A stretch of DNA of 64,000 nt from Echinarachnius parma (taxonomy: Eukaryota > Echinodermata > Echinoidea > Clypeasteroida > Echinarachniidae): the NCBI GenBank assembly GCA_037951105.1, contig JBAMJV010003045.1, positions 1-64,000 on the forward strand, in the 5' to 3' direction. This document shows positions 1 through 64,000 of the stretch, piece by piece (the first letter of the stretch is position 1; each line of letters begins with the position of its first letter). The translations under genes were made by a program, and so were the position numbers. A model generated the notes under the pieces. That model saw only the letters and a list, made by a program, of their open reading frames with translations. It searched no databases and was not told the origin of the DNA.

Positions 1-1744
1 GCATTCAGTAACGGACTTTCCCCTCAAGTGCAAGCTGTCTGTGTGCCCAAACTGCAAGCAGGAGATGCCGGCTACACTAGCAGAAGGGTGTGCCAAGGAC
101 TACCCAGGAACGACAGCTTGCAAAACACCATAGATAACTGAAGGACATGAGGCATTACTCCTTGCAGCTGCTGCAAACCGGATGATCAGACCCAAGAACC
201 CATCTGAGACTGCCCAGGAAAGTACACTGCCAAGTGTGGGAAGCATGTGACAGAGGTGGCAAACTTTTGCTGCGAGACCTGCAAGGGCATCTCTGATCTG
301 CCGCCGACTTGCACTGTCCTGGATCATAAAGGGACATCCTCTTTGTGAACAGTCAAGGACAAGGGTGACCTTTGCACTGAAATACTTCAGTAATCGATAG
401 GACCAACACCAGAATATGCATCATGGACCATCACACTGTGGATCGTAGGCAAGGGGGGAACATTGGTCACATCCGATGAAACACTCACGTCTTGGGAACG
501 AGGTCTCGGAGATAGCAGCAAGGAAAATGAGAGAGCTCGAGGCAGAGATAAAATAAATGTGTGGCACAAGCACAGCGCATTGGAGGGTCATGGAAGAGAA
601 ACAGACATGATGTACTATAATGACAATCCCTATTGACGCCATTGTAGAAATGGTTCAAAGAGGTAATGATATGACATTTTGGAGAAGTTTAGTGAAGCCA
701 GGGGAAACTAAATGCTCCGTGGCAGAGGATGCAACAAAATAAGAGTGCAAGATCATGTCCCACATGGCAAAACTGTCTGTCCTTTAAGGAAGCAGGAGTT
801 AACCAGCAGCAGCTCAGTCTCCCTTGTGCAACTAGAGTTGACAGACTTGAACTGGAAAACTGCTAGGATGATTAATATCAACTTTCTTAGAGCGATGTTG
901 AATCATTCACCACCTTTGTCCAATGGGAGGATGGTATGTTCTCACATCACATATTCCGCAATGGCGGGTGCAATTGCTTCTCGTCAATGAGATTTCACAT
1001 GGATGGGAGAGTACAAACAAATGGTCTTTGGAGAGGGCCCCAGGGAAAAGCAGTGGAAATTTCATGCAGGAACAGATGGCAATGTAACTCTTAATCTCTT
1101 TTAGTCGTTACTAATTGGAATTTCATTGTCTGTAGCAGCACAGCAAGGTACTACATCATTGTTTGTTAGCCATCAAGACTCTGCCCAATGGGCAATCATC
1201 CACACCGTGTCTGGATTCAGATGAACACATCTGCATTCCCGAAAAGAATGGATACAACATCTGGAGGGTTGACACTAGAATGGTGAAGGCCAGGGATTAC
1301 AGCGTAAATGGATTCTCACAATCCCACCAAATGGCCATCAGGCAGTGGACAGAACCTCTTCTTCATCACCTCTGCCAAGAAGATAATGCGAACGACAGAT
1401 GTCTCATGCCAACATTCCGATCACGTGCGACAGCGACAGCAAACTGGGGAATCCTGTCCCAACTCTTGGTGGATCCCAAGACCAAGGAGATCCTTGTGGT
1501 CTACCAGAGGATACTGGATGGTAGGAACTCTGAGGTCAGCATTCACCAGTTGGGCAGCTCAAGAAGCCTCGTGGAGCCTGTCCAGCTGAGCTTTGTTCCA
1601 AAGGTCATGAAGGTTGACATATCTTTCACTGGGAACCTTGCCATTCTTGTGGTCTTTGACCAAACCACGAGGATCTTTGAGTACGAGAGGGAGCATCTCC
1701 CAGCCTTAGCCGAGATACCAGGCATGCTGCCATCTGATGACTAA
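1..1744 (+). pseudogene. Decayed TRIM-like (RING/B-box) locus
   Basis: Around 200-350 one plus-strand frame reads like a B-box zinc finger: CGKHVTEVANFCCETCKG followed by TCTVLDHKG, the Cys/His spacing of TRIM proteins. Upstream (about 20-70) a second frame gives CKLSVCPNCKQEMP, reminiscent of the end of a RING finger. The reading frame is interrupted repeatedly between these and the 3' part. The last open stretch (1163-1744, 193 codons) ends in VDISFTGNLAILVVFDQTTRIFEYERE and may be the remains of a C-terminal beta-rich domain; I could not assign it. TRIM proteins are usually E3 ubiquitin ligases. This copy lies on the opposite strand inside the intron downstream of exon e15 of the polycystin-like gene. 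It looks like a dead gene copy. A multi-exon gene with a missed intron is less likely, because stops fall inside the zinc-finger region. Confidence 0.45.
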
Positions 1745-2009
1745 ATGAGGTTAGCAGGATTGCTTTTGCCATTAAGAGATCAATTCACTTGTTATGGATT
1801 ATTCAGAAATAACGACTGCCAACAATCAGTTTAGTAAAATATTTCTTTGAATTTATACCTGCATTGCACTGTATATTAAATAAAAAGTAACTAAGTTCTT
1901 CCAAATGTAGTTGGAAGACAACTTTTTCTTTAAAACAGGAAAACATACTTATAGGTCACTCTACATCAAATCACCCAATTTTCAGACCACTTTTACACAT
2001 AATACATAC
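1745..2009. other. Intron, nothing recognised
   Basis: AT-rich intron sequence between the decayed TRIM locus and the shadow exon. I see no gene, terminal repeat or simple repeat. Confidence 0.5.
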
Positions 2010-2098
2010 ATGTGAGTCAATGATGCCATCAAAGGCGTTTTCAACGCTTTCTTCTACAGATTAAAGTGCCTCATCAGGAAGCTGGAAGAAGGATGATC
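2010..2098 (-). pseudogene. Shadow copy of exon e15 (3' part)
   Basis: About 90 bp closely match the 3' end of exon e15 (2220-2310), and the similarity runs on into the flanking intron (1990-2009 against 2200-2219). The reading is interrupted by an in-frame TAA where e15 has LES. The donor position still reads CAT|GTATGT. It looks like a local tandem duplication of the exon end that has decayed. Confidence 0.8.
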
Positions 2099-2219
2099 AA
2101 ACATGTACATTGCTGGTCTCATAACCTAACAACTTCCAAATGTTCTTTTACAGGTGAACACAGCTTTTTTTCTTTCAAACAAGACAAGGTTTTTTAGAAC
2201 TTTAACACAATATACTTAC

Positions 2220-2483
2220 ATGTGAGTCAATTATGTCATCAAAGGCGTTCTCCCTGCTTCCTTCCACAGATTCAAGTGCCTCGTCTGGCAGCTGGAAGAA
2301 GGATGATCCGACTTTGCTGTCTTTCACACTGGCTGCCACCTCCCACCTCTCTTGCCTCTGTAGGACCATAGACAGGGCATCGGTTTGGACCACAGTGCGC
2401 TCTTCCCCCGGGACTTTGTTCTTCAGGATGGCCGTCTGAAGATTTGCCAAGGATTCCAGAGTAGCCAAGGTGACATTGCGAGC
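2220..2483 (-). CDS. Polycystin/REJ-like exon e15 (GAIN-like region)
   Basis: 88 codons, phase 0 at both ends. The acceptor is TTGTAG|GCT and the donor CAT|GTAAGT. It reads ARNVTLATLESLANLQTAIL..., ending in DDIIDSH. The helix-rich text with LQ/LQTA spacing fits the region N-terminal to the GPS of polycystin-1 proteins. It is the last exon of the gene in this window; the next one must lie to the left of base 1. Confidence 0.85.
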
Positions 2484-2636
2484 CTACAATATGGAAAGAT
2501 AAAGACATTGTTGGGTATGTTTTGTTATCTCAGGACATTTGATATTTCACCAGACAATCTGCAGCTAGGGCATACGATTCTGCAGCAGTACATGTACAGT
2601 CCTGCCAAATTTAAGAAACTGTTCACTTACAGCCAA

Positions 2637-3094
2637 GGGACCATCTACAAAGTACGTACGCATATTTGGGTCCGAAATTTACCCCCCTCCCCCCTGAACG
2701 CATGTGGTCCAACCCCCCCCCCCCCCCGTACGGACATACGCAAATTTTCGGATGAGTTCCAGTACATGCGCAGTTTTCAAACCGCTGTTTTTTTGTGTGT
2801 ATCTCCTCTGTTTCAATGGAAGAGTACAACCCAACTGGAACCTGATGGGTCTAGTATTCACTCTAGATATGGGGATTGCAAAATATAGTGCTAGTAGGGA
2901 CATGTTAACCTGTTATACGTCATGGAACATCGAGCTCGGGTATAGGTACTGACACAAAAACTGCATATGCTTTTTTGCGTACGCAAACGGTGAGACCCCC
3001 CTCCCCCCTGTACGCATACCGTACGCATCGGCGCGAACCCCCCCCCCCCCCCCCCCCCCCACTAAAGTGCGTACGTACTTTGTAGATGGCCCCC
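2637..3094. mobile_element. TIR element (CCATCTACAAAGTACGTACG type)
   Basis: Ends are inverted: CCATCTACAAAGTACGTACG at 2641-2660 and its complement at 3069-3088, preceded by GGG. The interior holds long C runs (about 2709-2727 and 3040-3060) and ACGTACGCA motifs. No coding capacity. A 90-bp relative lies at 57912-57999. Non-autonomous DNA element; superfamily not clear. Confidence 0.75.
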
Positions 3095-3312
3095 AAACTA
3101 TTTCTAATTTTGTGAACTTGGGATGCACTTTACTCAAATTATTTCTCATGTTACTAATATAGATCTACAGTTGTTTTGCTTGTTATTTGAAATGAGAGAT
3201 TTCATCTGTCACAGGAAGTTCTAAGCTTTCATAGAATAATATTGGATGAGATATATTTCCTCTGGAACTTTCATGGATTTCAAACATTCATCCATTCACA
3301 AAAGTACCTTGA

Positions 3313-4918
3313 TATAAACCCCTCAAAAAAAGTTCGGAAACTCAAGTTTGATCGATTATATCTATGTTCTTATGAAATCATAATGGTTATATTTGGTATC
3401 ACTTGAAAGAGTGTGTATACCTCTTTAAAATGATACCAAATTTGTAAGCATCACGAGCACGAGGTATGCGAAGTATATTTGAGAATGGGGGAATGTCAGA
3501 AGTGAAATGTCACAAATGGCGCCAAAAAACTTCAGTTGGAAGGTCTGACATCCATATCACGGTCTTTCTCAAGTTCAAATTCTTTCGACGATGAATATCT
3601 TGACAATGAAGAGATGCTGTTGAATACGGTATCAGAAAAAAGCCTGTTTAATTATCTTTCCAATGACACCTCACTTGGAATGATTATGAAAGCCGGGTAG
3701 GCACAATAGAGGTGAATATTGGGGAAGATCGACATCAAAATGTAAACAAAATGCATTTGATTGTGTGAAATTAAAGGCATTGCATCCAAAAATGACTTTT
3801 TGTGGGGATATTTTAGTACTTTACTTTACATAATCATTATGAAATTCAACATCATGTTGAAGTGTGTTAATTTGTCAAAAAAATAATGCCCCATTCATAG
3901 TGGTTATGTGATTTAGGTGTGTGTAGTACCTCTAAATGTATGGGACTCAAAATGACACATTGCAATGTCGAACTTCTACCATTTGATACGTGGTAATAAG
4001 GGCATACCTACACGGTCAAAGAGGGCGCTAATATGCCAGTTCTGGCCAGTTTGCGTAGGTTTAGAGAAATTTGATGCATTTTCAAAACATCAAGTTTGTG
4101 AGTTTCCTGTACTGCACACTCACATTCCGCATACTCATTGCAAATGAGATATCATATTAAAGATAAATTAACGAGCTTTCCGATAGTGAAACACGGAATG
4201 ATGATAGAGTTATGATTAATACAACAATATCTTACCGGAATCTTGAAACAAGAAGCCACGGTCTTAAATTCATAGCATTAATAGACCCCCATATCCGGTT
4301 TTACTGCACACACCCCAATAGCATAATTATTACAGGCGAGACATAATTTTAAGGAAAAATAAACACGCTTTCACATGATGTTAAATTTACTGATGATTAT
4401 GCAATGTAAAACCCCAAAACATCTCCTCCAATAGTCGTTTTTCCATGCAACGCCTTCAATTTCACAAAATTAAATGCATTTTGCAACATTTCACTTTCGG
4501 CCCTCCCCATATTCAGCTGTACCATACTTTACATGTTAATAAAATTGTTACGGACATAATTGTATTGAAAAGATAGACACATGGGCTTTAAAATGCTACC
4601 AAATTTGATAAGTTTAAATCCTTTGAACACGCTACAATCTTCGATACAACTTGAACCTTAAAAAATACGACACAAGAGTCAAATTTCCCAATTGAATACT
4701 TTCGGCCCATTTTGCGACATTTGACTTCTGACCTTCCTCCATTCTGAAACGCACTGCGTATTCCCTGATTTGAAATAAATGACAAATAATGTACCATTTT
4801 AAAGGGAAATCATCATGCATTGCAATGACACTAAAATTTTTAAAAAATACAATTTGACAATAAGAGTGATATATTCGATCAAAGTTGAGTTTCCGAAAAA
4901 ATTTTGAGGGGTTTATAT
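3313..4918. mobile_element. 1.6-kb TIR element, non-coding
   Basis: Terminal inverted repeats of about 45 bp (TATAAACCCCTCAAAAAAAG at the left, its counterpart ending 4918), continuing as GGAAACTCAA and TTGATCGA. A TA target duplication is possible. The interior has repeated short blocks such as GCATTTTGC and CATTTGACTTCTGACC in both orientations, but no long open frame. The sequences just outside the element (about 3245-3300 and 4972-5028) resemble one another, so the site may also have been locally duplicated. Confidence 0.7.
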
Positions 4919-5166
4919 AGAAATATATAGTTTCTTCTTTTTATACTCTTGAATCATTTATATATTAAAGAATATGAGATATGTTTCCTCTCAGGAACTT
5001 TCGTGACTTTCGAACAGTCATCCATGAAACAACAAAGTAAAAAACAAACCCATAATTGATATACACATGTGTGTATGCATACTTGTGTTAGTGTTATACT
5101 TCAAATCAATTTAATATTGACATAGAAAGGTAGTAAATATATCAAGTATAGTAGTGTATTACTTAC

Positions 5167-5281
5167 ATTCTGAGTAATATCTGTGGCAGTTTGGGAATCC
5201 CCAGAAGTACTGCCATTTTTTGCAAGTGATAATGTAGAATAGGATGCTTCCATCACATTGGATAACCCAGAAATAATGAAC
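5167..5281 (-). CDS. Polycystin/REJ-like exon e14
   Basis: 115 bp; acceptor TTTACAG|G, donor AAT|GTAAGT. It starts with one base that completes a Gly codon from e13 and ends in phase 0. Reads FIISGLSNVMEASYSTLSLAKNG, then STSGDSQTATDITQN. Part of the helical region before the GPS. The phase match on both sides supports it although it is short. Confidence 0.8.
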
Positions 5282-5364
5282 CTGTAAATAAGCCAATCAT
5301 GAAAGTTTGGTATTCCATAAGCAGTAACATTTTAAACTTGTTATTATATGTTGAGGTCAAGTCT

Positions 5365-5433
5365 GGTCACAATGCTGACGAAGGCTGTAGATGACAGCCG
5401 AAAACTTGGAGGTAAATATTTGTATTGTGATCA
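5365..5433 (+). ncRNA. Hammerhead-like ribozyme motif (Penelope-type)
   Basis: CTGACGA (5375-5381), one extra A, a perfect 6-bp stem II (GGCTGT / ACAGCC) and GAAA (5400-5403) stand in hammerhead order. Flanks GGTCACAAT (5365-5373) and ATTGTGATC can pair as stem I. The segment between GAAA and stem I is longer than in a clean minimal ribozyme, and the cleavage triplet is uncertain. It is probably a decayed remnant of a retroelement end lying in the e13-e14 intron. Confidence 0.5.
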
Positions 5434-5439
5434 AAAGTT

Positions 5440-6575
5440 TAAAATGTAAACTTCTCAACCTGTAATATGGATAAGAAAATCAAATAATACACATTTTCTT
5501 GAATTTAAGAGCCCTGATATAAGACTTTCATAATATAAAATGAGGCAAACACATTTACATTCCTCATGTCTAATTTTTTGTCTTCCAGATGTCAACTTTA
5601 TTGTTGGACCAGAATATTTTACTTTTGATTATTCTAATGTTTATGTAGAAATAAGGTATAGAAATTTGTTCGTTGTTGCTCAGGTGGGATCTATAAATGT
5701 ATAATATATACAAATTTCTTTTGTTCAAATGAATTTAGGATTATCAGTTTATACCCAAACTAGTACTACTTAACGCCAAATGACAGTATTGGGAAACGCC
5801 CCACACAAAACATGAAATTTACGCTCTTATCACCAACCATAATTTTTTTTTACTAATATGGGAAAAATTTGGCCAAGAAACTATTAATTGATATATTTGC
5901 AATTTAGAAAACGATCTGTAGATTATACAGATTGATATCCTTGATGCATAATCATAATGCTTGACGGATGTAACTTGAAATGTTCATTCGCACATTACAT
6001 GCAAAGCAGCGAACCCCGCAGCGTGTGGCGCAGAATGGCTAGCCGATCACAGCCGAGGATGCCCGGGCCGACAAGCTGTGAACTCTCACTCAATATAATC
6101 GGAGACGCATGTAATTTTCCTTACTTGTCCGCATTTTACAATGTTATATGGTTCATATTTTACATGTATATAAGCCCTCTTTTATACTATTTGAACTTCA
6201 TTTTTTCAATTTGTTTGGCCAATAGACTGGATTTCTGTGATTTTCCCAATACTGTTTTATGGCTTTAATAGATATATGGATGTAGATATTTGTTCAGGTG
6301 GAATAATAGATTACCATATTATACCATGCAACTAGTGTAGATATAATGTAGAAATGTGTAGATCTATACATGTAGAAATCTTTTTCACTTGAGAATGAGA
6401 ATGAGAAGGCCGTCGGGTCGATTTTTTGCTTAATTGAGTTTTGCATACCATCGTGTACAGTAGCCTCGTCTATGTTAAAATGCCAAATTTCCAGATAATA
6501 ATTATTTATCATTTTTTGAATATTTGTCAAAACATGAAGAGAGCAAAATTAAGTTTGTTCAAGGCTCCCAAACCT
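5440..6575. other. Intron, nothing recognised
   Basis: AT-rich intron. A GC-richer 85-bp island (about 6003-6088) stands out, but I see no structure in it that I can name. Confidence 0.5.
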
Positions 6576-6578
6576 TAA

Positions 6579-6736
6579 AGGGCATCAAGCGTGGGGATGC
6601 TACATAGCGGGTCGCCATTTTGAACTGGGTTAGTTTGCACGCACCGCATGACACTGAGCTAACGTGCATTACGCACCGTGCGCAACGCGTATGCAAGATG
6701 GCGCCGCGCATCTGATTTGACGAATCTGAACTACCT
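6579..6736. mobile_element. 158-bp MITE, TTAA target, copy 1
   Basis: GC-rich 158-bp unit flanked by TTAA at 6575-6578 and 6737-6740. It starts AGGGCATCAAGCGTGG and ends GAATCTGAACTACCT. A copy of the same length lies in the opposite orientation at 53660-53817. The TTAA target suggests a piggyBac-like or Kolobok-like transposase in trans. Confidence 0.85.
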
Positions 6737-6994
6737 TTAAGCATGATTATCTCCAAAGTACAAAAAGTGACTTAGCGCCCTTCTGGTTCTCAACTGACAA
6801 AATGTTGTTTTATCAGAAAATTAGTGATTCTCATGATGGACATGTTAATAATTGACTTCTTGATTTAAAATGTTATATTTCCTTTATTCCTTATGTAAGT
6901 TTTTCAATTCTAAACTTTAAAATGTCCTTCTTTATTTCTGTACAGGCATTTTATTCAAGATTTTACTGTACTGAACATGAATGGTGCATGTTTA

Positions 6995-7820
6995 TACCGT
7001 CGCTGGGCAATTAAAAGGACAAATTGACGGTATCGATAGCAAAATACGATACATACTTTTTTTGAAGAAAACAAATTTTTGGCAATTATTTTTTTTTAAT
7101 GCCAAATTCAGTAACTATGTTTAGTGAAAAGGTTAGGTAGGCTTTATAGCTACCAAGTCGTTTAATTTGGCATATGCTCAGTTCTTTTTAACGGAGTTAT
7201 TACGCATTTCTTATATTGTCCTTATTACACGCGATATGATGCCCCGATATCGTGCATGTAAAAAGGACAATTATGCAATTGCCCTTTTACGCGCATTGAC
7301 AATGCACAGCCAATGCGCGCTACGTGGCGCGATAACGGGCAACAAAAAGGGCAAAGTCCATTGTGTCCTTTTTGTTGCCCATATCATACGCGCACGAGGT
7401 GCGCGTTGAATCGTGTATGCCAAACATGCAAAAGAGTAATTTCATCGCCGCTTCAATTAAAATTGGTGAAACTTGTGGCCTTACGTATGTGCAGATATTG
7501 TAACCAATGTTATGTTTTTACGGAAAAGTAGTCAAATAACACACTTCATTCGTTATAAGTGTATTTATTCTTATCCAAATTACACCGCTCGGCAGTTCGT
7601 GAAAAACGTTTTTGTCCTTTTTGTTGCCCAAATACGCACAATGTTTTCATTTTGTCTTTTTGTTATTTTTGATTTTCTCAAAAAGTAGGGCATATATGGG
7701 GATTCTAATTATATCATCGCATAGGTATTTAAGTACTCTATCTGAAAATAAAATAAAAACAAAATCGATATTTAACGATAATATCGGCCAATTTGCCCTT
7801 TTAATTGCCCAGCGACGATA
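6995..7820. mobile_element. Element with reiterated GGGCAA..AAAAGGRCAA motif
   Basis: Inverted ends of about 30 bp: TACCGTCGCTGGGCAATTAA at 6995 and its complement ending 7820, continuing AAGGRCAAATTG. The subterminal motif recurs inside as GGGCAACAAAAAGGGCAA and complements (7337-7353, 7362-7380, 7613-7630) and at about 7258-7290. No coding capacity. Terminus TGGGCAATT matches those at 39894 and 44104. Confidence 0.7.
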
Positions 7821-8112
7821 CTACAAAAGAGATTGTAAATTAAGTTATATTTGTAATTAAAAAAAAGAAGAATATGACGTTAATTTTTAGATTAGCAATT
7901 AAGTCTTAATTAAGTAGGCTATTTTGCTGCCATAAGACAGACTTTTCAACTTGCATTTTACACATACTTGTACATAGAGAAGCAAAATGAAAGTCTGGAA
8001 TCAAACTTGAAAGAAAGGCTTTGTTTCTACTGATACACTGTCAATTGTGTTATAAGTGATTAAACGTGGAAATATATTTTAATGCTGAAATTCTTATGTT
8101 GTCCTGGTATAG

Positions 8113-9035
8113 AGTGGTGAAGTGTGATGTCATCAATGATGTCATAATTACCTTTTTTTTTAGAATTTTCAAATTTGATTTTCATTTTCCGAAAGAACAT
8201 CAAAAATAATGTCCAAATACCGAAAATCAATTGAATATGTTAAAGGGGTAGTTTAGTTATGGTAAGGCTGAACTTTAGTAGCCAAAACCTGCACAGTAAC
8301 ATTATAAACTAATAGTTATGACTCCACCATGCTCGAAAGGTATACAAAATTACAAACGACTAAGTAAAAAGCCTGTTATCATTCAAAAAGAGTCATTAAA
8401 ACACAAGAGGGCGCTTTTTAAAAAGGCATTGGTTTCAACCATTTTCATACAAAATTATGCATGTGCTGTTTTATTGATATAATGATTGAATAGCGAGATC
8501 ATCAACAACTATTTAAAAAACGCTTTTGAACATTTTTGAAAAAGTGCAAGCATTTTTTTATTTTTTCTAAAAATCATCTAATTATTTGGGCCCCAAATAA
8601 TTATAAGATCAGATATATTTATTGATATTTCAGCCGTTTCTGGGTCGATTTTGACCAAATAAAGTTTATTCTGCCATTAAAATTGCATGTTCTCTCAAAT
8701 TCGACACTCAGTTTTTCATTACCTCACAAAAAAAATTGTAATGTGCAGCGCCCTCTCTACCAAAACTAAACTACCCCTTTAAGTATTGGCTGAGATATGC
8801 CCATCCGAATGAATTTGTTTGACAATAGGCACTCAGTGTTATACTGCTCTGGCTCATAAAGTTATGAACCTGTGCACTATAACATGGGCATATCTCAGCC
8901 AATACTAAACATAAACAATTGATTTTCGGTATTTAGACATTATTTGTTATTCTCTTTCTGAAAATGAAGTTCAAATTTGAAATTTCTAAAAAATATTTTT
9001 ATGACGTCATGGCATCTGTACTCTATTGATTGTAT
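8113..9035. mobile_element. Foldback element split by a MITE
   Basis: Arms of roughly 130-150 bp face each other: GACATTAT..CCAAATACCGAAAATCAATTG at the left, the complement at about 8915-9010. The left arm is cut by the TTAA-flanked MITE at 8244-8778 and resumes with GTATTGGCTGAGATATGCCC, which is matched on the right at about 8886-8907. Outer ends are approximate. Confidence 0.7.
8244..8778. mobile_element. 535-bp MITE, TTAA target, family M copy 1
   Basis: TIR AGGGGTAGTTTAG / CTAAACTACCCCT with TTAA on both sides (8240-8243, 8779-8782). Non-coding. Contains GAGGGCGCTTTT and GGGCCCCAAATAATT landmarks shared with copies at 58672-59188 and 61833-63712. Confidence 0.9.
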
Positions 9036-9311
9036 GCTTGCATGGTGAAACAATTCTTCAGGGGTCTGTGCGCCAGGAACAAATGTTAATTTTGTGGGGC
9101 TTCTAAAGTCATATTCCATTTAGAATTATTTAATTTTGAAGAAATCACTAATTTCCAACCACAACCACAAAATATTTTCTATCAATGATTTATGTATTGT
9201 ACATATTCAATTACACTAATATTGATATACAAGTATATAGAGTGAAATCTCAAATGATGAAGTTGTAAATTTTGTTCAGGTCAAGACATGGTTTGGCGTC
9301 CTTGACAAGTT

Positions 9312-9727
9312 GTAGAGCCCTAAAATGAAGTAAAGCTGACCATTGTTGTAATGACCATAATGTAGTTAACATATCGCGCTCCAAAATTGGATAAATACAT
9401 GCAACCACAAATGTAGTAACATGTCATCCACAAATGTTAAATTGTATGTTTACATATTATGGGCCACATGTAACTACATTGGTAGTCGTTAAAACATTTT
9501 AAGCCGCAATATTTAATACTAAATTTGTGCTCAATTTGAGCTCCGATGGTTGAGCAACACGGTCTGGCAATCCGGAGGTCTTGGGTTCAATTCCCGGCAA
9601 ATTAAGCCCATTTTTCTTTGCTAATTTTCTATTATTCAATTTCTTTACAGTCAGTTCCCATAATGTTTTAATTTAAATTTGTGGTCATTACAACACCGAT
9701 TGGCTATTGGCTATTTTAGGGCTCCAC
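9312..9727. mobile_element. TIR element carrying a tRNA-like segment
   Basis: Imperfect inverted ends GAGCCCTAAAAT and, further in, TGTTGTAATGACCA on both arms. Inside at 9539-9602 lies a tRNA-like stretch: TGGTTGAGCAACACGG resembles a pol III A box and GGGTTCAATTCCC a B box. Either a SINE landed inside a MITE or the element gained a pol III promoter. Confidence 0.55.
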
Positions 9728-9748
9728 ATGTACAAGGGTATGACTTAC

Positions 9749-9843
9749 CCTGCTGTTTCGTCAATTGCATCCTGGCCCACTCCAATGCTGCTTTGATCAC
9801 TCAGGAATCTGCTCATATCTTGGAAGCTCTTAGCTGATGACAG
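9749..9843 (-). CDS. Polycystin/REJ-like exon e13
   Basis: 95 bp; acceptor ATTCCAG|CTG, donor AGG|GTAAGT. Starts in phase 0 and ends two bases into a Gly codon finished by e14. Reads LSSAKSFQDMSRFLSDQSS, then IGVGQDAIDETAG. Helical, as expected before the GPS. Confidence 0.8.
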
Positions 9844-10630
9844 CTGGAATGTGACATTTATAGAATAGCAGTAGAATTACAAACCATTAAAAGACAATTG
9901 ATCAATCAATCCATCATTAAATTTACCCATCCATAAATCTATCTATTCATCTATCTATCAATCCATCCATAATCTGTAAATCAATTCATAAATTGATCGA
10001 TCGAACAACCTTTGACCAATGAATGAATGGATAAAACCTTATTTAGTACTTTAAAAGTGCAACACCTCAGGGGTAACAAACTAGTTGGTTTTGCCAATGT
10101 TGGAAGAAAAAATCTTTCACAAGTGACTGTATTTTGACCAATTGCATGGCTGGAGCATTCTTTGTAGGGACTTGGATATGAATTCCCATGTGATATGATG
10201 GCCGCATGAATAGAGTACTTTAAATAACAATCACTATTATTATTAATGAGTATACCTATGTGTAACTAAAACTCATTTCTAGTTCCAAATTGAGATGCAG
10301 TTGAACAATTAACCAAGCACACAGTAAATGATTAGTTCACTGCTCAAATTAACCAGCCATTTGATAACTGCACACAATGCAGAGATAAACAATCTTCTCT
10401 AATAAATAATAATAACAATATAGCGCTATTCACATGAGTTTATTGCTTTATGATTATTACCCAGGTCAAACTGCAATCATTCCTGCAATTTTTCCACTCC
10501 TCTTGGGAATATTCCAGCCAGTCGCACATAGTGCCTATAGAATCCTTTGGGGTACCCATTTTTAAATATGGGTCAAGAACAGTAAATATATAGGTAAATG
10601 TTCTTGCTGAAAGAAAAATGGGATGGCCAT
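9844..10630. other. Intron, little recognised
   Basis: Degenerate CATC/CTAT simple repeats at about 9895-10010, otherwise plain AT-rich intron. Confidence 0.5.
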
Positions 10631-10634
10631 TCTG

Positions 10635-10815
10635 GTTTCGAACTCGGGATGTCACGATTGCCTCTCTGGTACCTCTTTATACTCCTACATCAAGAGCAGC
10701 ACATATGGATTTAATGTATTGCCAAAGAACACAAGTGAAGGGTATGCTTGGGTATTATGTTTAAAACCCATGACCTCCTGATTGCAAAGCTCATGAGTCA
10801 TGCTCTACCAGTGTT
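10635..10815 (-). repeat. tRNA-derived SINE fragments
   Basis: On the minus strand two tRNA-like stretches occur: one with CCCGAGTTCGAAACC (B-box-like, about 10635-10655) and one with CTGGTAGAGCATG (A-box-like) and AGGTCATGGGTTT at about 10765-10812. A relative of the second stands at 15618-15685. They look like SINE debris, not working tRNA genes. Confidence 0.5.
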
Positions 10816-11430
10816 CCCAGATAACAATGCGACGTTGGCGGAACGTAGTCTATAGTCGGCACCGTCGCGGTTGGAAAAACAACGTTTAGCCAACGTTGGC
10901 CTACGGTAAATTCACAACCATATTTTTGCAGTCGGCGAGCTGACGTTAAAACAACGTTGAGCCGACGTTGGCTGTTGACTGTTGGCAAACTGGTCGGCAA
11001 ATGTACGTTGAAACAACGTTGGGTGATAGTTAGACGAACAATCATATTTATATGGTCAAAAAGCAAACGTTGGGCCAACGTTTCGCCTACTACGTTGGAT
11101 ATTGGTTGGCTAGTTGACGTCGTATTAACGTTTGACAAACAACCGCATTACGACGGTAGGCAAGCCAACGTAGGGCCAACGTTCACTTATATAGTCGTAT
11201 GAACGTTGGGGTTTAGTCGGCTCAATGTTGGCTTGACGTCAGAAATAGCAAAATAAAAAGGTTGGGCAAACGTTGGCGCAACATTGGCAATTGACGTTGG
11301 CTTATGGGGGTTGGGCCGACGAGGGCCCAGCGGCAAGAATGACGTGGGCAAAACGTCACGTTTTGACGTTGGCCCAACATGACCGCCTACATTGGGCCAA
11401 CGATGGGCCAACGTAGCATTGTTATCTGGG
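10816..11430. mobile_element. 615-bp ACGTTGG-rich element, copy 1
   Basis: Ends CCCAGATAACAATGC and GCATTGTTATCTGGG are perfect inverted repeats. The interior is full of the palindromic word CCAACGTTGG and variants. Short overlapping frames on both strands come from the repeats and are not genes. An apparently identical copy sits at 14268-14882. A relative with CCCAGGTAGCA ends is at 38887. Confidence 0.85.
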
Positions 11431-11995
11431 TATTGATATTTCAAAAAATCGGGAAAAATTAATGAAACACAAGAAACCAAAGATGTAGCTTTATTTACAT
11501 GATATTTTAAATAATCCAAATTGTAATGATAAAAAAAAAAGAAATAAAAAAAAGAGATTGAGAGAGGCTTGAACTTGAGACCCTGCGTCTCTCAGGCAAC
11601 TTCGCTATCCCATACACTATACGGTACTTCACAGATATTGAAGGGAAATTTATAACATAAATATGTAGCATTCAAGTAGCCTTATTACCCTACATTTTGT
11701 CTTGTTGCCCGACACAGTTCTCTTCAATCTGATGTTTAAATAGCGAAATTTGATGATAAAAATGATCCTTGCATTTGTCCAGGGAAGAGGGATGAATAAT
11801 GTTAACAGTGAATGAATCTTACTGGATAATTTAGGCTGTTTATGTCGAGCGGATGAATAATTATATTACTTAGCCAATTGGTGTGATCAGATTGTTCTAT
11901 CGTAGATGGCGATGTTTCACGTTAGACAACGGGGTACTGACCGTTACTGACTACAATGAGTACTGATAATAATGATAATCATAATGATGATGACG

Positions 11996-12000
<5 letters not shown>
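11431..12000. other. Intron with SINE-like scrap
   Basis: A minus-strand B-box-like GGGTCTCAAGTTCAAGCC occurs at about 11564-11584, followed by A-box-like text to 11625. Nothing else recognised. Confidence 0.4.
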
Positions 12001-12046
<46 letters not shown>

Positions 12047-12047
12047 G
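12001..12047. repeat. (GATA)n microsatellite
   Basis: About twelve GATA units in perfect array, with decayed units to 12063. Confidence 0.95.
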
Positions 12048-12690
12048 TCGATACATAGATAGATGAAATATATAATAGAACTGAGAAAGAAAAATAGATA
12101 TATTTATGTAGAAATATAAATTGATTACTAGATAATCTTGTTAAGAAGAGAAGTAGGCCTACAGTCTATAGAGACGTTAATAATGTAGATCAATCTCGTT
12201 AAGTATGCGAAGGAAAGAATCTGAGAGCATAATAACTAGATACATATGTAAAATGCAATTAAGAAAAAAGTCTACAAACAAACGTGATTTTAAAATATGC
12301 CCTTTTAAATGATAAAATAATGATCAACAACTGTTCTATCTCGGGTAATATTGATCCCGGAACTTATTGACAAAAACTCTACTACTTTGAATGTTAATTT
12401 GTAGGCCTATATTATATCTTTGCTTAATTTGTCAATTTGCTAATTATCCAGTTCATGGAACCTTTTCATTGCTCACAACCAATTACTATCATTAAAAAGG
12501 AACGCTGTGACCGTGACATTAATCATCAAGTCCGAGGCAAGACCAATCAAAAAGAAAGACAAGACATTTAATAAAAATGTACTTCAATGTTATGATCCTC
12601 GTATCCTAATGGTTCAACAAGTCTGTCGTATTTTGTGGCATGACATATTTAGCCAGAAAGACTCCATAATTGGCATCCCCTATTGCAGTG

Positions 12691-12715
12691 GTGGGGGGGG
12701 GGGGGGGGGGGGAGG
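12691..12715. repeat. Poly-G run
   Basis: Run of G broken once by A. A short (AATC)n array follows at about 12796-12825. Confidence 0.9.
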
Positions 12716-13442
12716 GAGGTCTGTGGCTAGTTGAAGTGCCAACTGCACTAGCAATGGACATACAGTACAAATTGTACATAAGGTATAGACAATATATCAA
12801 TCAATCAATCAATCAATCAATCAATTTTCAATCAATTTATTTATCTATTTTGTTTTTATTTATTGAAGTAGCATTTTGTCAATTCACCCCCGTTATAAAA
12901 GTATTAAATGAGTAATTTGCAGGATTATTGAGTCAGCTAGCTAGGGCCGGGTTTGGATTTTCATGAGGGAGCGCATGTTATAGATGACTGCAGAGCTAGA
13001 TAGAGGTATTTCTATAATTGCATAACTAGCAGAGAGACCTGGCAGATCAGAGGCTGTTACGATACGCCATCTGCGGCAACGAAAGTTATTCGGAGTTAAA
13101 AAGGCCAGGCTTTAACAGTAGATAGAAAGGCAGTTAGTTTTCAGTCTAGTTATCTGTTTTTTAACATTGTTTATCACGTTTTGAAGACTGTTACCATGGA
13201 TATGTATTTTACCACAATATCAAGGATGTGTTTGACCTGTGCAAGTTCATTTGGAGGCGTTTGAGTAATGCAGACCTCAGTCATTTTGGTAATGTACACA
13301 TGATAGTCAATGAATGAAAGTGAATGATGATGACTCGCGTACTGTTGTTGTACAGTGCGTGTATGATGGCGCTGGGTGCAGGATTGTATCCACGATGTGT
13401 AGACCCAGATGTCAGGATTCATCTACAGTACAATGACAAGTT

Positions 13443-13829
13443 GCGTGTGTGTGTGGGTGTGTGTGTATGTATGTATGTATGTATGTGTGCGTGCGTGTGT
13501 GCGCGCGTGTGTGTGTGTCGTGTGTGCTTGCTATGTGTGTGTGTGTGTGTGTGTGCCTGTGTGCAAGCGCGCCCATGTGTACGTATGTGTGTGCGCGTGC
13601 GTGCGCACGTGTTGTTTGTATGTGTGTGCGTGCGCGCGTGTGTGTGTGTGTGTGTGTCGTGTGTGCTTGCTGTGTGTGCGCGTGCGTGTGCGCGCCCGTG
13701 TGTATGTGTGTGTTTGTTGTTTGTATGCGTGTGCGCGTATGTGTGTGTGTATGTATGTATGTATGTATGTATGTGTGTGTGCGTGCGCGCCCGCCCGTAT
13801 GTGTGTGTTTGGGTGTGTGACTGTGTGGG

Positions 13830-13879
<50 letters not shown>

Positions 13880-14016
13880 TGCGTGCGTACGTGCGTGCGT
13901 CCGTGTGTATGTGTGTGTTTGTTTGTTTGTGTATGCGTGTGTGTGAGTGTCGGTATATTTGTTTGCTTGTGTGTGTGTGTCTGTCTGTCTGTCTGTGTGT
14001 TTGTTTGTGTGCGCGC
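13443..14016. repeat. 575-bp GT/GC/GTAT alternating tract
   Basis: Almost uninterrupted alternating purine-pyrimidine sequence: GTGT with GCGC and GTAT blocks. All six frames are open for long stretches only because the repeat lacks stops. This composition favours Z-DNA. Confidence 0.95.
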
Positions 14017-14267
14017 GTAATGATAATTTAGTACGTCCTTAATTGCTTTACAATCTCCACTTTGCTTGTTTCGAAATTTTGTCGAACACGGAAAAAAATC
14101 GAATCTGAGAAAACAAAATTTGACCATCAACAATATGCCCCCAAATCGATTTATATTCGCTAAAACGGCCGTTTATGCCCTTTTAAGGCAATAGGGAAGC
14201 TTTTAAACACTATCGAAAACCAATCTTCGTCGAATCTGCTCGATATTGCTTGAAACGAATACATTTT

Positions 14268-14882
14268 CCCAGATAACAATGCGACGTTGGCGGAACGTAG
14301 TCTATAGTCGGCACCGTCGCGGTTGGAAAAACAACGTTTAGCCAACGTTGGCCTACGGTAAATTCACAACCATATTTTTGCAGTCGGCGAGCTGACGTTA
14401 AAACAACGTTGAGCCGACGTTGGCTGTTGACTGTTGGCAAACTGGTCGGCAAATGTACGTTGAAACAACGTTGGGTGATAGTTAGACGAACAATCATATT
14501 TATATGGTCAAAAAGCAAACGTTGGGCCAACGTTTCGCCTACTACGTTGGATATTGGTTGGCTAGTTGACGTCGTATTAACGTTTGACAAACAACCGCAT
14601 TACGACGGTAGGCAAGCCAACGTAGGGCCAACGTTCACTTATATAGTCGTATGAACGTTGGGGTTTAGTCGGCTCAATGTTGGCTTGACGTCAGAAATAG
14701 CAAAATAAAAAGGTTGGGCAAACGTTGGCGCAACATTGGCAATTGACGTTGGCTTATGGGGGTTGGGCCGACGAGGGCCCAGCGGCAAGAATGACGTGGG
14801 CAAAACGTCACGTTTTGACGTTGGCCCAACATGACCGCCTACATTGGGCCAACGATGGGCCAACGTAGCATTGTTATCTGGG
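14268..14882. mobile_element. 615-bp ACGTTGG-rich element, copy 2
   Basis: Same ends, length and orientation as 10816-11430, and every block I compared reads the same, although the flanks differ. Two neighbouring copies this alike imply recent movement or gene conversion. TA is not seen at the junctions; TT stands on both sides here. Confidence 0.88.
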
Positions 14883-14897
14883 TTAGACATGTATATA

Positions 14898-15607
14898 CAG
14901 TGGAACCTCATTACAATGAGTACCATACCTGCCAACCAGTCCGATTTTGCCATATTTCGTCCGATTTTTTCGTCAAAAAAGGGTGAAAAATCGGACAAGT
15001 ACGATCTTTAAGTCAGAAAAAAAATAAAAAAATTAAAAATCGATGATTATTATTATTATTATTATTATTTTTTTTTCTTCTTCAAAAAGGACATATATGT
15101 CTTTATCATTGAAGTATTGCTCATTCAGTGTGGTCAAATGTTTAAAAATATGGCTAAGATAGCACAAGAGAGCATCTAGAACCCTAAAGCTGGACCCCGG
15201 CAGCAAAGGACTTCGCGCTCCTGATGTGCGCTTTGCGCACGTGATGCGCGCTTCGCTCGCGATGTGCGCTTCGCTCACATGAGAGCAACATTTTTTATTT
15301 TCAAATGTTGGCAGGTATGTGAGTACCCTGGGGCCATGAGAATTACCTTGTTATATCAGGGTGAAATATAAAGAAATAAAAAGAGCTTAAACTATCAAAA
15401 TTACCCATTTATAAGCGGGATTTGTTATATACCATTCCATAAAACTTTAGCGTTTGTTGTGAGAGTCAAATTATTGCAACTATTAGGTAAACAGCCAATC
15501 AGCATGGAGCATAGCAGCTGTTGCCATGGTAGTTAATTGGACACGTACAACAATTGCAAGAAATTTATTAAACGGGGGGCCCAGAGGTCTTTAACAAGGT
15601 CCCACTG
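14898..15607. mobile_element. Pogo/Tc1-like MITE hosting a hAT MITE
   Basis: Ends CAGTGGAACCTCATTA and TTTAACAAGGTCCCACTG with TA on each side (14896-14897, 15608-15609), the ends and target site of pogo-type Tc1/mariner elements. Non-coding. Interrupted by the element at 14925-15319. Confidence 0.75.
14925..15319. mobile_element. hAT-type MITE nested in the pogo-like MITE
   Basis: Ends ATACCTGCCAAC / GTTGGCAGGTATG with an 8-bp target duplication TGAGTACC at 14917-14924 and 15320-15327. The 8-bp duplication is the hAT signature. Contains an (ATT)n run and TGCGCTTCGCTC repeats. Confidence 0.85.
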
Positions 15608-15617
15608 TATTGCTGAG

Positions 15618-15690
15618 GAACAAGTGGAGGGCATGCATTGGTATGTTTCCAACTTATGACATCCTGATTGCCATGCTCACTCCATACGTA
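15618..15690 (-). repeat. SINE fragment related to 10740-10815
   Basis: Minus-strand GCATGGCAATCAGGATGTCA and the following GGAAACATACC align with the SINE piece at 10740-10815. Only the tail half is present. Confidence 0.45.
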
Positions 15691-15695
15691 CATAC

Positions 15696-15821
15696 CTGAG
15701 CAGTGGCAGAGATTTCTTCCTTCTGTTGAGTCAATTGGTCCATGGCAGCCGAAGTCTGCTGCAGGGTCTCTATGTCCCTGACTTCAATCTGTTGTAGGTT
15801 TGTAAGGATTGTCTCTCTAGC
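15696..15821 (-). CDS. Polycystin/REJ-like exon e12
   Basis: 42 codons, phase 0 both ends; acceptor TTTCACAG|GCT, donor CAG|GTATGT. Reads ARETILTNLQQIEVRDIETL followed by QQTSAAMDQLTQQKEEISATAQ, a Gln-rich helix with possible coiled-coil character. It matches the region between REJ and GPS in polycystin-1-like proteins. Confidence 0.82.
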
Positions 15822-15868
15822 CTGTGAAATGGAATGAAGGGAATTACGTAAGAATGTAAATGTGTTAT

Positions 15869-17937
15869 TGTTACACCCCTATGGTGTGTAGGGATGGTTG
15901 CTTGTTAAAAACTAACAAGAATCCTAAATCTGGAAATAATGATACGGGGAGAAACAGTTCAGTACAGGTGTTCTTCGTGCGCAATCAAGATTCAGAATGG
16001 CACATTTATTATCTCAATAATAAATGTCAATCAATAATAGAAATCATAATACAATAACAATATCGCATGAGTAAACACTCTCAAAATTATGTTTCCATAT
16101 AGTTATCATAACTGATATATAACCATCACCATTAATTTCGCACATCTCGTATATCACACTTCTTAATCATTTCATCCTTAAGTGTGTTTCTTTCTAAAGT
16201 GACTAAATACTAACAATGAATGTGCTATATACATCAACAAGTTACAAAATACGTTATATACAACTATACACTCTTGTCTAATTCCCATAAACATGCATCA
16301 TGTTTATATTAAAGTCTAACATATTCCATTTAAACCGCTTACTAAATCAATACGACTTCAACTTGTAAATCCGTTCATAAATATCTGTATTCTAAAAGAT
16401 TCCAAACTAATAATAGTTATAGTTAGATTATTATTAATTTAACATGATTAACTAAGCTAACACAATAACAATTATCTGGAAACTCTATATAATAACCAAG
16501 TGCCAGATAATATATTTAATATTATATTATTAAATAGAACCGAATATTAACTTTATGAAATAATGTTAACCCTTCAGTATGATATATTAAATCACTAAAC
16601 TAATCATTAGAACTAACAGTGGCTTTTAAATCCAAACATCAAAATGGCTACTTGAATTTATATAACAGCTATATAAATTGACAAGACTTAAACAAAGAAT
16701 TCCTGTTACGTAGTTATTCTATATTCCAGGCACTTTGAATTACTATCCTAAGCTAAACTAGCAGTGTGTACATTTAGTATAAATATAATACAAAAGAATA
16801 TACTACATGGGTCTGATCTCCAAGACTACACTCTGGGCATTTCCTTAATAAAGTGAGGAAGACAAACCACAGGTATCTTTGTATATAAAGCCCTGAATAT
16901 CTCTCTTTTAATCCAATATCCTCTTCTTTGAGCGACTGGAGTTACTTAACCCATTTCATATCATAGATTAAAGCAGCTTATATACAAGTCTAATCTACAC
17001 AAACTATGTACAACTGGTTTGGCTTGTTTCACACACACACAATCATAAGTTTGGGAGAACACACAGTATAAGTATTATAAGTCCCGTTCACATCGAACTC
17101 TCAAAGTTAATCTTCACCGCTCACAAGCTGTTAGCAAATCATGCTATATCTCTTCATGCAACAGTATATAACTTATAACTTACTTATTCGAAACTTGTAT
17201 TTCTCTATACTTACTTCATACGTCAGATGTCAATAATTATTCAATATATAATTATTACTAACATAATAAACTTACACAATAGAATCTTCTCAATATTCAC
17301 CAAGTTATAGAGTAACTATAGCTTTTCACAAACTCTTCTCTCGCACTCAATTAGTCTCACAAACTCTTTTCTCTCTCTCATAATTCTACTACTACTAGTT
17401 TATATCTCATTCATTTAACAAAGTGTATGAATGAACTTCAACATAGTCACCTTCACATCATAACATACAATGTGTACAATTTATAATGATATAATGCTAC
17501 AAAGATAGAAATAATATTGTCTTACCTGGAAATAATGATACGGGGAGAAACAGTTCAGTACAGGTGTTCTTCGTGCGCAATCAAGATTCAGAATGGCACA
17601 TGGAAACACTTGCTGACCAGTTCCTGCTCTTTATCTCCAGGTTATCATATTTCTGCTGGTACTCTATACAAAGGCTAGGGGAATTAATCCTATAGCGTTT
17701 GGTCCAGTGCAGATCTTCTTTGTCCTTACTGGGAGCATCAAGCTCACATAAACTTACTTGACAAAGAAAGGGTTGGGGCTAGGGGGTGGGGATTAAACTA
17801 ATAAAATGGAGTGGACATTTATTCATGAACCATAGTATACATGCTATATTCCAATACAGAGCTATATTGGGTTTATTCTGTATTTTCCAATATATGGCTA
17901 TATTATAACATGGGACTATTCTAATAGGGGTATAACA
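15869..17937 (-). repeat. 3' LTR of the Gypsy element
   Basis: 2069 bp, TG...CA ends, same length as the other LTR at 24891-26959 and identical in the blocks compared. TTAT precedes it (15865-15868). A 76-bp block near one end (15930-16005) is repeated near the other (17526-17601). A purine tract (GGAGGGGGAAGG on the minus strand) abuts it at 17938-17949. Confidence 0.93.
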
Positions 17938-18708
17938 CCTTCCCCCTCCAAAAAAAATAAATGTCCGCTGGATATCTAACAATATCATAACCAAACAAAA
18001 GCAAAAAAAATCTGGATATCAATCCAACCTATATCACTGAAATCCTACCACTTGTTACATCTGTGTAATAATTTATTACAATCATTCTATATAAATCTAC
18101 CAATACTAGTAACTAAGTCAGAGTGTATACGGTTCCAACTCAGATCTATAGACCTTTAATACTAGCTTGATAGAAAGAGAATCACATCTCCAATAAAACA
18201 ATTATAACGCAATGAATGAGTCATGTCTTGTGAGAAACGCTTTTGTACAACATAAATATCAGTTGTCTTATGCTACAAAAGTTATCTCCTTTCTTAATAC
18301 ACTGCGCAGTGCTTCTTCATCTAGACTCATCCCTGCTACTGGTCAGGAATCTTAAAATCTTATTAACATATTATTTCAACCTGCCTATGAACTATTCAAT
18401 TAAACATAATGTTCTTTGCAAGCTCTGACTGTTCATTCACTTTCCAACCGTCGACTGGTGACGTAGCTTCAGAGCTATTCCCATGCTTCTAGTCATCTCC
18501 TTCCTTCACGCTGCAAGTACGCTCTCACCATCAGCCCATTTCGGTGCGGTGACCTCTCTTGCGCGATTCGTGACGTTCAGCATTCACCAGTTTAGTGTCC
18601 TTCGTTGAGAAGTAAATTGTCTTTAATGACTCACTGTGTGTCGGCTTGATTGGCACACACCGAAGTTCAGTATGAACACAGGTCATGTCCACACTATTCT
18701 GAGAGTCA

Positions 18709-21700
18709 CTAATACAAACCTGCAGGTGCCCGCAGATCAGGCATCCATGTAGCTCCCGGCATCACAGTTGGTGGTCCCCTCAGTGATGACTGAAAGTGCC
18801 CGTGTTGCTGCGTTGCCAGTCCGAATGGCTGCATTGCTGGGATCACCATCTGCGATGTAGTACTCAGTCGCTGTAGCGTCGGACCCAGTGTCTGCGGTGT
18901 CGGATTCAGCGGCTGCGATGTCGGTCCCATCATCGGCTGCGATGTCGATCCCATCATTGGCGTTGTCGGCCCCAGTGGCGGCTGCACTTTGGAGACTGGT
19001 AGTGGGGGGTCCCACTGCACCTGGCCTGAGGGTGGGTTGGATGATGGATACTGAGAAGACATAGCATGTTGAGGAGGATAAGGCATTGGAAAGGTCTGGG
19101 GCATGAAAGGGGCAACATAAGGCTTATTAGGATGTAGGGGGACGAACTGATGCTGGTCGTTCACTACAGCTGGGATGTGCATCAGGTTTGGTTGGATTTG
19201 TTGCAGGGTAGGGCCTCCTAGGTTGTCATAGGTCAGCCATGAAGGAGGTTGGCGGCGTCGGGGAGGTAATGGTGGGTTGGGTTGCTGCTGCAAGGGAGTG
19301 TCATCTCGTTGTTCAATTGATGGTGGAGTCACACTAGCCCTTCTATCTTGCTGTCCGTCATCAGTCACTTGTGGGGGTGGGGGTGTAGGTTGCACTGTCT
19401 CCGCCAGGTTGTTATTATCTGAAGATAGCTCATCATCTGAGGTAGGGGTTTCAACCGATGCATCACTTTCAGTTAGCTGGTGTTGAAAACCTGTTCTCCT
19501 TGTTGCTTCCCGATAATACATTTCTTCATCTGACGATTCTGCAGATGACAGTGACTTGTGGGAGGGTAGGGTTTTATTGGCTCCGGTTCTTCGCCGGGAT
19601 GGGGCCTTAACATCTGTTTCCTTGGGTTGCTCTACGTCCGAAACTGGAAAACCAGTACATGGTAACAGCATGTTGCGATGGAGGACTCTTGCCGGACCAG
19701 ACCCATTCTCACGAACTACTTCGTAGACCGGCAAGTCATTCCCTATCCTCTTTACTACCTGGTAAACTTCCTGTTCCCAATAGGGCTGGAGCTTGTTTGG
19801 GCCTGGAACGCGCTTATGGTTGCGGACAAGGACTCGATCACCTTTGTCAAGTGGGAGACTTGGCCGTTTCCCATCTTTCCTTCCCCTGGAGGTGCTCTTC
19901 TCCGCATTCCGTCGGGCTAAGGTGTATGCTTCCTGCATCTCATCCTTCCATCTGTTACAGAAGTCAGCATGTGTCACCTTGCCATCCTCCTTTTCTCCTT
20001 CCAGTTGGAAGACCAGATCAATGGGAAGCCTCGGTTCCCGCCCGTACATTAGGAAGAATGGGGAAAACCCGGTCGCTTCCGATTTTGTGCAGTTGTATGC
20101 ATGTACAACCTTGGGGAGATGGTCTTTCCAATTGGCCTTTTCGGTAGAAGTTAGGGTGCGCAGCATGGACAGTAGGGTACGGTTGAATCGTTCCACCTGC
20201 CCGTTCCCTTCTGGGTGGTAGGGGGTAGTTCTGGAGTGCTTGATGTTGGCCAGCATCTCCAATCGGCGGAACAACCGATTTTCAAACTCTCCTCCCTGGT
20301 CATGATGGATCCGCTGAGGAAAACCGAACTGCAGGATGAAGTTGTTAAAGATTTTATCCGCAACGGTTTTTGCTGACTTGTTCCTGGTGGGGTATGCTTG
20401 AGCCAATTTGGTAAAGTGGTCCATCACTACCAAAATATACTCGTACCCACCCTTGGACTTCTCCAGATGGAGAAAGTCGATGGAGACAAGTTCAAGCGGC
20501 TGAGTGCTGGTGATACTAGTCATTGGTGCCCTGATCTGTCTTGCTGGTTTCTTGTTCTTCAGGCAACTGCACCTAGATGTGATGAATTTTGTAATGTCAC
20601 CTTCCATCCCTGACCAGTAAAACCGCTCCCTCGCCAACTGCGTCACTCTCTCCGGTCCAAGGTGGCCCATGTTGACATGCAGCTCTTGGTACACCAGTTG
20701 CTTGTATTTGTCAGGTAGAACCAGTTGATTTCGTGTGGCAGTTTTCCGACGTAGAATTCCTTGATTGTCTACCACAAGTCGGTTCCATTCGTGGAGCAGC
20801 TTTTGGACTTCTTTTGTTGTTTTTCTCCGTTCTTTGGGGGATAATTGTGTTCCTCTTTCCTTTAGGTCCAGGATAACGGAGATGGTGGGGTCCTTCTTCT
20901 GGGAAGTTTGTATTTCTCCTGTTGTAAGCTGAGGTAGTCCCGCAGAAATGTGAACACTGGACACTTGGGCTGGGATGGCTTCTGCGCCGGAAAGAGCCAT
21001 GTTCCAGGGCACCTCCTTGTTTACCTGAACTCCATGGTGCACTGCCTGTATGATTGGTTCGGTGATCTCCTCTGAGTACCCGGTCATGTCTGGAACAGTG
21101 AGTGGTTCCCGCGAGAGCGTATCAGCATCACCATTCTTCTTTCCTGGACGGTACTTAATGCTGAAATGGAAATCAGCCAGTTCCCCAACCCATCTCATAC
21201 CAGTGGCGTTCAGCTTGGCAGAGGTTAGTACATAGGTGAGGGGGTTATTGTCGGTGAATATGACGAAGGGTGGAGAGTAGTACAGATAATCTCGGAACCG
21301 CTCACACACCGCCCATTTCAACGCCAGGAACTCAAGTTTTCCCGAGTGTAGGTGATAGTTCTTCTCTGCCGGAGTGAGGGAACGAGAAGCGTAGGCTATC
21401 ACTCTCAACTTGTTGTCCTGCTCCTGGTACAGCACTGCTCCCAGCCCTTCATGGGATGCATCGGTATGCACTACGAAGGGTTTTTCGAAGTCTGGGTAGG
21501 CCATGATGGGGGCTTGAAGAAGGCTGTCTATCAGGGATGTAATGGCTGAGCGATGGCACTCTTTCCACTCGATGGGTGTACTTGAAGGAAGGGAGTTGGA
21601 TGTCTTCTGTTTGGTGTATTTCTTCTTGTCTGGCTTGAGTTGTGTCTTGTCGATTGATAGGAGTTGGTACAAACAAGCAGCTCGTCGAGAGAAATTGGGA

Positions 21701-23514
21701 ATATATCTCCGATAATATCCCACCAGTCCGAGCAGCTTGCGCAGATCTCCCACTGTGGCTGGTGTTTTCTCCTTAAGCATGCGTACCGCCTCTGTATCGT
21801 TTGGATCAGCCTGATGACCATGTGCCGATACTATCCTACCTAGATATTTCACCTGGCTTTGGAAAAACTTGCATTTGGCTGGCTTTAGCTTGATGCCTTT
21901 CTCCTTTAGCCGACACAGGACTTTCTGTAGGTGGGCGACATGGTCATCGAAGGTTGGGCTGTAGATCAGGATGTCGTCTAGATAAACTGTGCAGATCTCT
22001 CCACTCAGGTCATCTAGACAACCTTCCATACAACGCTGGAAAACAGCAGGGGCATTGGTTAGTCCAAACGGGATGCGGTTCCATTCGTAAAGGCCCCATG
22101 GCGTGATGAAGGCAGTAAGGCGTTTACTGTCTTCTGCCATGAACCCCTGGTGGTAGGCCTTACCCTGATCCAGCGTTGTGAACCACGCATTTCCGCCCAG
22201 GCTGTCCAGTACTTCTTGGATACGGGGGATTGGTTGTCGGTCTGGAATAGTTTTCTGATTGAGTTGGCGGTAGTCAATGCAGAGTCTCAGTGTTCCATCC
22301 TTTTTCCTGACACAGACCACGGGTGAAGAATATGGCGAGCTGGACTTTCGGACCCATCCCTTCTCCAGCAGATTGGCCACATAATCCTTCACTTCTCGGA
22401 ACAATGGGCGTGGAACAGCCATGTAAGTCCTTTGAACAGGTGTTGGATCATTGAGACTGATGTTCATATGAAGATCTGGAATAGATCCGATGTCTTCATC
22501 TCCCATCGAGAAAACATCACGCTCTGCGTCTAACACACCAATGATTTTATCTCGTTGTTGTGGTGACAAGTGTCCCAGGTCGAATTTGTCATGGAAGGAT
22601 TGGGTAGGTGGGTCAGTAGTTACTTGATTAACCTTGGTGTTCTGAGTCTCATTGGTTGGGATGTGGTGGTGAACGGATGAAATTCCATGTAGGTGCCCAA
22701 GGACTGTCTTCTTTGGTAACACAATAGGACGAGATGAAGTATTGGTGACCAGGACTTGCACTCTGCACGAACTTCCACGTTTCACTTCCACCAGGAATGG
22801 GTCTATGCACAGGCCAGCATCAAACAATGGGTTCTCCTCGTCAGGCTCGAAAAGGCAGCGGGTCTTCCCTAGAGCACCGGAATGGATCCGGCACGGAACC
22901 TTATGACTTTTGCCAGGTGGTAGCACTGTTACCTTGTTCACTCTGGCCATCGGACATGCATCGATTTGGGCGGCCTCAAGTGTACTGATGATGCTGCTTA
23001 CCATCTCAGGAGGACTACTCATCGCTGATACTAGGGCTCGGTGTATTGCATCGGGGGAGGAAGAAGGGTGGTTGATCAGGGATTCAATGACGTTATAGCC
23101 AAGGATAGCATCCTCACTGATGGTGTGGTCTCCTACTACCAGAAAAGGGACTTGGATCTCTGCAGCTCCACTGCCATCAATCTGGACTGGTAGTTCAACA
23201 TATCCGCTGAAAGGGAGATTGGTACCATTTGCTGCTGACAATTGTAGATCCTGGTCTTGGAGGAGATGTGAAATTGGTTGAACTTGTTTGTGAGGGAGGG
23301 AGTCTTTAAGCCAGGAGCTGGAGATCAGGGAAACTTGGGCTCCAGTATCCCATAATACATGCGTTTTTCGCCCTTGGAGTAGACAATGAAGCATGCATTT
23401 TTTTCCTACCAGTTTCGCTACCTTGGTCTGAGATCGGGATGGGAAACTGGTTCTGATGTCTACATGTGGCTTGTAATGCTGCTTGGGACTTACTGGTTGG
23501 TTCCCGGTGGGCAC
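18709..23514 (-). CDS. pol: Gypsy pol polyprotein
   Basis: 1601-residue frame. Landmarks in order: aspartic protease DTGA near residue 56; reverse transcriptase with YLDDIL near 510; RNase [14 protein letters not shown] near 686; integrase with an HHCC finger near 948-985, DFLHLEK near 1010, [10 protein letters not shown] near 1073 and GQVERFNRT near 1105; a Pro/Gln-rich tail from about 1330. It overlaps the end of gag by 25 bp in the -1 frame. Elements of this family commonly use -1 frameshifting to make Gag-Pol. The start shown is only the first Met of the open frame. Confidence 0.95.
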
Positions 23515-24725
23515 GACCCGTCCCGTAGGGGTGCCCGCTGGCCGTTTCCCGCCAAGCAGCCTTTAGCTATGTGTCCTGTACTCCCGCACTTAAAACAATG
23601 GCGACACTGTCTGCCTTCTCCTTTCTTCCGGCATTCTGTGCAGCCCCATTCCAGCGGAGATCGTTGACTTGATGGGCCCTGCCGACCTGTTCGAGGAGCT
23701 GGATCACTCTCTCTGATGGCTGCAAACTCTGCCCTGATCAGAGCCTTGATCTCCTTGTGTAGGCTGCCCATGTCGACCTTTGTCTCCTTTTGATTCCCAG
23801 CCTCGAGTGTATTTATCTGGGCTGGTACCCTTTTCTTTTGTTTGGCAAGCCGCTCCGTCTCGTTGTTGGCGGCCAGATTCACGCTTTCCAGGAGGTCCTC
23901 ATCACTGGTCGACGGGTTGTTCAAGCAAGGCTTCATGTCGTTCCTGACACTCTCGTTCGCTAGGCCAGTCAGTGCAGAGTGCCTAAACATGTGCTCCACT
24001 AGGGCACCGTCGTAGCGAAATGAGGATCCGGCCTCCTGGGAAACAAACATTATTTTCTGTTTCAGGGCGAGTAGTCTAAGCAGAAAATCATGAGGCGTCT
24101 CCTTTTGTCCCTGAACCGCCCTACTCAGTTCATGGTACAATTCTGTGGCTTCCTTCTCCTGGTAGTGAGACCGTATTAACCGACGGAGGGTGGGTAGGTT
24201 GAGGTGGGGCCTTGATTCCAGATAACCCCTTAAAGTGAGGCCAGGCGCCATCGCACGAATAACGGCGTCAACGATCTCCTCATCTGGGTATCTCCTTTCT
24301 TTCCCGCGCTCTATTTGATGGATGAGGCTCATGAAACTGAGCCTCTCCTTCTGTCCTACCTCACCCACCTGACCGGAAATCTTGAATTCTCTCCTCCAGG
24401 ACATCGCCTCAGGTTTGGGTGCGTCATTGCTACGTGGTGGTGGTGGTGAGGCTACCTCTGCGTCATCGATGGGTCTGGTGGTCTCTTCCTTGATGTCAAT
24501 CATGTCAGCCACCTTCCTCCATGTAGCCTCTCCCTCGTCGTCGCTGTAATACAACTCATCTCTTCCTAGATGGGTTAAAATAAGCCTTCTGAGACCCTTA
24601 CTACCCTTTTCCTTACCTCTACTCACCTCATCCTCTGCTACTTTGAGGGCCGTCAACACGTCTATGAGTCCTTCGCTGCTACACCCTTCTAGTCCTTTGG
24701 CGACATCAGCGATAAGGCGCTCCAT
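23490..24725 (-). CDS. gag: Gypsy gag protein
   Basis: 411 residues. The N-terminal half is charged and helical. The central part (about 130-280, with [11 protein letters not shown]) resembles the retrotransposon capsid region. The end carries a CCHC knuckle [14 protein letters not shown], typical of nucleocapsid RNA binding. It is the first gene after the 5' LTR, and pol overlaps its end. Confidence 0.92.
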
Positions 24726-24890
24726 CCTGGTTGTTGAGGCTCTCCCAACTCTGCTATACGATTAGTTAGAAGGGGTTTGGTCTGGGTCAGGTCAGGTCTA
24801 ACCGGCTCGTCTCATTGGATGATGACGTGCAGCATCTAGTCCCTCGGGGACATCGAGACTGGTGACACCATCCGGGCAGTGCCTCCAAAA

Positions 24891-26959
24891 TGTTACACCC
24901 CTATGGTGTGTAGGGATGGTTGCTTGTTAAAAACTAACAAGAATCCTAAATCTGGAAATAATGATACGGGGAGAAACAGTTCAGTACAGGTGTTCTTCGT
25001 GCGCAATCAAGATTCAGAATGGCACATTTATTATCTCAATAATAAATGTCAATCAATAATAGAAATCATAATACAATAACAATATCGCATGAGTAAACAC
25101 TCTCAAAATTATGTTTCCATATAGTTATCATAACTGATATATAACCATCACCATTAATTTCGCACATCTCGTATATCACACTTCTTAATCATTTCATCCT
25201 TAAGTGTGTTTCTTTCTAAAGTGACTAAATACTAACAATGAATGTGCTATATACATCAACAAGTTACAAAATACGTTATATACAACTATACACTCTTGTC
25301 TAATTCCCATAAACATGCATCATGTTTATATTAAAGTCTAACATATTCCATTTAAACCGCTTACTAAATCAATACGACTTCAACTTGTAAATCCGTTCAT
25401 AAATATCTGTATTCTAAAAGATTCCAAACTAATAATAGTTATAGTTAGATTATTATTAATTTAACATGATTAACTAAGCTAACACAATAACAATTATCTG
25501 GAAACTCTATATAATAACCAAGTGCCAGATAATATATTTAATATTATATTATTAAATAGAACCGAATATTAACTTTATGAAATAATGTTAACCCTTCAGT
25601 ATGATATATTAAATCACTAAACTAATCATTAGAACTAACAGTGGCTTTTAAATCCAAACATCAAAATGGCTACTTGAATTTATATAACAGCTATATAAAT
25701 TGACAAGACTTAAACAAAGAATTCCTGTTACGTAGTTATTCTATATTCCAGGCACTTTGAATTACTATCCTAAGCTAAACTAGCAGTGTGTACATTTAGT
25801 ATAAATATAATACAAAAGAATATACTACATGGGTCTGATCTCCAAGACTACACTCTGGGCATTTCCTTAATAAAGTGAGGAAGACAAACCACAGGTATCT
25901 TTGTATATAAAGCCCTGAATATCTCTCTTTTAATCCAATATCCTCTTCTTTGAGCGACTGGAGTTACTTAACCCATTTCATATCATAGATTAAAGCAGCT
26001 TATATACAAGTCTAATCTACACAAACTATGTACAACTGGTTTGGCTTGTTTCACACACACACAATCATAAGTTTGGGAGAACACACAGTATAAGTATTAT
26101 AAGTCCCGTTCACATCGAACTCTCAAAGTTAATCTTCACCGCTCACAAGCTGTTAGCAAATCATGCTATATCTCTTCATGCAACAGTATATAACTTATAA
26201 CTTACTTATTCGAAACTTGTATTTCTCTATACTTACTTCATACGTCAGATGTCAATAATTATTCAATATATAATTATTACTAACATAATAAACTTACACA
26301 ATAGAATCTTCTCAATATTCACCAAGTTATAGAGTAACTATAGCTTTTCACAAACTCTTCTCTCGCACTCAATTAGTCTCACAAACTCTTTTCTCTCTCT
26401 CATAATTCTACTACTACTAGTTTATATCTCATTCATTTAACAAAGTGTATGAATGAACTTCAACATAGTCACCTTCACATCATAACATACAATGTGTACA
26501 ATTTATAATGATATAATGCTACAAAGATAGAAATAATATTGTCTTACCTGGAAATAATGATACGGGGAGAAACAGTTCAGTACAGGTGTTCTTCGTGCGC
26601 AATCAAGATTCAGAATGGCACATGGAAACACTTGCTGACCAGTTCCTGCTCTTTATCTCCAGGTTATCATATTTCTGCTGGTACTCTATACAAAGGCTAG
26701 GGGAATTAATCCTATAGCGTTTGGTCCAGTGCAGATCTTCTTTGTCCTTACTGGGAGCATCAAGCTCACATAAACTTACTTGACAAAGAAAGGGTTGGGG
26801 CTAGGGGGTGGGGATTAAACTAATAAAATGGAGTGGACATTTATTCATGAACCATAGTATACATGCTATATTCCAATACAGAGCTATATTGGGTTTATTC
26901 TGTATTTTCCAATATATGGCTATATTATAACATGGGACTATTCTAATAGGGGTATAACA
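24891..26959 (-). repeat. 5' LTR of the Gypsy element
   Basis: 2069 bp, same length as 15869-17937. In element orientation it opens TGTTATACCCCTATTAGAAT. TTAT follows at 26960-26963. Short open frames inside both LTRs are identical by descent and not genes. Confidence 0.93.
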
Positions 26960-27285
26960 TTATAAGGGAGCCTAATTGGATTTCAAAAATGGAAAACTGG
27001 TTTCATGTGTGATGATCAAGATGTAAAAAGTTAATCTTCCATTAAGTATATGTAACATTGAATAGTTTGCCAAGCCAAAGTATAACTCTTGCAATGAAGA
27101 TGGCGAGATGTGGCCTTCAAGGTAATTAAAGGCCTAGTATGTTCATGAATGAATTGATATTTCCCTCATGAAAGTCTGATCCCTACATATTATACTAATG
27201 TGTTGACTTCAAAAACATCAATTAGTGAATTATTGCCCTTTAAATTTAGCATGTGTTTTCAGATATAAATATGAAGAGTACAAAC

Positions 27286-27549
27286 CTTTATTCTCTTTGA
27301 CTTCTTCTCCGCTATAAAATTGCTCTCTTCCTCCTGCTCCTCCAATGTAGCATGTCCCATTTCATCTTGATCACTCTCCGACTCTGCGTTGAGCAGGGAG
27401 GTCATTGTGATAACAAGTTGTGCCGCTCCCTGCACGTCACCTGTCTCCAACAAGCCAGAGAGGGCATTCCCTTCCCCCGAGGTAAATTCCAAGATGGTGT
27501 CTGATACAGTGGCATCATTCTGGTCTGTGTTAGTGACCAGACCTAGTAC
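27286..27549 (-). CDS. Polycystin/REJ-like exon e11
   Basis: 88 codons, phase 0 both ends; acceptor CCATAG|GTA, donor AAG|GTTTGT. Reads VLGLVTNTDQNDATVSDTIL, then GLLETGDVQGAAQLVITMTS and an acidic stretch rich in E and D (ESESDQDEMG; EEQEEESN). The GDVQxAxQLV text is typical of polycystin-1 proteins just after the REJ module. Confidence 0.87.
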
Positions 27550-28226
27550 CTATGGAGCACAGAAGACACATGGGAGTCATAGCTGCCTGCATTTAACCCA
27601 TATTGCCTACGGGAACCGTATGGGCTAAGTACAAAGTCTATGGGAATTTCAGAATCTCAAAGGGAATGGGTTAAAAGGGAGCCAAATGCTGGCATTTTCA
27701 CTACTGTTTCTGGTAAATGCATAACTCCTCTCACTTCCAGTGGTATATTTCCTCTCAGGTATCGCTAATTATGGAGATAATAAATGTTTTTGAAACCATG
27801 CACTTTCATCTGTTTTGACTGAACACTGGAGGCTGCCATGTTAACCAACGGCACGGCATGAAACTTCCATTTGATTGGTAATTTAAAAAATGTGGGTTAC
27901 ATAGTGACTGACCTCACCTGATTAAACAGCCATTACATAACCCGCTTTTCTTAGTGCACACTCAGATGCAATAGAACCAAATGGAATGTGATATCTGACA
28001 GCCTTCTTTCATTAATGTATTCAGTTTTTTAATAAATATTCTTACTTCTATTGCCATAATTATAACAACAATCAACCATGTTTGTTATACTTTAGGTTAA
28101 GTACCCATGTGCACCGGCCAATCAACGCGGCCCGTTGTTGACCTATTAGGAACGTACTCGCTTATGTGAGATTGTGCGTTTGGAGCCACGGTAGAGCATA
28201 AAAACCGATTGTCTACATTAGATTAT

Positions 28227-28269
28227 ATCATTTGACAAAGTGTTGTAGCGGCACACGAAACGTCATGAT
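28227..28269 (+). ncRNA. Hammerhead-like ribozyme in repeat 1
   Basis: Stem I ATCAT/ATGAT; core TTGACAA in the place of CTGANGA; one extra A; stem II GTGT/ACAC; GAAA; then ACGTC, giving a tiny self-complementary stem III (ACGT) and a GTC cleavage triplet. Core positions 3 and 8, normally C and G, are T and A here, which could preserve their pairing. Confidence 0.6.
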
Positions 28270-28681
28270 CTTTTAGATTCCTAGTTGACCATACATTGCA
28301 AACGAATATCACTAGCGATATTATTTCCGATACTATATCCGCAATGGATAATATATTTACTATTATTGATTGAACATACGGGCGCCCTGCCCTGAAATTG
28401 ATACGTAGATATGAGCGTTGAAGCAAGAAGGTGGCTCGGTTTGACCGTGGGTTGGAATCAGCCGGTGGGGGCCGGTTGGTCGGGGTAGTGTCATGGCGAC
28501 GTATCGTACGCTGGTTCGGCAGGCGGGCCGAACCAGTGTCCCGTTGATTGGTTGAGTACCCGTGTGCACCGGCCAATCGACGCGGCCCTTTGTTGACCTA
28601 TTAGGAACGTACTTGCTTATGTAAGATTGTGCGTTTGGAGCCACGGTAGAGCATAAAAACCGATTGTCTACATTAGATTAT

Positions 28682-28724
28682 ATCATTTGACAAAGTGTTG
28701 CAGCGGCACACGAAACGTCATGAT
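28682..28724 (+). ncRNA. Hammerhead-like ribozyme in repeat 2
   Basis: Same layout as the copy 455 bp upstream. The only difference inside the motif is T to C in the stem II loop, so every paired and core position is kept. Confidence 0.6.
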
Positions 28725-29186
28725 CTTTTAGATTCCTAGTTGACCATACATTGCGAGACAAACGAATATCACTAGCGATATTATTTCCGATACTATATCC
28801 GCAATGGATAATATATTTACTATTCTTTAGGATCTTGTTTACTTTTAAAGAGATCTAGTTACATTGTCCCAATCCACAAATCTGTCTTGGAACTCTAGCA
28901 GTTCTCATATCCAATCAAAGCAAGGAACAGGTTTAATTTTTGTTGTAATTTTCCTTTCATTACAAAGATATTTGCGATTGAAGTGTTCAGATTTTTAGTT
29001 ATCCGCTGGAAAGTTATGACTGTGTGTATAGATCACAACAATACACATTTTATCAACTATTCATCACTTTTTGTACTTGTCAATAAAGTTACTAGATCCC
29101 TTTAAGGCCAATTCTGAAGGAAAAAATGTACCTAGAAGGATTTTAACAAGATTTATTTGATAAAAATCTATGATTATTCAACTTGC

Positions 29187-29332
29187 CCTTGCTGTCAAAG
29201 ATGTATGTGTAGCAGCACCATATTCGTCTGAAACGCGTATATCGATGTCCACCTGGTAATCACGGCTCTCTAAGCCAACGGGTAGGTATGATGGGGGAAT
29301 GTGTGGGTCAACTCCAAAGTATATCAGAGTAA
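29187..29332 (-). CDS. Polycystin/REJ-like exon e10 (REJ module end)
   Basis: 146 bp; acceptor TTCTGCAG|TT. Two bases complete a Val codon from e9. Reads TLIYFGVDPHIPPSYLPVGL, then ESRDYQVDIDIRVSDEYGAA, close to the REJ consensus of polycystin-1 (FxPHIPPSxLPxGL). The only phase-consistent donor is AGG|GCAAGT, a GC donor with otherwise perfect consensus. Confidence 0.87.
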
Positions 29333-29708
29333 CTGCAGAATAAGATCAAAATGGAAATGGAAAATGTATCAATTAGCTTCAAATGGATGGTTTTCAAAAC
29401 AAGTGCATCTAATACTTGCGTACGGGTGTCCAATTGGTAATTAAGGCTCTTCAGAATTAAAAAGCAGCCTCACAAAGTATAAAGTAGAATGACATCAGCT
29501 CACTATTTGCCGACTGATCAAGCTAGAGATCGAGTGATGTTTTCCTCATGCGTTGATTGGTGCCAAAACTACTTAGTCTAAGTATAGTATCAACGCCAAT
29601 AGAGGGGATCTTTGGATCAACTCTAATATATGCCTGAAGTTTGAGTATATGAATACTGCTTCATGTACACATATATGATGGGCATGCAATTTTAGTTCTC
29701 ATTGACCT

Positions 29709-30276
29709 GGGGTGGTATTCTGTAAGTTCATCCGAGAGTTGATCTTAGCAATTGATCTTAAGATCAACTTTAAGACCTCCCTAAGATCTGCAAAATCGGT
29801 ATTCTGTAAGTTGATCTTAGCATGAATAATGAATAATTAATCTGCGCCATGAAGATGTAATCTAACCAATCAGAGATTGCCTCTTATCTTAGTTTAACCC
29901 TGGGGGCGTGGCTTCGGTTACTCGATTTTGATTGTTTCTTCGCGCACAACAAACACACAGCGCAAGTTTCATTGTCCACTGAGTGCGCGTTATCTTATCT
30001 TACGCGCTACTAATTTTGCAAATATTGTTGCATGTATTATCCAATGGCTAAGACAGGGTAGGGGCAGTCTTATATTTTGGGAGTGCGCGTTGATCCCAAG
30101 TGCAGTTACAGAATACGTTTTATCTTTTAGGACAGGTGATTTACATAAATTTGCATAACTACGGCTAAGGTCAAGTTGATATTATCTTTTGGTCAACTTT
30201 AAGAGCAACTTACAGAATACCAAAGTTGATCTTAGGATCAACTTCACCTCCTAAGATCCGTACAGAATACCACCCC
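29709..30276. mobile_element. TIR element GGGGTGGTATTCTG
   Basis: Inverted ends GGGGTGGTATTCTGTA / TACAGAATACCACCCC. The word TTGATCTTA and its complement recur at both ends and inside. Possibly PIF/Harbinger-like by its ends; the target duplication is not clear. Confidence 0.7.
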
Positions 30277-30450
30277 TTTTCTCTACTAGATTTTGCATTC
30301 CCTATAGAGTAAACACAGGGTACACCAGGTTCCCATACGCACTGGCTTAAAATCAATAATTTATCTATTTGTACTACTATTATTTCTCATTCAAATTTGA
30401 AATACAATTAATTGCAATGTCATAGAGAGAGAGGTCGAAGCTGCACTTAC

Positions 30451-30687
30451 CGGAGGATGAAATGGCATTGAGAGACGTCAAGCCAGCATCATTAGCTGCC
30501 CCTGTCGAAGCCCGAATTTGATAAGTCACTGGTTCATCTTCATCATAGAAGCCTTTACATGCAATAGCGAATTTAGTTTCCAGAACTCTGCCTTCTTTCG
30601 GTGAAATGCTGCAGTTCCCCATCGTAGGCGGAGAGTTGGTCTCAAAGCTATATTCTGCAAACGATGACGCTCCACTCCTGCTAAGAA
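30451..30687 (-). CDS. Polycystin/REJ-like exon e9 (REJ)
   Basis: 237 bp; acceptor CTTCACTAG|TT after a T-rich tract, donor CG|GTAAGT. Reads VLSRSGASSFAEYSFETN, then SPPTMGNCSISPKEGRVLET and FAIACKGFYDEDEPVTYQIR. The TNxPPxxGxCxIxPxxG...C pattern is a hallmark of REJ domains. A nearer AG (30678-30679) exists, but only the chosen acceptor keeps frame with e8. Confidence 0.88.
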
Positions 30688-30839
30688 CTAGTGAAGATAT
30701 TGAAAAAAGTCTTGTAACACATTTGTCAAGTATGAGTGTTATTGTCACCATAAGAGTTTTCATCAAGTGAATCTAAAAAAAGGCTTGTAACATATTAGTT
30801 ACATTTGAGTGTCACCATAAATTTGAGTGAATTTAAATA

Positions 30840-31348
30840 CAGGTTGGCCCCCAAAAAACAGAACGGGGCACTTCCCAAAATATAGTAACAAATGTATTAT
30901 GTCCATCGGATAGAGTGTCTTGTACGATACCAAAAACAGTCAATTTGGTCGTGTAGTTTTTGTTTTAGGACGCTGTGAGTGACACCATGTCAGGTTCTCT
31001 TTTTTGTCAATTTGTATTGAGCCAGTGCTTGATGAATCGCACGAACCGCCGTTCATAGCGTTGAGCATCGCGCACTATTGTTAGTGTGCACTCAGCCGTG
31101 TGCCGAGAGAATGGGCATGGTATTACGGGCAAGGAGTGCGGTTAAACTGGCATTGACTAGGTTGAAATCGACATAAATCGGCACCTGACATGGTCTCACT
31201 CACAGCGTCCTTAAACAAAAACGACCTGACCAAAATTACTGTTCTTGGTATCGTTTTTCATTGGAAAAGACACCCTATCCGATGAACATAAACATTGTGG
31301 TATTATATTTTGGGAAGTGCCCCGTTCCGTTTTTTTTGGGCCACCCTG
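30840..31348. mobile_element. Long-TIR element CAGGGTGGCCC, copy 1
   Basis: Ends CAGGTTGGCCC and GGGCCACCCTG with TA on each side (30838-30839, 31349-31350). Arms of about 200 bp fold back (ACGGGGCACTTCCC, GACGCTGTGAGTGA). A short relative lies at 59705-59929. Tc1/mariner-type target. Confidence 0.8.
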
Positions 31349-31369
31349 TATTGATTAGGCTACAGTAAA

Positions 31370-31512
31370 GTATTATAAGCCACTGGTTCATGTTAATCAT
31401 GGTTCCTAGCGTTCCCATGCAATAGCAAATTTAGTTTCCAGAACTCTGCCCTCATGCAGTTAGGGCTGCAGTTTTGAATTGGTTTTAAAGTTATATTCCG
31501 CAAATGATGAGC
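31370..31512 (-). pseudogene. Shadow copy of exon e9
   Basis: Aligns with about 30525-30668 of e9: the shared blocks AATTTAGTTTCCAGAACTCT and CAAATGATGA are easy to see. Several indels and stops. It stands in the intron just upstream of its parent exon. Confidence 0.75.
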
Positions 31513-31529
31513 TAACTACTAATTACACC

Positions 31530-31812
31530 ATATCGTCGGTGACATTACGTACCGGCGAATCTTCAAATTTCAGTCGATTTTTCGATTTTGAGTTTTTGGC
31601 ATATTTTTGATGTCTATACCCAACTCTATCACAATTTTGTCTCTATTTTCGAATATCAATTTCTGAAAAACAATGCTATCGTGAATTTTGAAGACTGAAA
31701 TTCAGATATGTGATAGAGTTGGGTATAGACATCAAAAATATGCCAACAACTCAAAATCGAAAAATCAACCGAAATTTGAAGATTCGCCGGTACGTAATGT
31801 CACCGACGATAT
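31530..31812. mobile_element. 283-bp foldback element beside a splice donor
   Basis: Arms of about 105 bp begin ATATCGTCGGTGACATTACG and end with the complement at 31812; loop of about 70 bp. It ends 18 bp from the donor of exon e8. Confidence 0.85.
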
Positions 31813-31835
31813 GTACAGGTTTCTAACGCACATAC

Positions 31836-32080
31836 CATCGAGGCGGAGAGCGTACTGCTCACTTCCTTGGAAAGTGTATGCGCAGATGGCCAGGTAGGGA
31901 TTAGTTCTTGTCGTGGTGGTGTCTTGATTCCACAAGAGTTCCTGTCTGGAGTTGTCAGGGTTGTCGGGTAGCAAGGACCATGTGTACGTAGGTCTCTCTT
32001 GAAGGGTGCAGTTCTCACACCTAGCAGAGAGGACTAACCGCTCCGATGGATTCACACTCTCGCCACAATTGGTTAAGCAT
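31836..32080 (-). CDS. Polycystin/REJ-like exon e8 (REJ)
   Basis: 245 bp; acceptor TTTACAG|A, donor CGATG|GTATGT. Reads CLTNCGESVNPSERLVLSAR, then CENCTLQERPTYTWSLLP and NPYLAICAYTFQGSEQYALR. The pattern CxxNCGxxVNPSxRLxLxxxCxNC is characteristic of the REJ module; the cysteines probably pair. Confidence 0.9.
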
Positions 32081-32107
32081 CTGTAAAGGATATGTAATGA
32101 ATCGGAT

Positions 32108-32210
32108 GATAATGACGATGATGATGATGATGATGATGGTGATGGTGGTGGTGATGATGATGATGATGATGATGGATAATGATAATGATAATGATGATGA
32201 TAATAATAAT
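32108..32210. repeat. (ATG)n-type microsatellite
   Basis: GATGAT and related trinucleotides over about 100 bp, 28 bp upstream of the e8 acceptor. Confidence 0.95.
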
Positions 32211-35200
32211 GAGGTCTGTTTTGGTGGTGATGAAGAGTTTATTCTAATGAGCATGAAATATGGACCATAGATAGGTATGTTGCTCCTGAAGGGTGCAGTT
32301 CCAACACTTTGAAGAGAAGATGATATAGTCTGGTGGCCAGATTTTAAAAAAATGGATTAGGGAGTTCTGAATTGTAGGGGTTGGAGACAAGTATTTTCTG
32401 AAAGAGTATACCCTAGAGCTCAGGGGTTTGCTTGTCTCCAGAATTGAAAATTGGTTTCCTGGGAGATATATGGTTGCCATGGTAACCACTTCGTAAATTT
32501 TATAGAAAATGACAATATTTCGAAAAATTATAATTTCAAGGCCATGATGAGTGAACTTTCTTCTAAAAAAGATGTTTACAGATGTGGGAAAGATTCCCTA
32601 AAATGATTAGAGACTTTCATTAGGCAAGGTCAAATGTAAAGGTCAAAGTTTACAGGTCAAAGTACAAAAATTAATGGAAAAATCATGATTTTGTACATTG
32701 TACAGATATCTTTCATCTTCAAATGAATTTGCATAATTGAAACTGCTAGAAACAAATAATTATGGATAGAATGTATTATTACGATTCCAAAGCTGTATTT
32801 TCTGTCATATAGGACCATTTTACAAGGGAGATATGACATTTTAACGGTAACAATGTAAATGCCGCGATATAGTGCAATGTACACATAACATGTGTTATCC
32901 TATGCAAAATGTATACAGTGCTACAAACATTTTGCTAGTCAAGCGGGATGTCTGGAAAAGTTGAACGATACGGTTATTCAGCAATATAAACTGGGAAATG
33001 ACTTGTTGTTTACATAACTTAGGTATGCTGAATACGATAAGCCTTGTTTCCAAGTTAAATTTTTAGTTTTTGACCCCCTAATTTGCATAAACAAAATGGC
33101 CGCCGAAATTGTAATTTACGAATATTCTCATATCGTATGTCTGTTATCATGTAGAGATAGGAGTTACAAATTGAATATTTCTACCTATTTAATGATAGCC
33201 ATGCAAATAATACAAACCTTATATCGAAGTAAGTGATATTTACTCTTATACAAATATAGAAATTAGTGACTGGCATTAAAACAAATAATATTTTCGAAGG
33301 AACATTGTCAAAAAGACAGAATGATGTGGGAAAGATGCTCTAAAATGATTAAAGACTTTCATCGCGCAAGGTCAACAGTAAAGGTCAAAGTACAAAAATG
33401 AATGGAAAAATCATGTTTTTGTACATTGTACATGTTGTACTGATATATTTCATCTTCAAATGAATTTGCATAATTGAAACTGCTAGAAACAAATAATTAT
33501 GGATAGAATGTATTATTACGATTCCAAAGCTGTATTTTCTGTCATATAGGACCATTTTACAAGGGAGATATGACATTTTAACGGTAACAATGTAAATGCC
33601 GCGATATAGTGCAATGTACACATAACATGTGTTATCCTATGCAAAATGTATACAGTGCTACAAACATTTTGCTAGTCAAGCGGGATGTCTGGAAAAGTTG
33701 AACGATACGGTTATTCAGCAATATAAACTGGGAAATGACTTGTTGTTTACATAACTTAGGTATGCTGAATACGATAAGCCTTGTTTCCAAGTTAAATTTT
33801 TAGTTTTTGACCCCCTAATTTGCATAAACAAAATGGCCGCCGAAATTGTAATTTACGAATATTCTCATATCGTATGTCTGTTATCATGTAGAGATAGGAG
33901 TTACAAATTGAATATTTCTACCTATTTAATGATAGCCATGCAAATAATACAAACCTTATATCGAAGTAAGTGATATTTACTCTTATACGAATATAGAAAT
34001 TAGTGACTGGCATTAAAACAAATAATATTTTCGAAGGAACATTGTCAAAAAGACAGAATGATGTGGGAAAGATGCTCTAAAATGATTAAAGACTTTCATC
34101 GCGCAAGGTCAACAGTAAAGGTCAAAGTACAAAAATGAATGGAAAAATCATGTTTTTGTACATTGTACATGTTGTACTGATATATTTCATCTTCAAATGA
34201 ATTATCTAATTGAAACTGCCCCGTAAAGTGCAAAGCACACAGTACATGTGTTATCCTATGCAAAATCATACAATAATACAACTTACTAGTCTAGTTGAAT
34301 ATCTGGAAAAATTTAACGCTAAGGGAATTTAGAGAATATAAACTGAGGAAAATACTTATTTTCAGCATAATTCAGGTACGATGAATACGATAAGCTTTAT
34401 TTCCAAGATGATTTTCCAGTTATTGACCACCTAATCTGCATAAACACAATGGCCACCAACATCGTAATTTCCAAATATTCTTGTATCATATACTATTTTC
34501 TGAGATACGAATAACAAATGTATATCTCTACCTATGCCGTATTATGAAAGTCGATAGTAAATCAGAGATTTAATATTCACTTTCATGAATAATTATGCAA
34601 ATTAGTGACTAGCATTATACAAATCATATAATTACATCAATATGTATCATATTCGGTAAGCGAGTTTAACACTGAAGAGTCTTTATTCTGTAAGTAAGGC
34701 TTTGGCAACAAATTAAGGACATTTTTAAACCAATCAGAGTTATGAAACAATCACAATTAACGTTAATCCCCTCATTATCATTCAACAAAATGGCCACAAG
34801 ATATTATGTTGAGACCTTTACGGTAGTGGAACTTAAGCATTTCAAAGCTTTGTAATACATGTACAATGAAAATAAATTGTAAAAGGGATATTATACGTAT
34901 GGATAATTTGAGAGTGCTAAATTCTACAAATTATCGAGGTAACTAGAGTACTTAGATGCTCATGAATATGAAAATTAGTGGTGATCGCATCCAATAGAAC
35001 AATGTTAAAGTGTATTTACTTATGAATATTATTTGTTTGCAACTGGGCGAGGCATATTTTGCTTTGCTCATTTTCATATAATGAATATGTAAATTCAATA
35101 GTGAAGGAATAATTTCACTTATAAAAGAATCAACATTTCGAAATACTAATCACTACATTTTATTTACTTAATTTGCATAAAGAAACCTTAGTTATGTGCA

Positions 35201-35882
35201 ATATGCCACAACTCTACTCTGGGGGGAAAGGGTAGAACTTTCATAATTATAGAGAACTACAGTGTGTATTGAATGACATTATACACATGATTTACTATTT
35301 CCTTGCCATTGATATATCGATGTGCCACAGTAATATTGATCTGTCAGCTGCTTGACTGTACAAAGACGCAATACTATGATCCTATATAAATAAATATTAA
35401 GCAGTCTTTTTCTAAAATATGCGTAAAATGGAATAGCACGGTGCATTATCAGCGCACTATAATTTTCTATTCAACATTCATGTTTATGATTTATCAGGGT
35501 CATCAGTTGCATAATGCGACCGATGGTCACCTGATACTATCTGATACATGTGTTTCCATATGCTGATTATACTTTAATTGTCACCGGCGTCTCTGATGGT
35601 GTCTTTGAGGTGGCGGTATAATGCTTTGGAAAATAATGTTCATTGCTAAAATAAGCATTCATCGTAGAGCTGGTCCTGACAAGCAATTGGTGTGTTCCTC
35701 AATCAAAGAACAAAGCTGATAACCAATACAATATGGATATAAAGGTGCTGTAGAACAATATTGAAGTTGACCCACATCAGCCATTCTACATTTAAGCACC
35801 AAAGACTATATTACCAGCAAACAGAAATACATGAGGCAGGAACAATATCTAAAATGAGGCTGCCTCATGCGTAATGCGTCAT

Positions 35883-35935
35883 CTATCTGCTGCGGTTATA
35901 CCGTTGAGGACCGCCCCCCCCCCCCCAACCCCCAA
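35883..35935. repeat. C run and A-rich tract
   Basis: A run of C with two breaks at about 35913-35932, then A-rich sequence, beside a LINE fragment. Confidence 0.85.
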
Positions 35936-35964
35936 AATAAAAATAATAATATCTGATTGTACAG

Positions 35965-36375
35965 CAAACACGACAGTCCTGGTGGGGATCATGGCGGTTC
36001 AAGGTGTCGTAGGCAGCATAAAGGGTCAAAGAAAGCAACTCGGGTGAATAGCTTATGTATCCTCTTGATGATCATAGCCGTCAATGAGTTTAGGAATAGC
36101 CTAATTGCCTTTCCTGACCTAACCTTGATAGTTCCGGGATGGGTTCATCCACGAATTGGGCGATGTTTTCGAAGATAAACCGCTCGTATGGCACAGCATT
36201 TGGACTGACTGTGTCTTTACCAGGCTTCAACAAGTAGGTAACTTTGGCTTTCCTCCAGAGCTTCGGGATGTTGTTGGTGCTCATGCATGCATTGAGCATG
36301 TTCAGGAGCAAGTTGGGGTCACCTGGACTAGGTGTTCCATTTGCTCATATAGGATATCATCAAGTCAAGCAGATT
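35965..36375 (-). mobile_element. LINE reverse transcriptase fragment
   Basis: Minus-strand text LNACMSTNNIPKLWRKAKVT followed by LLKPGKD is the start of a non-LTR reverse transcriptase. Downstream, AAYDTLNRH matches the 'AAYDTV' catalytic block in a shifted frame. Heavily truncated. Lies inside the 6.5-kb inverted-repeat element. Confidence 0.75.
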
Positions 36376-36734
36376 TTACATTTTAATTGCTTATTGGAAG
36401 CTAACTGGTCACTCATGGTGAGAGCATCCATGAGTATTGTGAGTCTGTGGCCGTTAGGAACCTGGCCCTCCCGGGATGATCGTCAGGTTTTCCTGTCTAT
36501 TCACAAGAAGTCGATGGGCAGCTTGATGAATACTATAAACGGTTCAGACTAGCATAGCCACCTGGGAAAGAGGGCGAGGGGCTTGCTTAATCAAATAAAA
36601 AGATAAAACAAACTTAAATGTTTGATTGGTCTGGCCAACATGGCCAAGGGAGGGAAAGGGGAAGGGGCATGCTTAATTCAGGCTCTAAATTAAATAAACA
36701 AACAAAAATGCTAGTATTATAACAAACCCGATTT

Positions 36735-37005
36735 CATTTTAATTTTTATAACTAACCTGATTTCATTTTCGGATTAACGAATCATATTTTATTTTCTGAC
36801 TAATAAACCTTCTTCGGAATAATGAACCTTCGTAATAACGAACCTTCGGAATAACGAACCTTCGGAATAACGAACCCGATTTTATTTTCGGATAAAAAAC
36901 CTTCGGAATAACGAACCCGATTTAATTTTAGGAATAGCAAACCCTCGGGATAACATTCTGAATAACGAACCTTTGGAATAACGAACCTTCGGAATAACAA
37001 ACTGT
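36735..37005. repeat. TTCGGAATAACGAACC minisatellite
   Basis: A 16-bp word TTCGGAATAACGAACC and decayed forms occur about a dozen times, spaced irregularly. Confidence 0.85.
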
Positions 37006-38886
37006 AACCGTCTTGATGTACGAATAATTCTGAAATTATAGACTACAATGGACGTTTTAGTCAATTGAAAATGAAAATTGTAAGCATTATTTTGTTCATG
37101 TCTGTGCTACTTATCATCTAAAATGTTCTTGACATCATTTTGACAATCAGAGTTCGAAACAGAACTGCCTCTAGAGGTAGCTGGTAAAATGAATTTAGAT
37201 AAATTATATAATACATTTTCTTTGTGTAATGACTGTCATGATAGCTAGCGGCCATTTTGTTTATATGCAAATAAAGGGTTTTTAATTTATTGTGAGTGTT
37301 CTATACTTCTGCAGTCTGATTGTTTTAGAAATGTCCTTATTCATTTACCAAACCCTCATACTCGGCATTAAGACACTTCAGTGTGCGCTTGAGAAACTTG
37401 AACAAAAGACAACTAATCATTTAAAAGGAACTAATAACTCTCAGTTTTGAAATGTACAATAACTGGCAAATAGTTGATCAAACGTATATTTTTAATGTGT
37501 TATTAATGTGTGACAATGTCATGTTTAATGGATGTTATATGGTCGAGTAGTGAGCGAAAAGGCAAAGTGAAATTCGCTATAGCATTGCACTGACGTTGTA
37601 AACAGTTTTTAATATCAAGGACATACTATAGTTATAAACCTTAACACTTTAATCATAAATATCTTCAAACGAAAGAAAAAAAAGAAGAAAAAAACTATAT
37701 TCCATGCTTCTGTTGGTAATACCAAAGACACTCAGGTATGTTATAAGACCCGCTAGAGACCCAAGTATTGTAAATTTTGAGGATTTTGACAATGTTACTA
37801 TATAGATCCCTTCGAAAATGTTATTTGTTTTAATGCCAGTCATTAATTTCCATATTCGTTAGAGTAAATATAACTTACTCCGATATAAGGTTTGTATTAT
37901 TTGCATGACTATCATTAAATAGGTAGAAATATTCAATTTGTAACTCTTCATGATTACAGGCATGCGTTATGAGAATGTTTGTAAATCACAATTTCGGCGG
38001 CCATTTTGTTTATGCAAATTAGGGGGTCAAAAGCTAAATATTTCACTTGGAAACAAGGCTTATCGTATTCAACATACCTAAGTTATGCTAAGAACAAATT
38101 ATTTCCCAGTTTATATTGCTGAATAACCGTATCGTTCAACTTTTCCCGACATCCCACTTGGCTAGCAAAATGTTTGTAGCACTGTATACATTTTGCATAG
38201 GATAACACATGTAATGTGTACATTGCACTATATCGCGGCATTTACATTGTTACCGTAAAAATGTCATATCTCCCTTGTAAAATGGTCCTATATAACAGAA
38301 AATACAGCTTTGGAATCGTAATAATACATTATATCCATAATTATTTGTTTCCAGCAGTTTCAATTATACGAATTCATTTGAAGATTAAAGATATCAGTAC
38401 AATGTACAAAAACATGATTTTTTCCCACTAATTTTTGTACTTTGACCTGTGAACTTTGACCTTTACCTTTGACCTTGCCTGACGAAAGTCTCTAATCATT
38501 TTAGAGAATCTTTCACACATCTGAAAACATATTTTTAGAAGAAAGTTCACTCATCATGGCCGTGAAATGATAATTTTTCGAAATATTGTCATTTTCTATA
38601 AAATTTACGAAGTGGTTACCATGGCAACCATATATCTCCCAGGAAACCAATTTTCAATTCTGGAGACAAGCAAACTCGTGAGCTCTAGGGTATACTCTTT
38701 CAGAAAATACTTGTCTGCAACCCCTACAATTCAGAACTCCCTAAATCGATTTCTAGGCCACTTTTTCAGAGTTGGCCACCAGACTAATATGCCTTGATGG
38801 GTTCACAATGAAACCACAATTGGCTACACAAGCAATCAAGGATGAATTTATGATGATTATAATTATGAAGACAAACATTAGAATTA

Positions 38887-39524
38887 CCCAGGTAGCAAGC
38901 CAACGTTGGACCAACGTTGGAATCTCGAAACTCGTTGGAAGTTGGAAACCAACGTTGGTCCAACGTTGGATTAACGTTGGATTTTCGCAACTGCTAGGAA
39001 GTTGAAATCTGGTTGGATACCAACGTTGGTCCAACGTTGGATTAACGTTGGATTAACGTTGGATTTTCGCAACTGCTAGGAAGTTGAAATCTGGTTGGAT
39101 ACCAACGTTGGTCCAACGTTGGATTAACGTTGGATTCTCGCAACTCCTTGGAAGTTGAAATCTGGTTGGGTACCAACGTTGGTCCAACGTTGGATTCTCG
39201 CAACTCCTTGGAAGTTGAAATCTGGTTGGATACCAACGTTGGTCCAACGTTGGATTAACGTTGGATTCTCGCAACTCCTTGGAAGTTGAAATCTGGTTGG
39301 ATACCAACGTTGGTCCAACGTTGGATTAACGTTGGATTCTCGAAACTCCTTGGAAGTTGAAATCTGGTTGGATACCAACGTTGGTCCAACACGTTGTAGC
39401 ATCGTCGCTTGGGCGTACACAAGCATCGATGGTCCAACGTTGCTAGTCAACGTTGGAGCAACGTTGTGGAAAAAAATGGCCAGCGTTGGTCCAACGATGG
39501 ACCAACGTTTGTTTGCTACCTGGG
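38887..39524. mobile_element. ACGTTGG-rich element, 638 bp, TA target
   Basis: Ends CCCAGGTAGCAA / TTGCTACCTGGG with TA at 38885-38886 and 39525-39526. The interior is a minisatellite of about 60-75-bp units built from CCAACGTTGG, GGATTAACGTTGG and GAAGTTGAAATCTGGTTGG. Related in design to the elements at 10816 and 14268. Confidence 0.88.
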
Positions 39525-39893
39525 TAAGGCTGTAGTGAAACGGTTACACGACGGTTAACCGACTGGCATCGGCAAAAAAGTTTTCATTTTCATGGTTTCG
39601 GTTAGCTTTTTTTTTTCTTTTTTTTTTTTTTTTCATCCCCATTGTATAGATTCGGTCAGAAAATGGCACGTTGAACCCTGCCAATCTATTGCTAAAGTAA
39701 AGGTATTTTACATGTATCACAAATAAACAAAACAAATAAACAAATGGTAAGAGGATTAATGAATAGATTAGACTGGTAGAGCCAAATTTAGAAGAATCAT
39801 TTGTGATGAGATATCCGAAGGCTTTCATCTTGACAGCGGTTTGTAGACTAACATGGCACTGCCCTGCTGATTACAATTGAAAAAACGGACAGA

Positions 39894-41910
39894 TGGGCAA
39901 TTCCACGAAAAATGTTACCCAAGGATAGAAAAATGAAACTCATGGGACAGCCTTGTTAACTACGTGATAGTAATAAGGAAGGAACATATTTTGATGACTA
40001 AAGGAAAAAAGTTTGAAAGTCAATGCAGAATATTTTTTTTTGGGGCCATTGAAGTTGGGACAAAAATTATATGTATTACCCCCCAAAATGATGAAATTTG
40101 CATTCGTTGTTTGTGAAATAAAATGTTAAAATATGGATCACTTCAGAACAATAATTCTACTTCTAATGTCTTGTTTATGCTTTGTTAACATCATAGAAAA
40201 GGAAATTGTGTAAAAATCTTTACTTTTTAAAAACTGTTGTTGGATAAAATCTTGATTCTTACAACATTGATATAAAAGTTTTTGTAGAAGCAGAAGTCCT
40301 AATTCAATTTAATTCAAAATTAATTTGCAAAGCTAGAATGTGATATCATAAAGTATATCAAGAGCATTTACTAAAATATTTGATGGTTTGTCCAGAATGG
40401 CGTCACGGACATTACATACACAGTGAAAAGTATAAAAAAGCAGAGCTAAAAAATTTCAGGCATTATTTTCTTATGTAAATGTCTTATTTTAGCCAAGAAA
40501 TAAGATAATCCCAAGTAACAGGGGGTCTACAACCTTCCTGGTACAAGTTTTAATAAACTGTATCGTTAATCAGATAGTGAACTTTGAGTCAGTACTCTGA
40601 ACTATTTATAAAACTAAATTCCTTGCTCAATTTGAACATGCATGTCTCAATAATCAATAAAGACTTGACTATAACTTACTGGGAGGAGAAAGAGATGGTT
40701 AAAGGCATATATGCGTGGGTTATAAAGGGTAGTCAGCAAATTCCAACTCGACTCCACCGTAATCTCTCGAGGTAAACTCACGATATATGTTGGATCGATC
40801 GAAGAGAGGTGCTTCGAAATATCTGAACAAAGGCCTTCTTATGAAATTGCATGCAGCAAACAAATTTCTCACGCTATCACCTAGGCATCAAACGGCGGCA
40901 CTTTGAAGTCGGTTGCGGTTAAGCGTGTTACGTGATATTTTCGCTCGTAAACATCTCTGATGGATCTCCATTCGACTAGTACAAACATTCCGAACGCGAC
41001 TATTTTTGATGAATTTTTGACTCGGGTATTCGGAAGTGGGACAGTTTGCGATCGCTACTTATATTTGAGCCAATGTGGATTAAGTACCGTGCGTAAAAGT
41101 GCGCAAGATGGATCCACGCGTCTATTAACCCACGCATATATGCCTTTAAATCTCATATAGTATGACCAAATTGCAAAAAGTATACTGTTAGTCCCTGATT
41201 TTCCATGTGTTATGCCCATGATGTACACAACTTTTTTTATATTTTACAATTTTTGTGCACAAAACAGCATTGTACCTCATCAAAAATGTATAATATTGTT
41301 TTAGATAGTTGAACATTTTGGAAAAAATTATTGCTATTTTAAAAATAATATTTTGCTAATTGAAAAAAAAATTGAAATTTTTTTTCACAAAACCATTTGA
41401 TCACATATCAAATGTACAATTAAAAAAGTTTCATGCACAATGGAGCATTTTTTGCGGGTTATTTCTGAGTATAGAGAAAGTGGACAAAAGTGTAATGTCC
41501 GTGACGCTGAAAATGTAATGTCCGTGACGCAACGTTTTGTTGTCTAGATCACATATGCCTGGCCCGTTTCTCAAAATACAACTTGGATTCAATTCATCAT
41601 TGCCTTGTCTATAATTAAATACCTAAGTCACCTTTGTGAGGTCTCACAACTCACAGACTTTTGCAAAGATGTATATGGATGCAAAAAGTCATGTCCAAAA
41701 AATGTAATGTCCGTGACGGCGCACATTTTGCAGAATTACTCAGTACGAATTGGATAAATGTTCTGAAACTTTTTTTTCATACTTAACCAGGCTATTTGCT
41801 TTGTAATCAAAATAAAAGTTAAACATTAGTTAGAGGTATGAATTAGTAGTGGCATTGGAAAGTCATGAAAATTCTCTGATTTGTAATGTCCGTGACGCTG
41901 GAGTTGCCCA
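39894..41910. mobile_element. TGGGCAATTCC element with GTAATGTCCGTGACG motif
   Basis: Ends TGGGCAATTCCA and TGGAGTTGCCCA, with GA on both sides. The word TGTAATGTCCGTGACG occurs at 41491, 41514, 41703 and 41882 (the last abutting the right end) and inverted at 40400-40416. No gene. Confidence 0.65.
40703..41145. mobile_element. 443-bp MITE, TTAA target
   Basis: Perfect 20-bp ends AGGCATATATGCGTGGGTTA and complement, TTAA at 40699-40702 and 41146-41149. Non-coding. It sits inside the 39894-41910 element. Confidence 0.9.
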
Positions 41911-42046
41911 GATATTTTTTATTTATTTATTTATTTTATTTTATTTTTTTCATGAATACTGTATTATACTTCATGCAGATGATTTAGGTTTTTGCCGTCG
42001 GTTAACCGGTTTTCCAAATAACCGACTTACTACAGCCTTAATTAGA

Positions 42047-42274
42047 ATATGATGACACACGCGGTACCCCGGGGTACCGTTGTACCCGGGGTACCGCGTT
42101 GTGTAGCGCCATCTTGTGTCCACTTAAAGCACAACCATATTGCGTTGTGCATGCAGTGCAGTGCGCGCTTGTATGCACGCTATACCCCGGTACAGCCCTA
42201 AAAAAAAAAATAATAATTAAACAAAATGGCGGATATTCGTTTGGTACCCCAGGGTACCATTTATGTCATCATAT
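42047..42274. mobile_element. Palindromic GGTACC element
   Basis: Ends ATATGATGACA / TGTCATCATAT. Contains GGTACCCCGGGGTACC-type palindromes at both sides. It follows the hAT target duplication directly. Confidence 0.6.
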
Positions 42275-42308
42275 GATGAGGATGAAAGTGAACCAACCAA
42301 AAAAATAC

Positions 42309-42580
42309 ACGGGGGCGACGGGTGATTCGCCCCCGATACCTTTGGAATCGCCCCCGTGAGCCACGGCATGGGGGCGAACAAAAAAAAAAAAAAATGTACC
42401 AAACATGGCATAATCGGATAGATCACATCATGATAATCATTTATTAGACCCTTGAGCAGTGAAAACGATGTAAACAAAAAAGATAGCCCCCGTGAGCCCC
42501 AAAATAGCCCCCGTGAATAATTTCACGAGGGCGTTTTTCTCCCTCAAAATTTTCAAAATCGCCCTCGTGAAAAAAAAAGT
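42309..42580. repeat. CGCCCCCGTG motif cluster
   Basis: The words CGCCCCCGTGAG, AGCCCCCGTGA and CGCCCTCGTGA and their complements recur about eight times in A/T-rich spacers. Confidence 0.8.
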
Positions 42581-42602
42581 ATTTTTTTGGTTGAAGTGAA
42601 CA

Positions 42603-42705
42603 TGATGACGATGGTGATGATGATGATGATGAAGACAACATTTGTGATGAAGATTAATGGTGATGATGATGTGGTCGATGATGATGCTGATGATGATGAT
42701 AAGGA
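42603..42705. repeat. (ATG)n-type microsatellite
   Basis: GATGATGAT tracts ending about 45 bp before the donor of exon e7. Confidence 0.95.
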
Positions 42706-42749
42706 AGATAAAATTACAATATCAAATGCACTCGAAAGATAATACTTAC

Positions 42750-42948
42750 TGCATGAGAATAATAGGAGGGTTTCCCGGTAGGATCTTTACAATTTGTGAA
42801 GCAGAGGCATTTCCCCTCCCTTCTTTGGTCACTATCAGCTTGAAGACATATGTCCGATTGCCCTCCAATGTCCCGCTTGGTATTATCAAACTTGTCACAT
42901 TACTTGACTGTAAGAGGTAACCAGTGTTGAGGCACCCTCCTAAATCAT
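42750..42948 (-). CDS. Polycystin/REJ-like exon e7 (REJ)
   Basis: 199 bp; acceptor CATACAG|AT, donor CA|GTAAGT. Reads DLGGCLNTGYLLQSSNVTSL, then IIPSGTLEGNRTYVFKLIVT and ASASQIVKILPGNPPI. SGxLxGNRTYVFKLxVxK is a core REJ signature. Phases fit e6 and e8. Confidence 0.9.
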
Positions 42949-43433
42949 CTGTATGAAGTATAATACAGTATTTATGTTCAAATTAACATCAGATTTTAAA
43001 GACCCTTAGACTGTAATTTTGTAAAACCTGCATTCTCAAAATAGGACCTGCCGAAGTAAGTGGGGGAAGAAGTCCCGAATGAGTTTAAATTTCTACTGTG
43101 TGACACAAACTTGAAGACACTTAAGATAGTAAATGGGCGATAACAAGCAAACATAGGACAAAATGTCATGATGTTACCATTAAAAAACCTCTTTGCCATT
43201 TCAACCCTTCAAATATTTATTAACTCTCAGACTGAGATAATTGCAATAACCATGAAAGTATGAAATTTTGGTAACTCTATTACAATTTGCTTAGAATTGC
43301 CCCAAAATGGTTCTGCTGTCATGACAGCCATCAATTAATTTGTCTGTTCATGAATTTTTTTCAGAAGTACAGCACAGATATCCCAGGCTCAGTTAAAAAC
43401 AAATTAGGGATAATACATCGTTCATGAATTTAC
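42949..43433. other. Intron e6-e7, nothing recognised
   Basis: AT-rich intron without terminal repeats or simple repeats that I can name. Confidence 0.5.
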
Positions 43434-43589
43434 CTGAAGGGAGATTCATCAGTGCAAGAAGGTCTCCATCTGAAGGGTAGGATTCATTTGACCGTCGACA
43501 GAACCAAGCGAAGGTCAGGTCACTTTGGTCATCGGGGTTGTCGGGATCATATGATGCTGAACCGTCGACAGTAATGGTCTGCAACCAAC
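43434..43589 (-). CDS. Polycystin/REJ-like exon e6 (REJ)
   Basis: 156 bp; acceptor GTATTTAG|GT, donor CAG|GTAAAT. Reads WLQTITVDGSASYDPDNPDD, then QSDLTFAWFCRRSNESYPSD. The xDGSxSxDPD...LxFxWxC pattern is the most conserved block of the REJ module. Confidence 0.92.
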
Positions 43590-44103
43590 CTAAATACAAT
43601 TGGGAAAAAAATATATTATAAACTTTTCATTCATTTGGTGAATATGAAATACATCAACCTTTCATGAATGAACTTTGTAGGTAAAATTAATTAAATATTC
43701 ATGCATTTTTCAAATTATAGAAAATAATTCAGATTGTGTTCATTCTAAAAACACAAGTTAACCCTAATCCCTCAAACTTCATGACTTTTTTCTCTCAAGT
43801 CTCCCACATGTTTTGATATATAATTCACCCCGGTCGGACATGTAGAACTGTTTTTAGAGGTCGATAATTGCTCAACTGTCACAAAAAACTGCAATTTTTG
43901 TACAGGTTTCTATGTAATTCATATATCCGGTGCCATGTAAACTCCAAATCTGTTATAATTCTTACATTGAATTATAATTTGGATTATTTCTTTGTTATTA
44001 AAGAATGAAAACAATGTGGGTAAATCCGGGAATACTAATTTGCATATTTGCATACTTTATGCAAATTAGTGATATTTTATCACCATTAAAAAAAACATGG
44101 ATA

Positions 44104-45960
44104 TGGGCAATTCCATGATTAGGTGGACATTCAACCAAAGTTTCTATTTGATTTTTCTCAAATCCTGTTTCTTTTTAAAGCTATATTATTTCAGGAATCA
44201 CAATGAAATAGAGAGAGCTTTAACTTCCCACCATTAAATCACACTGTCGTGTCCTCGTTACTGAGATACAGAACTATACACGAAATGGCATATGTGGGAC
44301 TACACATGCTTTTAACACAGTTTTGTAGGATTTTAAAGAAAAGTATCATTTCTTTTTCATTGTTTTCTTTTGGATACTGTAAAACACTTCATATTACACC
44401 AACCAGTGTCTCCTCTATGAATTTGAAATGCATTTTCATGCTAAAAATATCATTTTAATTTGGACGGACAAACTGTAACGTTACTAACCGTAACGTTACT
44501 AACCATGTTTTTTTTGTGATCTACAAAAACCAAAATGACATATTTCAATATTTGATACATCACACCACTTACCAAGTCACTGCCAATGGTGTAGTAATAC
44601 TAATTTGTTTCAGATGACACCTGTTTACGAGAAATAATTTTCACAAGGACTCATGTTTTTTTCCATGTCCTTTTTTTGTAACGTTACTAACCGACTATAA
44701 AAGTTGCCATGGCGACACAAATATTATTTGAATTATGTTCATCTTTTTCTGTATTATAGACCTAGGGTGGGTGAACATGCTGCGACATGATTGTGACTTG
44801 AAATGAATAGATGATGGTGTTACAGTAGATGATATGCAAATATGAGACCGGCTCCCAGAGAATGGGTGTAAAGTCGGGATGGGTCTTTAGTACTTAGAGC
44901 CTCAAAATCATAAAATATTGTCTTTGGCTGAAATTTTTAACTTTATGGGATTTGATACTTACATGTTTCATCTACATTCTCTGAAAGTTTCAGGTCCTAA
45001 ATCAAATTTTTTATGCCGTAAATAATGATATTTCTAAGCAACCTTCATTTCGGTTTCGACCAGAAACTCAGTAAATCCGCGCTGGCTGATCATGATCGAT
45101 TGTGAAACGAACGCGCCAGCTATGTGTGTGTCATTCGACCGTACCGCCGCGGCGAGCTGCACGAAGAAAGCACTGTAGCTGTACAGTGAGTGGTCAGACT
45201 AACCTGAATAGAGTTGTATTGTCCGTGTGTTGTACATTTCCGGGAAGCGTTCGCGGCATTTAACTTACTATATAGTAAACGAGTACCTAGTTGGTTTGTT
45301 TATAATTATATGGGTACCGCATTGAATCGCGCTGGGCATGCCGCAAGTGTGCAGTGTGCGTGTGCAGCGTACCATATCATACGGTATCAAACTGCGCTTT
45401 TCTTTTGTCTACCGGTGGTACAGCGGCGGTATGGTGAATATGATGCGGTGGTTTATGGCGGTACGTACATACACAATACACCGCGGTTGTAATACATGCA
45501 CATCAAAGGGCAGCACATGGGCTAGTTTGTCGATCAACTGAGACTTAGGGCTGAGGCTTTGTACAATTACGTAATACTGGCGAAAGCGTTGCTGATTGGC
45601 CGATGAATAACAGTATAACTGCGCATGCATTATTTCGTTTGCTGATCGATTACGAAAAGCGGAAAGGTGAAAGCGAACCGTTCAACTTCTCGCTCGGTGT
45701 GTGAGAATGCTTTTCTGAATGGATGCAAAACTTTAGAATCGATTTTCTCCGTTGTTTGACAAATCACGGGGCTCTGGTCCATGTTATTAATTTGCGTTTT
45801 TCTAGCCTTCAAGAAACTCATACTTATCAAGTTGTATATCATTTTAAAGCTGAAATCCTAGAGAATTCAAAACACTAACAATCTCAATTTTGATATTCCC
45901 GATGAATTACCCAAAGTGACAGAGCTATAAATGTAACGTTACTAACTGTGGAATTGCCCA
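44104..45960. mobile_element. TGGGCAATTCC element with TAACGTTACTAAC motif
   Basis: 12-bp ends TGGGCAATTCCA / TGGAATTGCCCA, TA on each side (44102-44103, 45961-45962). TAACGTTACTAAC occurs at 44476, 44491, 44679 and 45934, the last two bases from the right end. Non-coding; contains CG-richer sequence around 45090-45180. Confidence 0.72.
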
Positions 45961-45963
45961 TAT

Positions 45964-46740
45964 GATGAATTACATCATTTGAAAGTATTTTTACAGAAAA
46001 CCTGAAGAAATCCTGTAATTTCTCTTGATTTTAGATGAAAATCCCCATTTCCCCCCAAATTCGTCAAAAATGTGCATATATATATTCAACATTTTAATTA
46101 ATTATAAAAAAAAAAAAATAATGGTCCAATTTGTTTTCTTTCTTCAAATTCTTATTCTACTTGACTTGTTTTACGTATGTGCCAATTTTCAAGTCAATCG
46201 GTCCATTCGTTGCCGTTGGCCCCCCCCCCCCCTCCCCCCCCCCCCCCAGTGGACTCAAGTCCCCAAAATAACCCAGTGGGATTAGGGTTAAAAGTCAAAT
46301 GACTCAATTACATTTTTCTTTATACTAATTGTTGTAAAGGGAGTATTCTTAAATTAAATAATTCAAGTTCGTATCGGGTATTTTTGTAGATTTGCTACTT
46401 GAGAAAATGTATATTGTAAAACATTTTCCTGTAGACGACAAATCTTCAGTAGATGTGGAACTATAATGCCATTTAAGGTAAACTCTAGTAGACTTTCATG
46501 AAAATAAAACATAATGCATGTATTCTTCTCACTTGATCTGAGTTGATTACCTCATATAACTCTCAGATTAAAACAAATAATGCATAAAATATTAATAAGT
46601 CCATATCTACAGTAGATGTGTTTACGAGTGATTTTACTTTTTTCATGAACATACTGCCATAAAAAGATTTAAATTCATGGTTGATTTTAAACACAGCTTT
46701 TAACAGAAACAAACATTTATTTTTAATCAACACATACTTT
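45964..46740. other. Intron with C run
   Basis: C-rich tract 46219-46249, otherwise AT-rich intron without recognised features. Confidence 0.6.
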
Positions 46741-46752
46741 ACAATAACTTAC

Positions 46753-47733
46753 CAATTGATACTGTACTACCTCCACTAATCCGGGCAAACAAAGAACACT
46801 GATGCACTGTCGCATAGGTCTGGTCAGCCCTGTTCACACCTGTCGATCCATCGCGTTCATATATCGTGACTAGCAGTCTGAAGACGTATTGCCCATAGTC
46901 CAATGTGAATGCAGGCACATATAGGTTGGTGAGGTTGGTATTCACGTATGGAGGAAGCAGATACAGATTCTCTGGGCTTGGGATGGTGAACACATCATCC
47001 AGCTTGTGCAGCAACCACTGGTAGGCTACGCTCCCACCTTGCGGACAACTGTAGAGGATGTCAGCTGCGAACTGGAACCGCCGGTCGCGATGGTAGTGCA
47101 TTGCAACCATGTGGCTGCTGGCACCATCCAGAATGTGCAGGCGGTTGATTTTGCAAGGCAGCGTCTGAACAAACACTTCCAAGGTGACCCGTCTCAACGA
47201 GACGGCATTAAATCCAATGGCATTTGTGATGTAGGCACCGGCTGAGGTGTATGTATGATTCACGATGACGGAATACAGCTCATGTGGGTCGAACGGAAGG
47301 TCAGACTCGGACTGAATATATGGTGCGAGGCTAGTATGCCCTTGTACTGCAAGCTCAAGAGAAAGTATGTACGAGCCATCTCCAAAGTCAATGGAGTATG
47401 CGGAAGTCATTCCTAGTTTGTATGAGAAGAGGACAAAGGACATGGCATTTCCTAGGGATACCGGTCCATTGTTGATGAGATATATTCCTGTGATTCCCTC
47501 TATCAAACTTATCAGGATACTGTCACTGCTATTTGACCAAGCATTGATAGCTGTGACTTCAACTACATAGTTCCCTTCTGCAGGGAATCTGTATTCTAGA
47601 GTAGGGTCATCTGTGTTGATTACTTCCCCGGCTATTGTCCACCGGTAGGACTGGACTGTTCCACTTGAAAACACCACATCAAACAGCACAGGGAATTCCT
47701 TTGGTAGATAGTAAGTGAGGTCTCCAGAATCTC
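46753..47733 (-). CDS. Polycystin/REJ-like exon e5 (two PKD repeats, REJ start)
   Basis: 981 bp, the largest exon; acceptor GTGTTACAG|GA, donor TTG|GTAAGT. Encodes about 327 residues: a PKD repeat (SYRWTIAGE...YRFPAEGNYVVEVTAINAWS), a second one (YSIDFGDGSY...VNHTYTSAGAYITNAIGFNA), then the beginning of the REJ module (CKINRLHILDG...RRFQFAADILYSCPQGGSVA, with YQW). Phases fit e4 and e6. Several NxS/T sites suit an extracellular domain. Two partial copies of its 5' end lie in the preceding intron. Confidence 0.93.
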
Positions 47734-47817
47734 CTGTAACACACGGGAAGGAAATAACAAAATTGTTCTCAAGAATATGAAGAAAAACATGAAATTTTCA
47801 TATCAAGACCAAATTCA

Positions 47818-47971
47818 ATATCTGTATTCTACAGTTGGGTCATCGGTGTTGATTACTTCCCCCGTTGTCGTCCCCTGGTAGGACTGGGGTGTTCCAATTT
47901 AAACCACCACATCAAACAGCACAGGGAATTCCACTGGTAGATATGAAGTTAGGTCTTCAGAATCTCCTATT
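47818..47971 (-). pseudogene. Shadow copy 1 of exon e5 5' end
   Basis: About 154 bp matching 47588-47740 of e5, with one in-frame stop. Followed by a second copy 212 bp away; the intron spacer (ATCAAGRCCAAATT) is repeated too, so the duplication was tandem. Confidence 0.85.
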
Positions 47972-48029
47972 ATTCTCAAGAATACAAAGAAAACTTATGA
48001 CATTTATTATATCAAGGCCAAATTAAATA

Positions 48030-48182
48030 TCTGTATTCTACAGTTGGGTCATCGGTGTTGATTACTTCCCCAGCTATCGTCCACCAGTAGGACTGGGGTG
48101 TTCCACTTGAAACCACCACATCAAACAGCACAGGGAATTCCACTGGTAGATATGAAGTTAGGTCTTCAGAATCTCCTATTAT
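48030..48182 (-). pseudogene. Shadow copy 2 of exon e5 5' end
   Basis: About 152 bp, open throughout in the e5 frame (DSEDLTSYLPVEFPVLFDVV..). It keeps an AG before GAGATTCT where e5 has its acceptor, but no donor follows. It is probably not used as an exon. Confidence 0.82.
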
Positions 48183-48324
48183 TCTCAAGAAAAGAAAAAG
48201 AAAACTTATGACATTTATTATATCAAGGCCAAATTATGTATCTTATTAATGAATTTTGGCATTTTGTCCGCATATTAATGTATTTTGAATTATATGTCCA
48301 CATTTAAACAAACTGAACTAGATG

Positions 48325-49110
48325 GCTCTTCGACTGCGCGCAGTCGAAAATGATGCCTCCGCCATTACGCGATTTATTTATATAAAGCCCAAATCAACAT
48401 GTACACTGAATTAATTACATCAACTCAATTTTGATGGTACTCTTAGATCTTGACGGTATCACAATTATGAACTATAAGTGACCTTGACCTTTGACCTCAT
48501 GACCCCCAAAATCTAATCAGTTCATTGGCTCTCCAAGGAACGTACCAAGTTTGGTCAGAATCCGTCAATCGGTTCTTGAGATAATGCGATCACAAGCTAT
48601 TTAGGCATATATAATGAGCTCTGCGACCTTTGACCTTTGACCTCATGACCCCAAAATCTAATCAGATCATTGGCCACCTAAGTTACATACTTGTACCAAG
48701 TTTGGTCAGAATCCGTCAATCCGTTCTTTAGATAACACGATCACAAGCTATTTTTGCATATATAATGAGCTCTGTGACTTTTGACCTCATGACCCCAAAA
48801 TCTAATCAGATCATTGGCCTCCTAAGTTACATACTTGTACCAAGTTTGGTCAGAATCCGTCAATCCATTCTTTAGATTACGCGATCACAAGCTATTTTTG
48901 CATATATAATGAGCTCTGTGAACTTTGACCTTTGACCTCATGACCCCAAAATCTAATCAGATCATTGTCCTCCCAAGTTACATACTTGTACCAAGTTTGG
49001 TCAGAATCCGTCAATCCGTTCTTGAGATAACGCGATCACGAGAACGGGACGTACGGACGGACGGACAACCCGAAAACATAATGCCTCCGGCAACCTCGTT
49101 ACGGAGGCAT
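48325..49110. repeat. Tandem array of about 150-bp units with ATGCCTCCG ends
   Basis: Four units share ACCAAGTTTGGTCAGAATCC, GCGATCACAAGCTATTT and TTTGACCTCATGACCCC. The block starts near GAAAATGATGCCTCCGCC and ends AATGCCTCCGGC..ACGGAGGCAT. It is the form of a common invertebrate repeat, not a gene. Confidence 0.8.
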
Positions 49111-49262
49111 AAAAACTGTAGAATGGGAAATAAAATACCTCAACCACACATGGGGAACCATCCAGAGACTGGCCCAGGATTGGAAGGAGTGGAAGACTTT
49201 TGTTGCTGCCCTATATGCCAGGAGGCATAACGGGCAGTAAGTAAGTAAGTAAGTAAGTGATT
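49111..49262 (+). mobile_element. LINE 3' end with (TAAG)n tail
   Basis: The frame WGTIQRLAQDWKEWKTFVAA followed by LYARRHNGQ and a stop is the usual end of a non-LTR reverse transcriptase ORF. An AAGT/TAAG microsatellite tail follows (49230-49258). 5'-truncated. Confidence 0.7.
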
Positions 49263-49715
49263 GAATCAAACTGACAAGAAAAACATGTTGAAATTCCCAA
49301 AGTGCTAATCATCCTTACTACAGTGCAACTGAAAATAATTTACAAATAACACACAACATTGTATGATGTTGGTGAAAATGTGTTTTTTCTGGATATAATG
49401 TTAGTAAGTGGTGTGTGCTGTAAATTCTAAAGATAATGTAGGTTAACCAGGTTAAATATACACCAATGACAATAACTTATTTTACAAAGGTTGGTCAAAT
49501 TAATAATGAATTACAACTTGCATTGTAGTTCCTAGGTAACTCCTAAAAACAGGAATGCCAGGGAGCTACCAGTTGATAGCATGGAAACTGAGTCATGGCT
49601 CACGATATCTAAATTTCTAAGACCTGACTACAGCTCGCATTTTTGCTCGCATTTTTGCGAGTTACAATTAATACACACAAATGCCATAGAGCATTAAAAT
49701 CCCTGGCAAGATTAC
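49263..49715. other. Intron e4-e5, 3' part
   Basis: AT-rich intron, nothing recognised. Confidence 0.5.
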
Positions 49716-49898
49716 CTGAGAAGCTTCTTAACCACACTTCTCCAATGTCCTCCAGCACAGCAACAAGCAGGTTTTGGTGTGCGCTACTAACATAGTTGTG
49801 AAAGAAGATCTGTACTTCATACAGTCCCGCTAGACTGTAAGTGTGATTCAGGGAGAAATTCCCAAACTCAGGATCATAGCTGATTGGTAGAAACACAT
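49716..49898 (-). CDS. Polycystin/REJ-like exon e4 (PKD repeat)
   Basis: 183 bp; acceptor TTTCGCAG|AT, donor CAG|GTAATC. Reads VFLPISYDPEFGNFSLNHTY, then SLAGLYEVQIFFHNYVSS and LLVAVLEDIGEVWLRSFS. Second half of a PKD repeat that begins with DYGDGYID in e3 (HTYxxxGxYxV signature). Confidence 0.9.
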
Positions 49899-50430
49899 CT
49901 GCGAAATGTCCAGGTGAAAAAATTGGGAAAATAAAAAGATACTGAACAGTCTCATGAGGATCGTTTAGAATATTTAATTTTAAAAATCTGTCAAAAGCAT
50001 TCATTAAATTAATGATAGATGAAATTGAAACAAAGACCTTTAAATAAAAGCATGTTTATTCTATTTTTGCACATTCCACTAAAAATGCTTTGAATAAAAT
50101 AAAACATATTGACATGAGAACTAACTAACTAACCGACAGATATATGGAGTGCTTCACGATAATTTCTTATTTTTAAAACTAAAGGAAACAAATTCAGCCC
50201 ATAAAAAGAGTAAACAAAGGTTAAACAAATAACAATTAATTACATGTTTGCTTTAGTATTAAAACACACTTTGAATCTTATATAAGTTTCAACTGCTAAA
50301 TTCCTTTCCTTATTTTGGAAATGAGAGATGAATGTTTGGCACTCCATAACCGTGGGTTATGTTGAAACCACCTTTGAGAATTCCTAGGGTTAGGGTATAA
50401 TGTAGAATATATGAAAATATGCCAACACAC
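49899..50430. other. Intron e3-e4
   Basis: AT-rich, nothing recognised. Confidence 0.5.
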
Positions 50431-50685
50431 CAATATATCCATCACCATAATCTACATCACAGAATACATCCGTTGGAAAACGTGTTTCGTTGAAGCCAGC
50501 AGCATCTGTCGGAAGTGGGGAGGTTGTGAAGTTGACCTTGAGCTCCAGATAATACTCTTCAGGGAAGCGCATCGGTGAATTGGCAACAACATCAAATTCT
50601 CTTATGGGGTTCTCCACAATAACTATAGCTGACTCCGACTCCTCGTTGATCTCATGATAGATTGTAGCGGTTACAGTATAGTTGC
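50431..50685 (-). CDS. Polycystin/REJ-like exon e3
   Basis: 255 bp; acceptor TCCTCAG|GC, donor TTG|GTGTGT. Reads NYTVTATIYHEINEESESAI, then VVANSPMRFPEEYYLELKVN and FCDVDYGDGYI. It finishes one PKD-like strand set and opens the next. The donor is a weaker GTGTGT, but the phase is right. Confidence 0.88.
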
Positions 50686-51051
50686 CTGAGGAAGAGATTG
50701 ACCATAACATAAATCTTGAATGCTTAAGATTGTTTACGCAAATATGAAATCACATGGAATAAGAATAATGTGTAGAAGTTATGATGAGAATAAAACATAA
50801 GATGAGAATAATATAAGGGGGAAAAGTTTGTTACCTAGTTACTCTTACTCAAATCATAGTGGATAAGGTACAGTATGCCTATCTGTTGCTAAGTAAAGCT
50901 GTATGCCTAATTCCTGTTCAGAACACTTACTTGATAGCTTTTTGTTAATGTTTGTGTAACTGTCAAGGTGAAAGACTGCCCTCAGTGGAAATAATTCAAC
51001 AGCTCATAACCAGTTTCAAAATATTTACTGTGAAGTGTAATACTGTAATAC
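50686..51051. other. Intron e2-e3
   Basis: AT-rich, nothing recognised. Confidence 0.5.
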
Positions 51052-51289
51052 CTGGTTGGAATATGTACAACCACACCTCGTCCACTTCATCTGGGTTTCT
51101 GGCCTGGCGATAGGTGTCGAAGAAGAAAACTACCTCATCGCCCAAGAAGAAATCTACACTGGTGTAGGCCGAGTCCCTTGCCATCCACTCAATCAAGGCA
51201 GGCCAGCCCGATTCAGCAGCTATTGAACCAATGAATGGCTCTGATGTCTGGATGTAGGATGCACTGAGGTAAAACATGAGTCCTTTCAC
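51052..51289 (-). CDS. Polycystin/REJ-like exon e2
   Basis: 238 bp; acceptor TATCTTAG|GTG, donor CAG|GTATTA. Reads VKGLMFYLSASYIQTSEPFI, then ARDSAYTSVDFFLGDEVVFF and DEVDEVWLYIFQP. Beta-rich PKD-like sequence continuing into e3 (QPGNYTVTATI). Confidence 0.87.
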
Positions 51290-51710
51290 CTAAGATAAAT
51301 CATTTATGAAACAAGAAATTGTTTGAAATTGTAATTAACAATAGTTTGTCATAGGTTTTGTAGAATAATCTTTAATGAACTTGCAATCTGTATTACTGCC
51401 ACTTGATGTTTTAATGTATTTTCAATGAGAGCAGTGTCACAGTTTTACTAATATAATAAAATGGTTTCTATGATAACATTTTCAAATACAATGCAGCTGT
51501 ATCTGCATCAACATAATATAAATATTCAAGTTAAAGAAAGTGTTCCTTTTTTCATATAATATTAATAGTATTTTATTCAACAAAATGTCACATTTGCAGA
51601 GCTCTACAAGCTGAATTGCAGTGTCATGTGAAACGATATTTACAAACATCAAAATAATGAAATCACAAGGTGTAAAGATATGACAATGATTAGAGATGGG
51701 TTATACATAC
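51290..51710. other. Intron e1-e2
   Basis: AT-rich, nothing recognised. Confidence 0.5.
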
Positions 51711-52321
51711 CAACTCTACGAGCTTGAGTTCTGATTCACAGTACACTGCGGTAGCATTGGCTTCACTGTATGATGTCACTGAGACTTTGTGAATTCCCAA
51801 TCCAATAATATACTGCAGTTCCATAGGAAATGGGAGACTATCTAGCGGTACAGCATAGAGCTCCTCATTCTCCAGTGGACCATAGGAGAAACTTTCTTCG
51901 AAGACTGAATGACCATCAAGTGACATGTAGTAATACAGAGGATCTTCAAAGTTGTAATGGTAAAAGACCAGAAGGTTTGACTCTCCCAGTAGGTAGATGT
52001 CATAATCGTAAGTTAGATTGACGCTCCTGAATGCGCAGATTTCATAGTGAATCTGGGAGTACACCAAAACTTCTGAATAATAACCATTGAGGTTGCCAAA
52101 TGTTTCACAGACGGTTTGGATGAAATATGCTGCAGGACTGTCATAGCTGTGGGTGATTGGTCCCTGCTGCAGTTCAGATGCATCTGTTAGGTAAACTTCA
52201 CCATCACCGAAGTCCCAAGAGCACAGGATATCGGGGTAAGATGTGAAGTCTGTCACAAAGTTGATTCCAAATTTCTGATTTACAGCAGCCAGTGATGGTG
52301 TCGTCACAGAAAATACATCAT
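51711..52321 (-). CDS. Polycystin/REJ-like exon e1 in window (PKD repeat)
   Basis: 611 bp; acceptor TTCTAACAG|AT, donor TTG|GTATGT. It opens with two bases of a split codon, so an exon upstream (beyond the window or unseen) ends one base into a codon. Contains a PKD repeat: CSWDFGDGEVYLTDASEL, ITHSYDSPAAYFIQTVCETF. A second beta-rich region follows (YEICAFRSVNLTYDYDIYLL). Its 5' third is echoed by four or five decayed copies upstream. Confidence 0.92.
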
Positions 52322-52502
52322 CTGTTAGAAAATAAATGAGAACAAGACATACAATTTTTACTTAGCATGATGCATATTCATTCTTTTTAGCACAATTCAC
52401 TTTTTTCATAATAGGAATCAATTTTAAAAAGCATGTTCTTGAGCAACAAAATTTAACACTAACTTACCAGGGGTACAAAATGTGTTGGCCAGTAAAACAT
52501 AA

Positions 52503-52737
52503 GATCTGTATGCTACAGGGCTGCTAATGTCATGTGAGTAATACGCCCCTGGTGCAGTTCAGTTGTGTAAAATATATATATGTTGTTAAAGTGGTCCATT
52601 ACTGAAGACCACTCTCAAGAGCACGCATATCAGGGTAAGATGTGAAGTTTGTCAGAAAGGTGATTTCAAATTCCTGATTTACAGCAGCTAGGAACAGTGT
52701 TTGTTCATAAAATACATCATCTGTAGGAGCTTACAGA
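52503..52737 (-). pseudogene. Shadow copy of exon e1, with inverted twin
   Basis: Matches e1 sequence 52100-52325 with indels (GTAAGATGTGAAGTTTGTC, GATTTACAGCAGC, AATACATCATCTGT). Part of it (about 52546-52690) is repeated in inverse orientation at about 52738-52868. Confidence 0.78.
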
Positions 52738-53640
52738 AATTTGAAATCACTTTTCTGACAAACTTCACATCTTACCCTATTATGTGTGCTCTTGGGACTT
52801 CAGTAATTATTTGGACCACTTTAACAACATATATACTTTATGCAACTGAACTGCACCAGGGGCTTATTACTCACAATTCCAGATAAATTTACAGCAGCTA
52901 GGAACAGTGTTTGTTCATAAAATACATCATCTGTAAGAGAAGAAAGCGTATACCATATGATTCGAGATTGTCCAAGTTATTGTTATTTCTTTTTTTTCAC
53001 AAAAAAGGAATCAATTAAGCACATGATTGTTAAAACAAGGTTTAAAATTAACTAATCAGGATACAAAATGCCTTGAAGTTGAACAGTAAAAGAAGATAAT
53101 TCAAGATATATCTGTATGCTGCAGGATTGCAGTTCAGTTATAATGGTTGACTTGGAGAAGTCCCAAGAGCACACGATATCTATGTAAGATATGAAGTTTG
53201 TCACAAAATTTATTGCAAATTGTTAATCCCTTTAAAGTTAGCAAAAACTGAGGGTGTGTTACTAAAATACCTCTTCTGATTTAAGGAAAAAAACAAAAAT
53301 ATTGTGATTTAGTTTGTTGCAATTGACTTGAAAATGTATTATTAATTATTAACATGCCTAGAGACAATATTCATGTGCAATAATTATTGTGCATTTACAA
53401 AATGTATCATCTAAGCACATTCATTCCTACAGAAAAATCTGTAATAACTTTCATAATCTTGGGTGTCATTCTATGTTTCACACAGATTGCAGATAGTTAG
53501 TAGGGAGTGAGAATACTGCTGATGTAGTTCAATTTCATGTTTTAGGTACTTGGTGCCATCATCGTAGTACGAGGCATGAGCAAGGAATATCCATGTAAGA
53601 TATGAACTTGGTCACAAGGTCAACATCATTTGTGCAGTGT
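52738..53640 (-). pseudogene. Further e1 shadow copies
   Basis: Inverted piece 52738-52868, direct piece 52883-52936 (GCAGCTAGGAACAGTGTTTG and on), an older piece about 53090-53280 (GTCCCAAGAGCACACGATAT), and a faint one about 53520-53640. None keeps an open frame. Confidence 0.65.
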
Positions 53641-53659
53641 TTCACTCACCATTTGTTAA

Positions 53660-53817
53660 AGGTAGTTCAGATTCGTCAAATGAGATGCGCGGCGCCATCT
53701 TGCATACGCGTTGCGCACGGTGCGTAATGCACGTTAGCTCAGTGTCATGCGGTGCGCGCAAACTAACCCAGTTCAAAATGGCGACCCGCTATGTAGCATC
53801 CCCACGCTTGATGCCCT
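53660..53817. mobile_element. 158-bp MITE, TTAA target, copy 2 (inverted)
   Basis: Same unit as 6579-6736, opposite orientation, same length, with TTAA at 53656-53659 and 53818-53821. Only a few substitutions seen by eye. Confidence 0.88.
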
Positions 53818-53884
53818 TTAATACCCTGGACACTGCCCCTGGTAATTACATTATACACATCTGTGACAAGGCTGTGTCAAAGGA

Positions 53885-54120
53885 GATTATTTATTATTAT
53901 TATTAGTAGTATTTAATCAACCGAAAAGCATACTAGTTAGTACAGTGCAAAATACAACACAAATAACAATAACAACTGATACAAGAGAAAATAGGGAGAA
54001 GCAGTATGTGGGACTGGGTTCACAAAAGCGAAGTTCATCAGTGTTGCCCTAGCCCTAGGGCATGTGGACCAGCACACACTGGTTAACCACATGTATTGAA
54101 AAAGAAAATTAATTGATAAA
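53885..54120 (-). repeat. Probable LINE 3' tail with (ATT)n
   Basis: (ATT)n followed by AGTACAGTGCAAAATACAAC-type text. The layout equals that at 56565-56780 and is usual for a minus-strand retroelement 3' end. Weak evidence. Confidence 0.35.
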
Positions 54121-55085
54121 ATGATTCTTTCAACAAATGTGGCTCATAATCTGATTTATATACATTGCTAAATGTGATATGGCAAGATCACAATTCACAA
54201 ATTATAACCTAACATGAGTTATACATAGAAAAAATGCATTTGGTATTCGATATCACGATAACAAGGAAATCACGCATTTACTTCCGTTCGATCGCCATAA
54301 AACTTAAGACAAGTGACTATTATTTATTAATATGATACTGATAGAACCCAAACTCTTTAAAATTGTAAAATACAAAAAGCCAAGTTGCCTATTAAATAAA
54401 TGCAGCTTAAAGTCATACCTGTAAAGTGTCCAAATCCACGAAAATTACTTGGAGCTTCCTCGTTTCTCTTCTACCGTGTTGTTTAGCTTATGGTAAAAGA
54501 AGAATAAAATAGGGTTTGATTTTTTCAAATGTCCCTTTAGTATGAAGATAATTATCATTTAAATCTTTTATTTCAATCACGTTGATTAACGCTTTTGATA
54601 AAAAGTACAATTGTCCTAGCTGAGAACGTCCGCATGCAGCACCGTGAGAACATTCCGGAGATTGAACTTTGAGCCGAGCGAGTGCAAATTCCATGAATTC
54701 TGTACTACGTGTGTAAACATACAAGGGTGCGAATATCTCAAACGGATCATTCATTACTGCAACAAAATGTATGGCAGACCATCAGTATTCGGTGATAAAA
54801 TATGAACTCGATATTCGTTTTTTTCACTAGGTAAACAGTGTTCGTTTTCTTTCAAACTTTCACAAATCTTTCAATTGTATTTTACAATGATATTGATATA
54901 GGATTGAAGTCTCAAATGTCATTTTGTGCAATATCTGACACTTTACAGGTATCACTTTAATGACCAGGCCCATCATCCATGGACCATGGTAATTAAATTA
55001 ACAGAGAGGATATAGCCTAGAGGACTTTAATTTAGTCAAGAAATAGGAATGTAGCCTAAATGTACTCAAAAGTAAAATAATGAAT
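54121..55085. other. Intron or upstream sequence, nothing recognised
   Basis: An 88-codon minus frame (54488-54754) has no recognisable homology or splice context. Otherwise plain sequence. Confidence 0.45.
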
Positions 55086-55251
55086 CATCATCATCACCAG
55101 GCCAGGGCCTGGCATTGATCATTCATCTTCATACAACTTTCAAGAAATCATCGTCTGAATCTGATATCATATTCAAAATCATCATCATCTCATCAACATC
55201 AACATCATCATCAATGCATCATCACCATCTCATCATCATCATCATCCATCA

Positions 55252-55303
<52 letters not shown>

Positions 55304-55376
55304 GTCACATCACCATCATCAGACATCATCATCATCATCATCATCAACATCATCATCATCATCATCATCATCATCC
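55086..55376. repeat. (ATC)n microsatellite
   Basis: About 290 bp of ATC repeats with interruptions; a long perfect core lies at about 55255-55302. Confidence 0.95.
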
Positions 55377-55471
55377 CCAAGACCCCAGATAATAGAGTAA
55401 ATGTAAAAGAAGCACTGGAAACTTAATTATTGATCTAGACTAGTAAATTAGGATTCTAGGCCGGGCGCTGT

Positions 55472-55621
55472 TACTTAGATCGACAAATCTATCGCTTTCA
55501 TGGCCTTTTTGACATTATTATTGTTATTTTCACTGTCGGCACTGTCGGCATAGAATGCCGACAGTGAAAATAACAATAATAATGTCAAAAAGGCCATGAA
55601 AGCGATAGATTTGTCGATCTA
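55472..55621. mobile_element. 150-bp perfect hairpin with 9-bp direct repeats
   Basis: Arms 55476-55540 and 55557-55621 are perfectly complementary over 65 bp with a 16-bp loop. GGGCGCTGT stands at 55463-55471 and 55622-55630, a 9-bp duplication as made by Mutator-like transposases. Four bases (TACT) separate the left repeat from the arm. Confidence 0.85.
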
Positions 55622-56302
55622 GGGCGCTGTGTGCATGCGCTGCTCCCGCCGCTCCACTGCGTTAGCCTGCGCTGCCCTTCCATTCGGCGTCTTTGACTTT
55701 GCAGATGCACTGCCTGTGCAGCAGCTGCAGCTGCAGCCCAGCTGAAAAGTTGCAGCGCGGTTGTCGACAATTTTAATCGTCTTATTCTTTGACTTTGTCT
55801 TACTGTAGTCGTTTCAATGTGAATCAAACGTATTATTTTACTTACTTGCGTTCAATACTGTAAGTCCCTGTTGCAAAATCATGAAATAAGCAACAATTTT
55901 CCGGAAGTCTGGTATGTAAATGTTTGCCATTTTGATGAGAAAACCATCCACTTTCATCCACTTTCACAAAAATTAACTACACAGCTGTGATCGATCACGA
56001 TCGATCTGATATCGATCGCGCATATTATCATCCGATCACAATTAATTGATTGATTTGACCTTGACCTAATTTTCACAAACTGACTACATGTAATTATATT
56101 CTTCATTTTTTAGATCTTTTCCCCGTGACATACCTTTACAAATGTCGGCTTCACAATACCTTTACAAGAATAAGTACAATATTGTTGTAATATTATGCTA
56201 AATCAGTTAAACTCCTTTATTGACCAATATATATAGTTTGATGGAGGGACGCATTCGTTTTTCAGTCGTAGAATCAAAATGACAGGGCTGTTCGATCCGA
56301 TT

Positions 56303-56320
56303 TGGGGGGGGGGGGGGGGG
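56303..56320. repeat. Poly-G run
   Basis: Uninterrupted G run in otherwise mixed sequence. Confidence 0.9.
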
Positions 56321-56564
56321 TTGTGTTACATTCATCCCCATCCGTCAACTGGAAACTGTTCAGACGTTTTGTAAAAGAGGACCTGTCCCTTTAAGTGCTC
56401 TCACTGTCTTACACATCACTGCCCCAGCTATAGGCGTACCCATGGGCCGAGATGGGGCACTCTCAATTTCTGATCATGATCATGATGGATGAAGCCGATA
56501 GACAAAGTATGTACAAGCGAGGGGCCCGGGCTGCATTCACATAATTTTATTATGGTAGTAAACT

Positions 56565-56780
56565 GACTTTTATTATTATTATTATTATTATTATTTATTC
56601 GGCATTTCAAACAAAGTACAATGTAACGATACAAAATGAACAGTGAATTTACAAAACAAAACATAAAAGCACTCCACGGTGAGTCTCCCCAAGCTGCCTG
56701 GCAGGAAAAAAGGAAATCTTGCATTCCTATGACCCATAGATCTTTCCTACCAACTTGAGGAGGACACCATAAATATTTCA
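56565..56780 (-). repeat. Probable LINE 3' end with (ATT)n tail
   Basis: On the minus strand the text ends GCCGAATAAATAATAATAAT, a polyadenylation-like signal followed by a trinucleotide tail, after TTGTATCGTTACATTGTACT. Likely the end of a truncated retroelement. Confidence 0.45.
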
Positions 56781-57905
56781 ATATTGTAATATATTATTTT
56801 ATCAGTCTAACACGTGGAATTCATAACAATTAATCAATACATAATAATTTTTGTTTAATTTTTAACATCAACATTTGAAAGCATTAACATAATATACATC
56901 ATATATATAGAACACCATTAATGAAAGGGCAGGTGAGTGGAGAGCGAGATGCGGAAAACAAGAATAGGGAAAGGGAACTGAGGACAAAAGGAGAGAAGAT
57001 GAGAAAGAGAATAGATGGGAAAAGGAGAGAGGCAGTAGGAGAGAGGGATATAAGACATAAGAGCTACATGCATATATACATTACATGAAAATTTGAAATC
57101 TTTCACTTTTACTTATGGCAAGAATGTACAAAAATTTTAGAAGCAAACTACTAATCAAGGCAAGAGTAATATAGTCTATTAATTATATTGCATCAACACA
57201 AGCATTGAGAGTCCTATCAATTAATTGTATAATAATACTTTTATCAATAAACATTTCATGATTTCGAACTATATTAGTGGTGCTATATAATTAAACCTAT
57301 CTTCATTACTATTATTATCGTTATTATTATTATTATTATTATCATTATTTATTATTTCATTCTACAGCGTGGGTGACCAATTTAAAAATGAAACAACACA
57401 ATCTCTATAATAATATTATTATCTATTTTATCTTATGAACTATTTCACAACAAAATGTATCAATTTCAAAATAGTAATTCAAACATGCAATTGATTTTCC
57501 AAAAATTGCTTCTCATGAGAGGTAACCTGCGTACCGTCATGATAACTCCAGTAAGTGTCAAAATAATTATATCATTAACATGTATATTAAGAGTCTAATA
57601 ATTGAATACTTATCTGATGAGTATATATAACATAACAAGTACAACATTTATTAATGTATATAAAAATAAGTGGTGTATTAAATTTCAAATTCAATGTAAT
57701 ACAACAAAACAAATCCTAATTTGTATTATCTCAATTACCAATCTAAAAGATATTTCGTTTTAGCAGGACCAAAACATTATTAACAAACAAATTGTATTAT
57801 TATAAATCGCATGTTTAATTAACTACAATTGTCACACTAATTCAAACAAGGTAATATTAAAATGTACAAAAAGAGAGCCTAGTTATTAAAAGCTTATTAT
57901 AAGAG
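56781..57905. other. Upstream intron sequence, nothing recognised
   Basis: AT-rich with a purine-rich stretch (GGGAAAGG.., 56923-57050) and an (ATT)n at about 57305-57345. Confidence 0.5.
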
Positions 57906-57911
57906 ATAGGG

Positions 57912-57999
57912 GCCATCTATAAAAGTACGCGTACGCAAATTATTGTCAAAAATTGACCCCCCCCCCCTTCTCTTGCGTACGTACTTTGCAAATGGGTCC
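57912..57999. mobile_element. Short relative of the 2637-3094 element
   Basis: GGGGCCATCTATAAAAGTAC at the left and GTACGTACTTTGCAAATGG at the right, with a C run between. Confidence 0.65.
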
Positions 58000-58239
58000 A
58001 TAGTAAAACAAAAATAGCAGCAAAGCAATACATTGCAATTTGAGATCAGTCAATATTAAGAAAAAATCGCCCTCAATAAAATAAAATAAAACCTATAATA
58101 TAGGCGGATCTGTCGACCTAGAATGTTTTTGATTAGACTGGAAATCCAATTAAGAGATGTTGTGGATTTGAAACAAATATAGGAGATGAAGGCCTATACA
58201 TCAAAGAATACAAATTAAGGGGGAGGGTGTGGGCCCGGG

Positions 58240-58259
58240 AGGGGGGGGGGGGGGGGGGG
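58240..58259. repeat. Poly-G run
   Basis: G run. A C run lies at 58618-58640 and another G run at 59439-59456. Confidence 0.9.
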
Positions 58260-58671
58260 TACGCAAATTCTATTTTGGTGGGGCTGTGCCTCAGCCAACT
58301 TCAAAACGTCAAAACGGGGGTCTTGGGAGCGGATGAGAGGGGGGAAATGTGGTTTTGGGAGCTGTCAAGCTGAGTGAGAAACAGGCTCTTGGAACTGACC
58401 AGCTTGTTTTCATAGGTCTACTGAGAGCGGCTAGTTTTACTTGAGCCTCTGAAGAGCGGGTATCTCGTTTACTTATAGTGTATAGTCTATGAGCGGACAA
58501 TTTTGAAGAAAATGAGACCCTAGCTTAACCTGGCTCCGAGACCCGGCTCCGAAAAAGGGGGTCTCCAATTGAGCGGCATATATAATACCCGTATTGCCAA
58601 TATATATACGCGAGTATCCCCCCCCCCCCCCCCCCCCCCCATCCCGAGTTTTGAAAATGGTCATATACAGG

Positions 58672-59188
58672 CAAAGCAGGCTGAGCTTTGAATAGTAAAC
58701 AAAACCTGCACAATAACATTACAAACTAATATCTCAACTGTGCTCATAGAAAATTACAAAGACTATTAAGTAAAAGTTATCATTCAAAACGAGCCATAAA
58801 AACACAAGAGGGCACTCTCTAAACAAAACATATTGGTTTTAAAAATGTCATACAAAAGTATGCATGTGATGTTTTGTTGAAATAATGATTAAATAGAAAG
58901 ATCATCAACAACTATTAAAAACCTCTTTTGAAATTAGTTTGAAAAAGTGTAAGTGTAATCTTTTGAAAAAAGAAAAGAAAAGAAATCATTGAATACAATC
59001 TGGGCCCCAGATTTATTCCGATCGGATAAAGTGATATTTCAGGCGTTTCTGATCCGATTTTGATAAAATAAAGTTTATTCTGTCATTAAAATTGTATGCT
59101 TTTTCAAATTTTACACTCCGAGTTTTTCCTTATCTCACAAAAAAAAAATTTCGTGAAGCGCCCTCTATACCAAAACCGAACTATCCCT
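58672..59188. mobile_element. Family M MITE, copy 2 (decayed)
   Basis: Aligns over its length with 8244-8778. The right end keeps CTATCCCT|TTAA; the left TIR is lost. Confidence 0.8.
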
Positions 59189-59704
59189 TTAAATTCGGGC
59201 AAACCATGATGTCATATTTGGGCAAAACCATGCCATATTCGAGCAAATTCATTTAACATTCGTGCAAAATCATGGAAAGGAAAATATTCGGGCAAAAGAC
59301 CTCAGCACCCCCCTCCCCTTCCCCCTAACAAAAAAAATTGTGTCCATACGCCATTCAAGTTCCATCTAAATACATGTTCTAACAGTGGGGTACTGGTGTT
59401 GCTTGACGGTCGGACTGATTGAAGGGGCATACGAATAATGGGGGGGGGGGGGGGGGGCACACCTTACGTTTTTTGTTTTTTAAGTTTCCCCATGATTATG
59501 TTGTTTTTTTTGTGTATGCCCGCGCCCCTGCATGGCTACGCCACTTTGTTATAACATACTTGGACTATGATATTTCTATAGTATACATACGTGGACATGT
59601 AGGGCCTTTATTTCCTGCTTTTCTCGGTTGGTACTTCAGAAATATATTAGAAAATCCATAAAAGTATAACTATTACTTAGAAAACGGAAATTCGTCCTTA
59701 TATA

Positions 59705-59929
59705 CAGGGTGGCCCAGAAATAACAGAACGGGGTGTTTGCTATAATGTAGACACATGATGCCCGTCATAGCAACTCGTAACGTTCAATGCGTGCGCCATT
59801 GTTAGTACCCCCTTCTTCTCTATACACAGCTGAAAGCACATCAGTTGATCGTTACTCGATGCAGTATGGCAGGCATCATGAGTCTTTAGTATGGCAAGTA
59901 CCCCGTTCCGTTATTTGTGGGCCACCCTG
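59705..59929. mobile_element. CAGGGTGGCCC element, copy 2 (225 bp)
   Basis: Ends CAGGGTGGCCCA / TGGGCCACCCTG with TA on each side (59703-59704, 59930-59931). Shares ACGGGG termini with 30840-31348. Confidence 0.85.
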
Positions 59930-60375
59930 TATAGATCTGTTTTGCTTGATATTACGTCATGGTCTTGATTGCGCAATCGACGTACGTCACGTGTAAAGCA
60001 CAAAGTCAAACCGCGATAAAGTAAACAAGACGTGAAGTGGCGTGGCGATGCAATGCAATGACACTGACGAAATGTAAGTATTTCACCGTTTTTTGTGCAT
60101 GATTGCTGTTCATTTCCATGGGTATTGCTTGTTATGTGTTGAATGTTTTTACGCATCTTTTTTATTATGTAAAACTGGCGAAAAGGTATCATAGTAATGC
60201 AGCTGAATAATTGTGAGAGATGAGCAGATCGTCCTCTTGCTCCGCCCCGGTGTCTCCGGCGTCGGATGATTGTATTTTTCGTACAAAGTTTGGGCTGGTA
60301 ATAAGCCGCGCATAATATGTTTCGATCGTCGTTTGTTGAACATTGTCATTGTCATTCATCGAGACAGCTGTGAGA

Positions 60376-61550
60376 CGGTCCTACTAATTGGCGCGAACAA
60401 ATGCGAAGTACTGCGAACAAGCGTGAACTATATCCCGAATAAGCCATCGATAAAAAAATGCTAAATCGGTTATTTTGGGTTTTACTGAGAGAAGATTTAC
60501 TGATAAGTAACCTATAGGGCCATTCTTGGTCACGTGTGTGACCCAAAACATGACAAATTTTGAAATGGGATGCTTATATTTCAGTAAGTATGAGACTATA
60601 ATGATTTTTACTTCATATGTGACTTGAATATGTTGTAGTCTGTCAAACTTAACACAAAAGATTTTATAAGGATTACGTAACTCAATGTCAGAGGTCAAAT
60701 GGCATTGGTCACGTGTGTGACTTCGCACGGAGCGCTTTTTTCATAACTAAATTTCATTTGGAAAATTCTTAAAAATATGAATAGCTATAATGTTCATCTT
60801 ATTACCAGAGAAGTACTATACATTTGTAAGTACAACAATAGCAATGAATGAGAATTATATCAAACCGTTGTTTTTTATAGTACTTAATTATGTGGCAACG
60901 TCTGGTCACGTGTGTGACATTTTGGGGTGGTCACGTGTGTGACATGTACAATATGAATGGAAAAATGGGAATTTTATAATATCGGGTTTAGAAAAGAATG
61001 AAAGGCTGAATTTTTACAAAGTTGGTATCAACCTGTACAGGAAAGTGAGAAGAATGAGCTTGCTAATTATCCTTTTGATATCTTGATTATTTTCTGAATT
61101 ATGATTATTAGAAAAATATTGAAATATGTAAATTTATGCAAATGAGTAAAAAAGTTTCATTTTAAACTTCAAATCATGTATTTCATGAAACTTTACACAT
61201 GGATCATTCCAAAAATGGAACAAAACTACAGAAAAATAAAACTTCAATATTTCCGAAAAAGTTTCACTTTTCAAAGAATGGCCCTATATAGATCTTAATC
61301 GGGAACAACCAGTGTACTGTGAACAAGCACGAAAAGGATTACATAAATATAAATACTGCGAACAAATTTGTTCACAGAAAATCCGGCCCAGTTCACGCTT
61401 GTTTTGCAGTAAATAGTATTTATATTATTTATATGATTTACTGCGAACAAGTGCATGCAAACGGGAAATTGTTCGCAGTAAAACTTGTTTGCACTTCATC
61501 GTGCTTGTTCGCGGTACTTCACACTTGTTTCACGCTAATTAGTAGGACCC
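60376..61550. mobile_element. 8-bp-target element with GAACAAG motifs, interrupted
   Basis: CTGTGAGA at 60368-60375 and 61551-61558; TIR SGGTCCTACTAATTRGCG. TGCGAACAAG and complements recur near both ends. An 8-bp duplication and subterminal repeats suggest hAT. Interrupted by 60515-61286. Confidence 0.8.
60515..61286. mobile_element. TAGGGCCATTCTT element with GGTCACGTGTGTGAC motif
   Basis: TIR TAGGGCCATTCTT / AAGAATGGCCCTA with TA on both sides (60513-60514, 61287-61288). GGTCACGTGTGTGAC stands at 60528, 60707, 60904 and 60929, the first directly after the left TIR. Non-coding. Confidence 0.75.
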
Positions 61551-61832
61551 CTGTGAGATGTACATGTAGCAACATTTTTGAATGACCAAGAATTTACTTT
61601 GGGAATCATGTTTTCTTAATCTCAAATTTAGGTTTTTAATAATGATGATGGTTTTCTTAATTTAAATTAATGAAGTATTAATGCAACAACTTGTATGTTA
61701 ATTTGCAATTAAACAATTTAATACTATTGTGTTCAATATAATTTGTTTAGATATTAATAACTATTTTTACTTATAATTTTATATTGATAATATTTAAAAT
61801 CCTGGTAAATTGTACATTGTTTATTATTTTAA

Positions 61833-63712
61833 AGGGGTAGTACAGTTTTAGTAAAGGCTGAACTTTAGTATAAAACCAAACCTGGACAGTAACATTATAA
61901 ACTAATAGTTATAACTCCACCATGCTCGAAAGGTATACAAAATTACAAACGACTAAGTAAAAAGCCCGTTATTGTTCAAAAAGAGCCATTAAAACTAAGG
62001 CTGAGTCGGTTCGGTCGATCACACCGGTTACCGACCGTTTCAATCGGGACCCGGTTTCGTTATATCGGAAACGGTGCCCCGAAAAAAATAAAAAATAAAT
62101 ACAATGTTAAAAAAGAAATTAAGATTATCACAATAATGTAGCGGAATTCAAATAAAAACGGGGCAATTGATATCATTTACTTTAAAGAGTGGTTATTTTC
62201 GAGAAATTCTTGGTTCTTTACTTCGTTTGACAGTCAGAAATTGAACAGGAAGCGCAAAATTGCTAGTCATTTGAACGATATTGTCGACGGATGTGCACAC
62301 AATGTTAGTCCGATACTCCAGGGGAGTTGTCTGATGGATCTTTGTATGATCCAGCTGATAAGCCAGTGCATTCAAAAAGTAGCTCAAAATACGTTTTTTG
62401 GTCATTTGCACCATTTTAAAATGTTTTGATATTCTACTTACATGATTTCATGGCGTTTGATAGCTGAACAGAAACAAAAATGAGCCCCAAAACAATGAAA
62501 ACAATTACGCAAAATATCGATAAAAAACGACTACATCGCTCCTATTCGCTTGTATACTTTGTGTGCAAACGTTATGGGATGAATTAACATAGTTCCACCG
62601 GCCGGCGGATGAATCTCGCGTAAGAAAAAAAGACCCGTAACTTGCACGCAAAGTATACGAGCGATATGCATTATAGTTACTCTATGCATGAAACAGCGGC
62701 CCGAAAACATGCTGCATGCTGTAGCTCAATTCATCAACCTTCGATCCTCACGATCACCAATGTTCCTTGGAAATTTATCGATAATTCAGCACAGTTTTGT
62801 CATTGTTTTGGGGGTGATTTTGTATTCTGTTCAGCTTTCAAATGCCATGTTATCATGTAAGTAGACTACCAAAATGGTGTTGATTGCGAAAAGGCTAATT
62901 TATAGCCACTTTTTTAGGGCAGTGGCTCACAGTCACAAGCGATCGTTTCCCCCCGACTAGCGGGCTAAGTTTCTGTGAACCGCGTTGCGATGGGCAATGG
63001 TGAACAAACGATCGATTTATAGGTCCAATTTACTTCGAAAAAAAATACTTTTCATGCGAAACTGAGTTAATTCTGGATAGTCTGTAACTATTTTCCCGTA
63101 AAGATTGATTATATGTAAATCCATAAAAGCCTCAGTATTTATAATGTTATTTGCATATAAAAAGAGCAATATAAGCCCCAAACAGTGCATTTTTGCCGAT
63201 GTGTGCACGATTGCGTGATTTTACCGGTCCGAGTTTCGACTGTAAAAATTTATCGGGATACCGGTTCCCGACCGGTAAAAGTTTATCGGGACCCGGTTCC
63301 GACAATTACCGACATGACTCAGCCTTAATTAAAACACAAGAGGGCGCTTTCTAAAAAGGCATTGGTTTCAACCATTTTTCATACAAAATTATGCATGTGA
63401 TGTTTTATTGAAATAATGATTAAATAGAGAGATCATCAACAACTATTTAAAAAACGCTTTTGAACATTTTTGAAAAAGTGCAAGCATTTGTTTAATTTTT
63501 TGAAAAATCATCTAATTATTTGGGCCCCAAATAATTATAAGATCAGATATATTTATTGAGATTTCAGCCGTTTCTTGGTCGATTTTGACCAAATAAAGTT
63601 TATTCTGCCATTAAAATTGCATGTTCTCTCAAATTCGACACTCGGTTTTTCATTACCTCACCAAAAAAATTGTGATGTGCAGCGCCCTCTCTACCAAAAC
63701 TAAACTACCCCT
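61833..63712. mobile_element. Family M MITE, copy 3, split by a hAT element
   Basis: Ends AGGGGTAGTACAG and CTAAACTACCCCT with TTAA at 61829-61832 and 63713-63716. Internal sequence matches 8244-8778 on both sides of the insertion. Confidence 0.9.
61996..63327. mobile_element. 1332-bp hAT-type element nested in MITE
   Basis: TIR TAAGGCTGAGTC / GACTCAGCCTTA, 8-bp duplication ATTAAAAC (61988-61995, 63328-63335). The empty site is preserved in the other copy of the MITE near 8397-8404. CCGGT and GGGACCCGGTT words lie near both ends. No transposase frame. Confidence 0.92.
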
Positions 63713-63716
63713 TTAA

Positions 63717-64000
63717 TTACACCTTTGAAATGTACAGTCTTATAATTTGTCCTCAGACGATGTTGCCAAGTACGATTCTGTCATGGCACGATTATGATGA
63801 AAGCATAACTTTTCCTGGACATCTGAAATAGGGGCAAATGGAGTTTGAGAAACAGAATTTCACCTCTGAAATTTCAGGCAATGTTACAAAGTACATGTAC
63901 ATTTTCTTAAGCCTTTGAAAATACTTCTGAACCTCAGAAATAGGGGCGTGGGGCATGGGGCATTTACATTCAAAATTTCATCTTTGAAATGAACAGTCTT
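63717..64000. repeat. Decayed tandem repeat at window end
   Basis: TTTGAAATGTACAGTCTT at about 63724 returns as TTTGAAATGAACAGTCTT at 63983, and CTGAAATAGGGGCAAATGG has a partner CAGAAATAGGGGCG. Period about 260 bp; continues out of the window. Confidence 0.5.

Follow-up and report, generated by a model that had tools for sequence, protein, structure and literature searches.

The 64,000-nucleotide stretch of Echinarachnius parma DNA analysed here (hereinafter the window) contains two hammerhead-like motifs whose core reads UUGACAA instead of the canonical CUGANGA. This raises the question of whether the pair between core positions 3 and 8, C-G in known hammerheads, has been exchanged for U-A in a ribozyme that is still maintained, and of what kind of mobile element carries it. 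Parts of the answer have precedents: natural covariation of C3-G8 to U3-A8 is known from "several examples", as Perreault et al. (2011, PMC3088659) put it, and Penelope-like elements (PLEs) with minimal hammerheads are likewise known and have been named as strong candidates for the movers of metazoan retrozymes, since the two kinds of element occur together, both in tandem copies and both with type I hammerheads (PMC7229834, PMC7761336). What appears from the sequences to be new is a large lineage in which U3-A8 is nearly fixed, and a direct sequence link between a retrozyme-like unit and PLEs. Our literature searches, whose coverage lay outside the key papers, returned, among the papers listed, no comparable work linking hammerheads or retrozymes to echinoderms or, more narrowly, to sea urchins, and nothing on G8A or C3-G8 in hammerhead ribozymes.

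The element spans positions 28097-28824 of the window and consists, as delimited by repeat comparison, of one full 455-bp unit (28097..28551, forward strand) followed by a partial second unit (28552..28824, forward strand) that ends near unit position 270, with the unstranded duplication CTTTAGG on both sides (28090..28096 and 28825..28831). Two direct repeats underlie this arrangement (28095-28367 and 28550-28827), matching over 205 nt (97%) and 69 nt (99%) at offsets of 455 and 460 bp; units are 455-461 bp long with a GC content of 47.3%. Each unit carries one hammerhead motif on the forward strand, AUCAU-UUGACAA-A-GUGU-loop-ACAC-GAAACGUC-AUGAU, with five pairs in stem I and four in stem II. 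In the first (28227..28269), stem I is formed by 28227-28231 and 28265-28269, the core occupies 28232-28238, an extra unpaired A at 28239 separates core position 9 from stem II (28240-28243 and 28253-28256), and GAAACGUC (28257-28264) ends at the cut predicted, by analogy with known hammerheads, after 28264. The second (28682..28724) has its core at 28687-28693, the extra A at 28694, and GAAACGUC at 28712-28719, with the predicted cut after 28719. The two motifs differ only in loop II (T at 28246, C at 28701). Hence the original prediction was accurate in its two repeats 455 bp apart, its 7-bp flanking duplication, its layout of stem I ATCAT/ATGAT, stem II GTGT/ACAC, GAAACGTC, and core TTGACAA in both copies, its U-A at positions 3 and 8, and its single loop difference. 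Beyond that prediction go the extra A, the lack of a private stem III, the two PLE pieces in the spacer, and the PLE-type 3' ends, all treated below. Upstream of the first hammerhead, in the pLTR, a TATA-like GCATAAAAA (28196..28204, forward strand) may act as a promoter.

The rest of the window holds other features: an LTR-retrotransposon coding region (18709-24761, reverse strand) with a 1617-codon frame containing RT, RNase H, and integrase domains, beside a 423-codon gag-like frame that had no Pfam match; REJ and PKD exons, probably of a polycystin-like gene (31765-32238, 46739-47797, and 51690-52361, all on the reverse strand), the last PKD match falling below Pfam's cut-off; and a long CA/GT-rich simple repeat in which several frames are open (13324-14038).

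The motif corresponds to a minimal type I hammerhead with one extra core nucleotide, in which positions 3 and 8 still pair, as U-A. Allowing up to three mismatches, it occurs twice in the 64 kb (28232-28264 and 28687-28719) and had no match in 100 shuffles. Across the genome, U3-A8 and C3-G8 motifs alike have this extra A. De la Pena and Flores reportedly described, in 2001, a viroid hammerhead that likewise has one extra core nucleotide between A9 and stem II, differing from the present case in that here the addition is shared by both core types. The private stem III of the canonical type I hammerheads of metazoan non-LTR retrozymes is missing: the AC and GU are adjacent, and the palindrome ACGU can pair only from motif to motif. 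Since this stem III could form only between two motifs, we propose that the ribozymes would cut as a dimer, in line with what two papers say of minimal PLE hammerheads (PMC7761336, PMC6466107). With cuts after 28264 and 28719, the product would be a 455-nt RNA (28265-28719). The folding energies, which ignore tertiary contacts, do not favour the intermolecular stem III and count against dimer cutting: ViennaRNA prefers another structure for two U3-A8 motifs (-24.1 kcal/mol versus -5.7 for the forced double hammerhead), and does so likewise for the C3-G8 motif (-32.5 versus -10.5). As a circle, the 455-nt RNA is not clearly more structured than expected (-140.8 versus -132.3, sd 6.5, in 20 mononucleotide shuffles). 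Rfam searches gave no match in the window at gathering level and no hammerhead between 27900 and 29000 at E≤10, where one unrelated sub-threshold snoRNA match appeared; RF00163 found no match in the genome, and its 14 controls were equally silent, making it uninformative about absence. The motif pattern had no match in a viral sequence collection.

We then turned to the core pair across the 1.2-Gb assembly (14790 contigs), using patterns anchored on GAAACGTC with the reversed pattern as control. U3-A8 was the largest of the four classes counted (3187; control 302), followed by C3-G8 (2234; control 66), while the single-change forms came to 147 for U3.G8 (control 142) and 162 for C3.A8 (control 97). 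About a third of the single-change matches listed resemble hammerhead relatives by eye; such forms are real but rare, in the tens as against thousands. Within the element itself, core positions 3, 4, 5, 6, 8, and 9 are invariant in 69 copies, and the free N7 alone varies (2/69); this set excludes the flank-identical duplicates C8825, C2223, and C11396, the PLE-type loci C48, C25, and C30, and matches below 88%. The genome counts together with the invariant core rule out a lone decayed copy among canonical ones, the outcome that would have spoken against the original prediction. The GAAA strand and the NUH cut triplet GUC show the majority base at each position in 69-71 copies with few single-base changes, among them a G as the cut-site base in 2 of 71.

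Compensatory changes across copies, which had also been anticipated, are present in both stems. At stem II pair 146/158, 46 copies have GC, 21 have AT (spread over five contigs), and two are broken; at stem I pair 135/169, 57 have U-A, 10 have U.G, and one is gapped. In an alignment of 19 distinct motifs chosen from 28 in the loci examined (A1), 91.6% of cells pair, a share that falls to 76.1% on shuffling and to no more than 54.7% when the sequences are slid; its 3-8 pair is UA in 13 rows, CG in four, and unpaired in two that belong to other hammerhead families. Bases 3 and 8 lie on the same strand, five apart, so their covariation is accounted for by a hammerhead core and not by a plain hairpin. 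Taken with the core-class counts, these changes support, as far as sequence can speak, the prediction of a maintained ribozyme with a covariant core. As the copies are related, the switch to U3-A8 may nevertheless have been a single event.

A possible route for the switch is offered by the C3-G8 motif that is closest among the matches listed (AUCAC-CUGACGA-A-GUGUUGCAGCGGCGCAC-GAAACGUC-GUGAU), which differs from the second motif of the window by five bases. Three of these are G-to-A, each in a CpG (core position 8, stem II, and the first stem I base), and the other two are C-to-U at the partners of core position 8 and of that stem I base; the second motif retains CpGs at the end of stem II/GAAA, in ACGU, and once in loop II. 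We infer that CpG loss followed by a compensating change could have produced the swap. Among other motifs recovered in these searches, C155:188668-188700 (reverse strand; TTGATAA-A-GGCC-loop-GGCC-GAAACGTC) has U3-A8 and a paired stem II, belongs to a different sequence family, and is possibly an independent switch; the window's own contig carries, outside the window, a same-family single-change U3.G8 motif, TTGACGA (C3044:84112-84144, reverse strand). A second abundant hammerhead family, CTGACGA-C-GGATAGTCAACCTATTC-GAAACGTC (L032, L039, and L040), has C3-G8 and an extra C after A9; its loci are rich in other repeats and show no match to the 455-bp unit.

The origin of the unit is indicated by its similarity to PLEs of the same genome. 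Cervera and de la Pena in 2014 and Lunse et al. in 2017 are said to have described PLEs with minimal type I hammerheads. Unit positions 1-236 are 78.6% identical to the pLTR behind the ORF of the PLE L063, and coding remnants lie at both ends of the spacer. On the forward strand, the remnant of a PLE ORF start (28344..28454, with an ATG at 28344) has its similarity at unit positions 254-358 (28350-28454), which match residues 2-36 of the PLE protein P0003 in tblastn (66% identity, E 1e-10) with two in-frame stops; on the reverse strand, unit positions 354-415 (28450..28511) are an inverted fragment of a PLE ORF end (79% identity to L041, 85.5% to L063). The intervening RT and GIY-YIG ORF is missing, leaving only these stop-broken and inverted pieces. 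With its pLTR, hammerhead, ORF remnants, and the two 3' ends described below, the unit is, by all appearances, an internally deleted PLE, which makes the earlier Penelope label exact.

The related PLEs themselves carry hammerheads of either core type. In L063, a 629-codon frame containing an RT domain (RVT_1) is accompanied by an inverted 5' piece and by a U3-A8 hammerhead in which one stem I pair is mismatched; a GIY-YIG-like end was read by eye where Pfam gave no match, and relatives carry PF01541. The frame (L063:3383-5269) shows 90% identity over 84% of its length to a Strongylocentrotus purpuratus protein, and a search of PDB sequences with the PLE ORF had no match. L041 (C48) and C716 carry C3-G8 hammerheads. 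The genome holds at least 150 PLE matches (150 of 1708 candidates scored), and for 7 of the 11 on contigs C1-C250 a U3-A8 motif follows, 187-203 bp beyond the end of the similarity (C6, C35, C37, C45, C180, and C247, the last twice). At C48 a C3-G8 motif lies 0.5 kb away, across an insertion, and the remaining three (C71, C172, and C214) have neither U3-A8 nor C3-G8 among the matches listed.

The insertion habit of the element is also that of PLEs. We found at least 84 matches to it in the genome, with 40 of 2348 first-look candidates scored; some contigs share both insertion and flanks (C3044 and C8825; C177, C2223, and C11396), which suggests that haplotypes were left unmerged in the assembly and that copies may have been overcounted. 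Among 42 chained segments, which include PLE loci and duplicates, 14 end at unit positions 229-240, 14 at 267-272, three at 277 (a single insertion on three contigs), and 11 elsewhere. Thus there are two usual 3' ends about 34 bp apart (unit positions 236 and about 270), and the stretch between them (28333..28366, forward strand) would correspond to an optional tail like that of PLEs, for which PMC11167929 describes two RT start sites on either side of a 30-40 bp tail, as well as copies arranged fully or partly in tandem. The 5' starts fall at 34 different positions among the 42 segments, as befits variable 5' truncation. Flanking duplications of 7-14 bp were found in 10 of 25 insertions (shuffled flanks: mean 0.66, maximum 4), two of the ten being one insertion on two contigs, and none of 6 bp or more in 14. 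Five of the ten (C4578, C3213, C5918, C2425, and C1363) contain both orientations, and an inverted 5' piece within an insertion is a PLE habit. Of the regions measured, that from the hammerhead to the first 3' end (unit positions 174-236) has the lowest variability (0.009) apart from the core itself (0.004), which would fit a candidate protein-binding or RT-start site. Two copies of the element are interrupted at different unit positions by a stretch of about 337 bp starting CCCAGCTAGCCACCTGACG (C13066:35267-35603 and C6166:112340-112674; L015, L026, and L050), whose ends look inverted and which is perhaps a small DNA transposon.

These data bear on two further explanations. Satellite DNA of the ordinary kind, similar to hammerheads by chance, could account for some long arrays, such as the 10 chained segments at C7471, but the element is dispersed in short insertions that favour certain 3' ends and show flanking duplications, and its motif counts are far above the controls with no shuffle match; a plain satellite is ruled out on these grounds, and we give the idea a negligible probability. 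A classical metazoan non-LTR retrozyme, unrelated to PLEs and moved by another retrotransposon such as a LINE, would share with the element its small GC-poor tandem units, type I hammerhead, and many copies, as well as arrays from tens of bp to kb, by the description in PMC7229834. The GC content lies under the 50% of such retrozymes, and the length of 455-461 bp falls just above the 150-450 bp quoted there. Against this explanation, which we regard as very improbable, stand the PLE coding remnants at both spacer ends, the similarity to the pLTR, the PLE-type double 3' ends, and a hammerhead of the minimal, PLE kind; PLE descent is thus visible in the unit. Retrozymes of the metazoan non-LTR class are also expressed as linear and circular RNA, which for the unit is a prediction.

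The closest known counterpart is PAc/Poseidon of Anolis, a PLE with a minimal type I hammerhead (PMC11167929). PLEs of this type share with the element the tandem or partial-tandem copies, the pLTR with a minimal hammerhead, the 3' ends 30-40 bp apart, and, in the unit's relatives, a protein with RT plus GIY-YIG. They differ from it in that the unit has no working ORF and has instead an inverted ORF-end piece and U3-A8; moreover, the ORF starts after the hammerhead here (the ATG lies 80 bp past the cut site) and at stem II in PAc.

We accordingly read the element, with a probability of roughly three in four for the reading as a whole, as a non-autonomous, internally deleted PLE of retrozyme type with a dimeric U3-A8 hammerhead, a 455-nt RNA, and copying in trans. 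Under this reading a tandem transcript, probably initiated in the pLTR, would contain one minimal type I hammerhead per unit, with U3-A8 substituting for C3-G8 and the rest of the consensus core retained. Two ribozymes, joined by the ACGU stem III, would cut as a dimer and free the 455-nt RNA, which might also circularise. For its copying this RNA would depend in trans on a related autonomous PLE, whose RT/endonuclease protein would start from one of the two internal sites at a nicked target; as the insertions suggest, the outcome would be short duplications on the flanks, 5' ends truncated to varying extents, and in many cases an inverted piece at the 5' end.

The main competitor to this reading is a PLE derivative that carries its U3-A8 hammerhead as a passenger, either inactive or dispensable: because, on this account, PLE insertion needs no ribozyme cutting, a master copy could have gained both changes and then been amplified. 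For PAc, the single PLE studied in vitro, insertion still took place with RNA whose ribozyme had been disabled, hammerhead cutting required the PAc protein, and RNA-seq is described as having no ends at the cut site (PMC11167929). A passenger would also sit well with the folding energies, the possibility that all U3-A8 copies trace to one event, the stem I mispair in L063, and the G at the cut site in two copies. It would leave unexplained why two positions whose pairing exists only in a hammerhead core changed together, why core variation is restricted to N7, and why 21 copies have stem II changed on both sides; furthermore, U3-A8 is reported to be active in vitro in other hammerheads (PMC3088659, citing its ref. 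32). On balance we consider the passenger unlikely, though by far less so than the satellite or the classical retrozyme.

The deleted-PLE reading can be extended, tentatively and at somewhat less than even odds for the whole, to a PLE lineage that together with its deleted derivatives switched from the near-universal C3-G8 to U3-A8 and kept the new pair working through thousands of insertions, where CpG loss would have driven the swap and compensating C-to-U changes rescued it, the retrozyme-like unit being a Penelope copied in trans. The odds are lowered because single-change forms occur and the energies do not favour the double hammerhead. In contrast to the several examples of Perreault et al. 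(2011, PMC3088659), with which it shares the covariation of C3-G8 to U3-A8, U3-A8 is here the near-fixed state of a large mobile lineage. With kindred mobile lineages of both core types in one genome, nature has set up an experiment on a Watson-Crick pair in the hammerhead core, as the activities of the two can be compared. Likewise, since the retrozyme-like unit can be seen to derive from a PLE by deletion and has 3' ends of PLE type, the movement of such units in trans, as would follow if PLEs are their movers, becomes directly testable.
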